Below, piece by piece: positions 1 to 64,000 of a stretch of 64,000 nucleotides of DNA. Both the position numbers and the translations under genes were made by a program. Positions within the stretch are counted from its first letter, which is position 1, and every line of letters starts with the position of its first letter. The notes under the pieces were generated by a model. That model was not told the DNA's origin and made no database searches. It worked only from the letters and a program-made list of their open reading frames with translations. Source of the DNA: Lentisphaera profundi (lineage in GTDB: Bacteria > Verrucomicrobiota > Lentisphaeria > Lentisphaerales > Lentisphaeraceae); assembly GCF_028728065.1 (NCBI RefSeq), contig NZ_CP117811.1, positions 2,604,001 to 2,668,000 of the forward strand, read 5' to 3'.

Positions 1-1232
1 ACATACATCTCCAAAGCATTCAGTGCTCTCTTTTCATTCTCTTGAGCGAGCTGAGCATTACGCTCAGCTAAAATTGCATTACTAATCGCTTCTTGTTCAT
101 TTTTTCTAATTTCAAAAACAAAAAAACTTGTCGATACACAGAAACACCCTAGCAATAATGACACTAATTTATGTCTTTTTATCAATAGGCTGATGGCTCT
201 GAGGAAACTTGCGTCTTCTGCATCAGTTGCAAAACCTTCTCGCCAATGAATAATCTCATCCTTAAGTTCATCCACGCTCACGTAGCGATCCTGTGGTTCT
301 TTGGACAAGGCTTTCATACAGACGGCGACTAAACTCTCTGGTATTTGAAAATAGTCATGCGAATATTTTTTTGGAGAAATAATATTGCCTTCTAAAGTAT
401 CTTGAATGGATTGTTTACTTGATTTCGTTTGTACCGGCTTCTCTAAACAAAGCATATTATAGAGAATTGCACCAAGTTGATAAATATCTGTCTGCTTTGA
501 TTTCAGTCCTATTTTCGACTCAATTTGTTCAGGGGCTAAGAAACCTAAAGTCCCTTTGATCACACCATCTAAGGTATGATCATTAATGATATTGGGGTCC
601 AAGTTATTTTGAGTATGAGAAGTTACTTCACCCTCTTCTAATAACTTGGCTATTCCCCAGTCGCATAACAAAACCTCACCATAAGTTCCCAGACGAATAT
701 TATCTGGTTTTAAATCCAAGTGAATAACATTTCTTGAATGAGCAAAGGCAATCGCATCGCATACTTTAAGAAATATATCAATCACATGCTGGAGAGTATA
801 ATCAGCAGCTTTTTCTTTCGCTTGCTTTATGTAATCACTTAGATTTTGTCCTTCAATCAGCTTCATGGTGAAATAAGGGCAGTGATTTTTGTCTAAGCCC
901 GCTTCGTACAAAGGGACAATATTAGGATGCTCTAATGATGCGGTAAGAAATGCTTCACTTAAAAAACTATCATATTTTCCTTTATCACTTTCTTCCTTGA
1001 GCTTTGCCATCGCAATCGGCCGATAAGTTTGCTCATCATAAACCACGCTAATTGATTTAGTTCCCCCCTCGTCCACTTTCTCTAAGTCTTCATAACGCTT
1101 TTCATTCAGTAAAAACTTGTCATAGAGGGGACTTTCGGATTCAGATCCATCAAAAGCCTTTTCAAAATAATGGCCCAAATCATGGACCTTATTTACAAAA
1201 TCTTCAGTTTCATCCGGGGGCTCAGTCATCAT
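1..1232 (-). CDS. Ser/Thr protein kinase (Hanks type), C-terminus cut by window edge
   Basis: Partial gene: about 410 codons are visible from ATG-ATG at 1232 and the frame stays open to base 1. The kinase domain spans about residues 50-320. Key residues are all present: the ATP lysine K77 in IAMAKLK, a glutamate in SEAFL for the alpha-C helix, the catalytic loop HLDLKPDN (H171-L-D173), the metal-binding DWG at D191, and GFLAPEQ. It should therefore be an active kinase. After it come a basic stretch and one hydrophobic segment (KLVSLLLGCFCVSTSFFVF), then a charged, probably coiled-coil region rich in Glu, Ala and Asn that runs off the edge. This is the usual PVC layout of a cytoplasmic kinase anchored in the inner membrane with a periplasmic sensor part. 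Its substrate is not visible. A GAGAG-like ribosome site precedes the start. Confidence 0.85.
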   Translation of the reverse strand, partial: MMTEPPDETEDFVNKVHDLGHYFEKAFDGSESESPLYDKFLLNEKRYEDLEKVDEGGTKSISVVYDEQTYRPIAMAKLKEESDKGKYDSFLSEAFLTASLEHPNIVPLYEAGLDKNHCPYFTMKLIEGQNLSDYIKQAKEKAADYTLQHVIDIFLKVCDAIAFAHSRNVIHLDLKPDNIRLGTYGEVLLCDWGIAKLLEEGEVTSHTQNNLDPNIINDHTLDGVIKGTLGFLAPEQIESKIGLKSKQTDIYQLGAILYNMLCLEKPVQTKSSKQSIQDTLEGNIISPKKYSHDYFQIPESLVAVCMKALSKEPQDRYVSVDELKDEIIHWREGFATDAEDASFLRAISLLIKRHKLVSLLLGCFCVSTSFFVFEIRKNEQEAISNAILAERNAQLAQENEKRALNALEMY

Positions 1233-1350
1233 CTCTCAATATTAATTCTACTTATTATAAATACGTTTTAAGCTCAATATAAGTGACAAATACTCAAAAA
1301 ACTAAGATTCCAGAAAAGGCTGACCCCTAAGATCCTTCTATGACGATAGT

Positions 1351-4119
1351 TTATTTTTCAGTTTGTGGAATGGTAATCACTTGGAAAGAATTTTCTTCTA
1401 TGAAGCAGCGCTTAAGTAAAGCTTGAATCTGCTCGGCAGTCACTGCGGCATAATCTGCTTGCAAGGTTTTGAAACGGGTCACACTATCTTTTTCAATATC
1501 TAAAGATCCCAATTTACCTGCCCAAAAACTTGGCTTCACTAATTCTTCTTCTAGAATATTTTTAATTTGCTTACGCACTTTATCCAATTCATCAGGATCA
1601 ACGCCCTCATCTCTTAATTGAGTCAATACTGCACGTGCCTCTGTTGCTGCTTGTTCAGCTTTATCCACTTGAGCGGTGAAGTAGATGTAAAATTTACTGC
1701 TCTGACGTAAAGGGCGTGAAGGTGCATAAGTACTGAAAATTGAGTAGGTTAGATTGCGCTTTTCGCGAATCTCTTTAAATAATCGTGTCGATGCTATTTT
1801 ACCGGCAAGAAAGAGGGCTAAACCATCTTTATCATTGACATCAACTATATTCCAGCCACTCAAAATCAAACATTTTTGATCCTTCGTTTCTACAGCAGTC
1901 TTCACTGAAACATCTCCGATCGGCTGAGCTATATCAAAAGATATTTCTTTGAGTTCACGACGTTTATCGATTGATCCTTGAAACTTGGCTATCAGATTTT
2001 TGCTTTCAGCTAAATCTATATCTCCGACAATACTCATTTCTATCGGATTATGATAAAGGACTTTTTGAATCCAAGCTTCCACAACAGAGCGTTGTACTGA
2101 ATTTAGGAAGTCTTCTTTGAAAAATGGATCCAAACGTTTTTCATGGCTCCAAACGCTATCATAAAGCCCTTTACTCAGCATCGCATTCGAATTACGTGGT
2201 AATTGTTTGAAAGAGACTAATGCTTGCTCTCTAGCTTGCTCAAAAAGCTTATCATCAATCTTATAATCCGTGAGATACATATGCAGCATTTCTAAAGCAT
2301 AAGGAAGATCTTTCTTAGTTGAACTCAAAGAGAAATGTACTCGAGTACTCTCTACTTTTGCCATCAAATTAAATTTCTTTCCAATGCGCCAATCTCGAAT
2401 ATCGCTAAAGCTCATTAAACTAGAACTTGCTTGATTGAGTACAGTAGCAGCCATACGTGTAAGTCCGAGTTGATTTTCTTTTTCTTCTATGACGCCACCT
2501 GCGATATTCAGTTCCACGTAAACTTGATCCTTTTCGTAGGGCATATGACGGTGACGACAGACAACTCCGTTTTCAAAATGAAATTCACTAATGCCTAAAT
2601 CTTTTTCTACCGTTTCTTTGATGATTTCTTTGGCTACGGGTGCTGTTTCTAGTAATTGATCTTTAATCGCAGCAAATTCTCCTGCTTCTATTTTTATCTC
2701 AGCTAGATCATCAAGTAATTTTCTTACTTTCTCTTTCGTCGGTACATCCACCGTACTAGGCATCTGCACCATTGCTAGACGATGACCTTGACCATGATTT
2801 TTATCGAAAATCTGATGTAATTGCACTAGGTTAAGTTTATCCAAATACTTCTCCAAAAAGATTTTCTCCTGCATGGGAGACATGGATAAAACACCTTGAG
2901 TCACATCATTATTAATGGCTTTAATAATTTGACCATTACTTAGATTTCCATAAGCCTGAATAGCTTTATCGAGGGAGGATACCTGAGCTTTTTTAGCTTT
3001 AATTAACTCCGTTTTATCAAAGCCATGTTGCTCCAAGCGTTTGAGCTCCGTCATAACTTGTTTCACGGCTTCTTCCCAGCGATCGTTTTTAGCTTCTATA
3101 CCAACGTGACTCATAGTCGCCGCATTCCACAAATCTCCACGACCAATGCTCGCAGAAAGAAAGGCAGCTTCACCTGTTTGTTTGAGTTTGGCTAATCGTT
3201 GATTCATCATCCATGAAATAACCGAATCCTGTAAACTACGGAAATAATCCATTTCCGTTTCAAGTACTTCTACTTCAGGCTCAATTCCATAAAGGGTTAA
3301 TTCAGATGTCGTCAATTCTGGATCAGTTAAGATAACGATGCGGTCTTCGGTATAAGCTTTCACTTCTGGCTTAGCATGTTTCTCAACCTGGCCTTTCCAG
3401 CCTGAAAAATGTTTTTCAACGAGTTTTTCGACCATCTTCATGTCGGCATTTCCCACAATGATCAATGTGGTATTATCTGGCTTATACCATTTTTTATAAA
3501 AATCGACAAAGCGTTGACGAGGAGCTGTTTTGATAATCTCCATATCACCAATAGGTAAACGCTTAGCTATACGAGAATTAGGAAGGATTTGTGGTAACGA
3601 CTCCTTCAACATTCTATAACCTAGGCTATCGCGTGCTACCTCTTCTTCTTGAATCACTCCACGTTCACGATCGATCTCAGACTCAACTAATAAAAGTCGA
3701 TAAGCGAAATCCGACATACAGAGCAAGCCTTTATCCATAGTTGATTCATCCGCAGCAGGAAGGTCCAAAGAATACGTCGTTTGATCAAAAGAAGTGAAGG
3801 CATTTTGATGCATACCAAAAGTTAAACCAATTGACTCGAAGTACTTGATCAATTCTCCTGGAGCAAAATTTTCTGAACCATTAAAAGCCATGTGTTCTAA
3901 AAAGTGAGCTAAACCCAACTGATTCTCTTCTTCATCCAAAGAACCCGACCCAACGTGAAGATAAATCGATACTTTGCCTGGAGGTTTTTCATTACTCCGC
4001 AAAATATACTTCATGCCATTTTTAAGTTCGCCTAATTGTAGGCTTTTATCTTGAGGGAGTTTTTCGGCTGCCCCGGCGATGAAACTTATAAAAATTGATA
4101 CCAACAAAATAATACGCAT
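1351..4119 (-). CDS. M16 family zinc metallopeptidase (pitrilysin/insulinase type), exported
   Basis: 922 residues. A signal peptide (about residues 1-18, ending GAA) is followed by an M16 domain with the inverted zinc motif HFLEH (H72, E75, H76) and the downstream acidic stretch RERGVIQEEE that carries the third zinc ligand. A second peptidase-like half starts near residue 520 (FENGVVCRHRHMPYEKDQV) and lacks the HxxEH motif. That is the normal two-halves-in-one-chain plan, with an active N-terminal and an inactive C-terminal half. It is predicted to cleave peptides in the periplasm. The ATG overlaps the stop of the upstream ApbE-fusion gene by one base (TAATG), with AAAGGAGAT inside that gene's end, so the two genes are co-transcribed and probably translationally coupled. 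Family assignment is firm; the natural substrate is unknown. Confidence 0.93.
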   Translation of the reverse strand: MRIILLVSIFISFIAGAAEKLPQDKSLQLGELKNGMKYILRSNEKPPGKVSIYLHVGSGSLDEEENQLGLAHFLEHMAFNGSENFAPGELIKYFESIGLTFGMHQNAFTSFDQTTYSLDLPAADESTMDKGLLCMSDFAYRLLLVESEIDRERGVIQEEEVARDSLGYRMLKESLPQILPNSRIAKRLPIGDMEIIKTAPRQRFVDFYKKWYKPDNTTLIIVGNADMKMVEKLVEKHFSGWKGQVEKHAKPEVKAYTEDRIVILTDPELTTSELTLYGIEPEVEVLETEMDYFRSLQDSVISWMMNQRLAKLKQTGEAAFLSASIGRGDLWNAATMSHVGIEAKNDRWEEAVKQVMTELKRLEQHGFDKTELIKAKKAQVSSLDKAIQAYGNLSNGQIIKAINNDVTQGVLSMSPMQEKIFLEKYLDKLNLVQLHQIFDKNHGQGHRLAMVQMPSTVDVPTKEKVRKLLDDLAEIKIEAGEFAAIKDQLLETAPVAKEIIKETVEKDLGISEFHFENGVVCRHRHMPYEKDQVYVELNIAGGVIEEKENQLGLTRMAATVLNQASSSLMSFSDIRDWRIGKKFNLMAKVESTRVHFSLSSTKKDLPYALEMLHMYLTDYKIDDKLFEQAREQALVSFKQLPRNSNAMLSKGLYDSVWSHEKRLDPFFKEDFLNSVQRSVVEAWIQKVLYHNPIEMSIVGDIDLAESKNLIAKFQGSIDKRRELKEISFDIAQPIGDVSVKTAVETKDQKCLILSGWNIVDVNDKDGLALFLAGKIASTRLFKEIREKRNLTYSIFSTYAPSRPLRQSSKFYIYFTAQVDKAEQAATEARAVLTQLRDEGVDPDELDKVRKQIKNILEEELVKPSFWAGKLGSLDIEKDSVTRFKTLQADYAAVTAEQIQALLKRCFIEENSFQVITIPQTEK

Positions 4120-5885
4120 TATTTATCTCCTTTTAAACTTAAAGTGTTTCCCTCAAATTGAGGTCCACGTAAAATTGATTTTTTCAGCTGCCCTTGATCA
4201 TCAAAATCTAACATCATTACTGAAATGTTTTTAAATGTACCATCTAACTTATCCAATAATGGCACGCCACCAAGAAATAATGCTGTAGAAAGTGCATCTG
4301 CATAGACTGCTTCGGGACATAATACACTCACAGAGTCCACTCCCATCTGCGGTCGGCCCGTTTTAGGATTAATAATATGCGGGTAACGCACTCCCTTATA
4401 AGTTACATAGCGTTCGTAGTTTCCACTCGTGGCAATCGCATTATTCAACATCTCAACACGAGTAATCTGCGCTGCTTTATTGCGAGGATCGCGTATTCCC
4501 ATGGGGTAAGCATCCCTATCTGGAGGTGATTCACCTAAAACTCGTATATTTCCTCCGAGGTCAACTAAGCCGCGCTTATATCCACGTTCAATTAAGAGCT
4601 CCGCAACTTTATCAACGGCATAACCTTTAGTAATACCACCAAAATCCAAAACCATGCCTTTCACTTTGAAAAATACTGTTTTATTCACAGGATCTAACAC
4701 GAGTTTATCAAAGCCAGTTTTTTTGAGGACTTCATCAATTTCTTCTTCACTCGGAGCATTGCCTTGCTTTGAATAAAAACCCCATAAGCGCATCAGAGGC
4801 CCAACTGTCACATCAAAGTTGCCTTCAGTTAAATCGTACATCGTCTTTGCTAAGATCACATTCTCCCACAGCAGATCAGAACATTTCACGGGCTCGAGAT
4901 GAGCACTCTTATTAATTTGACTGATCTCACTATCTTCTTGATAAAGGCTGAGGGAATCATTGATTTTGGCATAAATCTCTAACATTTCATTACGTACATT
5001 ACTCGCTTTGCCCTCATCTCCCCAAACAATGAGTTTTGCTTCAGTTCCCATCACCGGCATTCCAGTAAAAACGTGCCTTTTCTCAAAATGAGCCGTGTAA
5101 GCCAGCACTAACATCGCGGGAACCATCTGAGCAAAAGCCAATTGACGTTCTCTTCCTGCTAACAAAAGTTTCTCTATCCAGACTGCGCCCATGAATGCCA
5201 CTAAAGTCCCCACAAGGTAAACCAGTATGATGATGACAAAACTCGGTGCCTGATAATTAAAAAAGTCTCTACTCGTACTCAATTGCTGCATGAAGAGCAC
5301 TGGAGCTGAAATAATTAAGGAGACTAACCACGCACGTCGAGCATTTACTCGAAAAATACACATTAAAACTAAAATAGCCGCCGCATAAGTCATTCCATTT
5401 ACACCCAAAAGTGGCAAGGCAATTAAACTCGAAATCATCGCTTTTCGGCTCAAACTTAAACCACTGTGTTTTTCTATTTCTTTGGAGGCTTTTTGCGCAC
5501 CCCGCAAATTTTGGGGAATTTTCTTGAAATCTAAGTGTTGGCGAAAGCCCATAAACAATAATGCGGAACTCGCTAACCAGGCCCAGCCTTGCTCACGTGC
5601 ACCTTGCAATGGAAACCAATCAGTTCCCATCAGAGTGAATGTGACTGCAGGCAAAGAAAACAAGCCAAAGTTAATCCATTGCTGTTTTGTAAACTCTGCA
5701 CGTTTGGATAAAATGAATAAATACATAAAAAGGGCTTGGAAGCCTGCCGCTCCAGCCAACCATGATAATTGTGTACTCGCCTGCTTCTCCAATAAGGCAC
5801 CTACACTAGCTCCATCGTATGGCATAGTATACATAAACGTTCGCGCCACGAGGTCGAGTCCGAATTCGATAAATTGACTTTTCAC
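4119..5885 (-). CDS. UppP-like membrane domain fused to ApbE FAD:protein FMN transferase
   Basis: 588 residues with a GTG start. Residues about 270-575 are an ApbE flavin transferase: PVMGTEAK, MVLDFGGITKGYAVD, DLGGNIRVLG, ATSGNYERY, HIINPKTGRP and DALSTALFLGG are all intact, so it should attach FMN covalently to a Thr/Ser of a target protein outside the cytoplasm. Residues about 1-265 hold some seven hydrophobic segments. Their order and spacing resemble the undecaprenyl-pyrophosphate phosphatase fold: the LPAV..LMG segment, the RRAWLVSLIISAPVLF segment and a last VGTLVAFMGAVW segment. The two catalytic UppP motifs (EGxTEFLPISSTGH and PGxSRSG) are missing; the second is replaced by LPLLGVNGMT. 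The ApbE call is firm. The UppP relation is my own alignment by eye. It may serve as a membrane anchor. First gene of a unit with the M16 peptidase. Confidence 0.85.
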   Translation of the reverse strand: MKSQFIEFGLDLVARTFMYTMPYDGASVGALLEKQASTQLSWLAGAAGFQALFMYLFILSKRAEFTKQQWINFGLFSLPAVTFTLMGTDWFPLQGAREQGWAWLASSALLFMGFRQHLDFKKIPQNLRGAQKASKEIEKHSGLSLSRKAMISSLIALPLLGVNGMTYAAAILVLMCIFRVNARRAWLVSLIISAPVLFMQQLSTSRDFFNYQAPSFVIIILVYLVGTLVAFMGAVWIEKLLLAGRERQLAFAQMVPAMLVLAYTAHFEKRHVFTGMPVMGTEAKLIVWGDEGKASNVRNEMLEIYAKINDSLSLYQEDSEISQINKSAHLEPVKCSDLLWENVILAKTMYDLTEGNFDVTVGPLMRLWGFYSKQGNAPSEEEIDEVLKKTGFDKLVLDPVNKTVFFKVKGMVLDFGGITKGYAVDKVAELLIERGYKRGLVDLGGNIRVLGESPPDRDAYPMGIRDPRNKAAQITRVEMLNNAIATSGNYERYVTYKGVRYPHIINPKTGRPQMGVDSVSVLCPEAVYADALSTALFLGGVPLLDKLDGTFKNISVMMLDFDDQGQLKKSILRGPQFEGNTLSLKGDK

Positions 5886-5936
5886 AAAACCCTATTCACT
5901 TGTTAAAATTAATAAGCTCAAACTAAGCCCTTTTCT

Positions 5937-7163
5937 ATGAAAGACAATAAAACATTAAAAACTCTCACCTTTGCGAATCAACTCCTCAAGAACTGGACGC
6001 AAAGCCATAACTTTGATCTCGAACTCAATCGTCTCCGCCGCCAAGGCGAAAACGAACAGGAGCTCAAGCGCGCTAGCCAACTCTGCCTCTGTGTTTTTCG
6101 CAAAAAGCAGACCCTCGAGAAGATCATTGCAAAATTGAGTCCCAAACGACCACGAGGTCGCGTCATGCACTTACTGCTCCCCTCTATGGCCGCCATGCTC
6201 TACATGGATAAAATTACGCCTCAGGGTTTTGCGGATTCCGCAGTTGAAACCGCAAAAAAAATCCTCTCCAAACACGAGGCCAATTTCCTCAACTCATTTT
6301 TTCATAAGCTTGTGGATCAACGAGAAGAATTTTTGCGCGAAACGCAAACAGATTTAAATCTCGGCACCGAACTAGAAAATCATTGGAGAAAAAAGTTTAA
6401 GTCCGAACAAGTGACTGACTTCGCCGAAATTTTAGGACTCGAAGCCGAACTTAATTGTCGACTCATTAATTATGATCCTCCTGAATACCTGAGTCCTGTA
6501 AATGATTTAGCTTGGGATAGCCCCTTCACTTTCTACAAGATCCACGATGCCTCAAAATTCATTTCTCAGACGCCACAAGAGAACTTCTATATCCAGGATC
6601 CCGCTACCAGCCTCTGTATTTCTTTGCTTAACCCTCAAAAAAATGAAATTATTGCGGATTTATGCTCGGCACCTGGCGGAAAAACTCTGATGATTGCACA
6701 ATTACTAGAGGATACAGGTCAAGTTTTTGCCTCAGATATCTCTGAAAAACGTCTAGAGAAACTACGTGAAAATTTAGCTCATCAAAAGAATGTCACGGTG
6801 CAATGCCTCGATGCGCGTGAAAGTGAGTGGACCAATAAGTTTGATGCCATATTACTCGATGTCCCCTGTTCCAATACGGGTGTTTTACGTAGGAAGCCTG
6901 ATGCACGTTGGTCTTTCTCAAGTAAAAAAATGAACGAGCTTATCAAGCTACAAAATGAGATTCTTGTTCAAGCAAGTAAAATGCTCAAGCCTGGAGGACG
7001 CATTTGTTATTCCACCTGCTCAATCGAAGATGAGGAAAACTCACTGCAAGTGAAACAATTCCTCGATCAACACCCTCAATTTGAGCTCAGTGAATCAAAG
7101 CAACTCTATCCCTGCGCACAGCACGACGGCGCTTTCGCCGCAGTTTTAAAACTCAAAGCTTAA
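5937..7163 (+). CDS. rsmB: 16S rRNA (cytosine-C5) methyltransferase, RsmB family
   Basis: 408 residues. The N-terminal part (to about residue 145) is NusB-like and helical, and the rest is a SAM-dependent methyltransferase. Visible motifs are the SAM loop DLCSAPGGKTLMIAQ, the acidic ribose-binding position in VFASDIS, motif IV with DVPCSNTGVLRRKPDARW (PC cysteine) and motif VI with STCSIEDEEN, whose TC cysteine is the catalytic nucleophile in this family. It methylates C5 of a 16S rRNA cytosine (C967 in E. coli). The gene is divergent from the ApbE fusion, with a 51-base gap, and convergent with the Bax-inhibitor gene. NOP2/Sun relatives such as RsmF lack the NusB part, which favours RsmB. 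Confidence 0.9.
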   Translation: MKDNKTLKTLTFANQLLKNWTQSHNFDLELNRLRRQGENEQELKRASQLCLCVFRKKQTLEKIIAKLSPKRPRGRVMHLLLPSMAAMLYMDKITPQGFADSAVETAKKILSKHEANFLNSFFHKLVDQREEFLRETQTDLNLGTELENHWRKKFKSEQVTDFAEILGLEAELNCRLINYDPPEYLSPVNDLAWDSPFTFYKIHDASKFISQTPQENFYIQDPATSLCISLLNPQKNEIIADLCSAPGGKTLMIAQLLEDTGQVFASDISEKRLEKLRENLAHQKNVTVQCLDARESEWTNKFDAILLDVPCSNTGVLRRKPDARWSFSSKKMNELIKLQNEILVQASKMLKPGGRICYSTCSIEDEENSLQVKQFLDQHPQFELSESKQLYPCAQHDGAFAAVLKLKA

Positions 7164-7240
7164 ATAATTCTTGGCTCAAGAAATTATTAGTCCTTCTTAA
7201 GTCCTTTTCTAAGGCTTACTGCTTGAGGGTTTAATCAAAA

Positions 7241-7270
7241 AAAGAGGTACACGATAAAGTGTACCTCTTT
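7241..7270. terminator. Bidirectional terminator between rsmB and BI-1 gene
   Basis: A perfect 12-bp stem (AAAGAGGTACAC pairing with GTGTACCTCTTT) with a 6-base loop, flanked by A- and T-runs, lies between two convergent genes. Confidence 0.85.
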
Positions 7271-7289
7271 GAATTGATGTGATTAATTT

Positions 7290-7982
7290 TTAATCACGAA
7301 GGCTCGAGACAATCTGTAAAATGTACCAGAACATCATTGCTAGAGAGGCAAACAATTCTAAGGCTGCTCCTACATAATCGTCTTCATTATATTCGTGAAT
7401 AATATTCGACGTAGTAAATAAAATACCTGCTCCAGATAAGCCCACCATTGCTACAGAGAACCATAAACCAAGATTAAAGCCCATCAGAATACCTGCGAAG
7501 ATAGCAATCATCGCTAGTACTCCACCCCACATCAGGAAGCCACGTAGAAATGAGAAGTTTTTACGGGTTACAAAGGCGATACCCGTCAAGGCTATAAATC
7601 CTGATAAGGTAATCATTGCCGCTTTGAAAATTAAACCATCACCTGGAGCCACTTGTAAGGCGTACATCATAAGAGGCAGAAATAAACAGGCATAGGCTCC
7701 CGAATATATAAAAAGGCCTGCATACTGCACTGGCTTGCTACGCGAACGAGCCATAGAAGTTGCTATCCATGATACTAGCATGAAACCGCCCAAAACTAGT
7801 AACCAACTACCCTGCATCGCACGGATCGCAATGTCACGAGCTTGTGCGTTGCCTAATAAGAATGACTCAATAGCCATGAATGCCATCACTGCGCCAAATA
7901 AATTTAAATATGTCTTTGTGATAAAGCGACTTTTTGCCTCTTCATTCATGAGTGTTTGTCGATTCAGTACATTTTGTCTCAT
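7290..7982 (-). CDS. Bax inhibitor-1 / YccA family membrane protein
   Basis: 230 residues with seven hydrophobic segments after a short hydrophilic N-terminus. The order of segments, the ITLSGFIALTGIAFVTRKNF stretch, the GAGILFTTSNIIHEYNEDD loop and the aspartate-containing C-terminus match the UPF0005/BI-1 family. These proteins are inner-membrane proteins that in bacteria behave as pH-sensitive calcium leak channels or interact with the FtsH protease; which role applies here cannot be told. The gene stands alone, ends at the shared terminator with rsmB, and has an AT-rich upstream region of about 170 bases that also precedes aroD's end. The ATG at 7982 is the only sensible start. Confidence 0.88.
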   Translation of the reverse strand: MRQNVLNRQTLMNEEAKSRFITKTYLNLFGAVMAFMAIESFLLGNAQARDIAIRAMQGSWLLVLGGFMLVSWIATSMARSRSKPVQYAGLFIYSGAYACLFLPLMMYALQVAPGDGLIFKAAMITLSGFIALTGIAFVTRKNFSFLRGFLMWGGVLAMIAIFAGILMGFNLGLWFSVAMVGLSGAGILFTTSNIIHEYNEDDYVGAALELFASLAMMFWYILQIVSSLRD

Positions 7983-8152
7983 AATCCCGTCCTTAGTATT
8001 TTTGATTTTCTTAAATTAAGCTTAACATATACATTTTTCATTAAAATAAATTCCTGTTTATATATTTTTCTATCATTTCTTAATTAGGAAATTTTTTCAT
8101 TACCTTACAGAAAACCCTAATAAATATAAACTATCAAAACAAATGTTTGATG

Positions 8153-8815
8153 CTATTTAAGTTTTTGAGCCAAGGCCATGCAAGAGGGCTGACCTGGCGC
8201 CGCAGGCTTATCTAAAAAACCGTAGGTGAATTTCGATCCTAATGGGGGTAAACTAAAGCGCGTTTCAAGCCCTTCTGGCCCCATTCCCATAAGTGCTAAG
8301 TTCGACTCTGGATGATCCTCGAGTACATTGCTCAAAGATTGACGATCATCAGCTTTGTTGCAGAATACAGCTAACTTCACAATATCAATCCCCCATTGCT
8401 CACCTTGCTGGATGAGCTCATTCATTTCCGCTTCACTAGGACATTTTTTATAATTGTGGAAAGAGCCAATCACAGTCATTTCTGATGGGAAATCACTGCG
8501 TTTTTGATGCTGGAATAATTCACTTTTTAGCTCAATATCTGCATAAGTAGCTATCTCGAAAAACTCTTTGAAAAATTCAAAGCGATGTGCATCATCAAGT
8601 TTCCATGTACCACCTTCTTTGCTTGTACGAATGGTGATTAATACGGGTCGATGTTGGCTGATTTCTTTGGCAGCGTCTTTTGCTTCACTCAATTCCATAT
8701 GCTCATCAAAGCGCAATTCTACGACATCACAGCCCTTTAATTTTTGAGGATTTTTATTGAGCTCATGTAGCGTATCAAGTGATGAAATTGTTCCGACAAT
8801 AAAAAAAGAATTCAT
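8153..8815 (-). CDS. aroD: Type I 3-dehydroquinate dehydratase
   Basis: 220 residues. It catalyses the third step of the shikimate pathway, dehydration of 3-dehydroquinate to 3-dehydroshikimate, through a Schiff base. Visible motifs are the substrate-binding VELRFDE and TIRTSKEGG, the catalytic histidine region VIGSFHNY, the Schiff-base lysine in DIVKLAVF, and the C-terminal LETRFSLPPLGSKFTYGF plus APGQPS. The length is a little below the usual 225-250 residues of the family, but no core element is missing. It is a monocistronic gene on the minus strand, upstream of the BI-1 gene with a 170-base gap and downstream of the pseudokinase gene. Confidence 0.93.
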   Translation of the reverse strand: MNSFFIVGTISSLDTLHELNKNPQKLKGCDVVELRFDEHMELSEAKDAAKEISQHRPVLITIRTSKEGGTWKLDDAHRFEFFKEFFEIATYADIELKSELFQHQKRSDFPSEMTVIGSFHNYKKCPSEAEMNELIQQGEQWGIDIVKLAVFCNKADDRQSLSNVLEDHPESNLALMGMGPEGLETRFSLPPLGSKFTYGFLDKPAAPGQPSCMALAQKLK

Positions 8816-8900
8816 GGATTTTTCCTAAATTAAATTATGCAAATATAAGCAAGTCATCGCCTGCGTCAAATCCGCATTGCAGGAATTAAGAAGCATAGCC

Positions 8901-11900
8901 TTAGCGTAGATCTAAATCTTCATTCATTTTTACACCAATATCTTGTTTTTTATAACCTTGTTGATAGCCTGGGCTCAGCTCTAATAAACGAAAGTCTCCC
9001 GCTTTAAGGTCTTTGAATTTCGGTTTCACAAAGAGACACTTATTAAAATCACCTACTTCTCCATCAGCTTCTTTCAAGGAGTAATAATTCTCCCCACGTT
9101 TATTCCCAAGTACTTTAGAGGTATAAAGGAGGCAGTAAGAATACTCTCCCTTCTTACTATTGCGGTCAAAGTTGATGAGGGTTTCGTTAGAATTGATAAT
9201 ACAATTAACAAACTCCCAAGCAGCAATGCCACTAATCACTGACCGTAAATCGTGAAGGGGCTTGAGAATCACACTGTTTAAAACTTCTACTTTTTTAGAT
9301 TCTCTACCATTAATCCCATGAAAGATCGAATTCTCAATCTTCATTTTATCCACATCTTCACGTAAAAGAATAGCACCTTCAATGAGACAATTTTTTATAT
9401 TAACACCAGAGCACTTCTCTCCCACAATAAGGTCGCCATGTATAATTAAATTCTCTAAGAGTACACTGCCTTCTTCTAGAATTACGTTCCCTTGAATGAT
9501 AGAATTCTTTGTTCCAATAATATTTATCTTTTTCCCTGAAACATTCAGATCTTTATCATATTCGCCAGGAAGTAAACGAATTGTTAAATTATTTTTACTC
9601 ACAAGGTCTTCGATTTTAAATTTAGTTTGTCCATCAACTCCCACAAAAACTTGGACCGTCTTAGTCAAGGGGATATCACTCTTCAATTGTTCTTGTAAGT
9701 TCTGAAAGACTTGATTTCCGCCATTGAAACTCGCACGTTCACCATATTTCTCTAAGATTGTTTTCAGCAGGTGCTCAAATGCAATGAGATCATTGGGCGC
9801 TAGATCTTTTGTTTCTTTTTTCAAATAGGGATAATTAAACGTAGCAAATAAATCTTCGAGTTCAACGTTGGCATCTAAACTCAAACGTTTAGCAAATTCA
9901 TCTAATAATTCCTTTTGAAATAGGCCCCTATATTGACTCATCACCTGATCTGCTTCTAGTAATTTATTATTATATACATAGTACATTGCCTGTAGGAACA
10001 GTCGGCTATCCTCATCTTCTGCTTGCACCCACTTGACCAACTGTTTTGAGGGTAAATCGTCTAATAAATAATCACGTTTTAATATCCCTGAACCCAAATT
10101 AATAGCAAGCTTAACTTTAGCTTCATCTAAATCACAGGATAAGACCTCCGCCTTAAAGAGCTTATTATTAAATTCGAGTTCAATTACACTATCTTCAGCA
10201 CTGGCTAAACCAGTCATAATTAAATTGGTTAGCGATACTTTAGAGCTGCGATCCACCATATCAACGAATTTTTTGATTCTTGGAGTATTATCCAATTCTA
10301 ACAATTCTTTACTCTTCATTAAAGCTAAAAGATATTCATCCGTTAATAAATATTCTGCAATAAGTTCGGCTTTATTATCCAAGTCAATTTTACTGATGTT
10401 TTCTAGTGTTATTTCTAGTGTTATTTCTTGGTGCTGATCAATAAGCACTTGTTGTTTATTCTTGAGCTCTACTTCACGCGCTAAGTCTTTACGTAATTCA
10501 GCAGTCTCTTCAGCAAATGGTCCATCATAATCTAAGTAAAGAGCTATCGCATCATCATATTTTTTATTAAAAATTAAACTTCCAGCTTCCGATTTTAATT
10601 CAATAATACGTCGTCTTTGCTCATCTATTTTCCCTTGATCAATGCGTTTAGCATATTTCTCCAAAAGAAGCTTTTGTTCAGGTTTAAGTGCTTTCTCTCT
10701 ATCATTTAATAAACGCTTATCCAAAGTCTCAAAGTCAGGCTCAGCATTCCTCAATTCTAATTCATAGAATTTTTTACTAATTTTAAAAGTTTGTACAGAT
10801 TCAGTCTCTTGAATGATATTTTCTTTCTTACTCTTATCAGCTACACTTAAATCAATCTCTATTTCACTATTCTCTTGAGTCAGTAAGGGTTCCGATTTCT
10901 TCTTATCAGGCATAACAGAAAAAATTACCGCCGTGAGTGAAACTGCCAAAACCACAAAACCCATAATAAAATAAATCGCTTTGGATTTTGATTTAGTTTC
11001 TGCAATATGATGTTTAGATTTATTGCGATGAATCTTCTTTGGATTTAAAGGTGCCGCTAAACGTCGTCGTCTAACGCGCTTAGATTTATTCATTTTTACA
11101 CTTAAATCTAAGTCAATATCTAAGGCGGTCTGTGTTGCCATCTTACGTCTCGCCGTCATTGAACTCATAGTATTGGCAGCATCTATACTTTTGAGTTTAA
11201 CTGCCGCTAATGACTTAAGTAAATTTGTCACTTTACTTAAGTAGAGTTCACTTTTGTATAAATCGGTTTTCTCACCCTCCATCTGTGGCAGGTAGGAATG
11301 GCCAATTTTAGAGTAATAACTTTCTAAAGCAACACGAAGTTCTTGATATGTTTGAAAACGTTTTGAAGAATCCTTTACAGACATCTGGGTGAATATATCT
11401 ATAAAATCATTATCTAAGTCATTTTTAATGGCAGTAGGAAAATCTAAATCGTCGTAACTGACTCTCTCATTGTTTATTCCATGTACTGCTCGTGGAGTTA
11501 GACCAGTCATCATATAATACAAAATCATAGCCACTGAATAAATGTCACTAGCTTGGTTTGGATAATGCGTCCCATTTGCAAGCTCAGGACTCATATAATA
11601 AATATCAAACACTTGGAGATCTGAGCTTATAAAGTCTTTTTCTGCGAGTAGTTGAGGGGCTAAACCAAAACCTTGGTAGCGAACTTTTCCTTTATTCGAA
11701 ATAAAAATATTATTTGGATTTAGGTTAAAGTGCCCCGTCCCTATTTTTTCGAAACCTTCTTCCAGTGACTTAAGTAATTCATAGACCAAATCTAAGGCTT
11801 GCTCAGTTTCCCATACAAAACCATGCGCTATCAATTGCTCAATGCTCTCTAATTTTCTAAAAGGCATAACCTGATACATGTATTCATTTGATATGCCGGT

Positions 11901-12248
11901 ATCAATTATTGGCATATGATTTTCACCCGCTAAAAAAGAAACTGAGCCAATTAAATCCATGAATTCTTTCGCATTACTTACTAACTTGGTCAAAGTTTTA
12001 TCATATATTCTAAGAATATGTAGTGCGTCATCATTTAAATCTTTGCAAATAAAGCTAGAGCTATAGCCATCATCGTTTATCTTAAATAAAGTCTGATATT
12101 TCCCTGCTATACGAACCCCTTCTTCCATTCGTCCCGCACGAAGTTCAATCTTACTACCACAGTTCACACAGGTAAAACGATCCACATGAATCGTTCCTTC
12201 CAAATCCATGATATGGTCACACTTGTCACAAGTTAATTTAAATTTCAT
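8901..12248 (-). CDS. Zinc-ribbon / pseudokinase / transmembrane / beta-helix protein
   Basis: About 1115 residues from the ATG at 12248, preceded by GAGTGGAAAA; a TTG four codons upstream is less likely. Order of parts: a zinc ribbon with C7-x2-C10 and C27-x2-C30; a protein-kinase fold (about residues 45-330); a basic linker; one membrane segment (AIYFIMGFVVLAVSLTAVIF, about 425-450); a long charged helical region with repeated Lys/Glu; and a C-terminal part (about 870-1080) of short Ile/Leu/Asn/Gly-rich turns such as NVILEEGSVLLENLIIHGDL, typical of a right-handed parallel beta-helix. The kinase catalytic residues are lost: the ATP lysine is R80, the HRD loop is H173-F-N175, and DFG is GFG at 193-195. 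It is therefore a pseudokinase by sequence. Function unknown; perhaps it senses or binds a glycan or peptide outside and signals through the kinase fold. Confidence 0.85.
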   Translation of the reverse strand: MKFKLTCDKCDHIMDLEGTIHVDRFTCVNCGSKIELRAGRMEEGVRIAGKYQTLFKINDDGYSSSFICKDLNDDALHILRIYDKTLTKLVSNAKEFMDLIGSVSFLAGENHMPIIDTGISNEYMYQVMPFRKLESIEQLIAHGFVWETEQALDLVYELLKSLEEGFEKIGTGHFNLNPNNIFISNKGKVRYQGFGLAPQLLAEKDFISSDLQVFDIYYMSPELANGTHYPNQASDIYSVAMILYYMMTGLTPRAVHGINNERVSYDDLDFPTAIKNDLDNDFIDIFTQMSVKDSSKRFQTYQELRVALESYYSKIGHSYLPQMEGEKTDLYKSELYLSKVTNLLKSLAAVKLKSIDAANTMSSMTARRKMATQTALDIDLDLSVKMNKSKRVRRRRLAAPLNPKKIHRNKSKHHIAETKSKSKAIYFIMGFVVLAVSLTAVIFSVMPDKKKSEPLLTQENSEIEIDLSVADKSKKENIIQETESVQTFKISKKFYELELRNAEPDFETLDKRLLNDREKALKPEQKLLLEKYAKRIDQGKIDEQRRRIIELKSEAGSLIFNKKYDDAIALYLDYDGPFAEETAELRKDLAREVELKNKQQVLIDQHQEITLEITLENISKIDLDNKAELIAEYLLTDEYLLALMKSKELLELDNTPRIKKFVDMVDRSSKVSLTNLIMTGLASAEDSVIELEFNNKLFKAEVLSCDLDEAKVKLAINLGSGILKRDYLLDDLPSKQLVKWVQAEDEDSRLFLQAMYYVYNNKLLEADQVMSQYRGLFQKELLDEFAKRLSLDANVELEDLFATFNYPYLKKETKDLAPNDLIAFEHLLKTILEKYGERASFNGGNQVFQNLQEQLKSDIPLTKTVQVFVGVDGQTKFKIEDLVSKNNLTIRLLPGEYDKDLNVSGKKINIIGTKNSIIQGNVILEEGSVLLENLIIHGDLIVGEKCSGVNIKNCLIEGAILLREDVDKMKIENSIFHGINGRESKKVEVLNSVILKPLHDLRSVISGIAAWEFVNCIINSNETLINFDRNSKKGEYSYCLLYTSKVLGNKRGENYYSLKEADGEVGDFNKCLFVKPKFKDLKAGDFRLLELSPGYQQGYKKQDIGVKMNEDLDLR

Positions 12249-12381
12249 TTTTCCACTCAAAGTTTTAGTATTTAACTTATTCTAGTTACTAAAGCCAAGC
12301 TTACTCGACAGAGTTTGTTAAATTCAGGTTAATACTTTATGCATTTTATTGATTCACATAAAGTTCTGTAAGTCATACTCC

Positions 12382-13242
12382 TTATTTAACTAGACTCTTT
12401 AATAGCGTTTTTGCTACTATATCCTGTGACTGGGCGAGTGAACTATCTAAACTTACATCCGCTGGGCGCTTTGCTAACATTGGAACATCTTTTTGTAAAC
12501 AGGGGATAATATATTGCTTTGCAAGCCCTAGGTATTCAACAATTTGGCAGCCCATTTCATATCGACTTTGTCGTTTAGGTCCTCCTAGATGAAGAACTTT
12601 TTCATTTACATCAGCTACTAACAACAAGGCTTTAGCAGCACAATCTATATTAACCGCACTGCGATATTCATCAGTAAACAAAGTAACTTTTTGTCCCTTA
12701 TCAATTTTCTCTTTAATATAGCTAAGCATTGATCGTTTATTAGATAAATCTGTACTATACATCAGCGGCATTCGACAAATAAGTGCTCCTGGAGTTTCTT
12801 TTAAAAATTCCTCTACCATTACTTTCTGCTCCCCATAGCGACTCAGTGGATTGACAGCTTCCTGTTCAGAATAATGGCCTTTTACACCATCAAAGACCAA
12901 ATCTGTTGACGTAAATACCAGCTTGATTTTTCGATCTGCGCAAAGTTCCGCTAATTGAATACTTGCTAAATAGTTAATTTCTTTCGAAAGTTTTGCATCA
13001 CGATCACAGACGTTGGGATCACTTAGTGCTGCTAGATGATAAACTCTCTGGGGCTTAACTTTATCTAAGACAAATTTAACCTCAGCCAATTTGCGAATGT
13101 CACATCTACCCACTTTAAAATTTGTTTCACTTGCTGAGGATTTAAAATAAACCCCGTAAACTTCGAACTCAGAAGATAAAGTCTCCGCCAATTTCTTGCC
13201 CAAAAAACCATTAATCCCTGTAATTAATACACGCTCTTTCAT
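12382..13242 (-). CDS. NAD(P)-dependent sugar reductase/epimerase, RmlD-like SDR
   Basis: 286 residues of an extended short-chain dehydrogenase. The N-terminal Rossmann motif is TGINGFLGKKL (GxxGxxG), followed by HLAALSDPNVCDRD, FTSTDLVFDG and the catalytic YGEQK (YxxxK), then a substrate region with FTDEYRSAVNIDCAA and LHLGGPKRQSRYEMG. This pattern matches the dTDP-4-dehydrorhamnose reductase branch (RmlD_sub_bind). No rml genes lie beside it, so the true substrate is open; a stand-alone nucleotide-sugar reductase is likely. The start at 13242 is an ATG; the gene is separated from the pseudokinase gene by 133 bases, so it may have its own promoter. Confidence 0.82.
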   Translation of the reverse strand: MKERVLITGINGFLGKKLAETLSSEFEVYGVYFKSSASETNFKVGRCDIRKLAEVKFVLDKVKPQRVYHLAALSDPNVCDRDAKLSKEINYLASIQLAELCADRKIKLVFTSTDLVFDGVKGHYSEQEAVNPLSRYGEQKVMVEEFLKETPGALICRMPLMYSTDLSNKRSMLSYIKEKIDKGQKVTLFTDEYRSAVNIDCAAKALLLVADVNEKVLHLGGPKRQSRYEMGCQIVEYLGLAKQYIIPCLQKDVPMLAKRPADVSLDSSLAQSQDIVAKTLLKSLVK

Positions 13243-13368
13243 ATTCTCATTAACCCTTTGCTAATTACGCAAAAATAACCCCCTAATCACACAAAGATAG
13301 CTCGATTTTATTCATTTTTTAACACTCAAATATTATCTTTTAATAGCAAAATTTACCTAGGGATTTTC

Positions 13369-14134
13369 ATAAAAAAAATACTTCTCCTCGTCATCTCTCT
13401 AAGTACTTTAATGGCTACTGACATGCCTTCCGAACCCTTTGTTGTCAGTAATGGTTCGGCAACAATAGATATCAAACCTGATTTAGCCACTATCCATTTC
13501 CAAGTACAAGTTACTGAACTTAAGTCTACTGATGCTATGGAAGTATTTGCAGAACGATCGGAGTTCATTAAAAAATTCTTGCTGAATATAAAATTGAGGG
13601 CAAAGTCATTGATGCCTCAGAATTAAATAATTAAGCCATTCGTAATTACAACAAAAGTAAATCTTCAAATTCAAACCACGAGATCTCTGCCTACCGCTTC
13701 TCTCGCACCTACACCATTACATTAATGAATTTAGATATGTACCCAGCCTTTATGGCAAGTTTATTGAAAGTTGATAAGCTCTTTTCTACTCGCTGTACCT
13801 TCGATAGTTAAAAAAAGGGAAGATATCGAAAAACAACTGATGAAAGATGCTATGAGTAGCGCTCGTTAAAAAGCAACGATCATGGCTGAAATTTTCGGGG
13901 TGAAAATAAAAGGCGTTTACGCTATTTCAGACACGGGCCTCAATGATTTAGGAAGTCGCTTTATTTTATCCAACTATCCTTATGAAGGAGGATTTGATGA
14001 TGCCTTTGGGCTACTGAAGCAGTACGAAGTATGAGTTTAAATAACCGTATTAAAAACTCAATAGAGATGCCCAAAAGCTTGACTATTTCTGCAGAAATCA
14101 ATGCAATTTTTCTTTGCAGAACTAAGCCATGTTA
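13369..14134 (+). pseudogene. Decayed SIMPL (DUF541) domain protein
   Basis: Joining three frames gives a SIMPL-domain protein. It has a signal peptide whose start codon is now ATA at 13369 (IKKILLLVISLSTLMA), then FVVSNGSATIDIKPDLATI, EISAYRFSRTYTITL, EDIEKQLMKDAMSSAR, KATIMAEIFGVKIKGVYAIS and EMPKSLTISAEINAIFL. Breaks are an ATG-to-ATA change at the start, frameshifts near 13575, 13815 and 14010, and in-frame TAA stops near 13630, 13808 and 13867. So many independent lesions mean a dead gene, not recoding. Intact relatives are secreted or periplasmic proteins of unclear function. Confidence 0.8.
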
Positions 14135-14244
14135 AATTCATATTTATTTTATATTAAGTCAGATCGTTCTATTTACTTGCTTTGTTAAAAAAAAACTCGT
14201 ATGCTACAGGCTCAACTAAGTAATTATGACTCTGGGAGGAGCTT

Positions 14245-14701
14245 ATGGCACAATTTTTAAATCACGATCAACTACTGATTCATTTTGATCGGATGTTCAA
14301 ACAATCAGAAAAACAATTAATTTTGATCACCCCTATTCTAAAATTCACCCACAAACTCAAACACCTACTCGAAATGAAAAATAAATCCCAGGCCGACGTC
14401 CGTATCTTATATGGAGTCAGTCGTTTGAGTACTGAAGAAGTACACTTTCTTAAAAATTTGGAATTCATTCACAATAATGTCTGCACAAATTTACACGCTA
14501 GCCTCTTTCTCAACGAAAATAATTGTATTGTTGGTGGTCTCAACTTACATGAGTTCTACTCTCCTGAAAAAGCAGCTGTAGGTGTCCCTACTTAACTCAA
14601 ATGATGATAATGAATCGTATAACGATGCTTATCATCAAGCTCAAGAAATTATAATAAATAGTAATAAAGTGAAAATCGCTTACGCTCGCACTTTTTCATA
14701 G
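14245..14701 (+). pseudogene. Frameshifted phospholipase-D-like protein
   Basis: The first frame (116 codons from ATG 14245, with GGGAGGAG upstream) reads as a small PLD-like protein: LITPILKFTHKLKHLL, then VRILYGVSRLSTEE, and LHASLFLNENNCIVGGLNL followed by HEF. It stops at 14595. A one-base shift near 14583 restores a continuing sequence (SLLNSNDDNESYNDAYHQA) to a TAG at 14699-14701, so the gene has a single frameshift. The lysine of the HxK catalytic motif is a serine (HAS), so even the ancestor may have been inactive. It is next to the decayed SIMPL gene, so the two form a small region of gene decay beside the rRNA operon. Confidence 0.65.
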
Positions 14702-15030
14702 GGATCGAGTTGAGTAAGTCAGGTCATCTAGCTCTGACTTTTCTTCTAGTTCTATCTTAGAAAGATTCTTACTCTCACGCGGATTTTCGAAGTGCCCAAT
14801 CTACCCTTACGGTAGTTGAAAAACCTAACCTAAGTACGTAGTACACGGTTTCAGCGTGCCGAAACTTTCCCAAGCCTCAGTCATTTTACCTTTATATAAA
14901 GGACTATACAAGAAAAACTTATAAATATAATAACACCGAATATCGAAATACCCTACGACAGTAGTTTTTTTATATAACAGACTCAATCGCCTCTGCTACA
15001 GTAGTCATTCAATGTTAGTCGTCTGGGCAC
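14702..15030. other. Intergenic region between PLD remnant and rRNA terminator
   Basis: No gene is seen. It contains a few short palindromic words, for example CTACC-cttac-GGTAG near 14802, and AT-rich filler. I see no tRNA and no clear promoter. Confidence 0.5.
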
Positions 15031-15061
15031 AAAAAAAAGCGTATATCAAATGATATACGCT
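15031..15061 (-). terminator. rRNA operon terminator
   Basis: Read on the minus strand, a perfect 10-bp stem (AGCGTATATC with GATATACGCT, 15038-15061) with a 4-base loop is followed directly by eight U. It lies about 55 bases past the 5S gene and is a textbook intrinsic terminator. Confidence 0.92.
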
Positions 15062-15087
15062 CTAGAATGTTTCCGGTCTTAGCCGAA

Positions 15088-15105
15088 CTGCCTATAAATA
15101 GGCAG
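15088..15105. repeat. Palindrome between 5S and rRNA terminator
   Basis: CTGCCTATAAATAGGCAG, a 7-bp stem. It sits 11 bases past the 5S end and is likely part of 3' processing or an auxiliary terminator stem; on the minus strand the U-run precedes it. Confidence 0.5.
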
Positions 15106-15115
15106 CAAAAAAAAA

Positions 15116-15231
15116 GGCTGGCAACGACCTGCTCTCCCACAGTCTTAACTGCAGTACCATCGGCGCTGGAGGTCTTAACTACCGAGTTCGGGATGGGATC
15201 GGGTGTGGCTCCTCCGCTGTGGTTACCAGCC
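15116..15231 (-). rRNA. rrf: 5S ribosomal RNA
   Basis: About 116 nt. The ends GGCTGG (15116) and CCAGCC (15226-15231) form the terminal helix I. The conserved 5S core with CCGAACTCGG and GATGGTACTG is read on the minus strand. It is the last gene of the rRNA operon, 121 bases after the 23S gene. Confidence 0.95.
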
Positions 15232-15316
15232 GGAAAATGTTGGGAAGAAAACTTAGTGTGGAAAGATTAAGATCGCAAACTCGACTTAACTCGAATTTGT
15301 GTGTGTGCTTATTGTC

Positions 15317-15350
15317 TTTTTTACTGAGCATTTGAGTGCTAAGTAAAAAA
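15317..15350 (-). repeat. Hairpin in the 23S-5S spacer
   Basis: A 14-bp stem with one mismatch (TTTTTTACTGAGCA with TGCTAAGTAAAAAA) and a 6-base loop starts 3 bases from the 23S 3' end. It may be a processing signal for pre-rRNA rather than a terminator, because 5S follows. Confidence 0.5.
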
Positions 15351-15352
15351 GA

Positions 15353-18273
<2,921 letters not shown>

Positions 18274-18562
18274 AAAAATCTTAAAAAATTAACATTTTCG
18301 GCGACACACCTATTTCTTACTAAGTCGTTCTATCTTGTATTCTTTGGTTTGCGATCTTGGTATAAATTGTTTCTTACTTTATACTTTGACTCTTTCATTC
18401 TATTGTTTTCTTCCTTTCAAGGATCTATATCGAAGACTGAGCGCTGTCGCTCGGTCCAATATTTGAATTATATGATAGTAACGGGGTAATAAGTCATGTA
18501 AAAAGCACTCATGTTATAGAACCGAAGTTCTAAATAGAGGTTAGTCTTTTTTCATTCCTTAA
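18274..18562 (-). other. 16S-23S internal transcribed spacer without tRNA
   Basis: 289 bases, AT-rich. I looked for tRNA acceptor and T-loop patterns and found none, so the usual tRNA-Ile and tRNA-Ala are absent. It holds one arm of the 16S processing stem (18463-18485). Confidence 0.75.
18463..18485 (-). repeat. 3' arm of the pre-16S processing stem
   Basis: The 23 bases are a perfect reverse complement of 20175-20197. The two arms flank the 16S gene, so the precursor RNA can form a long double strand of the kind cut by RNase III in other bacteria. Confidence 0.85.
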
Positions 18563-20080
<1,518 letters not shown>

Positions 20081-20553
20081 TTGATTGTGTTTGATTCTGA
20101 CTTATTACTTTTTTTATTCTATTGAGTTTTCTCTCTCGAAAAAATTAACTCTTAAATCATAAATGATTTAGGAGCCCGTTACTATCATATAATTCAACTA
20201 TCAAAAATCTTCGTTTTTTTACTCTCAACTAGCTCGCTTTCGGCCCGGTTGTTTGCCCGTCGTTTCTGACGAGGCCTTAGAATATCCTCAGTTCGTTTTT
20301 CTGCAATGCCCTTTGCTATCTTTTATTTACTTTTTATGGGGATTCTCTATTCAGCTCTAGCCTCAACCTTCACCTAAGCCCCTCATGCCAGTCACTTACA
20401 GCTTTTGGGGATCTTTTTTAGAAATATGAGCTTTCAAGCTTGCTTCCTGCTAAAAATCAGGAATGCACTACTGAAACAGAGCTTAGCTCCTACTTAAACT
20501 TGACTAGACTCTAAGTGCTTTCATTGTAAAACAACAACAAAGAGGTGAGCTAC
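20081..20553. other. rRNA leader and promoter region, upstream of folA
   Basis: 473 bases between the divergent 16S gene and folA. It contains the second arm of the 16S processing stem. The rRNA promoter must lie here, but I cannot point to convincing -35/-10 boxes. No further gene seen. Confidence 0.5.
20175..20197 (-). repeat. 5' arm of the pre-16S processing stem
   Basis: A perfect 23-base inverted repeat of 18463-18485, about 95 bases before the 16S 5' end. Confidence 0.85.
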
Positions 20554-21018
20554 ATGCTTTCAATTATCAGTGCTATGGATGAAAATCGGCTTATCGGTAC
20601 GGGAAAAAGCTTACCATGGAATATCCCAGAGGAATATCAGCGCTACCTAAGCAATGTTAAGGGACATACTATTATAGTAGGACGTAAGACCTTTGAGATC
20701 TCTGGGAAGGATCTTTCTAATGATCGCATTCTGATTTTATCGAAAAGTCATAGCGGTCCAAATTATTTTAATAATATAGAAGATGCGATAAGTGCCGCTA
20801 ATGGTGAAGATATTTTTGTTACTGGTGGTGCTGAAATTTATAAGCAAGCACTCGCTTATGCTGATGCCTTATATATAAGTGTTATAAAAGGTGACTTTGA
20901 AGGCTCTGTTTATTTCCCGCAAATTGACCCTTCTATATGGTATGTAGATCACCATGAAGAACTGGCTCAATACAACTATTATATATATAGAAGAAAACTT
21001 ATTGATCTAATCAACTAA
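20554..21018 (+). CDS. folA: Dihydrofolate reductase
   Basis: 154 residues from the ATG at 20554, chosen because AAGAGGTG lies 6 bases upstream and the protein then starts MLSIISAMDENRLIG like its family; a GTG at 20545 would add three residues. It reduces dihydrofolate to tetrahydrofolate with NADPH. Motifs are the substrate loop LPWNIPEE (family W and acidic residue, here Glu), IIVGRKTFE, RILILSKS and the NADPH-binding VTGGAEIYKQAL. Length is normal. The gene is alone, divergent from the rRNA operon; no thymidylate synthase lies beside it. Confidence 0.92.
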   Translation: MLSIISAMDENRLIGTGKSLPWNIPEEYQRYLSNVKGHTIIVGRKTFEISGKDLSNDRILILSKSHSGPNYFNNIEDAISAANGEDIFVTGGAEIYKQALAYADALYISVIKGDFEGSVYFPQIDPSIWYVDHHEELAQYNYYIYRRKLIDLIN

Positions 21019-21112
21019 TTAACTGTTAAAATTTTGAGTCTCAATTCTATTGCTTCTAAATCATGTTTAACGCTCATAAATCTTAGTATCAGTGCGATTT
21101 TAAAACAAAAAT

Positions 21113-21583
21113 TTATAGACCTAGCTCTGTTAATCCAAGGTGTTCATCTGGCCGGGGCCCTATATCCCAAAAAAATTTACGTTCAGATGCGTTAATCGGT
21201 AGGTCATTTATACTAGCAAATCGAGTTTTCATTAAGCCATTACTATCAAATTTCCAGTTTTCATTACCGTAGGCTCGGAACCAGGTATTATTTTCATCAT
21301 GCCATTCATAGGCAAACCTAACTGCGATTCTTTCTCCAGAATAAGCCCACAATTCTTTGATCAATCTGTATTCATGTTCTTTTTCCCATTTCCTCTTAAG
21401 AAATGAAACAATATTATCTCGACCATTAATAAATTCAGACCTATTTCTCCACTTACTATCGATAGTATAGGCCATAGCAATATTCATTGGATCTTTCGTA
21501 TTCCAAGCATTTTCTGCCATGCGAACTTTTGTGATAGCACTTTCTCTCGTGAAAGGTGGAAATGGAGCTTTAGATTCGGGCAT
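21113..21583 (-). CDS. DUF1348 family, NTF2-like protein
   Basis: 156 residues with a single NTF2-like cone fold predicted from the pattern [62 protein letters not shown] and GNENWKF. It matches the DUF1348 family of stand-alone small proteins with unknown function. It is the last gene of the cyanate operon, 48 bases after cyanase, so it may handle a related small nitrogen compound; this is context only. No signal peptide, so cytoplasmic. Confidence 0.75.
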
Positions 21584-21631
21584 AATTATACTCTTTAAAA
21601 TTTAAATAATGGTCAAGATATTATTATTTTT

Positions 21632-22072
21632 CTACCATGCTTTATAGGGGAGAAATTTTCCATTTAGAATGATTTTGACTCGATCACCTTTAGGATCTTC
21701 TTCCCTTTCGATATCGAGCTTAAAGTCTATAGCACTCATGATGCCATCTCCAAATTCTTCCTGAACGACTTGCCTTACACTTTCACCATAAACACCTGCT
21801 ATCTCATAAAAGCGATAAATTAGTGGATCTGTCGCAACTGTTTGATCCCAAATTTTCGGTGGGAACTCAGATAAGGCTTTAATTACTTCTATGTCCAATC
21901 CAAGAAAATCGCCAAGCACTGTTGCCTTCTCAGGAACTATGCTATTCATCCCTAAACAAACTGATGCTAAATAAACTGGAGCTACTTCAAGTTTTTTAGC
22001 AATAGTTTCCCAAGTCAGCTCTTTGCTTTCTTTTGCCGCAATTATTTTTTCTGTCATTATTGATTTATTCAT
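21632..22072 (-). CDS. cynS: Cyanase (cyanate hydratase)
   Basis: 146 residues from the ATG at 22072, chosen for GGAGAT eight bases upstream; an in-frame start 12 codons earlier is less likely. It turns cyanate and bicarbonate into carbamate and CO2, the carbamate then falling apart to ammonia and CO2. The N-terminal helix-turn-helix-like fold (TWETIAKKLEVAPVYLAS) is followed by the catalytic domain. The triad is R87 and E90 in YRFYEIAG and S113 in IMSAIDF. Length fits the family (about 150). It follows the transporter genes in one transcription unit, which points to cyanate as the imported substrate. Confidence 0.95.
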   Translation of the reverse strand: MNKSIMTEKIIAAKESKELTWETIAKKLEVAPVYLASVCLGMNSIVPEKATVLGDFLGLDIEVIKALSEFPPKIWDQTVATDPLIYRFYEIAGVYGESVRQVVQEEFGDGIMSAIDFKLDIEREEDPKGDRVKIILNGKFLPYKAW

Positions 22073-22164
22073 TGATTCATATCTCCAATTATTTTTTATT
22101 TTTAGCACCTATATATAATTTAAACTTCTGCATTTATTATTAATTTTATTCTCCTTTATTTAGT

Positions 22165-23010
22165 TCAAGTAATTTTAGTGGGGTCTACTGTCAATGGTGT
22201 TTTTCGGACTTTATCACCTGTAAAATCCGAAGATCGTTCCACCAGGAATTTTATTAAATGTTTACGTATTTTATAATAACCAGGATCATCGATTACTTTG
22301 CCTCGTTGCCTAGGCCGAGGAATATTCACAATCACCTCTTCCGCAATACAGGCGCCTGGCCCATTTGACATTAAAATAATCTTATCCGCAAGTAAAATTG
22401 CTTCATCAACATCATGAGTAATCATAAAAACAGTCTGTTTTGTTTCGCTCCAAATCTTGATGAGTTCATCTTGTATATTCCCTCGTGTTAAGGCATCTAA
22501 AGCGCCAAATGGCTCATCGAGTAAAAGTAACTTAGGATGGGTAGCGAAAGCTCTAGCAATGCTCACTCGCTGTCGCATACCCCCCGATAGTTCCGAAGGC
22601 TTCTTATGTACATTTTCTCCCAAGCCCACCATTTCTAAATATTTTAAACTATGTTCTTGGACTTCAATTTTACTTTTTTTGGGGAAGCGTGCTTTAACAC
22701 CAAAAGTAACATTCTTTAAGGCTGATAACCAAGGTAAAAGACTATAGTTCTGAAAGACTACTCCTCGGTCCAGACTCGAGCCAATAACTTCCTTGCCATC
22801 CATTGATATATAGCCTGTAGATGGTTGATCTAATCCTGCTAAGACATTGAGAATAGTCGATTTTCCACAACCTGAATGACCAATAATACAAACAAATTCA
22901 CCCTCCTCTATGGTATAGCTGATATCATCGAAAACTACATAATCAGATTCTTTCTTTTTCCCGGGAAACTTTTTACTTAAACACTCTAATGTTAGAAAAC
23001 TTTTCATCAT
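22165..23010 (-). CDS. ABC transporter ATPase, NrtD/CynD/TauB type
   Basis: 281 residues. Walker A GHSGCGKST, Q-loop VFQNYSLLPW, signature LSGGMRQR, Walker B LLLDEPFGALD and the H-loop ITHDVDEA are all present, so it is an active ATPase. It belongs to the nitrate/taurine/cyanate subfamily. The ATG at 23010 follows the permease stop directly (GAATAAATGATG). A C-terminal extension after about residue 230 is rich in basic residues (RPRQRGKVIDD). With the permease and the binding protein it forms the importer; cyanase next door suggests cyanate, although nitrate or taurine cannot be excluded. Confidence 0.92.
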   Translation of the reverse strand: MMKSFLTLECLSKKFPGKKKESDYVVFDDISYTIEEGEFVCIIGHSGCGKSTILNVLAGLDQPSTGYISMDGKEVIGSSLDRGVVFQNYSLLPWLSALKNVTFGVKARFPKKSKIEVQEHSLKYLEMVGLGENVHKKPSELSGGMRQRVSIARAFATHPKLLLLDEPFGALDALTRGNIQDELIKIWSETKQTVFMITHDVDEAILLADKIILMSNGPGACIAEEVIVNIPRPRQRGKVIDDPGYYKIRKHLIKFLVERSSDFTGDKVRKTPLTVDPTKIT

Positions 23011-23838
23011 TTATTCCTCATATACAACGAGACGAGATAGAGCATTCAATACTAAATCTAGTGTCATTCCTACTACTCCAATCATTATAATTGAAAAAAT
23101 CACGCTGTTCAGATCAAGGTTATTCCATTCATTCCATACATAGTAACCAATTCCTGTACCACCGACAAGCATTTCTGCAGCAACAATTACTAACCATGCG
23201 ATACCAATTGAAATGCGCATCCCTGTAAAGATTGTTGGTGCCGATGCGGGCAGTATCACGCTAAAAGCTGTTTTTAACTTACTGAGTTCATGAGTTTGAG
23301 CTACTTTTACCCAGTCTTTTCGAACATTAGCTACACCAAAGGCTGTATTGAGTAGCATTGGCCAAATAGAACATATAAATATCACAAAAATTGCCGACAT
23401 TTCAGAGTCTTTAATAACAAATAATGCTAAAGGCATCCATGCGAGAGGTGATATAGGTTTAAGTATCTGAATAAAGGGGTTTAAGGCTTTATACATTAAT
23501 TGTGACATCCCAATGACAAAACCTAATGGAATGGCTACAGTCGCTGCTGCACCAAAACCTATTAGTACCCTAACTAAAGAGTAGAAAAGCTGAATTCCTA
23601 TTCCTTTGTCATTAGGTCCTGCATCGTAAAAAGGATCGCTCAATTCTTTACAAGCATGTTTAAATACTTTAGAGGGAGGAGGAACTCTAGACTCCTTATC
23701 TTCTCCACCCATTAACAATGCAAATTCATCAAGTTCAACTGTTTCCTTGGGAGGCTGATTAAGTACCTCCCAAAAGGCGAGCCCTACAAACAATATCACT
23801 ATTGAGAGGAAGGCTGCCTTAATGTTTAAGGAATTCAA
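23011..23838 (-). CDS. ABC transporter permease, NrtB/CynB type
   Basis: 275 residues with a TTG start five bases after the binding-protein stop and AAGG upstream of it. There are about six membrane segments and the cytoplasmic EAA-type loop (AQTHELSKLKTAFSVILPAS, the ATPase contact) between them. The family is BPD_transp_1 of the nitrate/taurine group. Residues about 30-75 between the first and second membrane segments form a periplasmic loop with EDKESRVPPPSKVF. It carries substrate released by the binding protein across the inner membrane. Confidence 0.9.
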   Translation of the reverse strand: MNSLNIKAAFLSIVILFVGLAFWEVLNQPPKETVELDEFALLMGGEDKESRVPPPSKVFKHACKELSDPFYDAGPNDKGIGIQLFYSLVRVLIGFGAAATVAIPLGFVIGMSQLMYKALNPFIQILKPISPLAWMPLALFVIKDSEMSAIFVIFICSIWPMLLNTAFGVANVRKDWVKVAQTHELSKLKTAFSVILPASAPTIFTGMRISIGIAWLVIVAAEMLVGGTGIGYYVWNEWNNLDLNSVIFSIIMIGVVGMTLDLVLNALSRLVVYEE

Positions 23839-23842
23839 ATGT

Positions 23843-25315
23843 TTACCTTTTTATACTAAAGCTATTGATGTATTCTTCTGGCTTTGCGTAATCAAACTCC
23901 TTTCCCATTATGGTGTGTTTTTTATACCTGGTCTTAGGTGCATCATAACCTAACTCTTTCATTACTTTTGCAGTATCAGTGGCAATATAAACCTGCTCAG
24001 CCAAGCCTCTGTAATCAATATCACCTTTTACATAACCCCAACGTTTCATTTGGGTCAGAATCCAAACTGCCATTGATTGCCATGGGAATGGGTCAAAGTC
24101 AATCCTATCTGGCTCATTAAAAACTTTCCGCTCTAATCCGTCCACATACCGTCCAGTGAGTACTTGTCTAACCACAACTTCGGGCTGATTAAGGTAGTTT
24201 TTGGGAGAGATAACTTTGGCGATTTCCGCCCTATTTTCCGCTTTAGCTGAAAACTCTGTAGCGTCAATAATTGACCGAAATAGCGCTCCAAAGGTATTTG
24301 GCATTTCCTTTGCAAATTTTAACGGACAAGCAAAAGCACAACATGGGTGACCTTCCCAAATATCTTTAGTGAGCATATGGAGGAAGCCCACTTTTTCATA
24401 GACCGCACGCTGATTAAATGGATCTGGTGACAAATAACCATCTAGATTACCCGCACGTAGGTTTGCCACCATTTCGGGTGGTGGAACAACTCGTATTTGA
24501 ATATCTTTATCTGGATCTAAACCGTGTTCCGCGACATAGTACCTTAACAGTAGATTATGCATGGAATAATCAAAGGGAACACCAAATTTAAAGCCTTTCC
24601 AGTCTTTTGGATTGCGTTTGTTCTTGTGTTTGGTATGGAGCACTATGGCTTGGCCATTAATGTTCTCTATGGTCGGCATAATGTATGGCTCAGCAATTGA
24701 TCCTGCACCCATAGTCATAGCCAAAGGCATAGGTGAGAGCATATGAGATGCATCGTATTCACCATTTAGTGACTTATCTCTAGCTACAGCCCAACCAGCA
24801 GTTTTTATCACATCGACATCTAGTCCATATTTATCATAAAAACCCATAGGTTTCGCCATAATGATAGGCGTCGCACAAGTAATTGGAACAAAACCTATTT
24901 TTAGTTTCTTTTTTTCAAGCTTTCCGATCGATTCTTTTGCTTGTGCTTTGAGGTCGTTCATTGGAAACATCGTCGATAATACTGATGCAAAAGTCCCCGT
25001 TCCTACTAGTTTTAAAAACTTTCTTCGGCTCCTATCGTTATGACCAAAAATTCCTCTGACAATTGCACTTTCAATAGCTCTATCAAAATAGTCATCTGAA
25101 CTTTTGAGTTCACTATCTACAGTATTTTTGTTGAAATCTTGAACACTAATCGTCTCCATATTTTCAGCTTGTTTCTCAAGAGCAATAGTTCTTTCTTTAT
25201 CTGTTAGCGGTGCCCTAGCTGATTTCTCCGCACAGCAGGATTCACATTTACAACTTACGGTATGGGTTAAACTTGTGTCCCCATCAAAAGGGTCCCCTAG
25301 ACTTTTTATACTCAT
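23843..25315 (-). CDS. ABC substrate-binding protein, NrtA/CmpA/CynA type, Tat-exported
   Basis: 490 residues. A 95-residue N-terminal stretch with a cysteine cluster (C22-K-C24-ES-C27-C28) precedes a twin-arginine signal (RSRRKFLKLVGTGTFASVL), and a NMT1-type periplasmic binding domain follows. The binding domain has KIGFVPITCATPIIMAK, WKGFKFGVPFDYSMHN, GNLDGYLSPDPFNQRA and EGHPCCAFACPL, as in the nitrate/cyanate/bicarbonate-binding family. From memory a His/Cys-rich N-terminus before the Tat signal occurs in other members. It is the first gene of the operon. Its role is to capture the anion in the periplasm. The most probable ligand is cyanate because of the downstream cyanase. Confidence 0.88.
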   Translation of the reverse strand: MSIKSLGDPFDGDTSLTHTVSCKCESCCAEKSARAPLTDKERTIALEKQAENMETISVQDFNKNTVDSELKSSDDYFDRAIESAIVRGIFGHNDRSRRKFLKLVGTGTFASVLSTMFPMNDLKAQAKESIGKLEKKKLKIGFVPITCATPIIMAKPMGFYDKYGLDVDVIKTAGWAVARDKSLNGEYDASHMLSPMPLAMTMGAGSIAEPYIMPTIENINGQAIVLHTKHKNKRNPKDWKGFKFGVPFDYSMHNLLLRYYVAEHGLDPDKDIQIRVVPPPEMVANLRAGNLDGYLSPDPFNQRAVYEKVGFLHMLTKDIWEGHPCCAFACPLKFAKEMPNTFGALFRSIIDATEFSAKAENRAEIAKVISPKNYLNQPEVVVRQVLTGRYVDGLERKVFNEPDRIDFDPFPWQSMAVWILTQMKRWGYVKGDIDYRGLAEQVYIATDTAKVMKELGYDAPKTRYKKHTIMGKEFDYAKPEEYINSFSIKR

Positions 25316-25716
25316 TTTTGAATTCCTTAACTTTTACTTAAAAAATAATCAATTGTCAAATCATCCGTAATGAGACAATTAATAGTTAAAAAACCCTTCT
25401 TTATATTCGCCAGCTTATGATTACATATATGGTCTTTGTTTTATTAAAAAAGGACAAATATGTAATTACATACACAAAATATACCATTTATGTAAAAAAT
25501 CAACTTAGAACTAATAAAAAAATGATTTTTTTATTTCACTCTGATTTTCGCTTAAGACGATTCTTAGAATTTTCCTGATGCAATATCTTTTAATTGGAAA
25601 TTATTTAAGCTAGTGAGTACCTACTCATTCTTTTACTAAAAATAATTTGTACATAAGGTGTAAGTTCGGCTCATACAAAATAAGTATGATTTGTTTTACT
25701 GAAGAAAAACTTAACT
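25316..25716. promoter_or_regulatory. Upstream region of the cyanate operon and metZ
   Basis: This is the divergent control region, about 400 bases, AT-rich. It holds a perfect 14-base palindrome TATGTAATTACATA at 25459-25472 and two similar half sites (TATGATTACATA at 25416 and TTTATGTAAA near 25487). They may be operators for the cyanate operon, but this is pattern only. No other gene seen. Confidence 0.4.
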
Positions 25717-25744
25717 TTGCCCTCGTGCATTTATCGTGTATTAT
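25717..25744 (+). promoter_or_regulatory. Candidate sigma-70 promoter of metZ
   Basis: TTGCCC, a 16-base spacer, then TATTAT, 33 bases before the metZ ATG. It is close to consensus but not tested. Confidence 0.45.
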
Positions 25745-25776
25745 AGCGCACTTTTAAAATCATTTGGAACCTAAGC

Positions 25777-26955
25777 ATGTCTGATAAAAAATTTGAAACC
25801 AACGCTATTCGTACCCAGTGCGAACAATCTTCCCACCGCGAACACTCTGCGCCTATCTATATGACTTCAAGTTTTACCTTTGAAGATGCCGAACAAGCGC
25901 GCGCGCTTTTTGCTGATGAAATGCCTGGGAATATCTATACACGTTTTTCAAATCCCAATAATAATGAATTTATTGAGAAACTCTGCCAAATGGAAAACTG
26001 CGAAGATGGCTTAGCTACTGCATCTGGCATGGCGGCAATGTTTGTAACTTTAGCTGGACTCTGTAAAGCAGGTGATCATATCCTTGCTTCGCGCTCCCTC
26101 TTTGGTTCTACTCATCAAGTCCTCACACAAATCCTGCCGCGCTGGGGAATTACCCATAGCTATGTAGATATCATGGATTCTCCAGAAACTTGGGAAGCGG
26201 CGATTCAAGAGAATACAAAAATGATTTTCATTGAGACTCCCTCCAACCCTGCGCTTGATCTAATTGATCTCGAATGGCTTGGAGGCTTAGCTAAGAAGCA
26301 TGATGTCCTTTTTGCGGTAGATAACTGTTTTGCGACTCCTTACCTACAACGTCCCGCAGATTTTGGTGCCGATATTGTTGCGCATTCCGCAACTAAATTC
26401 ATCGACGGTCAAGGCCGTACAATTGCTGGCGCTATATTAGGTAGTAAAGAAGTGATTCAAGAATTACGCTTTTTTGCCCGCCATAGCGGTCCATCGCTTT
26501 CCCCTATGAATGCCTGGATTCTCTCCAAGAGTTTGGAAACTTTAGCTGTTCGTATGGATCGTCATTGCTCAAATGCCTTAGAGCTCGCTAAATTCCTTGA
26601 AGCTTCAGATCACACTGAATTTGCCAAGTACCCCTTCTTACCTTCTCATCCTCAGTATGAACTAGCGAAGAGACAAATGGATCAGGGCGGTGGTATTGTG
26701 ACTTTTGAAATTAAAGGCGGTATTGATCGTGGACGTCAATTTTTAAACTCCCTCAAAATGTGTTCCTTTACGGCTAACCTCGGGGATACTCGTACGATTG
26801 CCACTCATCCTGCGTCTACAACTCACTCAAAATTGAGTGAAGAAGATCGCATGGCAGTTGGTATCAGCCCTGGCTTAGTTAGGATCTCAGTCGGCCTTGA
26901 ACATATCGATGATATCATTGCTGATATTCAACAAGCATTCGACGCCTCACTTTAG
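25777..26955 (+). CDS. metZ: O-succinylhomoserine sulfhydrylase (MetZ-type PLP enzyme)
   Basis: 392 residues of the Cys/Met metabolism PLP family. The PLP lysine lies in HSATKFIDGQGRTIAG; the GQGR stretch is typical of MetZ and differs from MetB or methionine gamma-lyase. Other motifs are YTRFSNPN, ATASGMAAMF, SRSLFGST, FIETPSNPALDLID and the C-terminal RISVGLEHIDD. It is predicted to make homocysteine directly from an activated homoserine and sulfide. Methionine gamma-lyase or cystathionine gamma-synthase are the alternatives. Monocistronic, with its own promoter candidate and a terminator. Confidence 0.85.
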   Translation: MSDKKFETNAIRTQCEQSSHREHSAPIYMTSSFTFEDAEQARALFADEMPGNIYTRFSNPNNNEFIEKLCQMENCEDGLATASGMAAMFVTLAGLCKAGDHILASRSLFGSTHQVLTQILPRWGITHSYVDIMDSPETWEAAIQENTKMIFIETPSNPALDLIDLEWLGGLAKKHDVLFAVDNCFATPYLQRPADFGADIVAHSATKFIDGQGRTIAGAILGSKEVIQELRFFARHSGPSLSPMNAWILSKSLETLAVRMDRHCSNALELAKFLEASDHTEFAKYPFLPSHPQYELAKRQMDQGGGIVTFEIKGGIDRGRQFLNSLKMCSFTANLGDTRTIATHPASTTHSKLSEEDRMAVGISPGLVRISVGLEHIDDIIADIQQAFDASL

Positions 26956-26976
26956 TTTAAGTGAAATAATCTATTT

Positions 26977-27013
26977 AAAATCGAAGTACTTACGTTTGTA
27001 CTTCGATTTTTTT
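26977..27013 (+). terminator. metZ terminator
   Basis: AAAATCGAAGTAC pairs with GTACTTCGATTTT (13 bp, 8-base loop), followed by a T-run, 22 bases after the metZ stop. Confidence 0.88.
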
Positions 27014-27076
27014 GTAGGCTTGTCACACCATTCGTTGATCTAGATCTAGCTTATTAATCAAACCTAGGAATTCAAA

Positions 27077-28111
27077 ATGAATAAATCCCTTTTTATCTGC
27101 CTTTTCATGAGCCTCTTTTTTCTCAATGCGGATACTCTCCCATCAAACATTGCCTTTGGTTCCTGTGGATCCCAAGATAAACCGATGCCTATACTTTATA
27201 AAGTCACCGAATTTTCACCCGATGTATTCGTTTACCTTGGGGATAATATCTATGGCGACACTAAAGACATGAAGGTCCTTCAGGCTAAATACGCTAAGCT
27301 AGGTTCTAAAAAAGAGTTTGTGCATTTAAAATCTAAAGTTCCACACATTTACGCTACATGGGATGACCATGATTATGGCCAAAACGATGCCGGTAAAGAA
27401 TACCCCAAGAAAGTTGAGTCAAAAGAAATTTTCCTCGATTTTTGGGGAGAAGAAAAAAAGAGTGCTCGTCGTAAATCTCCAGGTATATATACGTCTTATT
27501 TTTATAAGGCTAAGGGTAAAACACTTCAGTTCATTATTCTGGATACGCGAACTTTTCGTGACGGCATTCTGAAACGAAATAAAAAAGAAAAGGATTCACC
27601 ATGGAAGAATCAATACCAGCCACATTCCAAAGCGGGAAATACATTTCTTGGTGATACTCAGTGGTCTTGGCTCAAAGATGAGTTACTTAAACCTGCTGAT
27701 TTACGGATCATTGCTTCGAGCACCCAATTTGCTCATGATTATAATGGTTATGAATCCTGGACGCTGTTTCCTTTTGAAAAGCAAAAAATGCTCAATCTCA
27801 TCAAGTCAACAAAAGCTTATGGAGTTGTTTTCATCAGTGGCGACGTACACTGGGGAGAAATTTCAAAACTAGAAGAAACGGGTCTCTATCCTATATATGA
27901 TATTACCTCTAGCGGTATTAATAAAACTTGGAAAAGTTTTGAACCTAACACAAAACGTATTGGAAAAGTCCAAAGAGACTATCATTTCGGCATGATTAAT
28001 GTGAACTGGGATCAAACAGATCCAGATCTCGAATTTTCCATTATTGATTTAGAAGGTAATAAAACCGTAAAACATACGCTTAAACTGAGTGAACTTAGTC
28101 TCCCCCAGTAA
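27077..28111 (+). CDS. PhoD-like metallophosphatase, exported
   Basis: 344 residues. A signal peptide (about 1-18) precedes a PhoD-type phosphatase. Metal-binding motifs seen are AFGSCGSQD, VYLGDNIYGD, the WDDHDYGQND block, FIILDTRTFRD, ISGDVHWGE and ITSSG. It is expected to be a phosphodi- or monoesterase in the periplasm or outside, and it lacks the Tat signal common in Bacillus PhoD. Length is in the short range of the family. No neighbours in the same operon: metZ ends at a terminator before it, and efp follows after 165 bases. Substrate unknown. Confidence 0.85.
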   Translation: MNKSLFICLFMSLFFLNADTLPSNIAFGSCGSQDKPMPILYKVTEFSPDVFVYLGDNIYGDTKDMKVLQAKYAKLGSKKEFVHLKSKVPHIYATWDDHDYGQNDAGKEYPKKVESKEIFLDFWGEEKKSARRKSPGIYTSYFYKAKGKTLQFIILDTRTFRDGILKRNKKEKDSPWKNQYQPHSKAGNTFLGDTQWSWLKDELLKPADLRIIASSTQFAHDYNGYESWTLFPFEKQKMLNLIKSTKAYGVVFISGDVHWGEISKLEETGLYPIYDITSSGINKTWKSFEPNTKRIGKVQRDYHFGMINVNWDQTDPDLEFSIIDLEGNKTVKHTLKLSELSLPQ

Positions 28112-28276
28112 TCGATAAGAACTCGCATACTAGATATTTCGTTATTACCGTTTTTTCTTTAATAACTCAATACCTCAGTTCACATAGCTTAATTACCTCA
28201 GTTTAAATTGCTTTTTAAGCAAGACTTGGCATTGTATGGGGAAATTTAAATTTAATGTAAAGACTTAGGAGTCAAC

Positions 28277-28852
28277 ATGGCTGTAATCGGCGTCGAGCAA
28301 CTTAAGAAAAACATCAAGCTCAAAATTGATGGTCAACCTCACACAGTAACTGATTTCCAATTCACAAAACCTGGTAAAGGTCAAGCAGTTTACCGCTGTA
28401 AACTCAAGAACCTTGTGAGTGGTAATTCATTTGATCGCTCATGGCGCTCAGGTGACAATGTCGAGAAAGCTGACCTCTCAACACGTAAACTCATTTTTTC
28501 TTACATGGAAGATAACGCTTATGTTTTCATGGATCCAGATACTTATGACCAAGTCATGCTCAGCAAAGACGTTGTTGGCGATAATCAGCATTACCTCATT
28601 GATGATGGTGAAGTTGAAGTTCTTTTCTTCGAAGAAAGTGCTATCGATGTTCAACTTCCTAACTTTGTCATCAAGCCTATCCACCAATCAGATCCTGGTG
28701 TCAAAGGCGACACAGCTAATAATGTGACTAAGCCTGCTTACACTGATACCGGCTTGGAACTCCATGTCCCTATCTTTATCAACGAAGGTGATATGGTGAA
28801 AATTGATACTCGTAATGGTGAGTATGTTGAGCGAGTTAACGTCAAGAAATAA
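28277..28852 (+). CDS. efp: Elongation factor P
   Basis: 191 residues with KOW-like, OB and C-terminal domains. It binds the ribosome and relieves stalls at polyproline stretches. The loop TKPGKGQAVYR has K34, the residue that EpmA lysylates in enteric bacteria. The C-terminus has the family block VPIFINEGDMVKIDTRNGEY followed by ERV. The ATG at 28277 has TAGGAG eight bases upstream. It is directly followed by epmA, which fits K34 modification by lysylation. A terminator-like hairpin sits right after it (see separate entry). Confidence 0.96.
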   Translation: MAVIGVEQLKKNIKLKIDGQPHTVTDFQFTKPGKGQAVYRCKLKNLVSGNSFDRSWRSGDNVEKADLSTRKLIFSYMEDNAYVFMDPDTYDQVMLSKDVVGDNQHYLIDDGEVEVLFFEESAIDVQLPNFVIKPIHQSDPGVKGDTANNVTKPAYTDTGLELHVPIFINEGDMVKIDTRNGEYVERVNVKK

Positions 28853-28853
28853 T

Positions 28854-29732
28854 TTGACTCGTTTACAATCTATCAAACTGCGCAGTCAGCTCTTAAGAGC
28901 GCTACGCAGTTTTTTTTGGCAAGAGCAATTCATTGAAGTGGAAACTCCTACGCGCCTGATCACACCTGCGCTAGAAGACTATATTGACGCCATCCCTGCT
29001 CAAGGAAAATTCCTACGTACTTCACCTGAATTACACATGAAACGCCTGCTCTGTGAAGGTGCCGAAAAAATCTTTCAAATTGGCCCCTGCTTTCGCGAAC
29101 ATGAACATGGTGAACGCCATCGCGAAGAATTCACCATGCTTGAATGGTATGAAGCTGATTGCGATTATCACAAAATCGCCAGCGATTTACAAAGATTACT
29201 CCAATTTTGCTCTCAGCAGCTGGGCTCTCGAGAAGATTATTTTACGCAGCAATTTGAAGTTTTAAGTCTTGAAGACGCCTTTGCGAGGTACGCAAAAATC
29301 TCTTTAGCTGAAAGTTTAGAGCAGGATAATTTCGAAGAAACCCTATGCTTTGAAGTCGAGCCTCACTTAGGTAAAGAACGTCCCACTCTCATTAATGATT
29401 ATCCTTCTTCCATGGCGGCTCTTTCTCGTAAGAAGATTGATGCGCCTCATTTAGCCGAACGCTTTGAACTCTACGTTGATGGCATAGAATTGGCTAATGC
29501 TTATTCCGAACTCACTGATGCAAGCGAGCAACGATCTCGCTTTGAAGAATGTCAAAATTTGCGTCTTTCGCAAAAACGTATTTCTTATGATTTAGATGAA
29601 AACTTTCTTAAAGATATGGAAAAAGGAATGCCTGAAGCCGGTGGCATTGCCCTCGGAGTCGATCGACTTGCGATGGTCTTATTTGGCGTGAGTGATATTA
29701 ATTCTGTTTTAGCTTTTGGCGATGAGCAATAA
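28854..29732 (+). CDS. epmA: EF-P lysine-lysyltransferase EpmA (PoxA/GenX)
   Basis: 292 residues from a TTG at 28854, one base after the efp stop; an in-frame ATG at 28824 inside efp would add 10 residues. It is a class II lysyl-tRNA-synthetase-like catalytic core without anticodon domain: VETPTRLITPALEDY, LRTSPELHMKRLL, FQIGPCFREHEHGERHREEF (motif 2), ELANAYSEL and GIALGVDRLAMVLF (motif 3). It attaches lysine to EF-P K34. The partner EpmB is not in the window. The first codons overlap a terminator hairpin. The end overlaps the convergent CDF gene by 35 bases. Confidence 0.9.
   Translation: MTRLQSIKLRSQLLRALRSFFWQEQFIEVETPTRLITPALEDYIDAIPAQGKFLRTSPELHMKRLLCEGAEKIFQIGPCFREHEHGERHREEFTMLEWYEADCDYHKIASDLQRLLQFCSQQLGSREDYFTQQFEVLSLEDAFARYAKISLAESLEQDNFEETLCFEVEPHLGKERPTLINDYPSSMAALSRKKIDAPHLAERFELYVDGIELANAYSELTDASEQRSRFEECQNLRLSQKRISYDLDENFLKDMEKGMPEAGGIALGVDRLAMVLFGVSDINSVLAFGDEQ
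28875..28917 (+). terminator. Terminator-like hairpin inside the start of epmA
   Basis: AAACTGCG (28875-28882) pairs with CGCAGTTT (28905-28912). An inner palindrome GCTCTTAAGAGC (28889-28900) stacks in the loop, and eight T in a row follow (28910-28917). It begins 22 bases past the efp stop but lies within epmA codons, so it may end most efp transcripts and reduce epmA expression. Confidence 0.65.
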
Positions 29733-30618
29733 GCTCTTCATTCACTGCACTGATGGGATCCATGTGAACTAGGCAATCTGAATTCTCCCAACGCATTTTT
29801 ACTTTATCTTCAATGCGATCAGCAACTTCATGAGCATCCATTAAACGTACCTCATCTTCAAATTCCAGGTGTACTTGAAAAAACAAAGTCTTCCCAGAAC
29901 GTCGAGTACGAACGTCATGATAGCCTAAAATCTCTGTTTCCTTTTGAATGATTGCCTCAAATTCTTTTACTTCTTCTTCGGGTAATTCATGATCCAAAAG
30001 CATTTCTAAAGCATGTTCAAAAACTTCCCACGAAGCCTTAATGATCAATATGGCGACAATTATACCACCAATTGCGTCCGCATGTGGAACCCCCATATAA
30101 GCAAAGATCAAAGCTACGATTGCGCCAGCATTGGCTAGAATATCTGATACAAAGTGAGCACGATCGGCTTTAACCACCAAGGATCCGGTTTTTTTATAGA
30201 CCTTTTCTTGATAAGTAATAAGAAGCAAAGTTAAGACAAGAGAAAAAAGCATGATGCCAATCGCCAATCCCGTTTTCCCCATGGGGGTCGGATTGAGTAA
30301 ACGCTGAACACCTTGATATAGAACGCTAAGCCCCGCAACCAAAACAATTCCCGACTGAAAAATCGCCGCTAAGCCCTCGGCTTTACCGTGACCAAAACGG
30401 TGATCATCATCCGCTGGTTTCAGTGAATAAGTCAAAACGGCAAAACTAAAGATGGAGGCCAAAAAATCTAAACTCGAGTCTGTGAGTGAGGATAAAAGCG
30501 TCGCCGAAGACGTAAAATGCCATGCAATAAATTTTGAGACTAAAAGAATAAGTCCCGTCGCCATCGAAAATTGAATCGCTCGCTTGCTGAGTTTGCTGTA
30601 TTCATCATTATTATTCAT
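29698..30618 (-). CDS. Cation diffusion facilitator (CDF) metal efflux transporter
   Basis: 306 residues with six membrane segments and a cytoplasmic C-terminal domain. The metal site in segment 2 is LTDSSLDFLAS (DxxxD) and in segment 5 HFVSDIL (HxxxD), the DD-HD arrangement found in zinc/iron exporters such as FieF. The C-terminal part has HDVRTRRSGKTLFFQVHLEF, matching the cytoplasmic dimerisation domain. It would export divalent metal in exchange for protons. Its 3' end overlaps epmA convergently by 35 bases, so the two gene ends share sequence. Mn-type members have a different pattern (usually DD-DD), so Zn or Fe is likelier. Confidence 0.9.
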   Translation of the reverse strand: MNNNDEYSKLSKRAIQFSMATGLILLVSKFIAWHFTSSATLLSSLTDSSLDFLASIFSFAVLTYSLKPADDDHRFGHGKAEGLAAIFQSGIVLVAGLSVLYQGVQRLLNPTPMGKTGLAIGIMLFSLVLTLLLITYQEKVYKKTGSLVVKADRAHFVSDILANAGAIVALIFAYMGVPHADAIGGIIVAILIIKASWEVFEHALEMLLDHELPEEEVKEFEAIIQKETEILGYHDVRTRRSGKTLFFQVHLEFEDEVRLMDAHEVADRIEDKVKMRWENSDCLVHMDPISAVNEELIAHRQKLKQN

Positions 30619-30731
30619 AATTGAATCTTGTCTTATTTACTTAATTTTACAAGCGAAGCAAAGGGATTCTTGACGATGTGCCTCTAAGAAGTAAAGTGAA
30701 GCAAATAAAATTAATATTTAAGGAAACTCAA

Positions 30732-31121
30732 ATGAAATTTCTTCATACCATGATTCGCGTTGGTAACTTAGAACATTCAATTAAATTTTATACTGAAAAT
30801 TTTGGTATGAAACTCATTCGTCAAAAAGATTACCCCGGTGGAAAATTCACTTTAGCCTTTATTGGCTATGGTGAAGAAGCTGACAATACCGTGATTGAAT
30901 TAACTCACAACTGGGAAACGGATTCCTATGAAGTCGGCAATGGTTTCGGTCATTTTGCTATAGGCGTTGAAGATATCTATGCCGTCTGCGATAAGTTACG
31001 TGAAGATAATGTGATCATTACTCGTGAGCCAGGTCCAATGAAACACGGAACTACCCTGATTGCCTTCGTCAAAGATCCCGATGGCTACAGTATTGAACTC
31101 ATTGAAAGGAAGGAAGCTTAA
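30732..31121 (+). CDS. gloA: Lactoylglutathione lyase (glyoxalase I)
   Basis: 129 residues from the ATG at 30732 with AAGGAAA upstream; a longer in-frame start at 30678 is rejected for lack of a ribosome site. It isomerises the methylglyoxal-glutathione adduct. The metal ligands are visible in order: His in MKFLHTMIRV, Glu in TVIELTHNW, His in GFGHFAIGV and Glu in YSIELIERKE. The substrate motif FYTENFGMKLIR and DPDGYSIELIE are typical. The stop overlaps the tgt ATG by one base (TAATG), so it is cotranscribed with tgt and bioD. Confidence 0.93.
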   Translation: MKFLHTMIRVGNLEHSIKFYTENFGMKLIRQKDYPGGKFTLAFIGYGEEADNTVIELTHNWETDSYEVGNGFGHFAIGVEDIYAVCDKLREDNVIITREPGPMKHGTTLIAFVKDPDGYSIELIERKEA

Positions 31122-32332
31122 TGAGTTTTACTCTTCATAAAAAAGACGGTGAGGCTCGTTTAGGTACACTCAGAACTTCTCACGGAGATGTACCCACTCC
31201 CATATTCATGCCTGTAGGTACTGTAGGTTCTGTTAAGACTATGGATTCCGAAGACATGCTTGAGCTCGATGCTAAAATTATCCTTGGCAATACCTATCAC
31301 CTTTACCTCCGCCCCGGCCTTCCGATCATTGATGAAGCTGGTGATCTACACAATTTTATCAATTGGGATCGCCCCATCCTTACTGATTCAGGTGGTTACC
31401 AAGTCTTCAGTCTCGCTAAATTGCGTAAATTAAAATATGATGGCGTTGAATTCCGCTCACATATTGATGGTGAAAAAATATTTATTGGTCCAAAAGAATC
31501 CATGAATATCCAAAAATCATTGGGTTCTGATATCGTGATGATTTTTGATGAGTGTACTCCCTACCCTGCCACCTATGATCAAGCCAAAGAATCGTTGGAA
31601 ATCACTCAGCGTTGGGGTGATGAATGCGCTAAAGTTGAGCTTCATCCTCATCAAATGCTTTTTGGTATCGTCCAAGGTTCTACTTTCCAGGATTTACGTA
31701 TTGAATCTGCACGTTACTTAGCCGATATGAACTTACCTGGTTACGCTATTGGTGGCCTCTCTGTTGGTGAGCCCGAAGAAGAAATGCTCAAAACTCTTGA
31801 TTGGGTGTTGCCCGTATTGCCCGAAGATAAACCCCGCTACCTCATGGGTGTAGGAACTCCTCCGCAATTAGTTGAAGCGGTTGCTCGTGGTGTTGATATG
31901 TTTGATTGTGTGCTTCCCACACGTGTGGCGCGCCATGGTTCTGCGTACACTTCTAGTGGTCAGATACAAATTAAAGCTTCTAAATGGCGCAATGACTTCG
32001 GTCCTATTGATGATGAATGTGATTGCAAAGTCTGTACTGGTTATAGCCGTGCCTATGTTCGTCACCTACTTAGTACCAATGAGTTTACCGGCATGCGCCT
32101 CATGACTTATCATAACTTACACTTCTATTTAAGACTTATGGAACGCATTCGCCTAGCTATTAGCGAAGACCGTTTCGAAGAATTCCGCATCGATTTTCAT
32201 GCGCGTTATCAACGCGGCCAAGGCGAACGCGAAGAACGTCAAGTGAAGCGTAATAAAGCTCTTGATAAAGAGATGCTAGAAGCAAAACGAGCACGTAAAA
32301 AAATGCGTACTCAGCCAAAGAAAAAAGATTGA
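31121..32332 (+). CDS. tgt: Queuine tRNA-ribosyltransferase (tRNA-guanine transglycosylase)
   Basis: 403 residues. It exchanges G34 of the anticodon for preQ1 in tRNA for Asp, Asn, His and Tyr. The base-recognising acid is in LTDSGGYQVFS and the nucleophilic Asp in FDCVLPTRVARHG. The zinc site is CDCKVCTGYSRAYVRH (C-x-C-x2-C with a His further on). It is the middle gene of gloA-tgt-bioD, overlapping gloA by one base and bioD by four. A Lys/Arg-rich tail of about 30 residues follows the catalytic domain. No queA or other queuosine genes lie in the window. Confidence 0.96.
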   Translation: MSFTLHKKDGEARLGTLRTSHGDVPTPIFMPVGTVGSVKTMDSEDMLELDAKIILGNTYHLYLRPGLPIIDEAGDLHNFINWDRPILTDSGGYQVFSLAKLRKLKYDGVEFRSHIDGEKIFIGPKESMNIQKSLGSDIVMIFDECTPYPATYDQAKESLEITQRWGDECAKVELHPHQMLFGIVQGSTFQDLRIESARYLADMNLPGYAIGGLSVGEPEEEMLKTLDWVLPVLPEDKPRYLMGVGTPPQLVEAVARGVDMFDCVLPTRVARHGSAYTSSGQIQIKASKWRNDFGPIDDECDCKVCTGYSRAYVRHLLSTNEFTGMRLMTYHNLHFYLRLMERIRLAISEDRFEEFRIDFHARYQRGQGEREERQVKRNKALDKEMLEAKRARKKMRTQPKKKD

Positions 32333-33030
32333 TTAAACTTTTTATTACTGGTACGGGCACAGGCGTTGGCAAAACAGTTGCCAGTGCTTGGCTTTGCCGT
32401 GAGCTCACGAATCAAGACCATAGAGTCGCCTATGTGAAACCTTTGCAAACCGGAGGAATCCCCTTTGGAGAGGCCCTGCTCTCTAGTGACTTAGAATACG
32501 TCAAAGCTTCGGCGCCTTTGCTCATTGATACGCTATGCTGTATGAATTTTCATACACCTGCTTCACCTCACTTAGTGGCTCAAGAAGAAAATCGACCGAT
32601 TGAACTTAGTCAGCTCATAGACAAAATTGATCATTTCAGCCAAGAATGTAAGCCCGATTTTTTGATCATTGAAGGAGCGGGAGGCATTGCTGTCCCCATC
32701 AATGATACAGAAGAGATGGTAGATTTCTGCAAAGCTCTAAAAGCTCACGCGATAGTCGTTAGCTCTACTGCTCTCGGGACACTGAATCATAGTAAGCTGA
32801 CAATCAATTACTTAAAACAACACGGCCTTGATCAAATTTCAACAATCCTCATGCGTCCTGAGCAGGAATTAAAACTCATCGAAGATGATAATCTTTTGCG
32901 AATTGCGCAAATGGCTCCCAATCTTGCCTGCCTTCCATTTTACTCTGGACTGGATTCCGAAAAGGGCTCGCTTCCCACTGATTTCATCGCCTCAAATAAT
33001 AACTTACAGGATTTTAAATGGACTACATAG
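32329..33030 (+). CDS. bioD: Dethiobiotin synthetase
   Basis: 233 residues with a TTG start that overlaps the tgt stop (TTGA). It closes the ureido ring of dethiobiotin from diaminopelargonate, CO2 and ATP. The P-loop GTGTGVGKTVASAWL, the switch region KPLQTGG and IEGAGGIAVPINDTEEMVD are all typical. No other biotin genes are visible in the window, so it is separated from the rest of the pathway. The 3' end overlaps the rhomboid gene by 13 bases, so all four genes could be one transcript. Confidence 0.93.
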   Translation: MIKLFITGTGTGVGKTVASAWLCRELTNQDHRVAYVKPLQTGGIPFGEALLSSDLEYVKASAPLLIDTLCCMNFHTPASPHLVAQEENRPIELSQLIDKIDHFSQECKPDFLIIEGAGGIAVPINDTEEMVDFCKALKAHAIVVSSTALGTLNHSKLTINYLKQHGLDQISTILMRPEQELKLIEDDNLLRIAQMAPNLACLPFYSGLDSEKGSLPTDFIASNNNLQDFKWTT

Positions 33031-34391
33031 TCTCGAAACAAGTTAAGGTTCTCGTTAATATAGAAGGCTCACTAAGAGAGCTTGCTGCTTCTCTACAATT
33101 CTACTCAAGCTACCTCTCATTAGTCATGGCCGATCGCGATGTCCGCATAGAGCTCAGTGATATAGATACCTTGCAACTTCAAGGTGCTGAGTTGCGACTT
33201 CGCATGAAAGCTCAAGGACAATCTCAAAACTTCACCTTGCTCTTTAATAGCAAAGAAGACGCCAAAGAGCTGATGTCTCACATGCCTCTACAAAAAGAAG
33301 CTCAAGAAAGTCAAGAATTCATGCAAAACCTTGATTTTGATGCTAAAAAAACGCCTGTCACTACCGTAATCATTGCTCTCAATATTATTGTTTTTGTCCT
33401 CATGTATGCAAGTGAAGGCCTCAATTTCATTCAGCCCCAGAACTTAGATGTTTTCATGAAGTGGGGAAGTAACCGAATTTTTGAAACCGTGGATCAACCT
33501 TGGCGCTTGTTCACTTGTGCTTTTATACATTTTGGTGTACTTCATATTGCCTGTAATATGTATTTTTTACATGCTATCGGTCGCCTGAGTGAAAAGCTCC
33601 TCGGCCCACGCTTCTATATCATCATTTATATTTTTGCCGCTTTTATGGGTAGCCTAGCAAGCTTACTTTGGAATGCTGATGGTGTCATTAGTGCCGGTGC
33701 TTCTGGAGCCGTTTTTGGCGTTGTGGGAATGATTGGTGCCTTCTTGCTCATGCGTCGAAGTGAAGTTCCTGAAAGAACCTTTAAAAGCCTCAAGAATAAT
33801 ATGTTGCAAATTGTTGTCCTCAACTTCGTCTTTGGCATGTCCATACCCGGTATTGATAACGCGGCACATATGGGAGGACTCGTAGGAGGCTTTATCGGCG
33901 CGGCACTCATGAGTCGTTCTTTGGATCCAAAAAAGCGCAAAGCTCAATTCATCCCAAAATTACTTCTAGGCCTCATCTGCCTTCCTCTGATTTGTATCGG
34001 TATATGGGAGAGTGGTATCATTCAAAACAAACCCATTCTCATTTTTCATCAAGTTGCCAATACTTTGGATACTGAACAAAATGATCACCTCAAGAATAGT
34101 GATAATTTAGTCAATGCATTGATGACTAATGTCATTGGCCAAGAAGAGTTCAAAACTGAAATGACTCATGAGAAAGAGTTTTGGAACAAGCTCTTGGATC
34201 AAATTTCCGCTGTAGAGTTTGATCAGAAATCAAGAGTATTCTCCTCTGTCACCCGCATCAAAAAAGTTTGTGTATTTCAAATTGATTATTTAGATACGGC
34301 CATTAATCATTCGACCAATTTTAAAGAAATGCAGGTATTACTTAAGCAGAAAGAAGAAGAGTGGAAAACGCTCATCACTAGCCCTCTATGA
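33018..34391 (+). CDS. Rhomboid-family intramembrane serine protease with extra N- and C-domains
   Basis: 457 residues. Residues about 1-100 form a hydrophilic domain (DYIVSKQVKVLVNIEGSLRE) of unknown role; then come about six to seven membrane segments and a soluble C-terminal part of about 120 residues (NTLDTEQNDHLKNSDN). The rhomboid catalytic serine is in SAGASGAVFGVVG (GxSG) and the histidine in NAAHMGGLVGG; the conserved HFGVLHIACNMYFL (HxxxHxxxN) precedes them. It should be an active membrane-cleaving protease. It overlaps bioD at the start and the next small gene by four bases (ATGA). Confidence 0.9.
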   Translation: MDYIVSKQVKVLVNIEGSLRELAASLQFYSSYLSLVMADRDVRIELSDIDTLQLQGAELRLRMKAQGQSQNFTLLFNSKEDAKELMSHMPLQKEAQESQEFMQNLDFDAKKTPVTTVIIALNIIVFVLMYASEGLNFIQPQNLDVFMKWGSNRIFETVDQPWRLFTCAFIHFGVLHIACNMYFLHAIGRLSEKLLGPRFYIIIYIFAAFMGSLASLLWNADGVISAGASGAVFGVVGMIGAFLLMRRSEVPERTFKSLKNNMLQIVVLNFVFGMSIPGIDNAAHMGGLVGGFIGAALMSRSLDPKKRKAQFIPKLLLGLICLPLICIGIWESGIIQNKPILIFHQVANTLDTEQNDHLKNSDNLVNALMTNVIGQEEFKTEMTHEKEFWNKLLDQISAVEFDQKSRVFSSVTRIKKVCVFQIDYLDTAINHSTNFKEMQVLLKQKEEEWKTLITSPL

Positions 34392-34723
34392 ATTACCTTA
34401 ATGAAATAATTATCCTAAGTGTTTTTGTCACTTGTATTGGATCTTTCTATTTCATCAAAAAATCACGTCAGCGCAAATTGCTAAAAGTCATTGAGCAAGA
34501 AGGGACTCAAGGCGACTTACGTCAATGCCTCATTCACATATATCAACTGCTAAAAATCAAAGACCCCTCAAAAGAACTTTATTCCCTCAAAGTACTGATG
34601 CGGGACAAAAAAAATAAGGCCTTATGTGTACAGATACAAGCACTCCAACATGCCCTTATCGGTGGCAGTAAATTTAACCCTGACTTACTCATGGTTGAAC
34701 TCAAAAAATTCAAAAAAAATTAG
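34388..34723 (+). CDS. Small membrane-anchored protein of unknown function
   Basis: 111 residues with one N-terminal hydrophobic segment (EIIILSVFVTCIGSFYFI), then a basic helical domain that includes the block LQHALIGGSKFNPDLLMVEL. I do not recognise a family. It overlaps the rhomboid gene by the ATGA frame, so the two are likely coupled and it may act with the protease. A decayed copy of its 3' end lies at about 36527-36602, past the oxidoreductase gene. Confidence 0.7.
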   Translation: MNYLNEIIILSVFVTCIGSFYFIKKSRQRKLLKVIEQEGTQGDLRQCLIHIYQLLKIKDPSKELYSLKVLMRDKKNKALCVQIQALQHALIGGSKFNPDLLMVELKKFKKN

Positions 34724-35045
34724 CTGTATTCTTTGGCCATTCACAGATCTTTTCTGATTTTCACTGGAGTGTTCGGATTTAATTCAAATCACTGTGAAAA
34801 ATATCACGATTAGCCATAAAACGGGGCTTCGTCCCTAATCGCCTCCTTAAGCATTGGCCAATCCTTACAGGGAGAGCTCGAGAGGGACAGCGTCCTTCTC
34901 GTATGTGAAGCATCCTGTCCTTTAATCTTCTTCAATGCAATTCGCCTTCCAAAGAACTCAATTCCTTGAATTCTCACCAAATCGAGTACAGAGTAAACAC
35001 CTTGCCTTACATTATAAACTGATGAATCATAAATAAGGAGCATCC
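34724..35045. other. Intergenic region before the oxidoreductase gene
   Basis: 322 bases. The first half is AT-rich with an imperfect hairpin near 34756-34801 (TTTTCACTG with CACTGTGAAAA); the second half, from about 34810, is more GC-rich, like the following gene. A minus-strand reading frame lies here (34810-35043) but I do not accept it as a gene. AAGGAGC at 35037 is the ribosome site of the next gene. Confidence 0.5.
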
Positions 35046-36413
35046 ATGCCAAAAATAACTTCAACTAATCGCCGTAATTTCTTTAAGTTAGCCGCGGGAA
35101 CGGCCTCAATCACAATTTTGCCCGCTTCCAAAATTTGGGGCGCGGATGCACCTAGTAATCAGTTTCGTTTTGCTCAGGTTGGCTGTGGCGGCAAGGGCTA
35201 TAGTGACATGAAAAATACGATTGGCTCCGGTGCCAAGCTTGTCGCGCTTTGCGATGTCGACAAGAGTCGCGCTGGCCAAGCATTCAAGGAGTTTGGCCAA
35301 CTGCCGATTTATGATGATTACCGCGTCATGCTCGATAAGCACGACAAGGAAATTGATGGCGTCGTTATCTCGACTCCGGATCATACCCATGCCTGTATCG
35401 CACTGGAAGCCATAAAACGCGGTAAACATGTCTACGTGCAAAAACCCCTCGCTCGTACTTACGAGGAATGCCAGACTCTACTGGAAGCCGCAAAAAAGTT
35501 TGGTGTCGTTACACAAATGGGCAACCAGGGCCACGCAGGAATGGGACTCAAGCTCTGGGAACAGATGCAGCGTGGCAATGAGTTCGGTGATATCCTAGAA
35601 GTCAATTGTTGGTCGAATCGTCCGGTTTGGCCTCAGGGCATGACCGCCATTCCCCCCGCAGAGGCTATTCCTGAGCATTTAAATTGGGACCTCTGGTTAG
35701 GTCCCTCTGCCAAGCGTGACTATGCAAAAAAATATCTTCCTTTTAATTGGCGTGGATGGTGGGACTTTGGTGCTGGAGCCATGGGCGACATGGCTTGCCA
35801 CAATATGGATCCTGCCTTCTGGATCTTTAAGCTCGGACTCCCCAACAAAATCCAGGCCAAGGCCTCGGCACCCGCTGGAATTTCTTACCCCGCTTGGTCG
35901 GAAATCGAGTACACTTTCGATAAGTCACCAGTTACTGGCAAGCCCCTCAAACTCACCTGGTATGATGGTAAGAAACTGCCCCCTAAACCTGAAGGTTCCC
36001 ACCCCAACCTCACACTTGGAGGCAATGGTTGCATGGTTGTGGGCTCCAAAATGACCGCAATGGGCGGTTCACATGCAGGACGTCCTCGCCCGATTGCGTT
36101 CACGGGCAAGGAATATAGCACCGATGTGAAAGAAGCTGAACGTCACTGGCGTGCAGAGAGCAAGAAGTACAAGAACGATAATCATCATAAGCAATGGGTT
36201 GATGCCGCGAAAGCTGGAGATCAGGAAGCTCCTGGTAGTAGTTTCGACTATTCAGTGCCCTTCACTCAGTCAATTTTACTGGGTTGTGTCGCTCTCCGTT
36301 TCCCAGGTGAACAATTGATCTGGAATGACAAAAATAAGAACTTTTCTAATCACAAAAAAGCTAATGAGTTGCTCAACTTTGAGGCCCGCGCGGGTTTCAA
36401 CCTTAAGCTTTAG
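35046..36413 (+). CDS. Gfo/Idh/MocA family oxidoreductase, Tat-exported
   Basis: 455 residues. A twin-arginine signal (TNRRNFFKLAAGTASITIL) is followed by an NAD-binding Rossmann part (VGCGGKGYSDM, LVALCDVDKSRA), the conserved EKP-like motif as VQKPLART and then the substrate domain with NWDLWLGP and the FNWRGWWDFGAGAMGDMACH block. Such exported oxidoreductases are abundant in planctomycetes and Lentisphaerae and are thought to act on sugars from polysaccharides. The codon use appears more GC-rich than that of the neighbours. AAGGAGC precedes the ATG. The sulfatase that follows is in the same orientation, 320 bases away. Confidence 0.9.
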   Translation: MPKITSTNRRNFFKLAAGTASITILPASKIWGADAPSNQFRFAQVGCGGKGYSDMKNTIGSGAKLVALCDVDKSRAGQAFKEFGQLPIYDDYRVMLDKHDKEIDGVVISTPDHTHACIALEAIKRGKHVYVQKPLARTYEECQTLLEAAKKFGVVTQMGNQGHAGMGLKLWEQMQRGNEFGDILEVNCWSNRPVWPQGMTAIPPAEAIPEHLNWDLWLGPSAKRDYAKKYLPFNWRGWWDFGAGAMGDMACHNMDPAFWIFKLGLPNKIQAKASAPAGISYPAWSEIEYTFDKSPVTGKPLKLTWYDGKKLPPKPEGSHPNLTLGGNGCMVVGSKMTAMGGSHAGRPRPIAFTGKEYSTDVKEAERHWRAESKKYKNDNHHKQWVDAAKAGDQEAPGSSFDYSVPFTQSILLGCVALRFPGEQLIWNDKNKNFSNHKKANELLNFEARAGFNLKL

Positions 36414-36733
36414 ATAGATTTTCGAGAGAAAATCTATTGAATTAGCTTTCTTCTCTATGTCTCCAAGAAGAGCTCTTTCTGCTCATTAGGTAAATGAGTA
36501 GGAATAGAGTTCTTTAGAAAAAGATTCTAGCTCTTCAATATGCCCTTATTAATAGCAGTAAATTCAACACTGCCTTTCGCTTACTTGAGCTCAAACAATA
36601 AAACATCTCCTTTTTTTAAATGAATTGTGTTAAAGAATCGTTAATTTCCTACTTAAATGGTTTAAAATAATTCTCAAAGCAAGTATGCACATATATTTTT
36701 TACTCGTCTTAAAACAAAAATAGGAAAAGAAAT
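36414..36733. other. Intergenic region with a decayed gene end
   Basis: 320 bases. It contains a remnant of the small membrane protein gene (see pseudogene entry). The sulfatase ribosome site AGGAAAAG is near 36722. No other gene. Confidence 0.5.
36527..36602 (+). pseudogene. Remnant of the 3' end of the 34388 gene family
   Basis: In one frame the bases read LALQYALINSSKFNTAFR then LLELKQ and a stop. This lines up with QALQHALIGGSKFNPDLL then MVELKK of the intact gene at 34388. Upstream of it the frame is closed by a TAG, and no start is present. So only the last 25 codons or so of a second copy survive. Confidence 0.6.
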
Positions 36734-38302
36734 ATGATGTCACTAAAAAAATTCGTCGCTGCTACGGCCTTAAGTCTCGGCTCAGCTTATGCAGCAACTG
36801 AAAAACCGAATATCCTCGTCATTTGGGGCGATGATATTGGCGTCCATAATGTCTCCGCATATAATCACGGTATCATGGGTTATCAAACGCCTAATATCGA
36901 TAGAATTGCTAATGAAGGCGCTTTATTTACAGATGCCTACGGCGAACAATCTTGTACCGCTGGTCGTGCTTCATTTATCCTAGGTCAATCACCTTTCCGC
37001 ACAGGTCTACTCACGATCGGCATGCCTGGTTCCACTCACGGTATTCCTGACTGGGCACCGACTACTGGTGACCTCCTTAAAAATCATGGTTACATGACCG
37101 CTCACTTTGGTAAAAACCACCTTGGCGACCAAGATAAGCATCTCCCTTCTAATCATGGTTTTGATGAATTCTATGGTAACCTCTATCACTTAAATGCTGA
37201 AGAAGAACCAGAAACGTATTACTACCCAAAAGACCCTGAATTCCATAAAAAATATGGTCCTCGTGGAGTTATTAAATCTACATCTGATGGTAAGGTCGAA
37301 GACACTGGCCCCATGACACGTAAGCGCATGGAAACTTGTGATGAAGATTTCTTGGCTCATGGTCTCGATTTCATGGATCGCGCTCACAAAGCAAAGAAAC
37401 CTTTCTTCCTTTGGTTCAACTCAACACGTATGCACGTTTGGACTCGTCTCAAAAAAGAAAGCATTGGCAAAACTGGCATTAGTATTTATGCCGATGGTAT
37501 GGTGGAACACGATGGTCACGTTGGTCAATTACTCGACAAAATCGATGATCTAGGCATTGCGGATAATACAATTGTTCTATATTCGACTGATAATGGTGCT
37601 GAAACATTTACCTGGCCTGATGGAGGAATCACTCCTTTCCACGGCGAAAAAGGCACTAACTGGGAAGGTGGTCACCGCGTACCACTTCTTGTAAGATGGC
37701 CTGGTACTATTAAGCCTGGAAAAAAATTCAATGATATGATTTCTCACATGGATTGGATGCCTACTTTTTTAGCCGCTGCTGGTGAGCCTGATGTTAAAGA
37801 AAAACTCATGTCTAAAGAAGGACACAAAGCCAACGGTAAAAACTGGCGTGTCAAACTCGCTGGCTACAATTACATCCCTTACTTCAAAGGTGAAGTCAAA
37901 GAAGTTCCACGTGAATCTTATTTTTACTGGGATCAAGGCGGCAACCTTTCTGCTGTACGTTGGAAAGATTGGAAAGTAAGTTTTGCTCAAATCCATGGTA
38001 ATATTGCCCAAGGCGTAAGAGTTGTACCTAACTGGCCTATCATTACACATTTAAAAGCTGACCCCTACGAAAAAATGGCTGAAGAATCATCCATGTATGT
38101 CCGTTGGTACGCTGATAATATGTGGCTCTTTGTTCCGATTCAGCAACAAATTGCTGATGTCGCAAAAGGTTTCTTCGATTATCCTTACCAAAAAGGACAA
38201 GTCTTAGGTGCTAGTGATATCGGTTACAATACGGTAGATATGCTCCAGCTTCAAAAGAAGCTTACACAATTACAAGAACTCACTCCTGGTTCGCGTCAGT
38301 AA
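36734..38302 (+). CDS. Sulfatase (formylglycine-type), exported
   Basis: 522 residues with a signal peptide of about 20 residues ending AYA. It hydrolyses sulfate esters, probably on a sulfated polysaccharide. Metal ligands D-D are in LVIWGDDIG. The catalytic Cys lies in GEQSCTAGRASF (C-x-A-x-R, a variant of the CxPxR core) and must be turned into formylglycine by a maturase, which is not in the window. HFGKNHLGDQ, STDNGAETFTW and EGGHRVPLLVRWPG complete the active site. A very similar paralogue lies at 44780. A good terminator follows. The 12-base gap from AGGAAAAG to ATG is normal. Confidence 0.92.
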   Translation: MMSLKKFVAATALSLGSAYAATEKPNILVIWGDDIGVHNVSAYNHGIMGYQTPNIDRIANEGALFTDAYGEQSCTAGRASFILGQSPFRTGLLTIGMPGSTHGIPDWAPTTGDLLKNHGYMTAHFGKNHLGDQDKHLPSNHGFDEFYGNLYHLNAEEEPETYYYPKDPEFHKKYGPRGVIKSTSDGKVEDTGPMTRKRMETCDEDFLAHGLDFMDRAHKAKKPFFLWFNSTRMHVWTRLKKESIGKTGISIYADGMVEHDGHVGQLLDKIDDLGIADNTIVLYSTDNGAETFTWPDGGITPFHGEKGTNWEGGHRVPLLVRWPGTIKPGKKFNDMISHMDWMPTFLAAAGEPDVKEKLMSKEGHKANGKNWRVKLAGYNYIPYFKGEVKEVPRESYFYWDQGGNLSAVRWKDWKVSFAQIHGNIAQGVRVVPNWPIITHLKADPYEKMAEESSMYVRWYADNMWLFVPIQQQIADVAKGFFDYPYQKGQVLGASDIGYNTVDMLQLQKKLTQLQELTPGSRQ

Positions 38303-38318
38303 AATATAAAGTAATTTG

Positions 38319-38352
38319 AAGAGCTACTGTCGTTTCAGTAGCTCTTTTTTTT
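38319..38352 (+). terminator. Sulfatase terminator
   Basis: AAGAGCTACTG pairs with CAGTAGCTCTT (11 bp, 6-base loop) and is followed by a run of T; 16 bases past the stop. Confidence 0.9.
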
Positions 38353-38375
38353 AACCTCGCTAGAAAGGTGTTCTC

Positions 38376-39344
38376 ATGACACAAATACATGAAGAAATGA
38401 AAGCTCTCCAAAAACGAATTGAGGCTTCAATTATCGGGCAAGAAACTGTCGTTAAATCACTTATCATCGCTTTACTCGCAGACGGAAATTTACTTTTAGA
38501 AGGATTGCCTGGTCTTGCCAAAACTCGCGCAGTAAAGAGCCTTTCTAAAAATATCGCCTCCTCTTATAATCGTGTCCAGTTCACCCCCGATTTACTTCCC
38601 TCAGACATTACCGGTGCAGAAGTCTATCTCGGTGAAAATAGCGAAGAACGCTTTAAGTTTGAACCTGGTCCAATTTTTGCTAATCTCGTCTTAGCAGATG
38701 AGATTAACCGCGCTCCTGCCAAAGTTCAGGCTGCCCTTTTAGAAGCCATGGAAGAGAAACAAATCACCGTAGCGGGAAAAACTCATCCCATGCCAGAATT
38801 ATTCATGGTTCTTGCTACCCAAAACCCCGTCGAGCAAGAAGGTACTTACCCCCTTCCTGAAGCACAAATGGATAGGTTTTTGATTCACATCCTTGTTGAA
38901 TATGGTTCCGATGAAGATGAACTCGAGATTATGCGTCTCGTTCGAAATGAACAAAAGCAAGGCCTCTCTTCAGTACAAGAAACTATGTCCCAAGAGACCT
39001 TATTTTCTGCTCGCGAAGAAGTTAAAAATATTCATGTTGCTGAAGATTTAGAAAAATATATCATCCGTTTAATTAGCTCCACTCGCAAGCCTGAACAACT
39101 CGATCCTAAATATGCATCTTTCATTGCTGTTGGTGCTAGCCCACGTGGAACTCTTGCACTGGATAAATGCTCCCGATCTCATGCTTGGTTAGAAGGACGT
39201 GATCACGTCACTCCTGATGATGTAAAAGCCGTTATTCACAATTGCCTGCGTCACCGCCTCGTTCTAAGTTACGAAGCTAGTTCCGAAGGTCTTTCCGTTG
39301 ATGATTTTATTGATATCATCTTAGAAAAAGTTCCTGTTCTTTAG
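38376..39344 (+). CDS. moxR: MoxR family AAA+ ATPase
   Basis: 322 residues. The P-loop is the altered LLEGLPGLAKTRAVK, the Walker B is LVLADEINRAPAKVQAALLE, and the family signature LATQNPVEQEGTYPLPEAQM is clear. MoxR ATPases act as chaperones that help to fold or assemble VWA-domain proteins. It is the first gene of the Bat operon. The stop is followed by the DUF58 gene one base later. The start ATG has AGAAAGG upstream. Confidence 0.93.
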   Translation: MTQIHEEMKALQKRIEASIIGQETVVKSLIIALLADGNLLLEGLPGLAKTRAVKSLSKNIASSYNRVQFTPDLLPSDITGAEVYLGENSEERFKFEPGPIFANLVLADEINRAPAKVQAALLEAMEEKQITVAGKTHPMPELFMVLATQNPVEQEGTYPLPEAQMDRFLIHILVEYGSDEDELEIMRLVRNEQKQGLSSVQETMSQETLFSAREEVKNIHVAEDLEKYIIRLISSTRKPEQLDPKYASFIAVGASPRGTLALDKCSRSHAWLEGRDHVTPDDVKAVIHNCLRHRLVLSYEASSEGLSVDDFIDIILEKVPVL

Positions 39345-39345
39345 T

Positions 39346-40332
39346 TTGAACGCAGTGAAAAACCAGTTTCCAGAAGGTGCTTATACTAGCCTGAAGCAGC
39401 TCTTGCAACTTCAGTATAAAAGCAAGGGGTATAGCTTCCTTCCGAATCAGCCTTTGAACAGTGTGCTGGCCGGACGTCATTCTTCGCGCCTTCGAGGTCG
39501 AGGTCTAGACTTTGAAGAACTCCGAATGTATCAACGAGGCGATGATACTCGGACGATTGATTGGAAAGTTAGTAACCGTACACGAAAACCCTACGTCCGT
39601 GTATACGGAGAAGAGAAAGAGCGCCAAGTTATGTTTCTTGTAGATCAGCGTCTCAGCATGTTTTTTGGCTCACAACGCTCATTTAAATCCGTTAGCGCTG
39701 CTGAATGCTTGGCTTTAGGTGCGTGGAAAGTTATTGATTCTGGAGACCGTGTGGGTGGCATTATTTTTAATGACTCCGAGATCCGAGAATTCAAAGCTCA
39801 GCGCAGTCGAAAATCTCTCAGTTCTATGCTAAATGAAACAGTTAAGATGAATCAAAATTTAGCTGTGAACAAAGGCATTGAAGAGAATCCTTTAATGCTC
39901 AATAAAGCCTTGAATTTACTGCTCAGAAAAGCAAAACATAATACCCTTTTTATCATCATTTCAGATTTTTCTGGCCTCAACGAAGACACACATCACCATG
40001 TTCAAAAACTCAGCCAGCACAACGATGTCGTGCTCGCACTTATCTATGATAAAATTGCTCGCGAATTTCCACATAATCCTTTTCCGCTTAGAGTCAGTGA
40101 CGGCTTGGATCAAGTCGAACTCGATTTAAGCAGTTCAAAATTAAGAAAATCTATTCCCGATTTACTTGAAGGACGACTCAAAAGTTTAAGTGACGCACTC
40201 AATAAATTTCATGTCCCCATTCTTCCGATCAATACTCATGAAGATGTATCAGACCAATTGCGAAGTCTTTTGGGTAATGGAACATCTCAGCCCTCAATAC
40301 CCACAAGAATCATGCGTGGTTCTAGAACATGA
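39346..40332 (+). CDS. DUF58 domain protein (VWA-like partner of MoxR)
   Basis: 328 residues, TTG start at 39346 with the efficient alternative GTG at 39355. The DUF58 core motif GRGLDFEELRMYQRGDDTR followed by TIDWKVSNRTRKPYVR is intact. The VWA-like part (LVDQRLSMFFG, FIIISDFSGLN) lacks a full DxSxS. It lies one base after moxR and overlaps the next gene by four bases (ATGA). In other bacteria the family is encoded next to MoxR and Bat genes, and its role is not settled. Confidence 0.88.
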   Translation: MNAVKNQFPEGAYTSLKQLLQLQYKSKGYSFLPNQPLNSVLAGRHSSRLRGRGLDFEELRMYQRGDDTRTIDWKVSNRTRKPYVRVYGEEKERQVMFLVDQRLSMFFGSQRSFKSVSAAECLALGAWKVIDSGDRVGGIIFNDSEIREFKAQRSRKSLSSMLNETVKMNQNLAVNKGIEENPLMLNKALNLLLRKAKHNTLFIIISDFSGLNEDTHHHVQKLSQHNDVVLALIYDKIAREFPHNPFPLRVSDGLDQVELDLSSSKLRKSIPDLLEGRLKSLSDALNKFHVPILPINTHEDVSDQLRSLLGNGTSQPSIPTRIMRGSRT

Positions 40333-40814
40333 ATAATTCTAGCTTATCAGAATTGAAACCCAATCGAATCCCTCCGATGGAATTTGAGCTTGCTCCGGGG
40401 TGGATAATTCTTGCTGTCATGGCATTAATTTCAGCTATTTATATCTTAATTTTCACTCTCAAATATTACCGTAATAACTGCTACCGACGCCAAGCGCTCA
40501 AGCAATTGAAAATCATTAAAATTCAATGGCAAAAATCCCATGCTCTGAGCGGTTTAAAAGAACTGCCCCTCATCTTAAAAACAGCCGCCTTTAACGTCGA
40601 TCCCAAAAGCGCCTCCTTAAGCGGTGAATCATGGTTGAAATTCCTTCAGCTTCAATGTCCCAAAATGTCCATGAATTCATTTATTATTTTGAATAAACTC
40701 AACTATTCACCAAATACTTATGCCGACAAGCTCACAAAAGAGCAAGTCTCTAATATTTTTGGAGATTTAGAAAGTTGGCTTTGCCTCCATCGCAAAATGG
40801 AGCTTTGCCTATGA
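40329..40814 (+). CDS. DUF4381 family protein of the Bat operon
   Basis: 161 residues with a single membrane segment (WIILAVMALISAIYILIFTL) after a short N-terminal tail with proline (PNRIPPMEFELAPG), then a helical cytoplasmic part. The layout fits DUF4381 proteins, which are usually placed between DUF58 and the VWA genes. It overlaps DUF58 upstream (ATGA) and the BatA gene downstream (ATGA). Biochemical function unknown. Confidence 0.78.
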   Translation: MNNSSLSELKPNRIPPMEFELAPGWIILAVMALISAIYILIFTLKYYRNNCYRRQALKQLKIIKIQWQKSHALSGLKELPLILKTAAFNVDPKSASLSGESWLKFLQLQCPKMSMNSFIILNKLNYSPNTYADKLTKEQVSNIFGDLESWLCLHRKMELCL

Positions 40815-41812
40815 TTGAACTATCTTACCCATGGCTACTGAGCCTACTCTTGCTACCTTTAGCTATTCCCTATTTATTTGCTGAACACAAGCAAAAAAAA
40901 TCATCGATTAAACTTCCTTTTTTTAAAGATCTCATCAATTTAACTGGCTTAGATCCCAATAAAAATTCGCTTAACACCTCGACCTTAATTCAGAAATTCG
41001 TCATTTGGCTTTCTTGGACTTGTCTTATTATTGCGCTTGCCAGACCTCAATTTATTGAGGCTCCGCTCAAAAAAACACTTGCCTCTCGCGACTTGCTCTT
41101 AGCTATTGATCTGTCGGGTTCCATGGAGACTAAAGACTTTAAAAATAGCCAAGGAAAAAATGTTAGTCGCCTCGATTCTGTAAAAGAAGTTATGCAGGAT
41201 TTTTTGAGCCGTCGCGAGGGTGATCGTATCGGGCTCATTTATTTCGGTAGCGCCGCTTTTATTCAAATGCCCTTTACTGAAGACCTAGAAATTTGCCGAG
41301 AAATGCTCAAGGAGGCTCAAGTTCGCATGGCGGGCCCTCAGACTATGATGGGCGATGCTATTGGCCTTTCTATCAGTATTTTTGAAGAAAGTAAACTCGA
41401 AGACAAAGTTCTTATCTTACTCACAGATGGTAATGATACGGGAAGTTTAGTCCCTCCTGAGAAAGCAGCTCAAATTGCTCGAGATAAGGGTATCGTGATT
41501 CATACCATTGCCGTTGGCGACCCTAAAGCTGCCGGAGAACAAGCGCTAGATGAAACTACCTTAAAATCTTTATCCAATATCACCCAAGGAAAGTATTTTT
41601 GGGCCGGAAATCAAAAAGAACTCTTAGGTATTTATGACGAAATAGATAAACTGAATACCCGAGAATTAGATAGCGTGAGCCACCGCCCAAAGCGAGAATT
41701 GTATTTTTGGCCCCTAGCTTGTTTTCTTATAATCATTACGAGTTTTCATTTTATAAAATTGATAAATATTTCGCGCCACATCAAAAGCTTGGAGGATAAT
41801 AATGTTGAATAA
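40811..41812 (+). CDS. batA: BatA-type VWA membrane protein
   Basis: 333 residues from the ATG at 40811, which overlaps the previous stop (ATGA); an in-frame start at 40775 would give 12 more residues but is less likely. There are two N-terminal membrane segments and one C-terminal one, with the VWA domain between them. A full MIDAS is visible: AIDLSGSMETKD, the threonine in AGPQTMMGDAIG and LLTDGNDTG. It should bind a divalent metal and a ligand protein. It belongs to the Bat aerotolerance type operon, and its partner is BatB. Confidence 0.9.
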   Translation: MIELSYPWLLSLLLLPLAIPYLFAEHKQKKSSIKLPFFKDLINLTGLDPNKNSLNTSTLIQKFVIWLSWTCLIIALARPQFIEAPLKKTLASRDLLLAIDLSGSMETKDFKNSQGKNVSRLDSVKEVMQDFLSRREGDRIGLIYFGSAAFIQMPFTEDLEICREMLKEAQVRMAGPQTMMGDAIGLSISIFEESKLEDKVLILLTDGNDTGSLVPPEKAAQIARDKGIVIHTIAVGDPKAAGEQALDETTLKSLSNITQGKYFWAGNQKELLGIYDEIDKLNTRELDSVSHRPKRELYFWPLACFLIIITSFHFIKLINISRHIKSLEDNNVE

Positions 41813-42755
41813 CTTCCATTTTATTCGTCCTCAATTTCTATGGATTCTCATTCCCATGACCTTGCTTGCCTACCTGCTTATAAAAAAACATCATGTCATT
41901 CATTTATGGTCCAAAGTGATTGCTCCTCATTTGCTCGAACACCTTCTCATTGAATCGGGAAATCCATCACGTATTCGTCCTCACCATATTTTTTGTCTTT
42001 TGGCTTATATTTCTATTTTTTCTCTGGCGGGACCTAGTTATAAGAAGGAAGCTTCCCCTTTCACTGAAGATAAAGCAGCTCTCGTCATTATCCTTAAAAC
42101 CACTCCCTCAATGCTTGCCCAAGATATTCAACCGAATCGTTTGACTCGAGCTACACAAAAAATTCATGACTTACTGGAATTACGACCAGGGACAAAAGCC
42201 TCTTTAATTGCCTATGCTGGCAGTGCTCATATTGTGCTTCCGCTCACAGAAGATCATCGCATTATTTCATCTTTTGCTTCTGAATTAGATCCCTCCATTA
42301 TGCCTAAAGAAGGAAGTGCTTTGCCCGATGCACTCAAATTAGCAGATAAAATTTTAAAGCAGGGTTCTATTCCCGGATCAGTTTTATTAATTACTGACGC
42401 TATCACAAAACAAGAGCAAGAGAACATCTCTTCTTCACAATTTTCTTTTGCCGTTCAAGTCTATGCTTCCGCGGGGCCGGCCGGTACTAAAGTTCCTATT
42501 GATAGCCCCATCGTTCAAGCTCTCGACATAAAGGCTCTCAATCAACTTGCGAGTAGACTCAGAGGAAGCTTAGTTCACATGACCGTGGATAAATCAGACC
42601 TTGTGCAACTTGATACAAAAATTGAAAATAGTATGCAAGCTTCACTTAAAGAAGGTGGCGAACGCTGGCAAGATTCAGGCTACTATTTAGTTCCTTTTCT
42701 CCTTCTACTCTCACTCATGTGGTTTCGTAAAGGTTGGAGATTAAATTATGAGTAG
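41802..42755 (+). CDS. batB: BatB-type VWA membrane protein with degenerate MIDAS
   Basis: 317 residues with membrane segments near both ends and a VWA domain between. The site that should read DxSxS is KTTPSMLAQDIQPNRL, so the first Asp is lost; the DI-PNRL tail, the LLITDAI stretch and the family layout still identify BatB. Metal binding is therefore doubtful. The start overlaps batA by 11 bases and its end overlaps batC by eight. Possibly it acts as a structural partner of BatA. Confidence 0.85.
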   Translation: MLNNFHFIRPQFLWILIPMTLLAYLLIKKHHVIHLWSKVIAPHLLEHLLIESGNPSRIRPHHIFCLLAYISIFSLAGPSYKKEASPFTEDKAALVIILKTTPSMLAQDIQPNRLTRATQKIHDLLELRPGTKASLIAYAGSAHIVLPLTEDHRIISSFASELDPSIMPKEGSALPDALKLADKILKQGSIPGSVLLITDAITKQEQENISSSQFSFAVQVYASAGPAGTKVPIDSPIVQALDIKALNQLASRLRGSLVHMTVDKSDLVQLDTKIENSMQASLKEGGERWQDSGYYLVPFLLLLSLMWFRKGWRLNYE

Positions 42756-43398
42756 AAGTGTACAAATTCAGGTTTTTGCGATTATCGCAATTTTAGTGGG
42801 CACAACATATTTTTCTCTAAAAAAACAGCCTATCCAAAAGATCTCTGATCTTTGGCAAACTCCCAATCAGCAAGCATCGACGGCCTTTGACAATGGTGAC
42901 TTTGGGCAAGCCGCAAAACTCTACCAAGATCCCATGTTAAAAGGCCAAGCTCTTTTCAAAAATTCTCAATTCGAGGAAGCTGCCATAAGCTTCAATCAAG
43001 ATGCTAGAGCTGATGCCTTATTCAATAGTGCTAACTCTCTTTTAATGATGGGAAAATATGGACTTGCTATCAAGGCTTATGATCGCTCCCTAGAACTCAA
43101 TCCTGAATTCAGCGACGCCCAATTTAATAAAGAACTTGCTCTAAAGCGTAAAAAAATATTGGATGAAGCTAAAAACAAAATGGATGAAGGCACAGGCGGA
43201 AAACTTGGAGCAGACGAAATAGTCTTCAATGACAAGCCTGCCAATAATAATGAGGGTGAAGATACGACTACAGAAGAAGTGATGAGTGAAGATGAAATAA
43301 ATGAATTATGGTTGCGACGCGTTCAAACTAAACCTGCTGATTTCCTCAAAATTAAATTTTCGTACCAACTCTATAAGGAGGCCAAAGATAATGAATAA
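42748..43398 (+). CDS. batC: BatC-type TPR protein
   Basis: 216 residues. One N-terminal membrane segment (FAIIAILVGTTYFSL) is followed by TPR-like helical repeats: QQASTAFDNGDFGQAAKLYQ, ALFKNSQFEEAAISFNQDA and the classic ADALFNSANSLLMMGKYGLA repeat ending in YDRSLELNPE. The tail is acidic. It is the typical TPR member of Bat operons and would be a scaffold. It overlaps batB by eight bases and batD by eight. Confidence 0.87.
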   Translation: MSRSVQIQVFAIIAILVGTTYFSLKKQPIQKISDLWQTPNQQASTAFDNGDFGQAAKLYQDPMLKGQALFKNSQFEEAAISFNQDARADALFNSANSLLMMGKYGLAIKAYDRSLELNPEFSDAQFNKELALKRKKILDEAKNKMDEGTGGKLGADEIVFNDKPANNNEGEDTTTEEVMSEDEINELWLRRVQTKPADFLKIKFSYQLYKEAKDNE

Positions 43399-44665
43399 AC
43401 TCATTCTATTTCTCTTCTTATCTTTCTTTATTGATGCGCAGGAAAATGAAATTTCCGAAGCTTTTGTAAGTACTGAATATAAACAAGAAGAGCAACAATG
43501 GGTCGGTCAAAAATTGAATTTTGATATCGTCCTCTACTCACCTACTTGGTTTTCTGGAACACCCCGTTTCGAAATCCCTGAAATGGCCGATGCTATAATT
43601 TTCAAAATTCCTGGATCTCCTTTGCCTGGGCGTATGGATAAAAATGGAAAGGAATTCATTTCTCAAAGCCATAGTTTTGCTATATTCACTCGTAAAGCTG
43701 GTGAACTTAACATTCCGGCTTTCACTGTTGAGTTTTCCATAGCTCAATCAGGTAAGGAGCCCCTGAGAGTCACCACACAGTCAAAAGTTTTAGAGCTCAG
43801 TACTCTATTACCCTCCGCATTGAAACAAAAAATATTTATCACTTGTGAAGATTATACTCTTGAAGAACAGTGGGATAAAAACATTAAAGACGGATCTTTT
43901 AAGGTAGGTGATTCACTTAAGAGAACTATTACACGAACGTGCCGTAATTCTCTAGCCATGCTTATTCCTCCCATTGATGTAAAAACAGACAAAAACTTTT
44001 CCGTTTATCCTGCATCACCCAAACTGAATAACTCGATGCAGCGAGGAGATTTTTCTGCAAGCAGAGTGGAAGTCTTTAATTATATTTTTGAAAAAGAAGG
44101 CGAGATCATTCTTCCCGAAATTATTACTTATTGCTGGAACCCAACAACAAATAAAGTAGCAAAAAGTATTTTAAAGAAGCAAGAACTAAAAATTTCTCCC
44201 AACCCTCTTTATAAGAATTCACAAGAATCCATTCCACTACAGGAAGAGAAATTCAACTTTCTCTATCTTCTCTTTCTTAGCCCAATCATTTTAATCTTAA
44301 TATTCCGAAAGAAGATTATTCAGCTCTACAAATTTCGCATCGATCAATACAAAAAAAGTGAAGCCTACGAATTTAAAGTTCTCATAAAAGACTTCCCTCA
44401 ACAATCGACACGTGAACAATTTCTTAGTCTGGATCAATGGGCTAAAAAACTCTCTTTAAAATCAGTGGCAGAACTTATTAATGATTTCGGCTCGATCGAA
44501 CTCAAAAATCAGTACCTCGCCTTAAGTTCTTCTCTATTCTCAGAGCAAGCTTCACCTTTTAATTCCAGTCTATTTATCAAAGAACTTGTACTCGCTCGTA
44601 GAGAATTCCTGAAATCTCAGAAGCAAGAACTGATCTCCAATAAGAAATTTTTGGGCTTTGGATGA
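43391..44665 (+). CDS. batD: BatD-type protein
   Basis: 424 residues from the ATG at 43391 with AAGGAGG nine bases before; a longer frame from 43301 lies inside batC. A signal peptide (NKLILFLFLSFFIDAQ) is followed by a large periplasmic region with beta-rich pattern (YKQEEQQWVGQKLNFDIVL, SKVLELSTLLPSA), one membrane segment (YLLFLSPIILILIF) and a cytoplasmic tail. This is the BatD layout. It is the last gene of the seven-gene operon moxR to batD and has no obvious terminator. In other bacteria such operons are linked to envelope stress and virulence. Confidence 0.85.
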   Translation: MNKLILFLFLSFFIDAQENEISEAFVSTEYKQEEQQWVGQKLNFDIVLYSPTWFSGTPRFEIPEMADAIIFKIPGSPLPGRMDKNGKEFISQSHSFAIFTRKAGELNIPAFTVEFSIAQSGKEPLRVTTQSKVLELSTLLPSALKQKIFITCEDYTLEEQWDKNIKDGSFKVGDSLKRTITRTCRNSLAMLIPPIDVKTDKNFSVYPASPKLNNSMQRGDFSASRVEVFNYIFEKEGEIILPEIITYCWNPTTNKVAKSILKKQELKISPNPLYKNSQESIPLQEEKFNFLYLLFLSPIILILIFRKKIIQLYKFRIDQYKKSEAYEFKVLIKDFPQQSTREQFLSLDQWAKKLSLKSVAELINDFGSIELKNQYLALSSSLFSEQASPFNSSLFIKELVLARREFLKSQKQELISNKKFLGFG

Positions 44666-44779
44666 GATATATTAAGAAAAGGTTAATCAGCTCACTTTTG
44701 GGTCTTAAGTCACATTATACCTTTGTTAAATTTTGCTAATAAGGATTTATTTATAAGATCCAAAAATTAGGAGATTTAA

Positions 44780-46315
44780 ATGAAATTCAACAAAACACTA
44801 ATGCTCGGTAGCATCCTATCTCTAGGCATGTTTAGTCAAGCAGCAGAAAAACCCAATATTCTCGTCATCTGGGGCGATGATATTGGTCAATCAAATATCA
44901 GTGCCTACACAATGGGACTCATGGGCTAGAGAACACCCAATATTGATAGCATAGCCAAAGAAGGTATGATTTTCACTGATTATTATGGTGAACAATCCTG
45001 TACTGCAGGACGTTCCTCTTTTATCATGGGTCAATCGGTATTCAGAACAGGCCTTTCAAAAGTAGGTCTTCCTGGTGCTAAAATGGGTATGCACCCAGCA
45101 GACCCTACTATTGCGGGCCTCCTCAAAGCGGAAGGGTACGTAACAGGTCAATTTGGTAAAAATCACCTCGGCGATCAAGATGAACATCTTCCTTCAAACC
45201 ATGGTTTTGATGAGTTTCTAGGTAACCTTTACCATTTGAATGCTGAAGAAGAACCTGAGCTCCCTGATTATCCTAAAGACCCTGCTTTCAGAAAGAAATA
45301 TGGTCCTCGTGGCGTTATCAAATCATCTTCAGATGGCAAGATCGAAGATACTGGCCCACTCACCAAAAAACGCATGGAAACAGTTGATGACGAAACTGTA
45401 GCTGCCGCTATTGATTTTATGGAACGTCAAAATAAAGCCGGCAAGCCTTTCTTCACTTGGTGGAATGGTACTCGCATGCACTTCAGAACTCACGTTAAGG
45501 ATGAGCATAAAGGTATTTCAGGACAAGATGTCTATGGTGACGGTATGGTTGAGCACGATATGCATGTTGGCGAGCTTTTAAAGGCACTCGACGATATGGG
45601 TATTGCTGACAATACATTTGTCTTCTATTCCACAGATAATGGTGTTCACATGAATACTTGGCCTGATGCTGGCATGACTCCCTTCCAGGGTGAAAAAAAC
45701 ACCAACTGGGAAGGTGGATGGCGCGTACCAGCTATGGTAAAATGGCCTGGTAAAGTTAAAGCTGGGTCAGTTTCAAATGAGATTGTTCACCACATGGATT
45801 GGTTACCTACTTTTCTCGCTATGGCAGGAAATTCAACTATCAAAGAAGATCTTAAAAAAGGTGGTGTAAAGGCTATTGGCCGTGAGTATAAAATCCATTT
45901 AGATGGTTATAATATTCTACCAATGCTTACTGGAAAAACTGATAAATCTGGTCGTAATGAAATTTTTTACTTCTCTGATGATGGTGACCTCACCGCTCTT
46001 CGTTACAATGATTGGAAAGTGATGTTCATGGAACAGAAAAAGAAGGAAACTCTACGTGCATGGATTGAGCCTTGGACTGTTTTGCGAATCCCACTCATCT
46101 TCAACCTCCGTCGCGATCCTTATGAGCGTGCTTATTTCACTTCTAATACTTATTATGATTGGTTGATGGATCACGTTTTTTTCTTGATTCCAGCACAGGA
46201 ATACGTTGCTGGTTTTCTCGGAACTTTCAAAGAATTCGCACCGCGTCAAAAAGCGGCAAGTTTCTCTTTAGACCAAGTAATTGAAAAAATGAATTCCTCA
46301 AGTGGTTCAAAGTAA
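44780..46315 (+). pseudogene. Sulfatase with an in-frame TAG (codon 50)
   Basis: From ATG 44780 (TTAGGAG upstream) the frame reads a 512-codon sulfatase with signal peptide, WGDDIG metal motif, a TAG at 44927-44929, then the rest without a break: GEQSCTAGRSSF, FGKNHLGDQDEH, STDNGVHMNTW, EGGWRVPAMVKWPG. The paralogue at 36734 has tyrosine at the TAG position (MGYQTPN). Initiation downstream at 44966 would lose the signal peptide and the metal-binding DD pair, so it cannot yield an active enzyme. Either a recent nonsense mutation, readthrough, or a sequencing error. It lies downstream of batD in the same orientation. Confidence 0.8.
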
Positions 46316-46368
46316 TCAAGTCTTAAAGTTGAACCCGTGAGCCGAGCTCACTAATTCAGCTTAAACTA

Positions 46369-46407
46369 AAAAATCCCAGTGAGTTTGACTCACGGGGATT
46401 TTTTTTT
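46369..46407. terminator. Bidirectional terminator between sulfatase and Hpt gene
   Basis: AAATCCCaGTGAG pairs with CTCACgGGGATTT around a TTTGA loop (stem 12 bp with one mismatch), with A- and T-runs on both sides, between convergent genes. Confidence 0.85.
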
Positions 46408-46416
46408 TACTTCAAC

Positions 46417-46758
46417 TTAACAAAAACCTTTTTCTTCTAGCTCATTAAGTACACGCGTGAAAGGAGCTTTTACAGCCTCAATGCGACTCGCTAGATCCGC
46501 GGATTTTTCTTTGGAGGCCATCTCAATGCCATAAAAGAGTGGAGGAAGTTCTTCGCTTCCTAAAATAGCCGTTAGGCTTTTCAATGAATGCGCCAAAATA
46601 TGGCAATTATCAATATCGTTAATACTCAGATGCTCTAATTTTTCATAAGCATCATGATAATCTTTGTAGAAATCCACAAGGATACGTTGGTACAAATCCA
46701 AATTATCATTGGTGTATTTCACACCTTGTTCAACATTTAAGGTCTCTAAATTAATCAT
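46417..46758 (-). CDS. Hpt (histidine phosphotransfer) domain protein
   Basis: 113 residues from ATG 46758, chosen for GGGAG six bases upstream; another ATG 18 bases earlier exists. A single four-helix Hpt domain. The phosphorylated histidine is in CHILAHSLKSLTAILGSEEL (HSLK). It would pass a phosphoryl group between a hybrid kinase and a response regulator. No two-component partners are near, so it is an orphan. The last residues are KGFC. Cytoplasmic. Confidence 0.85.
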   Translation of the reverse strand: MINLETLNVEQGVKYTNDNLDLYQRILVDFYKDYHDAYEKLEHLSINDIDNCHILAHSLKSLTAILGSEELPPLFYGIEMASKEKSADLASRIEAVKAPFTRVLNELEEKGFC

Positions 46759-46915
46759 CTCAGCTCCCATTTTCATCTAAAACTTATTAAACCTGTTATC
46801 TCAAAGACTCTTTGTAAAGTTTTAAAATAAGCTTTTTAGAAATTAATAATAAGTTTCGTGCAGTTTTTTTGTTTTATAGGATCCCAAGTTCTAGATTATG
46901 ATACTTGGAGATTGG

Positions 46916-47623
46916 ATGAATAAGAAAATTAAAGACTTACCCGACTTAGATCGCCCCCGTGAGCGCATGCTCTCGATGGGTGAAGAAGTGCTCAGTGAAT
47001 CAGAATTAATTGCCCTCATTATCGGCAGTGGCACACGTGAACTTTCCGCTATTGATTTGGCGCGGGTCATTTACCAGCATTTTGATAATTCCCTATTTCG
47101 ACTCAGCCGAGCTACTTTGGAAGATTTAGAACATATCCATGGAGTTGGACCCGCTAAAGCGACAAGTTTAAAAGCCGTATTTGCCTTGGCAAGAAAACTT
47201 ATTGTTGAAGAAGCCTTGGAGCAATTCACTATTAACCGCCCCGAGTCTGCTGCTCCCTACTTGATCCAATTACTCTCAGGAAAAACTCAAGAAGAATTCC
47301 ATATCCTCTTACTCGATACCAAGAACAAACTTTTGCGTTCTTCGCAAATCTCTGTGGGTTTACTGGATCGTTCTCATGTGCATCCCAGAGAAGTTTTTCG
47401 AGAAGCCCTACGTTATGGAACAGCCAAAATCATCTTGGGCCATAACCACCCCTCCGGTGATCCCACCCCATCACCACAGGATATCGAATGCACAAAAAAC
47501 CTCATTGAGGCCGGTGAAATTCTCGGTATTAAAATAGTTGACCACTTAATCATTGGTCATAAACTAGCTGGAGATTCACGTCAGTTTGTCAGCCTACGTC
47601 AATTGGGCTTAATCAACTTTTAA
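46916..47623 (+). CDS. radC: DNA repair protein RadC (JAMM/MPN+ domain)
   Basis: 235 residues from ATG 46916, selected for TTGGAG seven bases upstream; an ATG at 46898 would be six residues longer. Residues about 1-100 hold a helix-hairpin-helix region (ATLEDLEHIHGVGPAKATSL), and the rest a JAMM-fold domain whose metal motif is HNHPSGDPTPSPQD. The molecular role of RadC-type proteins is not settled; the name is historical. It is alone, divergent from the Hpt gene. Confidence 0.9.
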   Translation: MNKKIKDLPDLDRPRERMLSMGEEVLSESELIALIIGSGTRELSAIDLARVIYQHFDNSLFRLSRATLEDLEHIHGVGPAKATSLKAVFALARKLIVEEALEQFTINRPESAAPYLIQLLSGKTQEEFHILLLDTKNKLLRSSQISVGLLDRSHVHPREVFREALRYGTAKIILGHNHPSGDPTPSPQDIECTKNLIEAGEILGIKIVDHLIIGHKLAGDSRQFVSLRQLGLINF

Positions 47624-47715
47624 CTCATTCTAAAGCAATCTTGACTGCGTAAAAATTGCTTGTGTAAATACAGGTATTATATTGCCTGAAATTTATTAAA
47701 TTAGGAAATGCGATT

Positions 47716-49392
47716 ATGTTAAAAAAACTCTGTGCTTTTTTATTAGCTAGTACAAGCTTTACAGGCTTTGCTTTAGAAGAAAAACCCAAACTCATTTTAC
47801 AAATTACTGTTGATCAACTGCGTGCTGATTTACCTTTACGGTATATGCAGAATTTCAAAAAGGGTGGCTTCCGCTATCTGTATCAAGAGGGTGTCGTCTA
47901 CACAGATGCTCATCATCCTCATGCCAATACCGAAACGATCGTTGGCCACACGACTTTAGCCACCGGAGCAACCCCCTCTATACACGGTATGGTCGGCAAT
48001 GTTTGGCTTGATCGCTCTACGGGAAAAACCAAGTATAACATTGAGGATCCAGATTATCATCTTCTAAGTAAAAATGCCGATGTTGATAAAAAAACTGAAA
48101 TAGACCCAACGCAAAAAGCTGCCAGCACAGATGGACGTTCTCCTGCGGGCATACTATCTACAACTTTTAGTGATGAACTTGCAGTTCACACTGCGGGACA
48201 AGCAAAGATTTTTGGTGTCTCGGTAAAAGATCGCGGGGCAGTCGCTATGGCAGGACATGCCGGTAAAGCCTATTGGTTTTCAAAAGCAGCCGGTACTTTC
48301 GTTACTTCTAATTACTATATGGATCGTTACCCACTGTGGGTCGAAAAATGGAATGGCTCAGGAAAACTCAATTCATATAAAAAGAATCATTGGAAACTTA
48401 GTCGTCCATTAGATAATTATGTCATGAAGGCTCAAGATGACGTCCCATGGGAAACTGATATCGCCGGCTTTGGCAAAAAATTTCCTCACCCTTACAAAGA
48501 AGGTAAATATTTCACCACATTGCTAACTTTGAGTCCTGCTGGCGATGCCCTTACTCTAGATTTTGCAAAAGAACTCTTAGTCCAGGAAAAGCTGGGACAA
48601 GATGAAATTACAGATTACCTCTCTGTCAGCTTTTCTTCTACCGATTACGTTGGCCATATCTTTGGTCCATCAAGCTTAGAAATGGAAGATAATCTTTATC
48701 AACTCGATGGTTTTCTAGCTGATTTATTTCGTTTTGTCGATAAAAAGGTAGGTCTTGATAATACCCTTATCGTTTTTTCCGCTGATCATGGTGCCCCAGA
48801 AGTCCCCGGTTACCTTCAGAGTCTCAAAATTCCAGCTAAATTTATTAATCCCGATAAATGGCCTAAAGAAAAAGCTATTAAAGCCATTGAAAAACAATTT
48901 TCCATCAAGAGCCAACTCATTGAAAAATATGAGCACCCTTATATCTATTTTTCTGAAGAAGTGAACGCTAGACCCGACTCTGAGCGCCTAGCTATTGAGC
49001 AGGCAGCAGTTAAACAATTGATGACTATTTCTGGTATTCACTTGGCTGTATCTAGCCGTGCTCTAGAACAAAATGCCCTCCCTAATACAGCTATTCATCG
49101 TGCCGTACTTAACAATTTTCATCCGAAGCATTCGGGTGATGTCTATATAGTTTTTGATCCTAATTGTTTCATTAATCATTTTGATGGTCTGGAAGTTGCT
49201 TGTACACATGGTTCCCCTTGGTCCTACGATACACACGTCCCTTTAATTTTCGCTGGCTACGATATTGATGATAATACTGTGGCACGTCGTGTCAGTACCT
49301 GTGATTTAGCCATGACTCTTTCCAACATCATTGGCTGCCGCCCACCATCGGGGTCTGTCGCTAATGTCTTAGAAGAAGTTTTAGAGGATTAA
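47716..49392 (+). CDS. Alkaline phosphatase superfamily enzyme, PafA-like
   Basis: 558 residues with a signal peptide (about 1-20). The metal-binding Asp is in LQITVDQLRADLP, and the nucleophile is the threonine in NTETIVGHTTLATG, followed by TPSIHGMVGN. Later ligands are in SSTDYVGHIFGP, FSADHGAPEVPG and CTHGSPWSYDTHVPLIFAG. This matches the Thr-type PafA branch of alkaline phosphatase-like phosphomonoesterases, active in the periplasm. Substrate specificity cannot be told; a phosphodiesterase is an alternative. Two small genes of unknown function follow in the same direction after 75 bases. Confidence 0.88.
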   Translation: MLKKLCAFLLASTSFTGFALEEKPKLILQITVDQLRADLPLRYMQNFKKGGFRYLYQEGVVYTDAHHPHANTETIVGHTTLATGATPSIHGMVGNVWLDRSTGKTKYNIEDPDYHLLSKNADVDKKTEIDPTQKAASTDGRSPAGILSTTFSDELAVHTAGQAKIFGVSVKDRGAVAMAGHAGKAYWFSKAAGTFVTSNYYMDRYPLWVEKWNGSGKLNSYKKNHWKLSRPLDNYVMKAQDDVPWETDIAGFGKKFPHPYKEGKYFTTLLTLSPAGDALTLDFAKELLVQEKLGQDEITDYLSVSFSSTDYVGHIFGPSSLEMEDNLYQLDGFLADLFRFVDKKVGLDNTLIVFSADHGAPEVPGYLQSLKIPAKFINPDKWPKEKAIKAIEKQFSIKSQLIEKYEHPYIYFSEEVNARPDSERLAIEQAAVKQLMTISGIHLAVSSRALEQNALPNTAIHRAVLNNFHPKHSGDVYIVFDPNCFINHFDGLEVACTHGSPWSYDTHVPLIFAGYDIDDNTVARRVSTCDLAMTLSNIIGCRPPSGSVANVLEEVLED

Positions 49393-49467
49393 TAGCTCTT
49401 TATTAATCAAGCATAGTTTATTAATACATGTTTTGGACTAAACTAAATAAAAAATAAGGTTCAACAC

Positions 49468-49881
49468 ATGTACGATAAAATTAAAGATTCTTTAGCTCGC
49501 TTAGGGCTACCATTCACTGAAAATGAATTTCTTGCTGTTGCAGCTCAGGCTGAATCGGGTCATGTTGTCCACGTTCAGTTCACTCCTCCTGCTGAGTTTG
49601 CAGAACATCAGATTCTCGAAATCTGGAGTCTTGCTGATATCATTGACGCTGAAGAAACTCTTGAAGCCGCGCATTATGAAGAAATACTCAAAGAAAACTT
49701 CACTTGGCCCTTAGGTTCTTGGATGCTCCGTCCTTTCCCCGAGGGACTCGGACTCTGCTTTAGCATTAAACTTATTTCCAAAGACTTCAGTTACGCAGAT
49801 GATCAAATAGAAATGGCCATGCAGGGCATGATTCACGTCGTTTCTAGTATGCAAGAAGATATGGGAATCTCGCCTGAGTGA
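49468..49881 (+). CDS. Small protein of unknown function
   Basis: 137 residues, acidic, with no signal peptide or membrane segment. Alternating helices and strands (ESGHVVHVQFTPPAEF, FPEGLGLCFSIKL) recall a T3S-chaperone or YbjN-like fold, but this is weak. It overlaps the following gene by four bases (GTGA), so they form a pair. Confidence 0.65.
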   Translation: MYDKIKDSLARLGLPFTENEFLAVAAQAESGHVVHVQFTPPAEFAEHQILEIWSLADIIDAEETLEAAHYEEILKENFTWPLGSWMLRPFPEGLGLCFSIKLISKDFSYADDQIEMAMQGMIHVVSSMQEDMGISPE

Positions 49882-50363
49882 AAAAAGCGATCACCATAAT
49901 TAGCCTAGTACTTTTACTTGGCATTGCTTGGTTTTTTCTTAAACCAAAAGCTGATCCACATCAAGAAATAAAAGACCAATTCGAATTTCTTCGTCGCCAA
50001 GCTGAAGAAACTCCCAGCTTAAAGGGTATTCCTTTATTTAGCCATATCCGCTCTTTTAAGCAGCACCTCACGGAAGATTTTTCACTTTCTGTCCCCGAAT
50101 ATAAAATGAGCTTTACAAATCGTGATGACTTCATTAATAAATCCACTAGTCTTGCGCCTATGATTCCCAGCTTTCAATCTACCTTGAGTGATTACTTAAT
50201 CAAAGTAGAAGATGATACGGCTAATGTTGAACTGACATGTACCATTGCAGGACATAACAAGGACTATAAATTTAATGAAAGCCGCCAGCTTTTCATTAAA
50301 CTAATAAAGCCTTCTGGTACTTGGAAAATCCAATCAGTTAAAGTTATGACTCCAGAAAAATGA
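49878..50363 (+). CDS. Membrane-anchored protein, possible NTF2-like domain
   Basis: 161 residues, GTG start overlapping the previous stop (GTGA). An N-terminal membrane segment (AITIISLVLLLGIAWFFL) is followed by a periplasmic or cytoplasmic domain with IKDQFEFLRRQAEE, EYKMSFTNRDDFINKS and LFIKLIKPSGTWKIQSVKV. The end resembles an NTF2-like fold. No named family is recognised with confidence. Partner of the preceding gene by overlap. Confidence 0.65.
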   Translation: MKKAITIISLVLLLGIAWFFLKPKADPHQEIKDQFEFLRRQAEETPSLKGIPLFSHIRSFKQHLTEDFSLSVPEYKMSFTNRDDFINKSTSLAPMIPSFQSTLSDYLIKVEDDTANVELTCTIAGHNKDYKFNESRQLFIKLIKPSGTWKIQSVKVMTPEK

Positions 50364-50607
50364 TGGTTCGAATTTCTTGCTCTTCTTTGTACTAGCATAA
50401 AGCTTATTAATCACTCTCTTGGCCATGCATATTATCTTTTGAATTATGGAGGTAAATTATGATGCCGCAGTCATTGCCGGAGCTTTAAATAATGTTATTT
50501 AAGTCTTCGCCCTTAAATCTATATAAAGATAATTAAAAATCTTTCCGTAAATATTTAATCATAAGCTATATTAGCTTATTATATTATCTTGTGTTCAAGG
50601 GGAGACT

Positions 50608-53600
50608 ATGAAACGCACTCTATTCATTTTAAGTACTTTATTACTTTTTTTCAATTATTCACTATTCGCTCAATCAGGCTCAACTGAGAATATACAAGAA
50701 GACCTGACTAGCTTTGAGGGGCAAGTCAAATCACTCAAAGATAAGAAAGATTCTTTAAGTGCAAAAGAGACTCAAACCCTGCAAAACCTGCAAAAAGCCA
50801 TTGCTTTAATCAATCAAACATTAGATACCAATAAGCGTATCAATTCACTTAAAAAAGAAATTGCACTGGCTCCTGAACAGCAAGCTGATTTTGATCAACA
50901 ATTACTTAAGTTTAAAGCCTTAAAAGTTAATCAATCTCAAGTCGACAAACTCGACCTCACTCAACTTGAAACGGCTTATAAAAAACATAAAGAAAGTGGA
51001 CTTAATTTAAAAGAAAAATTCGATATCAGTACACAGAATATTGTTAAGCACCAACAAATTCGCGATACCATTCAAGAAAAAATACTGAAAAATGTCGAAC
51101 GTATTAGTGCTCTTAATAAAAAAAGTTCTGACCCAGGGGATACCTCCTCCTTTAAAGAAAAATATTCAAAATATGAGCTCATAAAACTCGACGCTGAAAA
51201 TAAACTTTTCAGGCTTCAGCAAAGTTCATTCTCGACTCTCAATAAGCGTAGGAATGCCTTGAAATCCCTTTTGGGAGCTCAATATGCTAACTTTGAAGAA
51301 ACCAATAAATTCTGGAGTGCGTATATCCTAAAACGGCGCAGTCAAGAAGTCAATAAACAGGAAAAAGTCGCACTTTCAGAATCCCAGCAAATGATGGATC
51401 AATCACCTGAAATTAAACTTGTCTTTAATCGCAATGTAGTTTTATTACAAAAACTAAAAGAACTCAATCAACTTCGCGCCACAGTTAATGCTCAACTCAA
51501 AGTGAAGAATGAGAAATTCGACTTTTTAAAAAATAACTTTAATGACACTAAAGATATGTTAACAAGACGTATCCTCAATGAAGTTGTGGGGGTCGCTCTT
51601 AGACAAAAATTTACTAATTTAAGTGACTTAAGTGAAGACGGTGTGAATAAAGGGGACACATTGAAAATCATGTCTGAACTCGAAAGAGACATGCTCATGT
51701 GGCGACAAGAATTAAAATCGCTGAACCATATTCCACAAAAAATTGATGCCCTCTTGGTGAATAACAAAAAACTTGATGACCCACTTAGAAAAAAACTCAC
51801 AAGTACGTTTTCCGACCAGAGAAATTATATCTTACAAATCCAAGATGCTAGCCAACTTTATTTTGATAAAGTCCACGCACTTCACGCTTTAAATGAGCAA
51901 CTAAAACTCGAAGTTGAATCATACAAAACTTATATAAAAGGACATTTATTCTGGATCCCAAGTTCTGAAGTACTCAATTTGACTAGTCTAAAAAACTTAC
52001 CCGATGATTTTGAAAGTGTTTTCTTAGCTCTAAGCTGGGGGAATTTAAGTGACCGCTACAAATCGTCATGGCTTTCGTACAAATGGACACACATTACTTT
52101 TATTTTAGTTTTCTTCTTTTTGCTGATTTTTAGATTTCTATACCTCAAATTGTTAAGTAAAGATACAGAAATAAGTAAAGTACAAAGTTTCAAAAATACC
52201 CTCAAATTTTTCTTGTCTAATACGGCATTAAGCCTGCTCGTTCCTACTTGTTTATATTATTTCTCCTTCGCTCTAAGTCCCCAGGCTGATAGTAGCGCTC
52301 ATGCGACCATTAGTATTTCTCATAGTTTCAAAGCTTTATCAATTTTTTACTTTTTCACTTTTTTTATCGCTAGTGCAATGCGCCCCAATGGATTAGGGGT
52401 AAGATGCTTTGGCTGGGATAAAGAATTATCGGCTAATTATTTTAAGCTGATCAGCCTATGGCTTTATATTGTCGCGCCTTTTATCTTTCTAGGGCAACTT
52501 TCGAATAAAGTATATGATGCGCATATCGATAACATCTCTAAATTTGGTATTATTAGTAATGTCCTTCTCGTGTTCGCGATTTTTGTTTATACTTTTATCA
52601 ATAGGAAAAAATTCCTCCCTGAATTCGAAATCCATGCTAAAGCTCATAAACTCCTCAAACTTGCTTATTTTTCTTCAATCCTTGTCATGTCTTCAATTTT
52701 AGTTTTAGCGTTTCAAGGCTATTTCTATTCAGCATTTATCCTTAAGAATCTTACCGTTCGAATGGGGATTCACTGTATCATTATTTTCTTTTTATCTAGC
52801 CTCATCCAAAGTTACTTATTGCGAAGACGACAAAAACTTGCCGAACTCAGCGTTCGTAAAAAACTCGCCATTAAAGAAACTGAAAAACTTCAGCTGCAAC
52901 ATGAGGTTCTCATTGAGCAGCAAGAGAAAATCCTAGAAAATGAAATGGTCGAAACTCGTAGAGGCTATTCAAGTCTTCTGAAAATTTTATTCTTTGCTGG
53001 TGTCTTCTACATCTGGCAAGTTTTTTTCCCCGCTTTAAATATTCTAGACCAATACACACTTTGGACCCACACAGTAGAAGTGAATGAGGCTCCCGCAATT
53101 GTACAAATTACAGTTAAAAACCTCTTGACTGTCTTTATCTTTGTCATTGCCACTTTTTACTGCTCTAGTGCCCTACCTAATATTTTAAAAGTTTTTATCC
53201 TCAATAAGCTCTCCTTTGATCAAGGGCAAAAGTTTACAATTGTTACCCTACTCCAGTACTTAATCATTACTGTGGGACTTTTTTATTCATTTGAAAAACT
53301 GGGTGTTAATTGGTCTGAGTTTCAATGGCTTATTGCTGCACTTAGTGTGGGCTTAGGTTTTGGTTTACAGGAGATTGTAGCCAACTTTGTATCTGGTTTA
53401 ATCGTCTTATTTGAGCGCCCCTACCGCGTCGGAGATATTGTCACAGTAGGACAGACTAGTGGTACTGTTTCAAAAATCCAAATTCGCGCCACCACCATTC
53501 GCGACTGGGATAGACGCGAACTTATTATTCCCAATAAAAGCTTTATTACGGGAGAATTTATTAACTGGTCATTATCAGACTCCATTAGTCGAGTGGTTAT

Positions 53601-53892
53601 CGCAATCAAAGTACAACTCGACTCTGATGTGAAACGTGTACACAAACTTTTAGAGGACTTAGGGGAGAAACATCCTAATACTTTAGATGAACCTAAACCG
53701 CAGGTTTTCATAACTGACATGGCAAGTGATGGCATCTCATTCGAACTTCGTGTCTTTGTCCCTGCAAGTAAGTACCGCTTAACGACAAAGGATGAACTAT
53801 TAGCCGCTATTCATGGTCACTTTGAAGAACAAAATATTCAAATATCTAGTCCTCATTACAAGATTGATCTTAATCAAAATAGCTCCATTTAA
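50608..53892 (+). CDS. Large MscS-family mechanosensitive channel (MscK/MscM type)
   Basis: 1094 residues. A signal peptide is followed by a long periplasmic coiled-coil part (to about residue 480) rich in Lys, Leu and Gln, then about nine membrane segments, and the MscS core at the end. The pore helix and hinge are seen in ALSVGLGFGLQEIVANFVSG, followed by LIVLFERPYRVGDIVTVG and the beta-domain with SKIQIRATTIRDWDRRELI and IPNKSF. It would release solutes on hypo-osmotic shock. It is a single gene with a terminator after it. Confidence 0.92.
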   Translation: MKRTLFILSTLLLFFNYSLFAQSGSTENIQEDLTSFEGQVKSLKDKKDSLSAKETQTLQNLQKAIALINQTLDTNKRINSLKKEIALAPEQQADFDQQLLKFKALKVNQSQVDKLDLTQLETAYKKHKESGLNLKEKFDISTQNIVKHQQIRDTIQEKILKNVERISALNKKSSDPGDTSSFKEKYSKYELIKLDAENKLFRLQQSSFSTLNKRRNALKSLLGAQYANFEETNKFWSAYILKRRSQEVNKQEKVALSESQQMMDQSPEIKLVFNRNVVLLQKLKELNQLRATVNAQLKVKNEKFDFLKNNFNDTKDMLTRRILNEVVGVALRQKFTNLSDLSEDGVNKGDTLKIMSELERDMLMWRQELKSLNHIPQKIDALLVNNKKLDDPLRKKLTSTFSDQRNYILQIQDASQLYFDKVHALHALNEQLKLEVESYKTYIKGHLFWIPSSEVLNLTSLKNLPDDFESVFLALSWGNLSDRYKSSWLSYKWTHITFILVFFFLLIFRFLYLKLLSKDTEISKVQSFKNTLKFFLSNTALSLLVPTCLYYFSFALSPQADSSAHATISISHSFKALSIFYFFTFFIASAMRPNGLGVRCFGWDKELSANYFKLISLWLYIVAPFIFLGQLSNKVYDAHIDNISKFGIISNVLLVFAIFVYTFINRKKFLPEFEIHAKAHKLLKLAYFSSILVMSSILVLAFQGYFYSAFILKNLTVRMGIHCIIIFFLSSLIQSYLLRRRQKLAELSVRKKLAIKETEKLQLQHEVLIEQQEKILENEMVETRRGYSSLLKILFFAGVFYIWQVFFPALNILDQYTLWTHTVEVNEAPAIVQITVKNLLTVFIFVIATFYCSSALPNILKVFILNKLSFDQGQKFTIVTLLQYLIITVGLFYSFEKLGVNWSEFQWLIAALSVGLGFGLQEIVANFVSGLIVLFERPYRVGDIVTVGQTSGTVSKIQIRATTIRDWDRRELIIPNKSFITGEFINWSLSDSISRVVIAIKVQLDSDVKRVHKLLEDLGEKHPNTLDEPKPQVFITDMASDGISFELRVFVPASKYRLTTKDELLAAIHGHFEEQNIQISSPHYKIDLNQNSSI

Positions 53893-54000
53893 AACAACTG
53901 AGCATAGTTTCTAAATGACAGTACTACTTGTCTGCTCTACTTCGTACAAAACGCTTTTACATTCAAGTTCTACTAGTTTGTAAGCCTTCTTAATGAAATA

Positions 54001-54040
54001 AAAAAGCCCCTTGAACGAGTGAGTTCAAAGGGCTTTTTTT
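54001..54040. terminator. Bidirectional terminator between channel and lipoprotein genes
   Basis: AAAAAGCCCcTTGAAC pairs with GTTCAAaGGGCTTTTT (15 bp with one mismatch), with flanking A- and T-runs. Confidence 0.88.
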
Positions 54041-54057
54041 GAAAAGAAAATGAGTTT

Positions 54058-54729
54058 TTATTTTTCCTCAGAAAGCTCTTTTTCTACTTCTGTGTTTTCT
54101 TTTTCTGCTGAAGGCTCTTCTTCTATTTCATCTTCTGCATCACAAATACTGGCACAATTTTCACAGTCAATAACTTCTCTATTTGCTGCTACCGTTGCTT
54201 CTGCTTCTGCAACAGCGATTTTTTCAATCGTCTGCAAACTTTTCTCAAAAAGCTCTTTATAATCATCGATACTTGCACCCGTATTAAACGCCATTTCATT
54301 GATGCGATAATTCAACTCACGCGCCAAACGTAAATATGCTGGTGATGATTCAATTTTTAGTCCTTGGATATTTGAGCCTAAAGAATTTAAGATAGTTGAT
54401 ATTTGTGCTGAGGGTTCCGCAATAATCCAATACTTACCATCTCTCATAATGATATGCGGTCCATCGTTTCTCGAAGGCAGACGTTGAACTTCTTCTGTAT
54501 CAATCTCATCGTCCAATACCACTGGCTCAGAGTTTATTACTTCTTGAGTTTCTGCAACAACTTCTGGCGCGTCTTCACCTACTGCTGTTTCTTCAGCAAC
54601 AAGTGCTGTTTCTTCTGCCACAACTGCAGGCGCATCTTCTGCATTTGTTTCTTCATCTGAAAACATGCCACATGATGCCATCAAAAAAACTGAACTACTC
54701 AAACATATTTTTGTTAAAATCTTACGCAT
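54058..54729 (-). CDS. Acidic lipoprotein of unknown function
   Basis: 223 residues from ATG 54729 (GGGAAG six bases before; a longer frame from 54765 is not supported). The lipobox is LMASC at the end of the signal peptide. A low-complexity acidic stretch with repeated AEETA and APEVVAE words follows, then a conserved-looking core (RDGKYWIIAEPSAQIS, YLRLARELNYRINEMAFN) and a Glu-rich tail. It is probably an outer-membrane lipoprotein. No family recognised. Confidence 0.75.
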   Translation of the reverse strand: MRKILTKICLSSSVFLMASCGMFSDEETNAEDAPAVVAEETALVAEETAVGEDAPEVVAETQEVINSEPVVLDDEIDTEEVQRLPSRNDGPHIIMRDGKYWIIAEPSAQISTILNSLGSNIQGLKIESSPAYLRLARELNYRINEMAFNTGASIDDYKELFEKSLQTIEKIAVAEAEATVAANREVIDCENCASICDAEDEIEEEPSAEKENTEVEKELSEEK

Positions 54730-54867
54730 AATCTTCCCTTTCTTTTTATTATTAAATCTGACCAATCAAAATATAGCGCCCTCAATAATTTATTAGAAAC
54801 AATAAATCAAACTTCCGTGATAGAAGCATTAACTATAGAGGGCTTTGTTGATCATAACTTAACAAAT

Positions 54868-56559
54868 TTATTTTTTTGGTGCCATCATAGCTACTTTAAA
54901 TAATTCGATCATTTGTTTTGTTTCAGGACGCAAGTTCTGAATACCCTCATAAGGCATGCCATAAGTTGCTTTATTATCCGGGTACTTCATTTTACGCATC
55001 ATGTGACGTTTGGCGATGTTCGCAAATTGACCTCCTGCCCATGGCCCATACTGAATTGAATCCATCGGGCGGTCTTCGCGTGAATCGCGATAGAGATCAA
55101 AAATCTTTGCTGCAATGGGATTCTCTCCTGGTGCAGGTAAATGCATCTTATACTTATTTTTGACAATCGATTTTAAGGCTGTGCCCTCATAAACAAAAAC
55201 ATAATCACGACGTCCGTGAGTCTCGCCCAACATAAGGACGCCACTCTGGTCAAAGCCATCAATAATACGATCACGAGGGATATGTTTTTCTGCACCTGCA
55301 AGACGCGCAAAAGTGGTGTAAAGATCTGAGACGTGAATTATATCTTCGGCTCTAGTTCCTGGCTCAATAACGCCTTCCCAACGCATGAAGGCATTGACGC
55401 GAACTCCACCTTCTAAATGGTCTGCTTTACCGCCGCGGTAGATGCGATCCGACTGACCTGATGGCCCCGCATACTGCATAAAGGGACCATTATCACCCAT
55501 GATTATAACGATTGTATTTTTGGCTAAGCCAAGTTTATCAATCTCTTTCAAAATATCACCAATCCATTGATCGCATTCCACGATTGATTCAGCGACGGTC
55601 CCACCATTCAAAGTCTTAAATTCTCTATTTTCACGGACAAATGACAAAGGAAATAAAGGCCAGTAATTGAGAAAAAATGGCTTATCCTGCTTGGCCAGAC
55701 GACGCAATTCTTTGATCGTATTTGTTTGGTAACGTTCATTCATGGCGCGGTATTTAGCTTGGCTCCATTGCTCACCGGGCTTGAGGTCGACTTCGTAAAG
55801 CTTGCCATCTTTATCCTGTTCTAGGCCTGTTACCATATTAGATGGATCAGCTACAAAACTCTTATCTAAAGTGAAGGTTTGCGCAGCTCCATTTTTTTGA
55901 ACACCAGTAATAATGTGCTGACGCTCACTATCTTTATGCATAATCGCCAATTGACCTTGCTGGTGAATCGGAAATTCCGCATGCTCAAAACCTTGATTAT
56001 TGGCATAGGATTGTTCAAGTTCACCCAAATGCCATTTGCCCACGTGAGAAGTCGTGTAACCTGCTTTGAGTAATACTTCAGGCAATAATACTTCTTTACC
56101 TGAAAGACCTTCTCCCGATATCGTTGCCTTGGCTTCTACCATGCCAGTACGTACGGGGAGGCGTCCCGTCATCATTGCTACACGTGTCGGCGTACAAGAA
56201 GGTTCGCTATACATGCGTTGCATACTCAGGCCTTCAGTTGCAAACTTTGAGATATTTGGGGTCTTATAACCACGGATCACATCTAAGTCCGGCATGCCGA
56301 TCTCACCAAAACCAAGATCATCTAAAAGGATGTAGACAATATTGGGTGCCTTACCGCCATTTTTCTTCATAAACGATTCAAGCTTTTGCTCTATCGCCAT
56401 GTCATCTTTTGCCCATTTCTCGGCATTTTGCGCTTCTAGCAAATAATATTCTGCATCGCGAATAATCGGTTCATTTGCCTGAATATTTGAGCTTCCCGCA
56501 AATATCGTCGCAAAAGCCATCAGGCCACCGCTGAATTTCTTCATTTTATTAATAGTCAT
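54868..56559 (-). CDS. Sulfatase (arylsulfatase type), exported
   Basis: 563 residues from ATG 56559, taken for AGGTG upstream; an earlier frame start at 56592 is less likely. A signal peptide ends near SSNIQA. The formylglycine motif is SEPSCTPTRVAMMTGRLPVR, the standard CxPxR core, so it differs from the two paralogues with CTAGR. LLDDLGFGEIGMPD is the metal site, and GKWHLGE and IIMGDNGPF are further ligands. It belongs to the arylsulfatase A-like family. The substrate is probably a sulfated polysaccharide or a small aryl ester. Divergent from the outer-membrane gene at 56794. Confidence 0.92.
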   Translation of the reverse strand: MTINKMKKFSGGLMAFATIFAGSSNIQANEPIIRDAEYYLLEAQNAEKWAKDDMAIEQKLESFMKKNGGKAPNIVYILLDDLGFGEIGMPDLDVIRGYKTPNISKFATEGLSMQRMYSEPSCTPTRVAMMTGRLPVRTGMVEAKATISGEGLSGKEVLLPEVLLKAGYTTSHVGKWHLGELEQSYANNQGFEHAEFPIHQQGQLAIMHKDSERQHIITGVQKNGAAQTFTLDKSFVADPSNMVTGLEQDKDGKLYEVDLKPGEQWSQAKYRAMNERYQTNTIKELRRLAKQDKPFFLNYWPLFPLSFVRENREFKTLNGGTVAESIVECDQWIGDILKEIDKLGLAKNTIVIIMGDNGPFMQYAGPSGQSDRIYRGGKADHLEGGVRVNAFMRWEGVIEPGTRAEDIIHVSDLYTTFARLAGAEKHIPRDRIIDGFDQSGVLMLGETHGRRDYVFVYEGTALKSIVKNKYKMHLPAPGENPIAAKIFDLYRDSREDRPMDSIQYGPWAGGQFANIAKRHMMRKMKYPDNKATYGMPYEGIQNLRPETKQMIELFKVAMMAPKK

Positions 56560-56793
56560 TTTGACACCTATATTTATACTCAATTTACGCAATTGAAATT
56601 TTTTTCATCATTCATTAACACCAGTCGATGTCAGTATACATAATTAAGATGCCTTGGGAAGAGCTGTTAAGGCAAAGGAATATTATTAAATAACGGTTAA
56701 TAAGAGAGGTAAATACTCTTGAACTTTTTTTTGTCTACAAAAAATACCCGCCCCTAAGGTTTAACTTTGAATTTTTAGCCTTTATATTGGCTG

Positions 56794-57681
56794 ATGAAAT
56801 CTAAGCATCCATCACTCATAAAATACTTTTTAGTCATCTTCTTCATTTTTTTTACTTCCTTCGGCTTTGCTGAAGAGAAGGGCTTTGTCCGGGAACTCTA
56901 TAGAGATCTAAATATATTTGATAGACTCGAAGATGAATCCCGTCCCAAAATGATTAATCCTCGTGAAGCAGACAATCCCTTTTCTCACCTCGTCAATTTC
57001 CCCATTCAGTTTAATACTCATCGCAAGACGGGGCCTGATGATGAAATGAAAAACGTCCTTAATTTGAAGCCTCAGGTACCTTTTATCCTCAGTGATGATT
57101 GGTATGTCCTAACGAAAACAGATATCCCGATTGTGACAAAAGGCACCGATAGTACTAAAGACGGATTAGGAGATATTACCTTTACCACTTGGTTTTCTCC
57201 GATCAATGATCAACACTGGGCTTGGGGCGCGGGCCCCGCTATTAGTTTTCCCACTGCTACCGATACGACTCTGGGTACAGACAAGTGGTCCGTGGGCCCC
57301 TCTGTCGCCCTTGGTTATATTGATGAAACTTGGTTAATTGGGGGATCATTTACCAATATTTGGTCAGTGGGAGGCGAAGGTGACCGCGAAGTTAATTTCA
57401 CCAGTATACTCCCCGTAGTTAGCTATAAAATTAACCAAAAATACTTTCTGGTGAGCTCCCCCGTAATCACCTCAAATTGGCGTTTAGATGGTGAAACATG
57501 GACTGTACCCGTAGGGGGTGGCATCGGCCGCATAGTTAAATTTGATCGACATGTTGTGAGCTTGCAATTTCAGAGCTTCTATAATGTCATTCATCCCGAT
57601 CACGAAGCGGAATGGACTACACGTTTCCAAATTCAGTATTTCTTTCCTAAGAAACGCAAAGCCTTTTTTGAGCCAAAATAA
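56794..57681 (+). CDS. Outer-membrane beta-barrel protein, paralogue 1
   Basis: 295 residues with a signal peptide (ending GFA). A beta-strand rich pattern follows: LVNFPIQFNTHRKTG, LNLKPQVPFILSDDWYVLTK, GLGDITFTTWFSP, WGAGPAISFPTAT and the C-terminal FQIQYFFPKK. Its strands line up with the genes at 58806 and 60811. The layout fits the neuromedin-U-like/transporter type outer-membrane family (DUF3034-like), which has no proven function. It lies beside sulfatase 3 in divergent orientation, so it could take part in substrate uptake. Confidence 0.7.
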   Translation: MKSKHPSLIKYFLVIFFIFFTSFGFAEEKGFVRELYRDLNIFDRLEDESRPKMINPREADNPFSHLVNFPIQFNTHRKTGPDDEMKNVLNLKPQVPFILSDDWYVLTKTDIPIVTKGTDSTKDGLGDITFTTWFSPINDQHWAWGAGPAISFPTATDTTLGTDKWSVGPSVALGYIDETWLIGGSFTNIWSVGGEGDREVNFTSILPVVSYKINQKYFLVSSPVITSNWRLDGETWTVPVGGGIGRIVKFDRHVVSLQFQSFYNVIHPDHEAEWTTRFQIQYFFPKKRKAFFEPK

Positions 57682-57721
57682 ATAAAACTGACATCCCAGC
57701 TGTTTTCATGGCGGTGGCTAC

Positions 57722-58272
57722 GCCGAGCAGCAGCTCGGCCTTTGCTCAAAAACTAAGTTACCAACGCAAATAAGAATTCAAGCGTGGCTTCGGCACCATA
57801 TGTCGGACGCGCGGTCGTGAGCCCTGTTTTGTTCTTTATAGTCATGTGTGGCTCACGCCACACACTATTTTCTGTCGGGAGAAAGCCCTCGTGAGTGTTG
57901 AATCGTTCTTCTCTAAATCCTCACGACTTGTTCAATGCTAAAATCTGGCGACAATATAGGTTGAAAAAGTGATAGCAGCTAATGCTGTAAGCATGATTCA
58001 ATTAAGCCCAATGGCGTAAGCCTTGGGAAGTATTATAGAGAATAATGTTATGAATGCTGTAAGCATGAATTAGAGCTTTAATGCGTTCCTACAGAACTCA
58101 CTCATTGTTCATGTACTCGTTTTCCCTAGCTCTGACGAACTAGGCTAAGTTAATGCCTGCTTTCAGCACTAAAAAGTAAATCTAATTCCTTGCCCGATTA
58201 ATAGTTCATTTCCAGATTAATAGCTCCAAACAGAAATCTTAATTACCTGGCTACGCCGAGCACCAGCTTAGC
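57722..58272. repeat. REP-like palindrome group 1
   Basis: Separate hairpins with unlike arms: GCCGAGCAGCAGCTCGGC (57722), GTGTGGC-tcac-GCCACAC (57846), ATGCT-gta-AGCAT twice (57982, 58054), CCCAATGGCGTAAGCCTTGGG (58007) and GCCGAGCACCAGCTTAGC (58255). Two of them follow CTAC. Confidence 0.55.
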
Positions 58273-58668
58273 ATTGACTCAAAAACTATGTCACCTTTAA
58301 TTGTTGCCTACTATTTTCAAGTACTGAGGTATCTTCCTGACATGAAGTAAGAAGTACAATAAAAGAGTGATCAGAGTAAGTCTATTTTTCATGACTTCCA
58401 ACTAATAAATAAATTGATTAAAGGGATATGAAAAATAAAGCCCGTATCATATTGATCAATAGTAAAACGCTCCTAACAATCAATATTTCGGCAAAAATAA
58501 TTTGTAGAATTTAAAATTTTGACAGACTAGATTAACAGCTTTTCCATTTCTTCACTCACCAAGCATATAGAATTTACTGAATCTTTGTATTCACAACTCG
58601 CGCTTTATTAATTACCTTTAGACAAAATCTCGAAAAGGCTTTAATTTATTATAGAAATGGTTTCCAAA

Positions 58669-58743
58669 ATGATATTCAAAAAACTACTTCCCCTGACTTG
58701 TATGCTTGCGTCGGCATTTACCGCAGGAATCGTATGGCTGTAA
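58669..58743 (+). CDS. Possible 24-residue small protein
   Basis: Reads MIFKKLLPLTCMLASAFTAG then IVWL and stop; two basic residues and a hydrophobic core, like a truncated signal peptide. No good ribosome site precedes it, so it may be a remnant. Low confidence. Confidence 0.2.
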   Translation: MIFKKLLPLTCMLASAFTAGIVWL

Positions 58744-58805
58744 TTATTTAAACTCGTCTCACTATTGATCTCTAAACAATTTTTTAACATAACAAAGGAA
58801 TTGAA

Positions 58806-59603
58806 ATGAAAAAATTAACTTACCTCTTAAGTTTTTTACTTTTGGGCAGTATTCATGCTCAAGATAATGCACCTGAAGGTGACGACTTATCACTCGCTAA
58901 ATCTTCACAAAACCCCCTTGGCAATCTCATCTCTGTTCCTTTTGAGTTCAATGGTACTCCTGATATGGGAACCGAGAACAACAATAGCTACACTCTGAAT
59001 ATCAAGCCAGTTGTCCCGATGTCATTAGGCGATGATTTAACCCTCATTAACCGCTTCATTATCCCGGTTAATTATCAAGAAAGTCTTTACCCTGATCAAG
59101 GTAGCGATCAAGGTATTGGCAATATCACTTACCAAGGTTTATTTAGCCCTAAACCGACTAAAAGTGGCATTATCTATGGTGGTGGTCCCGTTATTCAAGC
59201 TCCTAGTAACTCAAATGATCGCTTTGGAGGAGATTCTTGGGCAGGTGGTTTAGCAGTAGTCGTGTTAGCAAAACCTGGTAACTGGCTTTTTGGTTGCCTT
59301 GGACAGCATTTGCAAGATTTTGCAGGTGGTGATAATGTCAGCCAATCTTCTTTCCAATACTTCGTTAACTACAACTTTGAAAATTTCTACCTCACTTCTA
59401 CGCCAACAATGGTTTACGACTGGACAGCGAAAGATAGCGATGACTCCACTTTAATCCCCGTCGGTGGTGGTGTAGGTAAACTCTTTCACTTTGGTAAAAC
59501 TCCCGTTGATATTCGCTTTCAGACTTTCTGGAATGTTGAACGTCCGGATGATGTAGGATCTTACACTGCTCAATTATCTGTGAAATTTCTTTTCCCAAAA
59601 TAA
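58806..59603 (+). CDS. Outer-membrane beta-barrel protein, paralogue 2
   Basis: 265 residues with a signal peptide ending SIHA. The body shares strand patterns with paralogue 1 (56794) and paralogue 3 (60811): NPLGNLISVPFEFNG, NIKPVVPMSLGDDLTLINRF, GIGNITYQGLFSP, IYGGGPVIQAPS, LIPVGGGVGKLFHFGK and a final AQLSVKFLFPK. It is predicted to form a small barrel in the outer membrane. AAAGGAA seven bases before the ATG is the ribosome site. A terminator lies 22 bases past the stop. Function unknown. Confidence 0.72.
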   Translation: MKKLTYLLSFLLLGSIHAQDNAPEGDDLSLAKSSQNPLGNLISVPFEFNGTPDMGTENNNSYTLNIKPVVPMSLGDDLTLINRFIIPVNYQESLYPDQGSDQGIGNITYQGLFSPKPTKSGIIYGGGPVIQAPSNSNDRFGGDSWAGGLAVVVLAKPGNWLFGCLGQHLQDFAGGDNVSQSSFQYFVNYNFENFYLTSTPTMVYDWTAKDSDDSTLIPVGGGVGKLFHFGKTPVDIRFQTFWNVERPDDVGSYTAQLSVKFLFPK

Positions 59604-59624
59604 GAATTTTCTAGCATCATTCAC

Positions 59625-59657
59625 AGGGATTGTGCCGCGAGGCACAATCCCTTTTTT
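59625..59657 (+). terminator. Terminator after outer-membrane paralogue 2
   Basis: AGGGATTGTGCC pairs with GGCACAATCCCT (12 bp, loop GCGA), followed by TTTTT. Confidence 0.9.
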
Positions 59658-59852
59658 GTGTTTTGCTAAAACCCTTTCACAAAAATACTCATACACTGGA
59701 AGTTTAGAGGCGATTATAGTTAGTCCAGCTCGCGGAGCTTCTCCTAATAAATGGGGACTTAAGGGATTGTCGCGAAGTGACGAAACTAAATTAGCATAGG
59801 ACAAAAATCTCACTCCTAGGACAATGAGAAACTGATTTCGTTATTAGCAAAG

Positions 59853-60030
59853 GCCAAGCTGGTGCTTGGCGTACCCATGCTTGAATAAATTTTACTCTTA
59901 TGACAATGGATAAATTTTGAGACAAGGCCAAGCTGGTGCTCGGCGTACCCAGGGGTGAATAAATTTTACTCTTATGACAATGGATAAATTTTGAGACAAG
60001 GCCAAGCTGGTGCTCGGCGTACTTAGGGGT
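59853..60030. repeat. 74-bp tandem repeat with palindrome core
   Basis: The palindrome GCCAAGCTGGTGCTCGGC plus GTAC starts at 59853 (variant TTGGC), 59927 and 60001, exactly 74 bases apart. The stretch between copies (TGAATAAATTTTACTCTTAT and on to GACAAG) is nearly identical in both intervals. About 2.3 copies. Confidence 0.8.
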
Positions 60031-60065
60031 GAGAATTTAAGCACATACCGAAGCTATGTAGTAGG

Positions 60066-60369
60066 GTAGCCACCGGATTTATCCGGTGGCCATTGTTAAA
60101 AAAATGATATTCATGCCGAAGCTCTTCGGCCGCGGAGGCATTAAAATTAGATGCTAATCTTTATCATCCGCATTGGAATGCGGTGCTCCCAGCTATTGCC
60201 ACACGATGATCTTATTCAAATACCACGGACTTAGGTCCGTGGCTACATTCCTAAGCTCTTCGAGCTCAAATATCTCTTAAATCCCACTCATTAGTGGCTC
60301 TCCGGCCCCGGGGGTATTAAAATCAGACACTAATCTTTATCATCCGCATTGGAATGCGGTGCTCCCAGG
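60066..60369. repeat. REP-like palindrome group 2
   Basis: GTAG followed by CCACCGGATTTATCCGGTGG (60070-60089); GCCGAAGCTCTTCGGC (60115-60130); CCACGGACttagGTCCGTGG then CTAC (60223-60246); and CCGCATTGGAATGCGG plus CTCC on its right side, twice (60168 and 60344). The latter lies in a near-identical block of about 56 bases (60137-60192 and 60313-60369). Read on the minus strand these carry GTAG or GGAG before the palindrome, as REP elements do. Confidence 0.65.
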
Positions 60370-60528
60370 CACGACCGTAAAAGATTTCAGCTTACTTATT
60401 ATATAGCTCACTAAAAAGCCTCGTAGACACGAGGCTAGATTAACAACAAAGCTTTGTTTTTTAACAGGGATTTTCAATCCTTATTAGCGCATTCTTTCGC
60501 CTTATGTGAAAACCACAAAAATACTACT

Positions 60529-60714
60529 CTATAGTTTATAGTTTAAGTTAACTGTGTAGAAGTTTATATAATTGTCGTATTCGCCACTTGCAGTGCGTCC
60601 TAAATTATTGGACTGATTTAAATTTTGTTTCCCTAGATCAACATGCTCAAAAGCAACACCTAAAGTGATTTTTTCTGAGTATTTATATTCCGTACCGATA
60701 CCATAAGATATTAT
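60529..60714 (-). pseudogene. C-terminal remnant of a FadL-family gene
   Basis: On the minus strand about 60 codons read YGIGTEYKYSEKITLGVA, then FEHVDLGKQNLNQSNN and GRTASGEYDNYINFYTVNL, up to a TAG. This lines up with the end of the intact FadL-type protein at 61711 (YGVGAEYQYAENMTIGFGYS, YVDLGSPSLNQ, TASGDYDAAIHIATVGLN). Upstream of 60714 the frame breaks. So it is the last part of a lost second copy. Confidence 0.75.
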
Positions 60715-60810
60715 GTTTATACAGGTAGAAACCCTTATAAATATAGCGTACTAAATTTTATTTATAGAAATTTACTATTACGCATATCGCAATACTATAC
60801 CCGTAAATTA

Positions 60811-61692
60811 TTAATCTCTAAAAGGATTTTTTACGACAGGAATAAAGAGGATCCTAAAGTTCCAATCATAGCCTAAATCATCAGGCCGGACGACGGCATA
60901 CTGAGCTTCGAAGGCAATACGAACAGGCATTTTACCGATCATATAAATATCTGAATAACCCAGCCCCACTGGAACCGTTAGGGCATTATCAGAATCGGCC
61001 TCCCAGTCATAAGTAATATTTGGTGACATTCCCAATAATTCAGTTTTACTTAAGCGGTAATTTAAAAAATACTGTACATCAGTGAAACTGGTACTTTCTC
61101 GATCATCCTCTCCTGCATAGGACCACCAATGTTGTCCTAAGGCTCCGTAATTCCATCCACCTACGTTGGGTGCCAAATTAGCAAAAAGAAAAGCTGGACC
61201 CGCTTGCCATTTTTCTTGTCCTAAAACTTCGTCTTCTGCAGTTGGGAAGATTTGAGTAAAGCCCACACCCCAAACAGCACCATCTAATTTATCGGGTCCA
61301 ACTAAAGTTAAAAGTGCTGTATCGCCAAAACCATTAGTACGGTCATTCTGGGGACTTGAATTGTATTGAATCACTGGTCTTACAATCAAATTCCAATCTT
61401 CGTCGTTAAATTCAAATGGAATCGACATTACAGGCTGAAACTTAAATAGATTGACATCTTCAGAACCCTTAATTCCATCACCACGTACTTGTCGATAATC
61501 ATTTTGAGCCCATAGCATCCAGGCTGCCCCTAGTGGATTAGCAGTCATCTTACCAATTTTTTCTAAATCTGGTTTTTCTTCTTTCAGTTGTAGTTCTTCA
61601 GCTTCTTCTTCATAAGTATGACGAAGTTCTAGTTCTTGCGCGTAAAGAGAAAAGCTCATACTCAGCATTACAAATACTATTAATTTTTTCAT
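60811..61692 (-). CDS. Outer-membrane beta-barrel protein, paralogue 3
   Basis: 293 residues with a signal peptide ending LYA. A short charged stretch (EEEAEELQLKEEKPDLEK) precedes the barrel. Shared blocks with paralogues 1 and 2 are NPLGAAWMLWAQNDYRQV, VMSIPFEFNDEDWNLIVRP, GFGDTALLTLVGP and LTVPVGLGYSDIYMIGKMPV. Transcribed downstream of the FadL gene with an 18-base gap, so the two form an operon. Probable outer-membrane role, perhaps paired with the FadL channel. Specific function not known. Confidence 0.72.
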   Translation of the reverse strand: MKKLIVFVMLSMSFSLYAQELELRHTYEEEAEELQLKEEKPDLEKIGKMTANPLGAAWMLWAQNDYRQVRGDGIKGSEDVNLFKFQPVMSIPFEFNDEDWNLIVRPVIQYNSSPQNDRTNGFGDTALLTLVGPDKLDGAVWGVGFTQIFPTAEDEVLGQEKWQAGPAFLFANLAPNVGGWNYGALGQHWWSYAGEDDRESTSFTDVQYFLNYRLSKTELLGMSPNITYDWEADSDNALTVPVGLGYSDIYMIGKMPVRIAFEAQYAVVRPDDLGYDWNFRILFIPVVKNPFRD

Positions 61693-61710
61693 ATCATTCC
61701 TTTTTTTTTA

Positions 61711-62931
61711 TTAAAACCAGTAATTTAAACCAACTGTAGCAATGTGAATGGCGGCATCGTAGTCACCGCTTGCAGTACCTGCTCCGGAGTCTTGATTAAG
61801 TGATGGACTCCCTAGGTCGACGTAAGAATAACCAAAACCAATGGTCATATTTTCGGCGTATTGATATTCCGCACCCACACCGTAGCGATGAATTTCGTCT
61901 GAAGGTAAATCAGCAGTCATATTTCCTGAATCCACCATTGAGCTATCATAGCGATAACCACACATCAAAGTCCAATCGGGATTGAGCTTGTAGGCTGCGC
62001 CTAAACCAAAACCGTAAGTATCATTGTAGTTACGATTAAGGTCGTTTGAACCTAAACCTGAATCTACTGCAATTTCCCCAAAACGACTCCATTCTTCCCA
62101 ACTGGCTGATCCATAGAGTTTCCAATCTTCATTGACTTCATGACTAATGCCCATTTTCACCATTTGAGGCAAAGTCATCTCTAAATCTACCTTATCAATG
62201 ATCCCACCAATAATGCTTCCCCCAGGAGTATTAGAAAAATTAGGTTTATCCTGGAACTCATGCTCTATTTCAGACTGATAAGTAAAGGAAAATCGCGTTG
62301 CATCGCTGATTTGATACATCATACCCAAAGTTACACCGAAAGCCCAGTCTTCATCTTCGTATTTCATTTTACCATCGCCGGGAGCCAGTGTATTAATAGC
62401 AACTTCAGCCTCATATATGGCATAATCAATGATTAAGCCAAAACCAACAGATAGCTTGTCGTTAACCTTGTAAGAAAATGCTGGAGATAGTTGGAGTGTA
62501 GTTAAGGTGACGCTTTGCATATTATAGCGTCCGACCCAATTATCGTCATATTCTAAACTGAGCCCCGTATGAGCATTCATCCCAATACCGAAAGTCCACT
62601 GATCATCCAAGTGCTGAATATAATAGGCCGTTGGCATTAACTCATTTGAGCCTATTTTTCCCCCATCATTGCCACCTGTTGTACTGCCTTTATCTTTGAA
62701 ATCCATATCTAATGATAAGACTTGAATCCCCGTTGAAAACATATCGGCACTAGTGAAAGCCATACCTGCCGGGTTGGTCATAAGTATTGTTGCTTCGTCA
62801 GTATTTGTTAAATTACTATTGCCCGCAGTCGCTACACTCGCTGGTGTTCCATAGACCACTAAATCCAAACCTCCTGCAAAGGCTGAGCTCGTTCCCAGTA
62901 ATAAAGATGTTGCAATAAATTTTTTAAGCAT
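61711..62931 (-). CDS. FadL/OmpP1/TodX family outer-membrane transporter
   Basis: 406 residues with a signal peptide (ending SAFA), then GLDLVVYGTPASVATAGNSN followed by LTNTDEATILMTNPAGMAF, the N-terminal hatch pattern of FadL-type proteins. About 14 strands follow, including PTAYYIQHLDDQWTFGIGM, LSPAFSYKVNDKLSVGFGL and a terminal VGLNYWF with aromatic last residue, as in outer-membrane barrels. It moves hydrophobic molecules such as fatty acids or aromatic compounds. It is first in an operon with barrel paralogue 3. Confidence 0.87.
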   Translation of the reverse strand: MLKKFIATSLLLGTSSAFAGGLDLVVYGTPASVATAGNSNLTNTDEATILMTNPAGMAFTSADMFSTGIQVLSLDMDFKDKGSTTGGNDGGKIGSNELMPTAYYIQHLDDQWTFGIGMNAHTGLSLEYDDNWVGRYNMQSVTLTTLQLSPAFSYKVNDKLSVGFGLIIDYAIYEAEVAINTLAPGDGKMKYEDEDWAFGVTLGMMYQISDATRFSFTYQSEIEHEFQDKPNFSNTPGGSIIGGIIDKVDLEMTLPQMVKMGISHEVNEDWKLYGSASWEEWSRFGEIAVDSGLGSNDLNRNYNDTYGFGLGAAYKLNPDWTLMCGYRYDSSMVDSGNMTADLPSDEIHRYGVGAEYQYAENMTIGFGYSYVDLGSPSLNQDSGAGTASGDYDAAIHIATVGLNYWF

Positions 62932-63319
62932 GAATTTCTCTCCTTATTTTCGATAAGTTACAAACTTATAGGTCTAATTATTATCTAACAAGTATTTGAG
63001 GCCTGTTATTTAGCCTGATTTTTAATAAAAAATAGTTTAGCCCGCGTGTAGCTGAGTACTAATTCTAACCTAATTCGTACGATTATATTTTACATTAGTA
63101 AATATACGCGTGCGTGAGGTCTATTTTAGAGATTTCAACAAGGGCAAAATCACTCTAACCGTTCATAGCTTATGATCAACTTGAGTAAATCAAGGTAGCA
63201 ATCAAATTATGGCGTATTTTCAAGTCTTTAGAGGTAAAAAAAGCGTATATTAACAGCATGTGGGCGTGACGATTTTAGGACTCAGTAAAAAAGCCCTATT
63301 TTAAAATGTATGGTAACGG
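62932..63319. other. Intergenic region between FadL gene and transposase
   Basis: 388 bases, AT-rich, without a gene. One end of the insertion sequence should lie here (probably in 63220-63319), but no terminal inverted repeat can be defined because the other end is outside the window. Confidence 0.5.
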
Positions 63320-64000
63320 TTAAAGTGCGGGAATAACCCAAGGTATCAGTGACTTCGCCCATATTTCGTCAAAGTTCAACTCTCTCATTTTCCACTGAGT
63401 GATTTTCAGTTTAAAAGAGCGTCCTGTATAAATGATTTTCCCTGCTAAATCGAATAGTTTACGGCGTATGGTCGTTGGGTAGCAGTTCCAAGCAAAGCCC
63501 GCAATATTACGTTTGAAAATCTGAAAGAGATTGAAGGATATAATCCCCATTGTGTACCAAAAAGAGTTAGCGTGATAATCGAGACAAGGCATTCTCTCAC
63601 TAGCAAAGTCTTTAGCCGCACGGTGGGTAAGTTCATCAGCTCCACGAGAATGGTCATAATCAATTAATTCTTGATCGGAACAATCTTTCACATCAAGATT
63701 TGTAAGAATAATACGACTTTCCAAACCTAATAAGGCTTCTCCATTTTCTTCTGTTGGTCGTAAAAACAAAGCTCTATATTGCATTTCTTCTGGCCAGGTC
63801 GCTCGTCGTTCTTGAAAAGCGAGGTAATGCCAAGTGCAGGCTTTTTTACTATAGATACCATCGAACTCCTCTATTTTTTTATTTGCATGTATCTTGTGGT
63901 CTGAATAACGCTTTCCTGCACAAATAAAGTTGATTTTAAGCTCGTCGCAAGCCGCAAAAATCTTTTGATCGTAATAACCTCCATCCATACGCACTATGAT
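63320..64000 (-). mobile_element. IS1380-family transposase, N-terminus beyond window edge
   Basis: About 226 C-terminal codons are visible. IIVRMDGGYYDQKIF is the end of the second catalytic block. The block with the catalytic Glu, YDHSRGADELTHRAAKDF, fits the Y-x3-R-x3-E-x6-K spacing of the DDE_Tnp_1 group, and the downstream FWYTMGIISFNLFQIFKRNI is typical of IS1380. The reading frame is unbroken. The element is probably intact but extends beyond base 64000. Confidence 0.85.

Follow-up and report, generated by a model that had tools for sequence, protein, structure and literature searches.

Hairpins in an intergenic cluster of Lentisphaera profundi: REPs of RAYT-type transposases and Acido-Lenti-1 units as the likely DNA substrate of subclass 1.2 Y1 transposases

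The window, a stretch of 64,000 nucleotides (C1:2604001-2668000), belongs to the 5.46-Mb, two-contig genome of Lentisphaera profundi (G000). Three ORFs (56794-57681, 58806-59603 and 60811-61692) surround a cluster of palindromes in it; they are mutually related at 31-35% identity, have no Pfam match, and are probably outer-membrane proteins. A sequence-only reading had described the interval 57722-60369 as noncoding DNA, which is wrong for its middle part, as the interval consists of two intergenic stretches on either side of the 265-aa ORF at 58806-59603. The palindromes themselves lie where that reading had put them, and their feet are as it described: GTAC in the palindromes that we call class A, GGAG in class B, and GTAG in C and D. 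Counting perfect stems of at least 7 bp with loops of 2-8 against 300 dinucleotide shuffles, we found 8 in the right stretch (59604-60500; shuffle mean 0.38, with 8 reached in 0 of 300 shuffles), and 2 in the left stretch (57682-58805), where the excess over the mean of 0.67 is not significant and was matched by 39 of 300 shuffles. About 3 kb from the cluster, a DDE transposase frame (PF13701) truncated by the window edge occupies 63320-64000 on the minus strand. The features of the cluster are given below, where AL1 stands for the Acido-Lenti-1 motif (RF01687) and R1 for a covariance model trained on eleven AL1 copies, all 46 nt long, from ten genomes, with the shorter-loop copies left out.

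57718-57739, plus strand: class A REP, degenerate, with a CTAC foot; one mismatch to the class pattern
57845-57889, plus strand: AL1-type variant F, with a stem as beside the subclass 1.2 gene C1:696934; R1 E 6e-6
57941-58202, no strand: AL1-pair mobile element (MITE/REPIN-like) with terminal inverted repeats, flanked by CTA and AG
57981-58027, minus strand: AL1 unit, left member of a divergent pair; R1 E 3e-8
58125-58170, plus strand: AL1 unit, right member of the pair; RF01687 42.6 bits (gathering 37), R1 E 5e-11
58251-58272, plus strand: class A REP, degenerate; two mismatches to the class pattern
59625-59652, plus strand: intrinsic terminator of ORF 58806-59603, not a REP
59768-59820, minus strand: possible degenerate AL1-type unit, weak; R1 E 0.05
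59853-59874, minus strand: class A REP, first of a 74-bp tandem array
59927-59948, minus strand: class A REP, second of the 74-bp tandem array
60001-60022, minus strand: class A REP, third of the 74-bp tandem array
60044-60089, minus strand: AL1-type variant D, GTAG foot; R1 E 1e-4; D-C pairs occur elsewhere
60168-60192, minus strand: class B REP, GGAG foot, exact to the class pattern; RAYT at C2:503599
60223-60266, plus strand: AL1-type variant C, GTAG foot on the reverse strand; 42 copies; R1 E 9e-6
60344-60368, minus strand: class B REP, in copy two of a 72-bp repeat
60417-60436, minus strand: intrinsic terminator for ORF 60811-61692, not a REP

The sequence-only reading had described the hairpins as REP-like and as a mixture of several families. 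This description suits classes A and B, which are both multi-copy and do represent a mixture of families repeated across the genome; it fails for the two terminators and for six units of a different, two-hairpin build, and several of the palindromes that had been listed as separate items are halves of one such unit. When the palindromes were counted genome-wide, the class C pattern was found 42 times, class A 93 times and class B 29 times, and the reversed control patterns 0 times each, so the idea that every palindrome might be unique in the genome can be dropped. As had also been noted, the window has no Y1 transposase gene; elsewhere in the genome there are 17 matches to Y1_Tnp (PF01797). 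Among these genes are the predicted RAYTs with matching REPs adjoining them: reading of the flanks revealed class A arrays, GCCAAGC..GCTTGGCGTAC, at two class-2 Y1 genes (C2:575922 and C1:185004), the class-2 Y1 gene C2:503599 is followed by CCGCATTGGAATGCGGGGCTCCCAG, which is class B with its GGAG foot, and ~1.4 kb from the RAYT-like gene C1:1253853 there is another exact copy of class B. Judged by these neighborhoods, classes A and B are ordinary REPs of class-2 Y1 (HUH) transposases with cognate RAYTs. They fit the REP/REPIN/RAYT system directly, being palindromes with a foot tetranucleotide, dispersed as well as arrayed, beside a low-copy Y1 gene, with GTAC and GGAG as variants of the canonical GT[AG]G foot. 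Five similar Y1 proteins of ~330 aa in the same genome (e.g., C2:407706 and C1:2301854; motifs NHFH and YISLNPVRA) resemble subclass 2.3 by length and motif, and reading of the sequence around their genes showed no REP-like flanks.

The six two-hairpin units of the window begin at 57845, 57981, 58125, 59768 (weak), 60044 and 60223. In each, hairpin 1 (~8 bp), with a conserved CTA/CTG beside its foot, is separated by ~12 nt from a second, short hairpin (hairpin 2). Only the unit at 58125 passes the gathering threshold of RF01687, and those at 57981, 57845, 60223 and 60044 were found by model R1 alone. The motif was tabulated by Weinberg et al. 2010 (PMC2864571), and Rfam files RF01687 as an sRNA gene. 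The whole genome has 71 matches to RF01687, including a dense array around the Y1 gene C1:772197, and variants of AL1 surround a second Y1 gene, C1:696934, in a hotspot (C1:676000-704000) crowded with class C and AL1-type units. Where AL1 copies are dispersed and not in tandem arrays, the usual arrangement is two units in divergent orientation, 139-144 bp apart (10 such pairs). All 13 pairings of variants D and C are divergent too. This is also the topology of AL1 around tnpA. The variants C and D of the window do not directly enclose a subclass 1.2 gene that would qualify as their cognate. A simple insertion of the class B unit into the window's D-C pair was considered and rejected, as the interior of the pair has been replaced and not merely interrupted. 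At locus L014, a D-C pair is 459 bp apart instead of 114, and its interior carries ~345 bp of extra sequence with nested or recombined units. Tandem arrays of AL1 have periods of ~124 and 72 bp (L044 1174-1838; L019 1621-1883 and 4713-5564).

The products of C1:772197 and C1:696934 are proteins of ~140-154 aa, 48% identical to each other. Across 28 sequences of these transposases, H56, H58, W99, Q100, Y119, Q123, H126 and H127 are invariant, which gives the motifs HuH (DHVH), WQ and Y-x3-Q-x2-HH, and the transposase profile matches the TnpA structures of IS608 and ISDra2 in PDB with E ~1e-15. HuH, WQ and Y-x3-Q-x2-HH are the signature of subclass 1.2 of TnpA_Y1 (Quentin et al. 2018, PMC6006769). 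By length, motifs and low, divergent copy number, which are the same as described for that subclass, the two proteins and their relatives fit subclass 1.2. In its published description, the subclass has no REP, in general lacks IS200 end structures, and comes mostly from Cyanobacteria and Bacteroidetes (PMC6006769), whereas the genes studied here are flanked by AL1 and are common in Verrucomicrobiota, Planctomycetota and Acidobacteriota.

The association between AL1 and these genes extends well beyond Lentisphaera. A profile search of genome contigs, with a six-protein alignment as query, gave 80 subclass 1.2 loci, most of them from metagenome bins, so that individual assignments may err among the phyla represented (Verrucomicrobiota, Planctomycetota, Acidobacteriota, Armatimonadota, Hydrogenedentota, Pseudomonadota and Bacteroidota). 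AL1 lies within 400 bp of tnpA in 71 of the 80 loci and on both sides in 56, with median gaps of 59.5 nt upstream and 54 nt downstream. The orientation is also regular: the nearest upstream AL1 is on the minus strand in 58 of 66 cases, and the nearest downstream AL1 on the plus strand in 49 of 61. At the thresholds used, AL1 was absent from the remaining 9 of 80 loci, mostly of Bacteroidota and Ignavibacteria; some Bacteroidota loci (L200, L213, L222 and L225) have weak AL1 matches, yet at the expected place and strand. When all 4227 Rfam families were scanned around 29 subclass 1.2 genes that lie in other genomes of the same phylum, RF01687 was found at 19 of the 29, and the same scan otherwise returned only one spurious overlapping match. 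Presence and absence of the two partners agree as well: in a sample of 194 genomes of the phylum, with a subclass 1.2 gene counted at 130 bits or more, AL1 is present in 32 of 37 genomes with such a gene and in 11 of 157 without (Fisher p=4e-22). The exceptions are the five genomes of the 37 without AL1 at the thresholds used, and the eleven AL1 genomes without a detected subclass 1.2 gene. Ten genomes have only weaker transposase matches (<80 bits), several of which resemble ordinary multi-copy IS200 transposases, and nine of these genomes lack AL1. Finally, stems are more alike within a locus than between loci (similarity 0.92 vs 0.81; permutation p 0.0005).

AL1 pairs also lie in what is probably mobile DNA. 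The pair at 57981-58170 sits in an element of ~262 bp with terminal inverted repeats, which in the AL1-pair elements of Lentisphaera are CTATTAATCCGGCAAT..ATTGCCGGATTAATAG, and such elements are also found in two congeners, G194 and G195. One insertion can be read against its empty site: G194 carries a 279-bp AL1-pair element after an aspS-like gene, and in G195 both flanks (85% and 74% identity to G194) are exactly contiguous. The junction, ..TTTACTA^AGCTTAG.., is unambiguous and places the insertion at CTA^AG with no target duplication; it represents one event, of an element without tnpA. The CTAA at the target is complementary to TTAG, the reverse-strand foot of AL1 hairpin 1. At another site, next to the ortholog of a sigma-factor gene, the element is missing from both congeners, with a junction that is not clean. 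At the window locus itself, G194 has no empty site, as the orthologous genes there are separated by ~6 kb that holds other genes, and that stretch has neither a unit of classes A-D nor a strong AL1 match.

Given its entry in Rfam, one could suppose that AL1 is a real ncRNA, for example a regulator or the transposase's RNA partner, and that it is simply carried along with tnpA. Its stems do covary, with double changes in 10 of 13 pairs and 98.6% of cells paired, and a 2026 paper (PMC13298647) supposes a regulatory role for AL1 downstream of the KLIKK proteases of Tannerella, where no mobile elements were found. The kinds of base pair speak otherwise. Among 1670 pairs in 129 distinct AL1 copies, 1655 are Watson-Crick, 5 are G-U (0.3%) and 10 are A-C, in contrast to 13 tRNAs from the retrieved loci with 254 Watson-Crick pairs, 25 G-U (9%) and 0 A-C. 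The G-U tolerance expected of structured RNA helices is thus not seen in AL1, and since G-U should be better tolerated than A-C wherever selection acts on an RNA structure, we read AL1 as DNA. The copies for this count were chosen with R1, whose training set held one G-U pair, but a resulting bias against G-U would not favor A-C. In addition, AL1 occurs on both strands, in inverted pairs and in tandem arrays, with 71 matches in this genome, and no promoter-like site lies directly upstream of the AL1 copy in the window. We therefore regard an ncRNA as rather improbable. AL1 is most likely the DNA substrate of subclass 1.2 transposases and not an RNA gene.

A somewhat stronger competitor, which we still consider unlikely, is that the Lentisphaera AL1-pair elements are MITEs moved through their terminal repeats by some other transposase, with AL1 as passenger or former target. 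Terminal repeats beyond AL1 were sought at tnpA in 34 loci of other genomes and none were found; because the tnpA loci thus lack a counterpart of the repeats outside the AL1 pair, another enzyme may move the Lentisphaera-type elements. On the other side, the sole empty site lacks a target duplication, which would be unusual for a DDE transposase, the AL1 pairs diverge just as they do around tnpA, and the association with tnpA in other phyla would be left unexplained. There is very little to recommend the view that the hairpins are host regulatory or structural elements, such as terminators or protectors of mRNA ends, that have been amplified in some other way. REPs affect mRNA stability and termination, and two of the palindromes are indeed terminators, but the remaining units have no T-runs, lie on both strands, form arrays and inverted pairs, cluster at Y1 genes, and are missing from the orthologous genes of G194. 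As for chance or low-complexity sequence, the left stretch taken alone would allow it, and the genomic copy numbers against control counts of 0 leave it next to no probability. We are quite confident in reading the cluster as an accretion of mobile units around one gene, in which classes A and B are REPs of RAYTs and the six other units are AL1-type, best read as the single-stranded DNA end-substrate of subclass 1.2 transposases.

In the mechanism that we propose, the transposase would bind AL1 hairpin 1 once it is folded in single-stranded DNA. The TTAG foot, the reverse complement of the CTAA by the stem, would then pair with CTAA sites and so set both cleavage and target, and inverted AL1 pairs could transpose as non-autonomous elements in the manner of REPINs. 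Binding, cleavage, the guide-target rule and subclass 1.2 TnpA as the mover of these copies are what we infer. Taken as a whole, it is probable that RF01687 represents the DNA end-hairpin of subclass 1.2, with a TTAG foot that picks CTAA and REPIN-like inverted pairs, in at least seven phyla. A guide-target pairing analogous to the proposed TTAG-CTAA rule is known from IS200/IS605, and likewise from REPtron Mb (PMC8266576). Further likenesses to IS608 and ISDra2 of the IS200/IS605 family are the Y1 HUH transposase, the hairpin ends and, in the one insertion that can be read, of an element without tnpA, the lack of target duplication and a foot complementary to the target. The differences are that the G000 genome has no near-identical multi-copy elements including tnpA, its two subclass 1.2 genes being 48% identical, that no TnpB was seen beside the gene, and that AL1 ends are inverted with two hairpins each. 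REPINs share the inverted pairs; unlike REPs, however, AL1 has two hairpins and in its main variant a TTAG foot instead of GTAG/GTGG, and its transposase has Y-x3-Q-x2-HH instead of the class-2 Y-x3-NP. TIRtrons (TIRYT) are also Y1 genes, in part from Acidobacteria, flanked by inverted repeats that recur in the genome (Di Nocera et al. 2013, PMC3733652). Most TIRYTs are subclass 2.1 (PMC6006769), and AL1 is not described in PMC3733652; this comparison is by published description.

We found no link between RF01687 (Acido-Lenti-1) and a transposase in the open-access literature, and as far as could be found, the reading of AL1 as a transposase substrate is new. If true, it would account for two orphans, an "ncRNA" family that is 16 years old and has no function, and a transposase subclass described without a REP, and the AL1 copies of Tannerella would be traces of mobile DNA. 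It would also mean a ready substrate for the biochemistry of subclass 1.2. Annotation pipelines label AL1 as ncRNA, and the comparison of G-U with A-C on covarying stems could flag further Rfam families that are DNA hairpins.

AL1 has previously been noted near group II introns. In one locus of the congener G195 (L238 1420-1496 and 1618-1664, contig C22), only a few bases separate the end of a group II intron (RF00029) from the left hairpin of an AL1 pair that follows it, and a long ORF upstream of the intron end resembles its maturase by eye. The intron looks as if it had been inserted at the AL1 hairpin, which fits what would be expected of hairpin-targeting introns.
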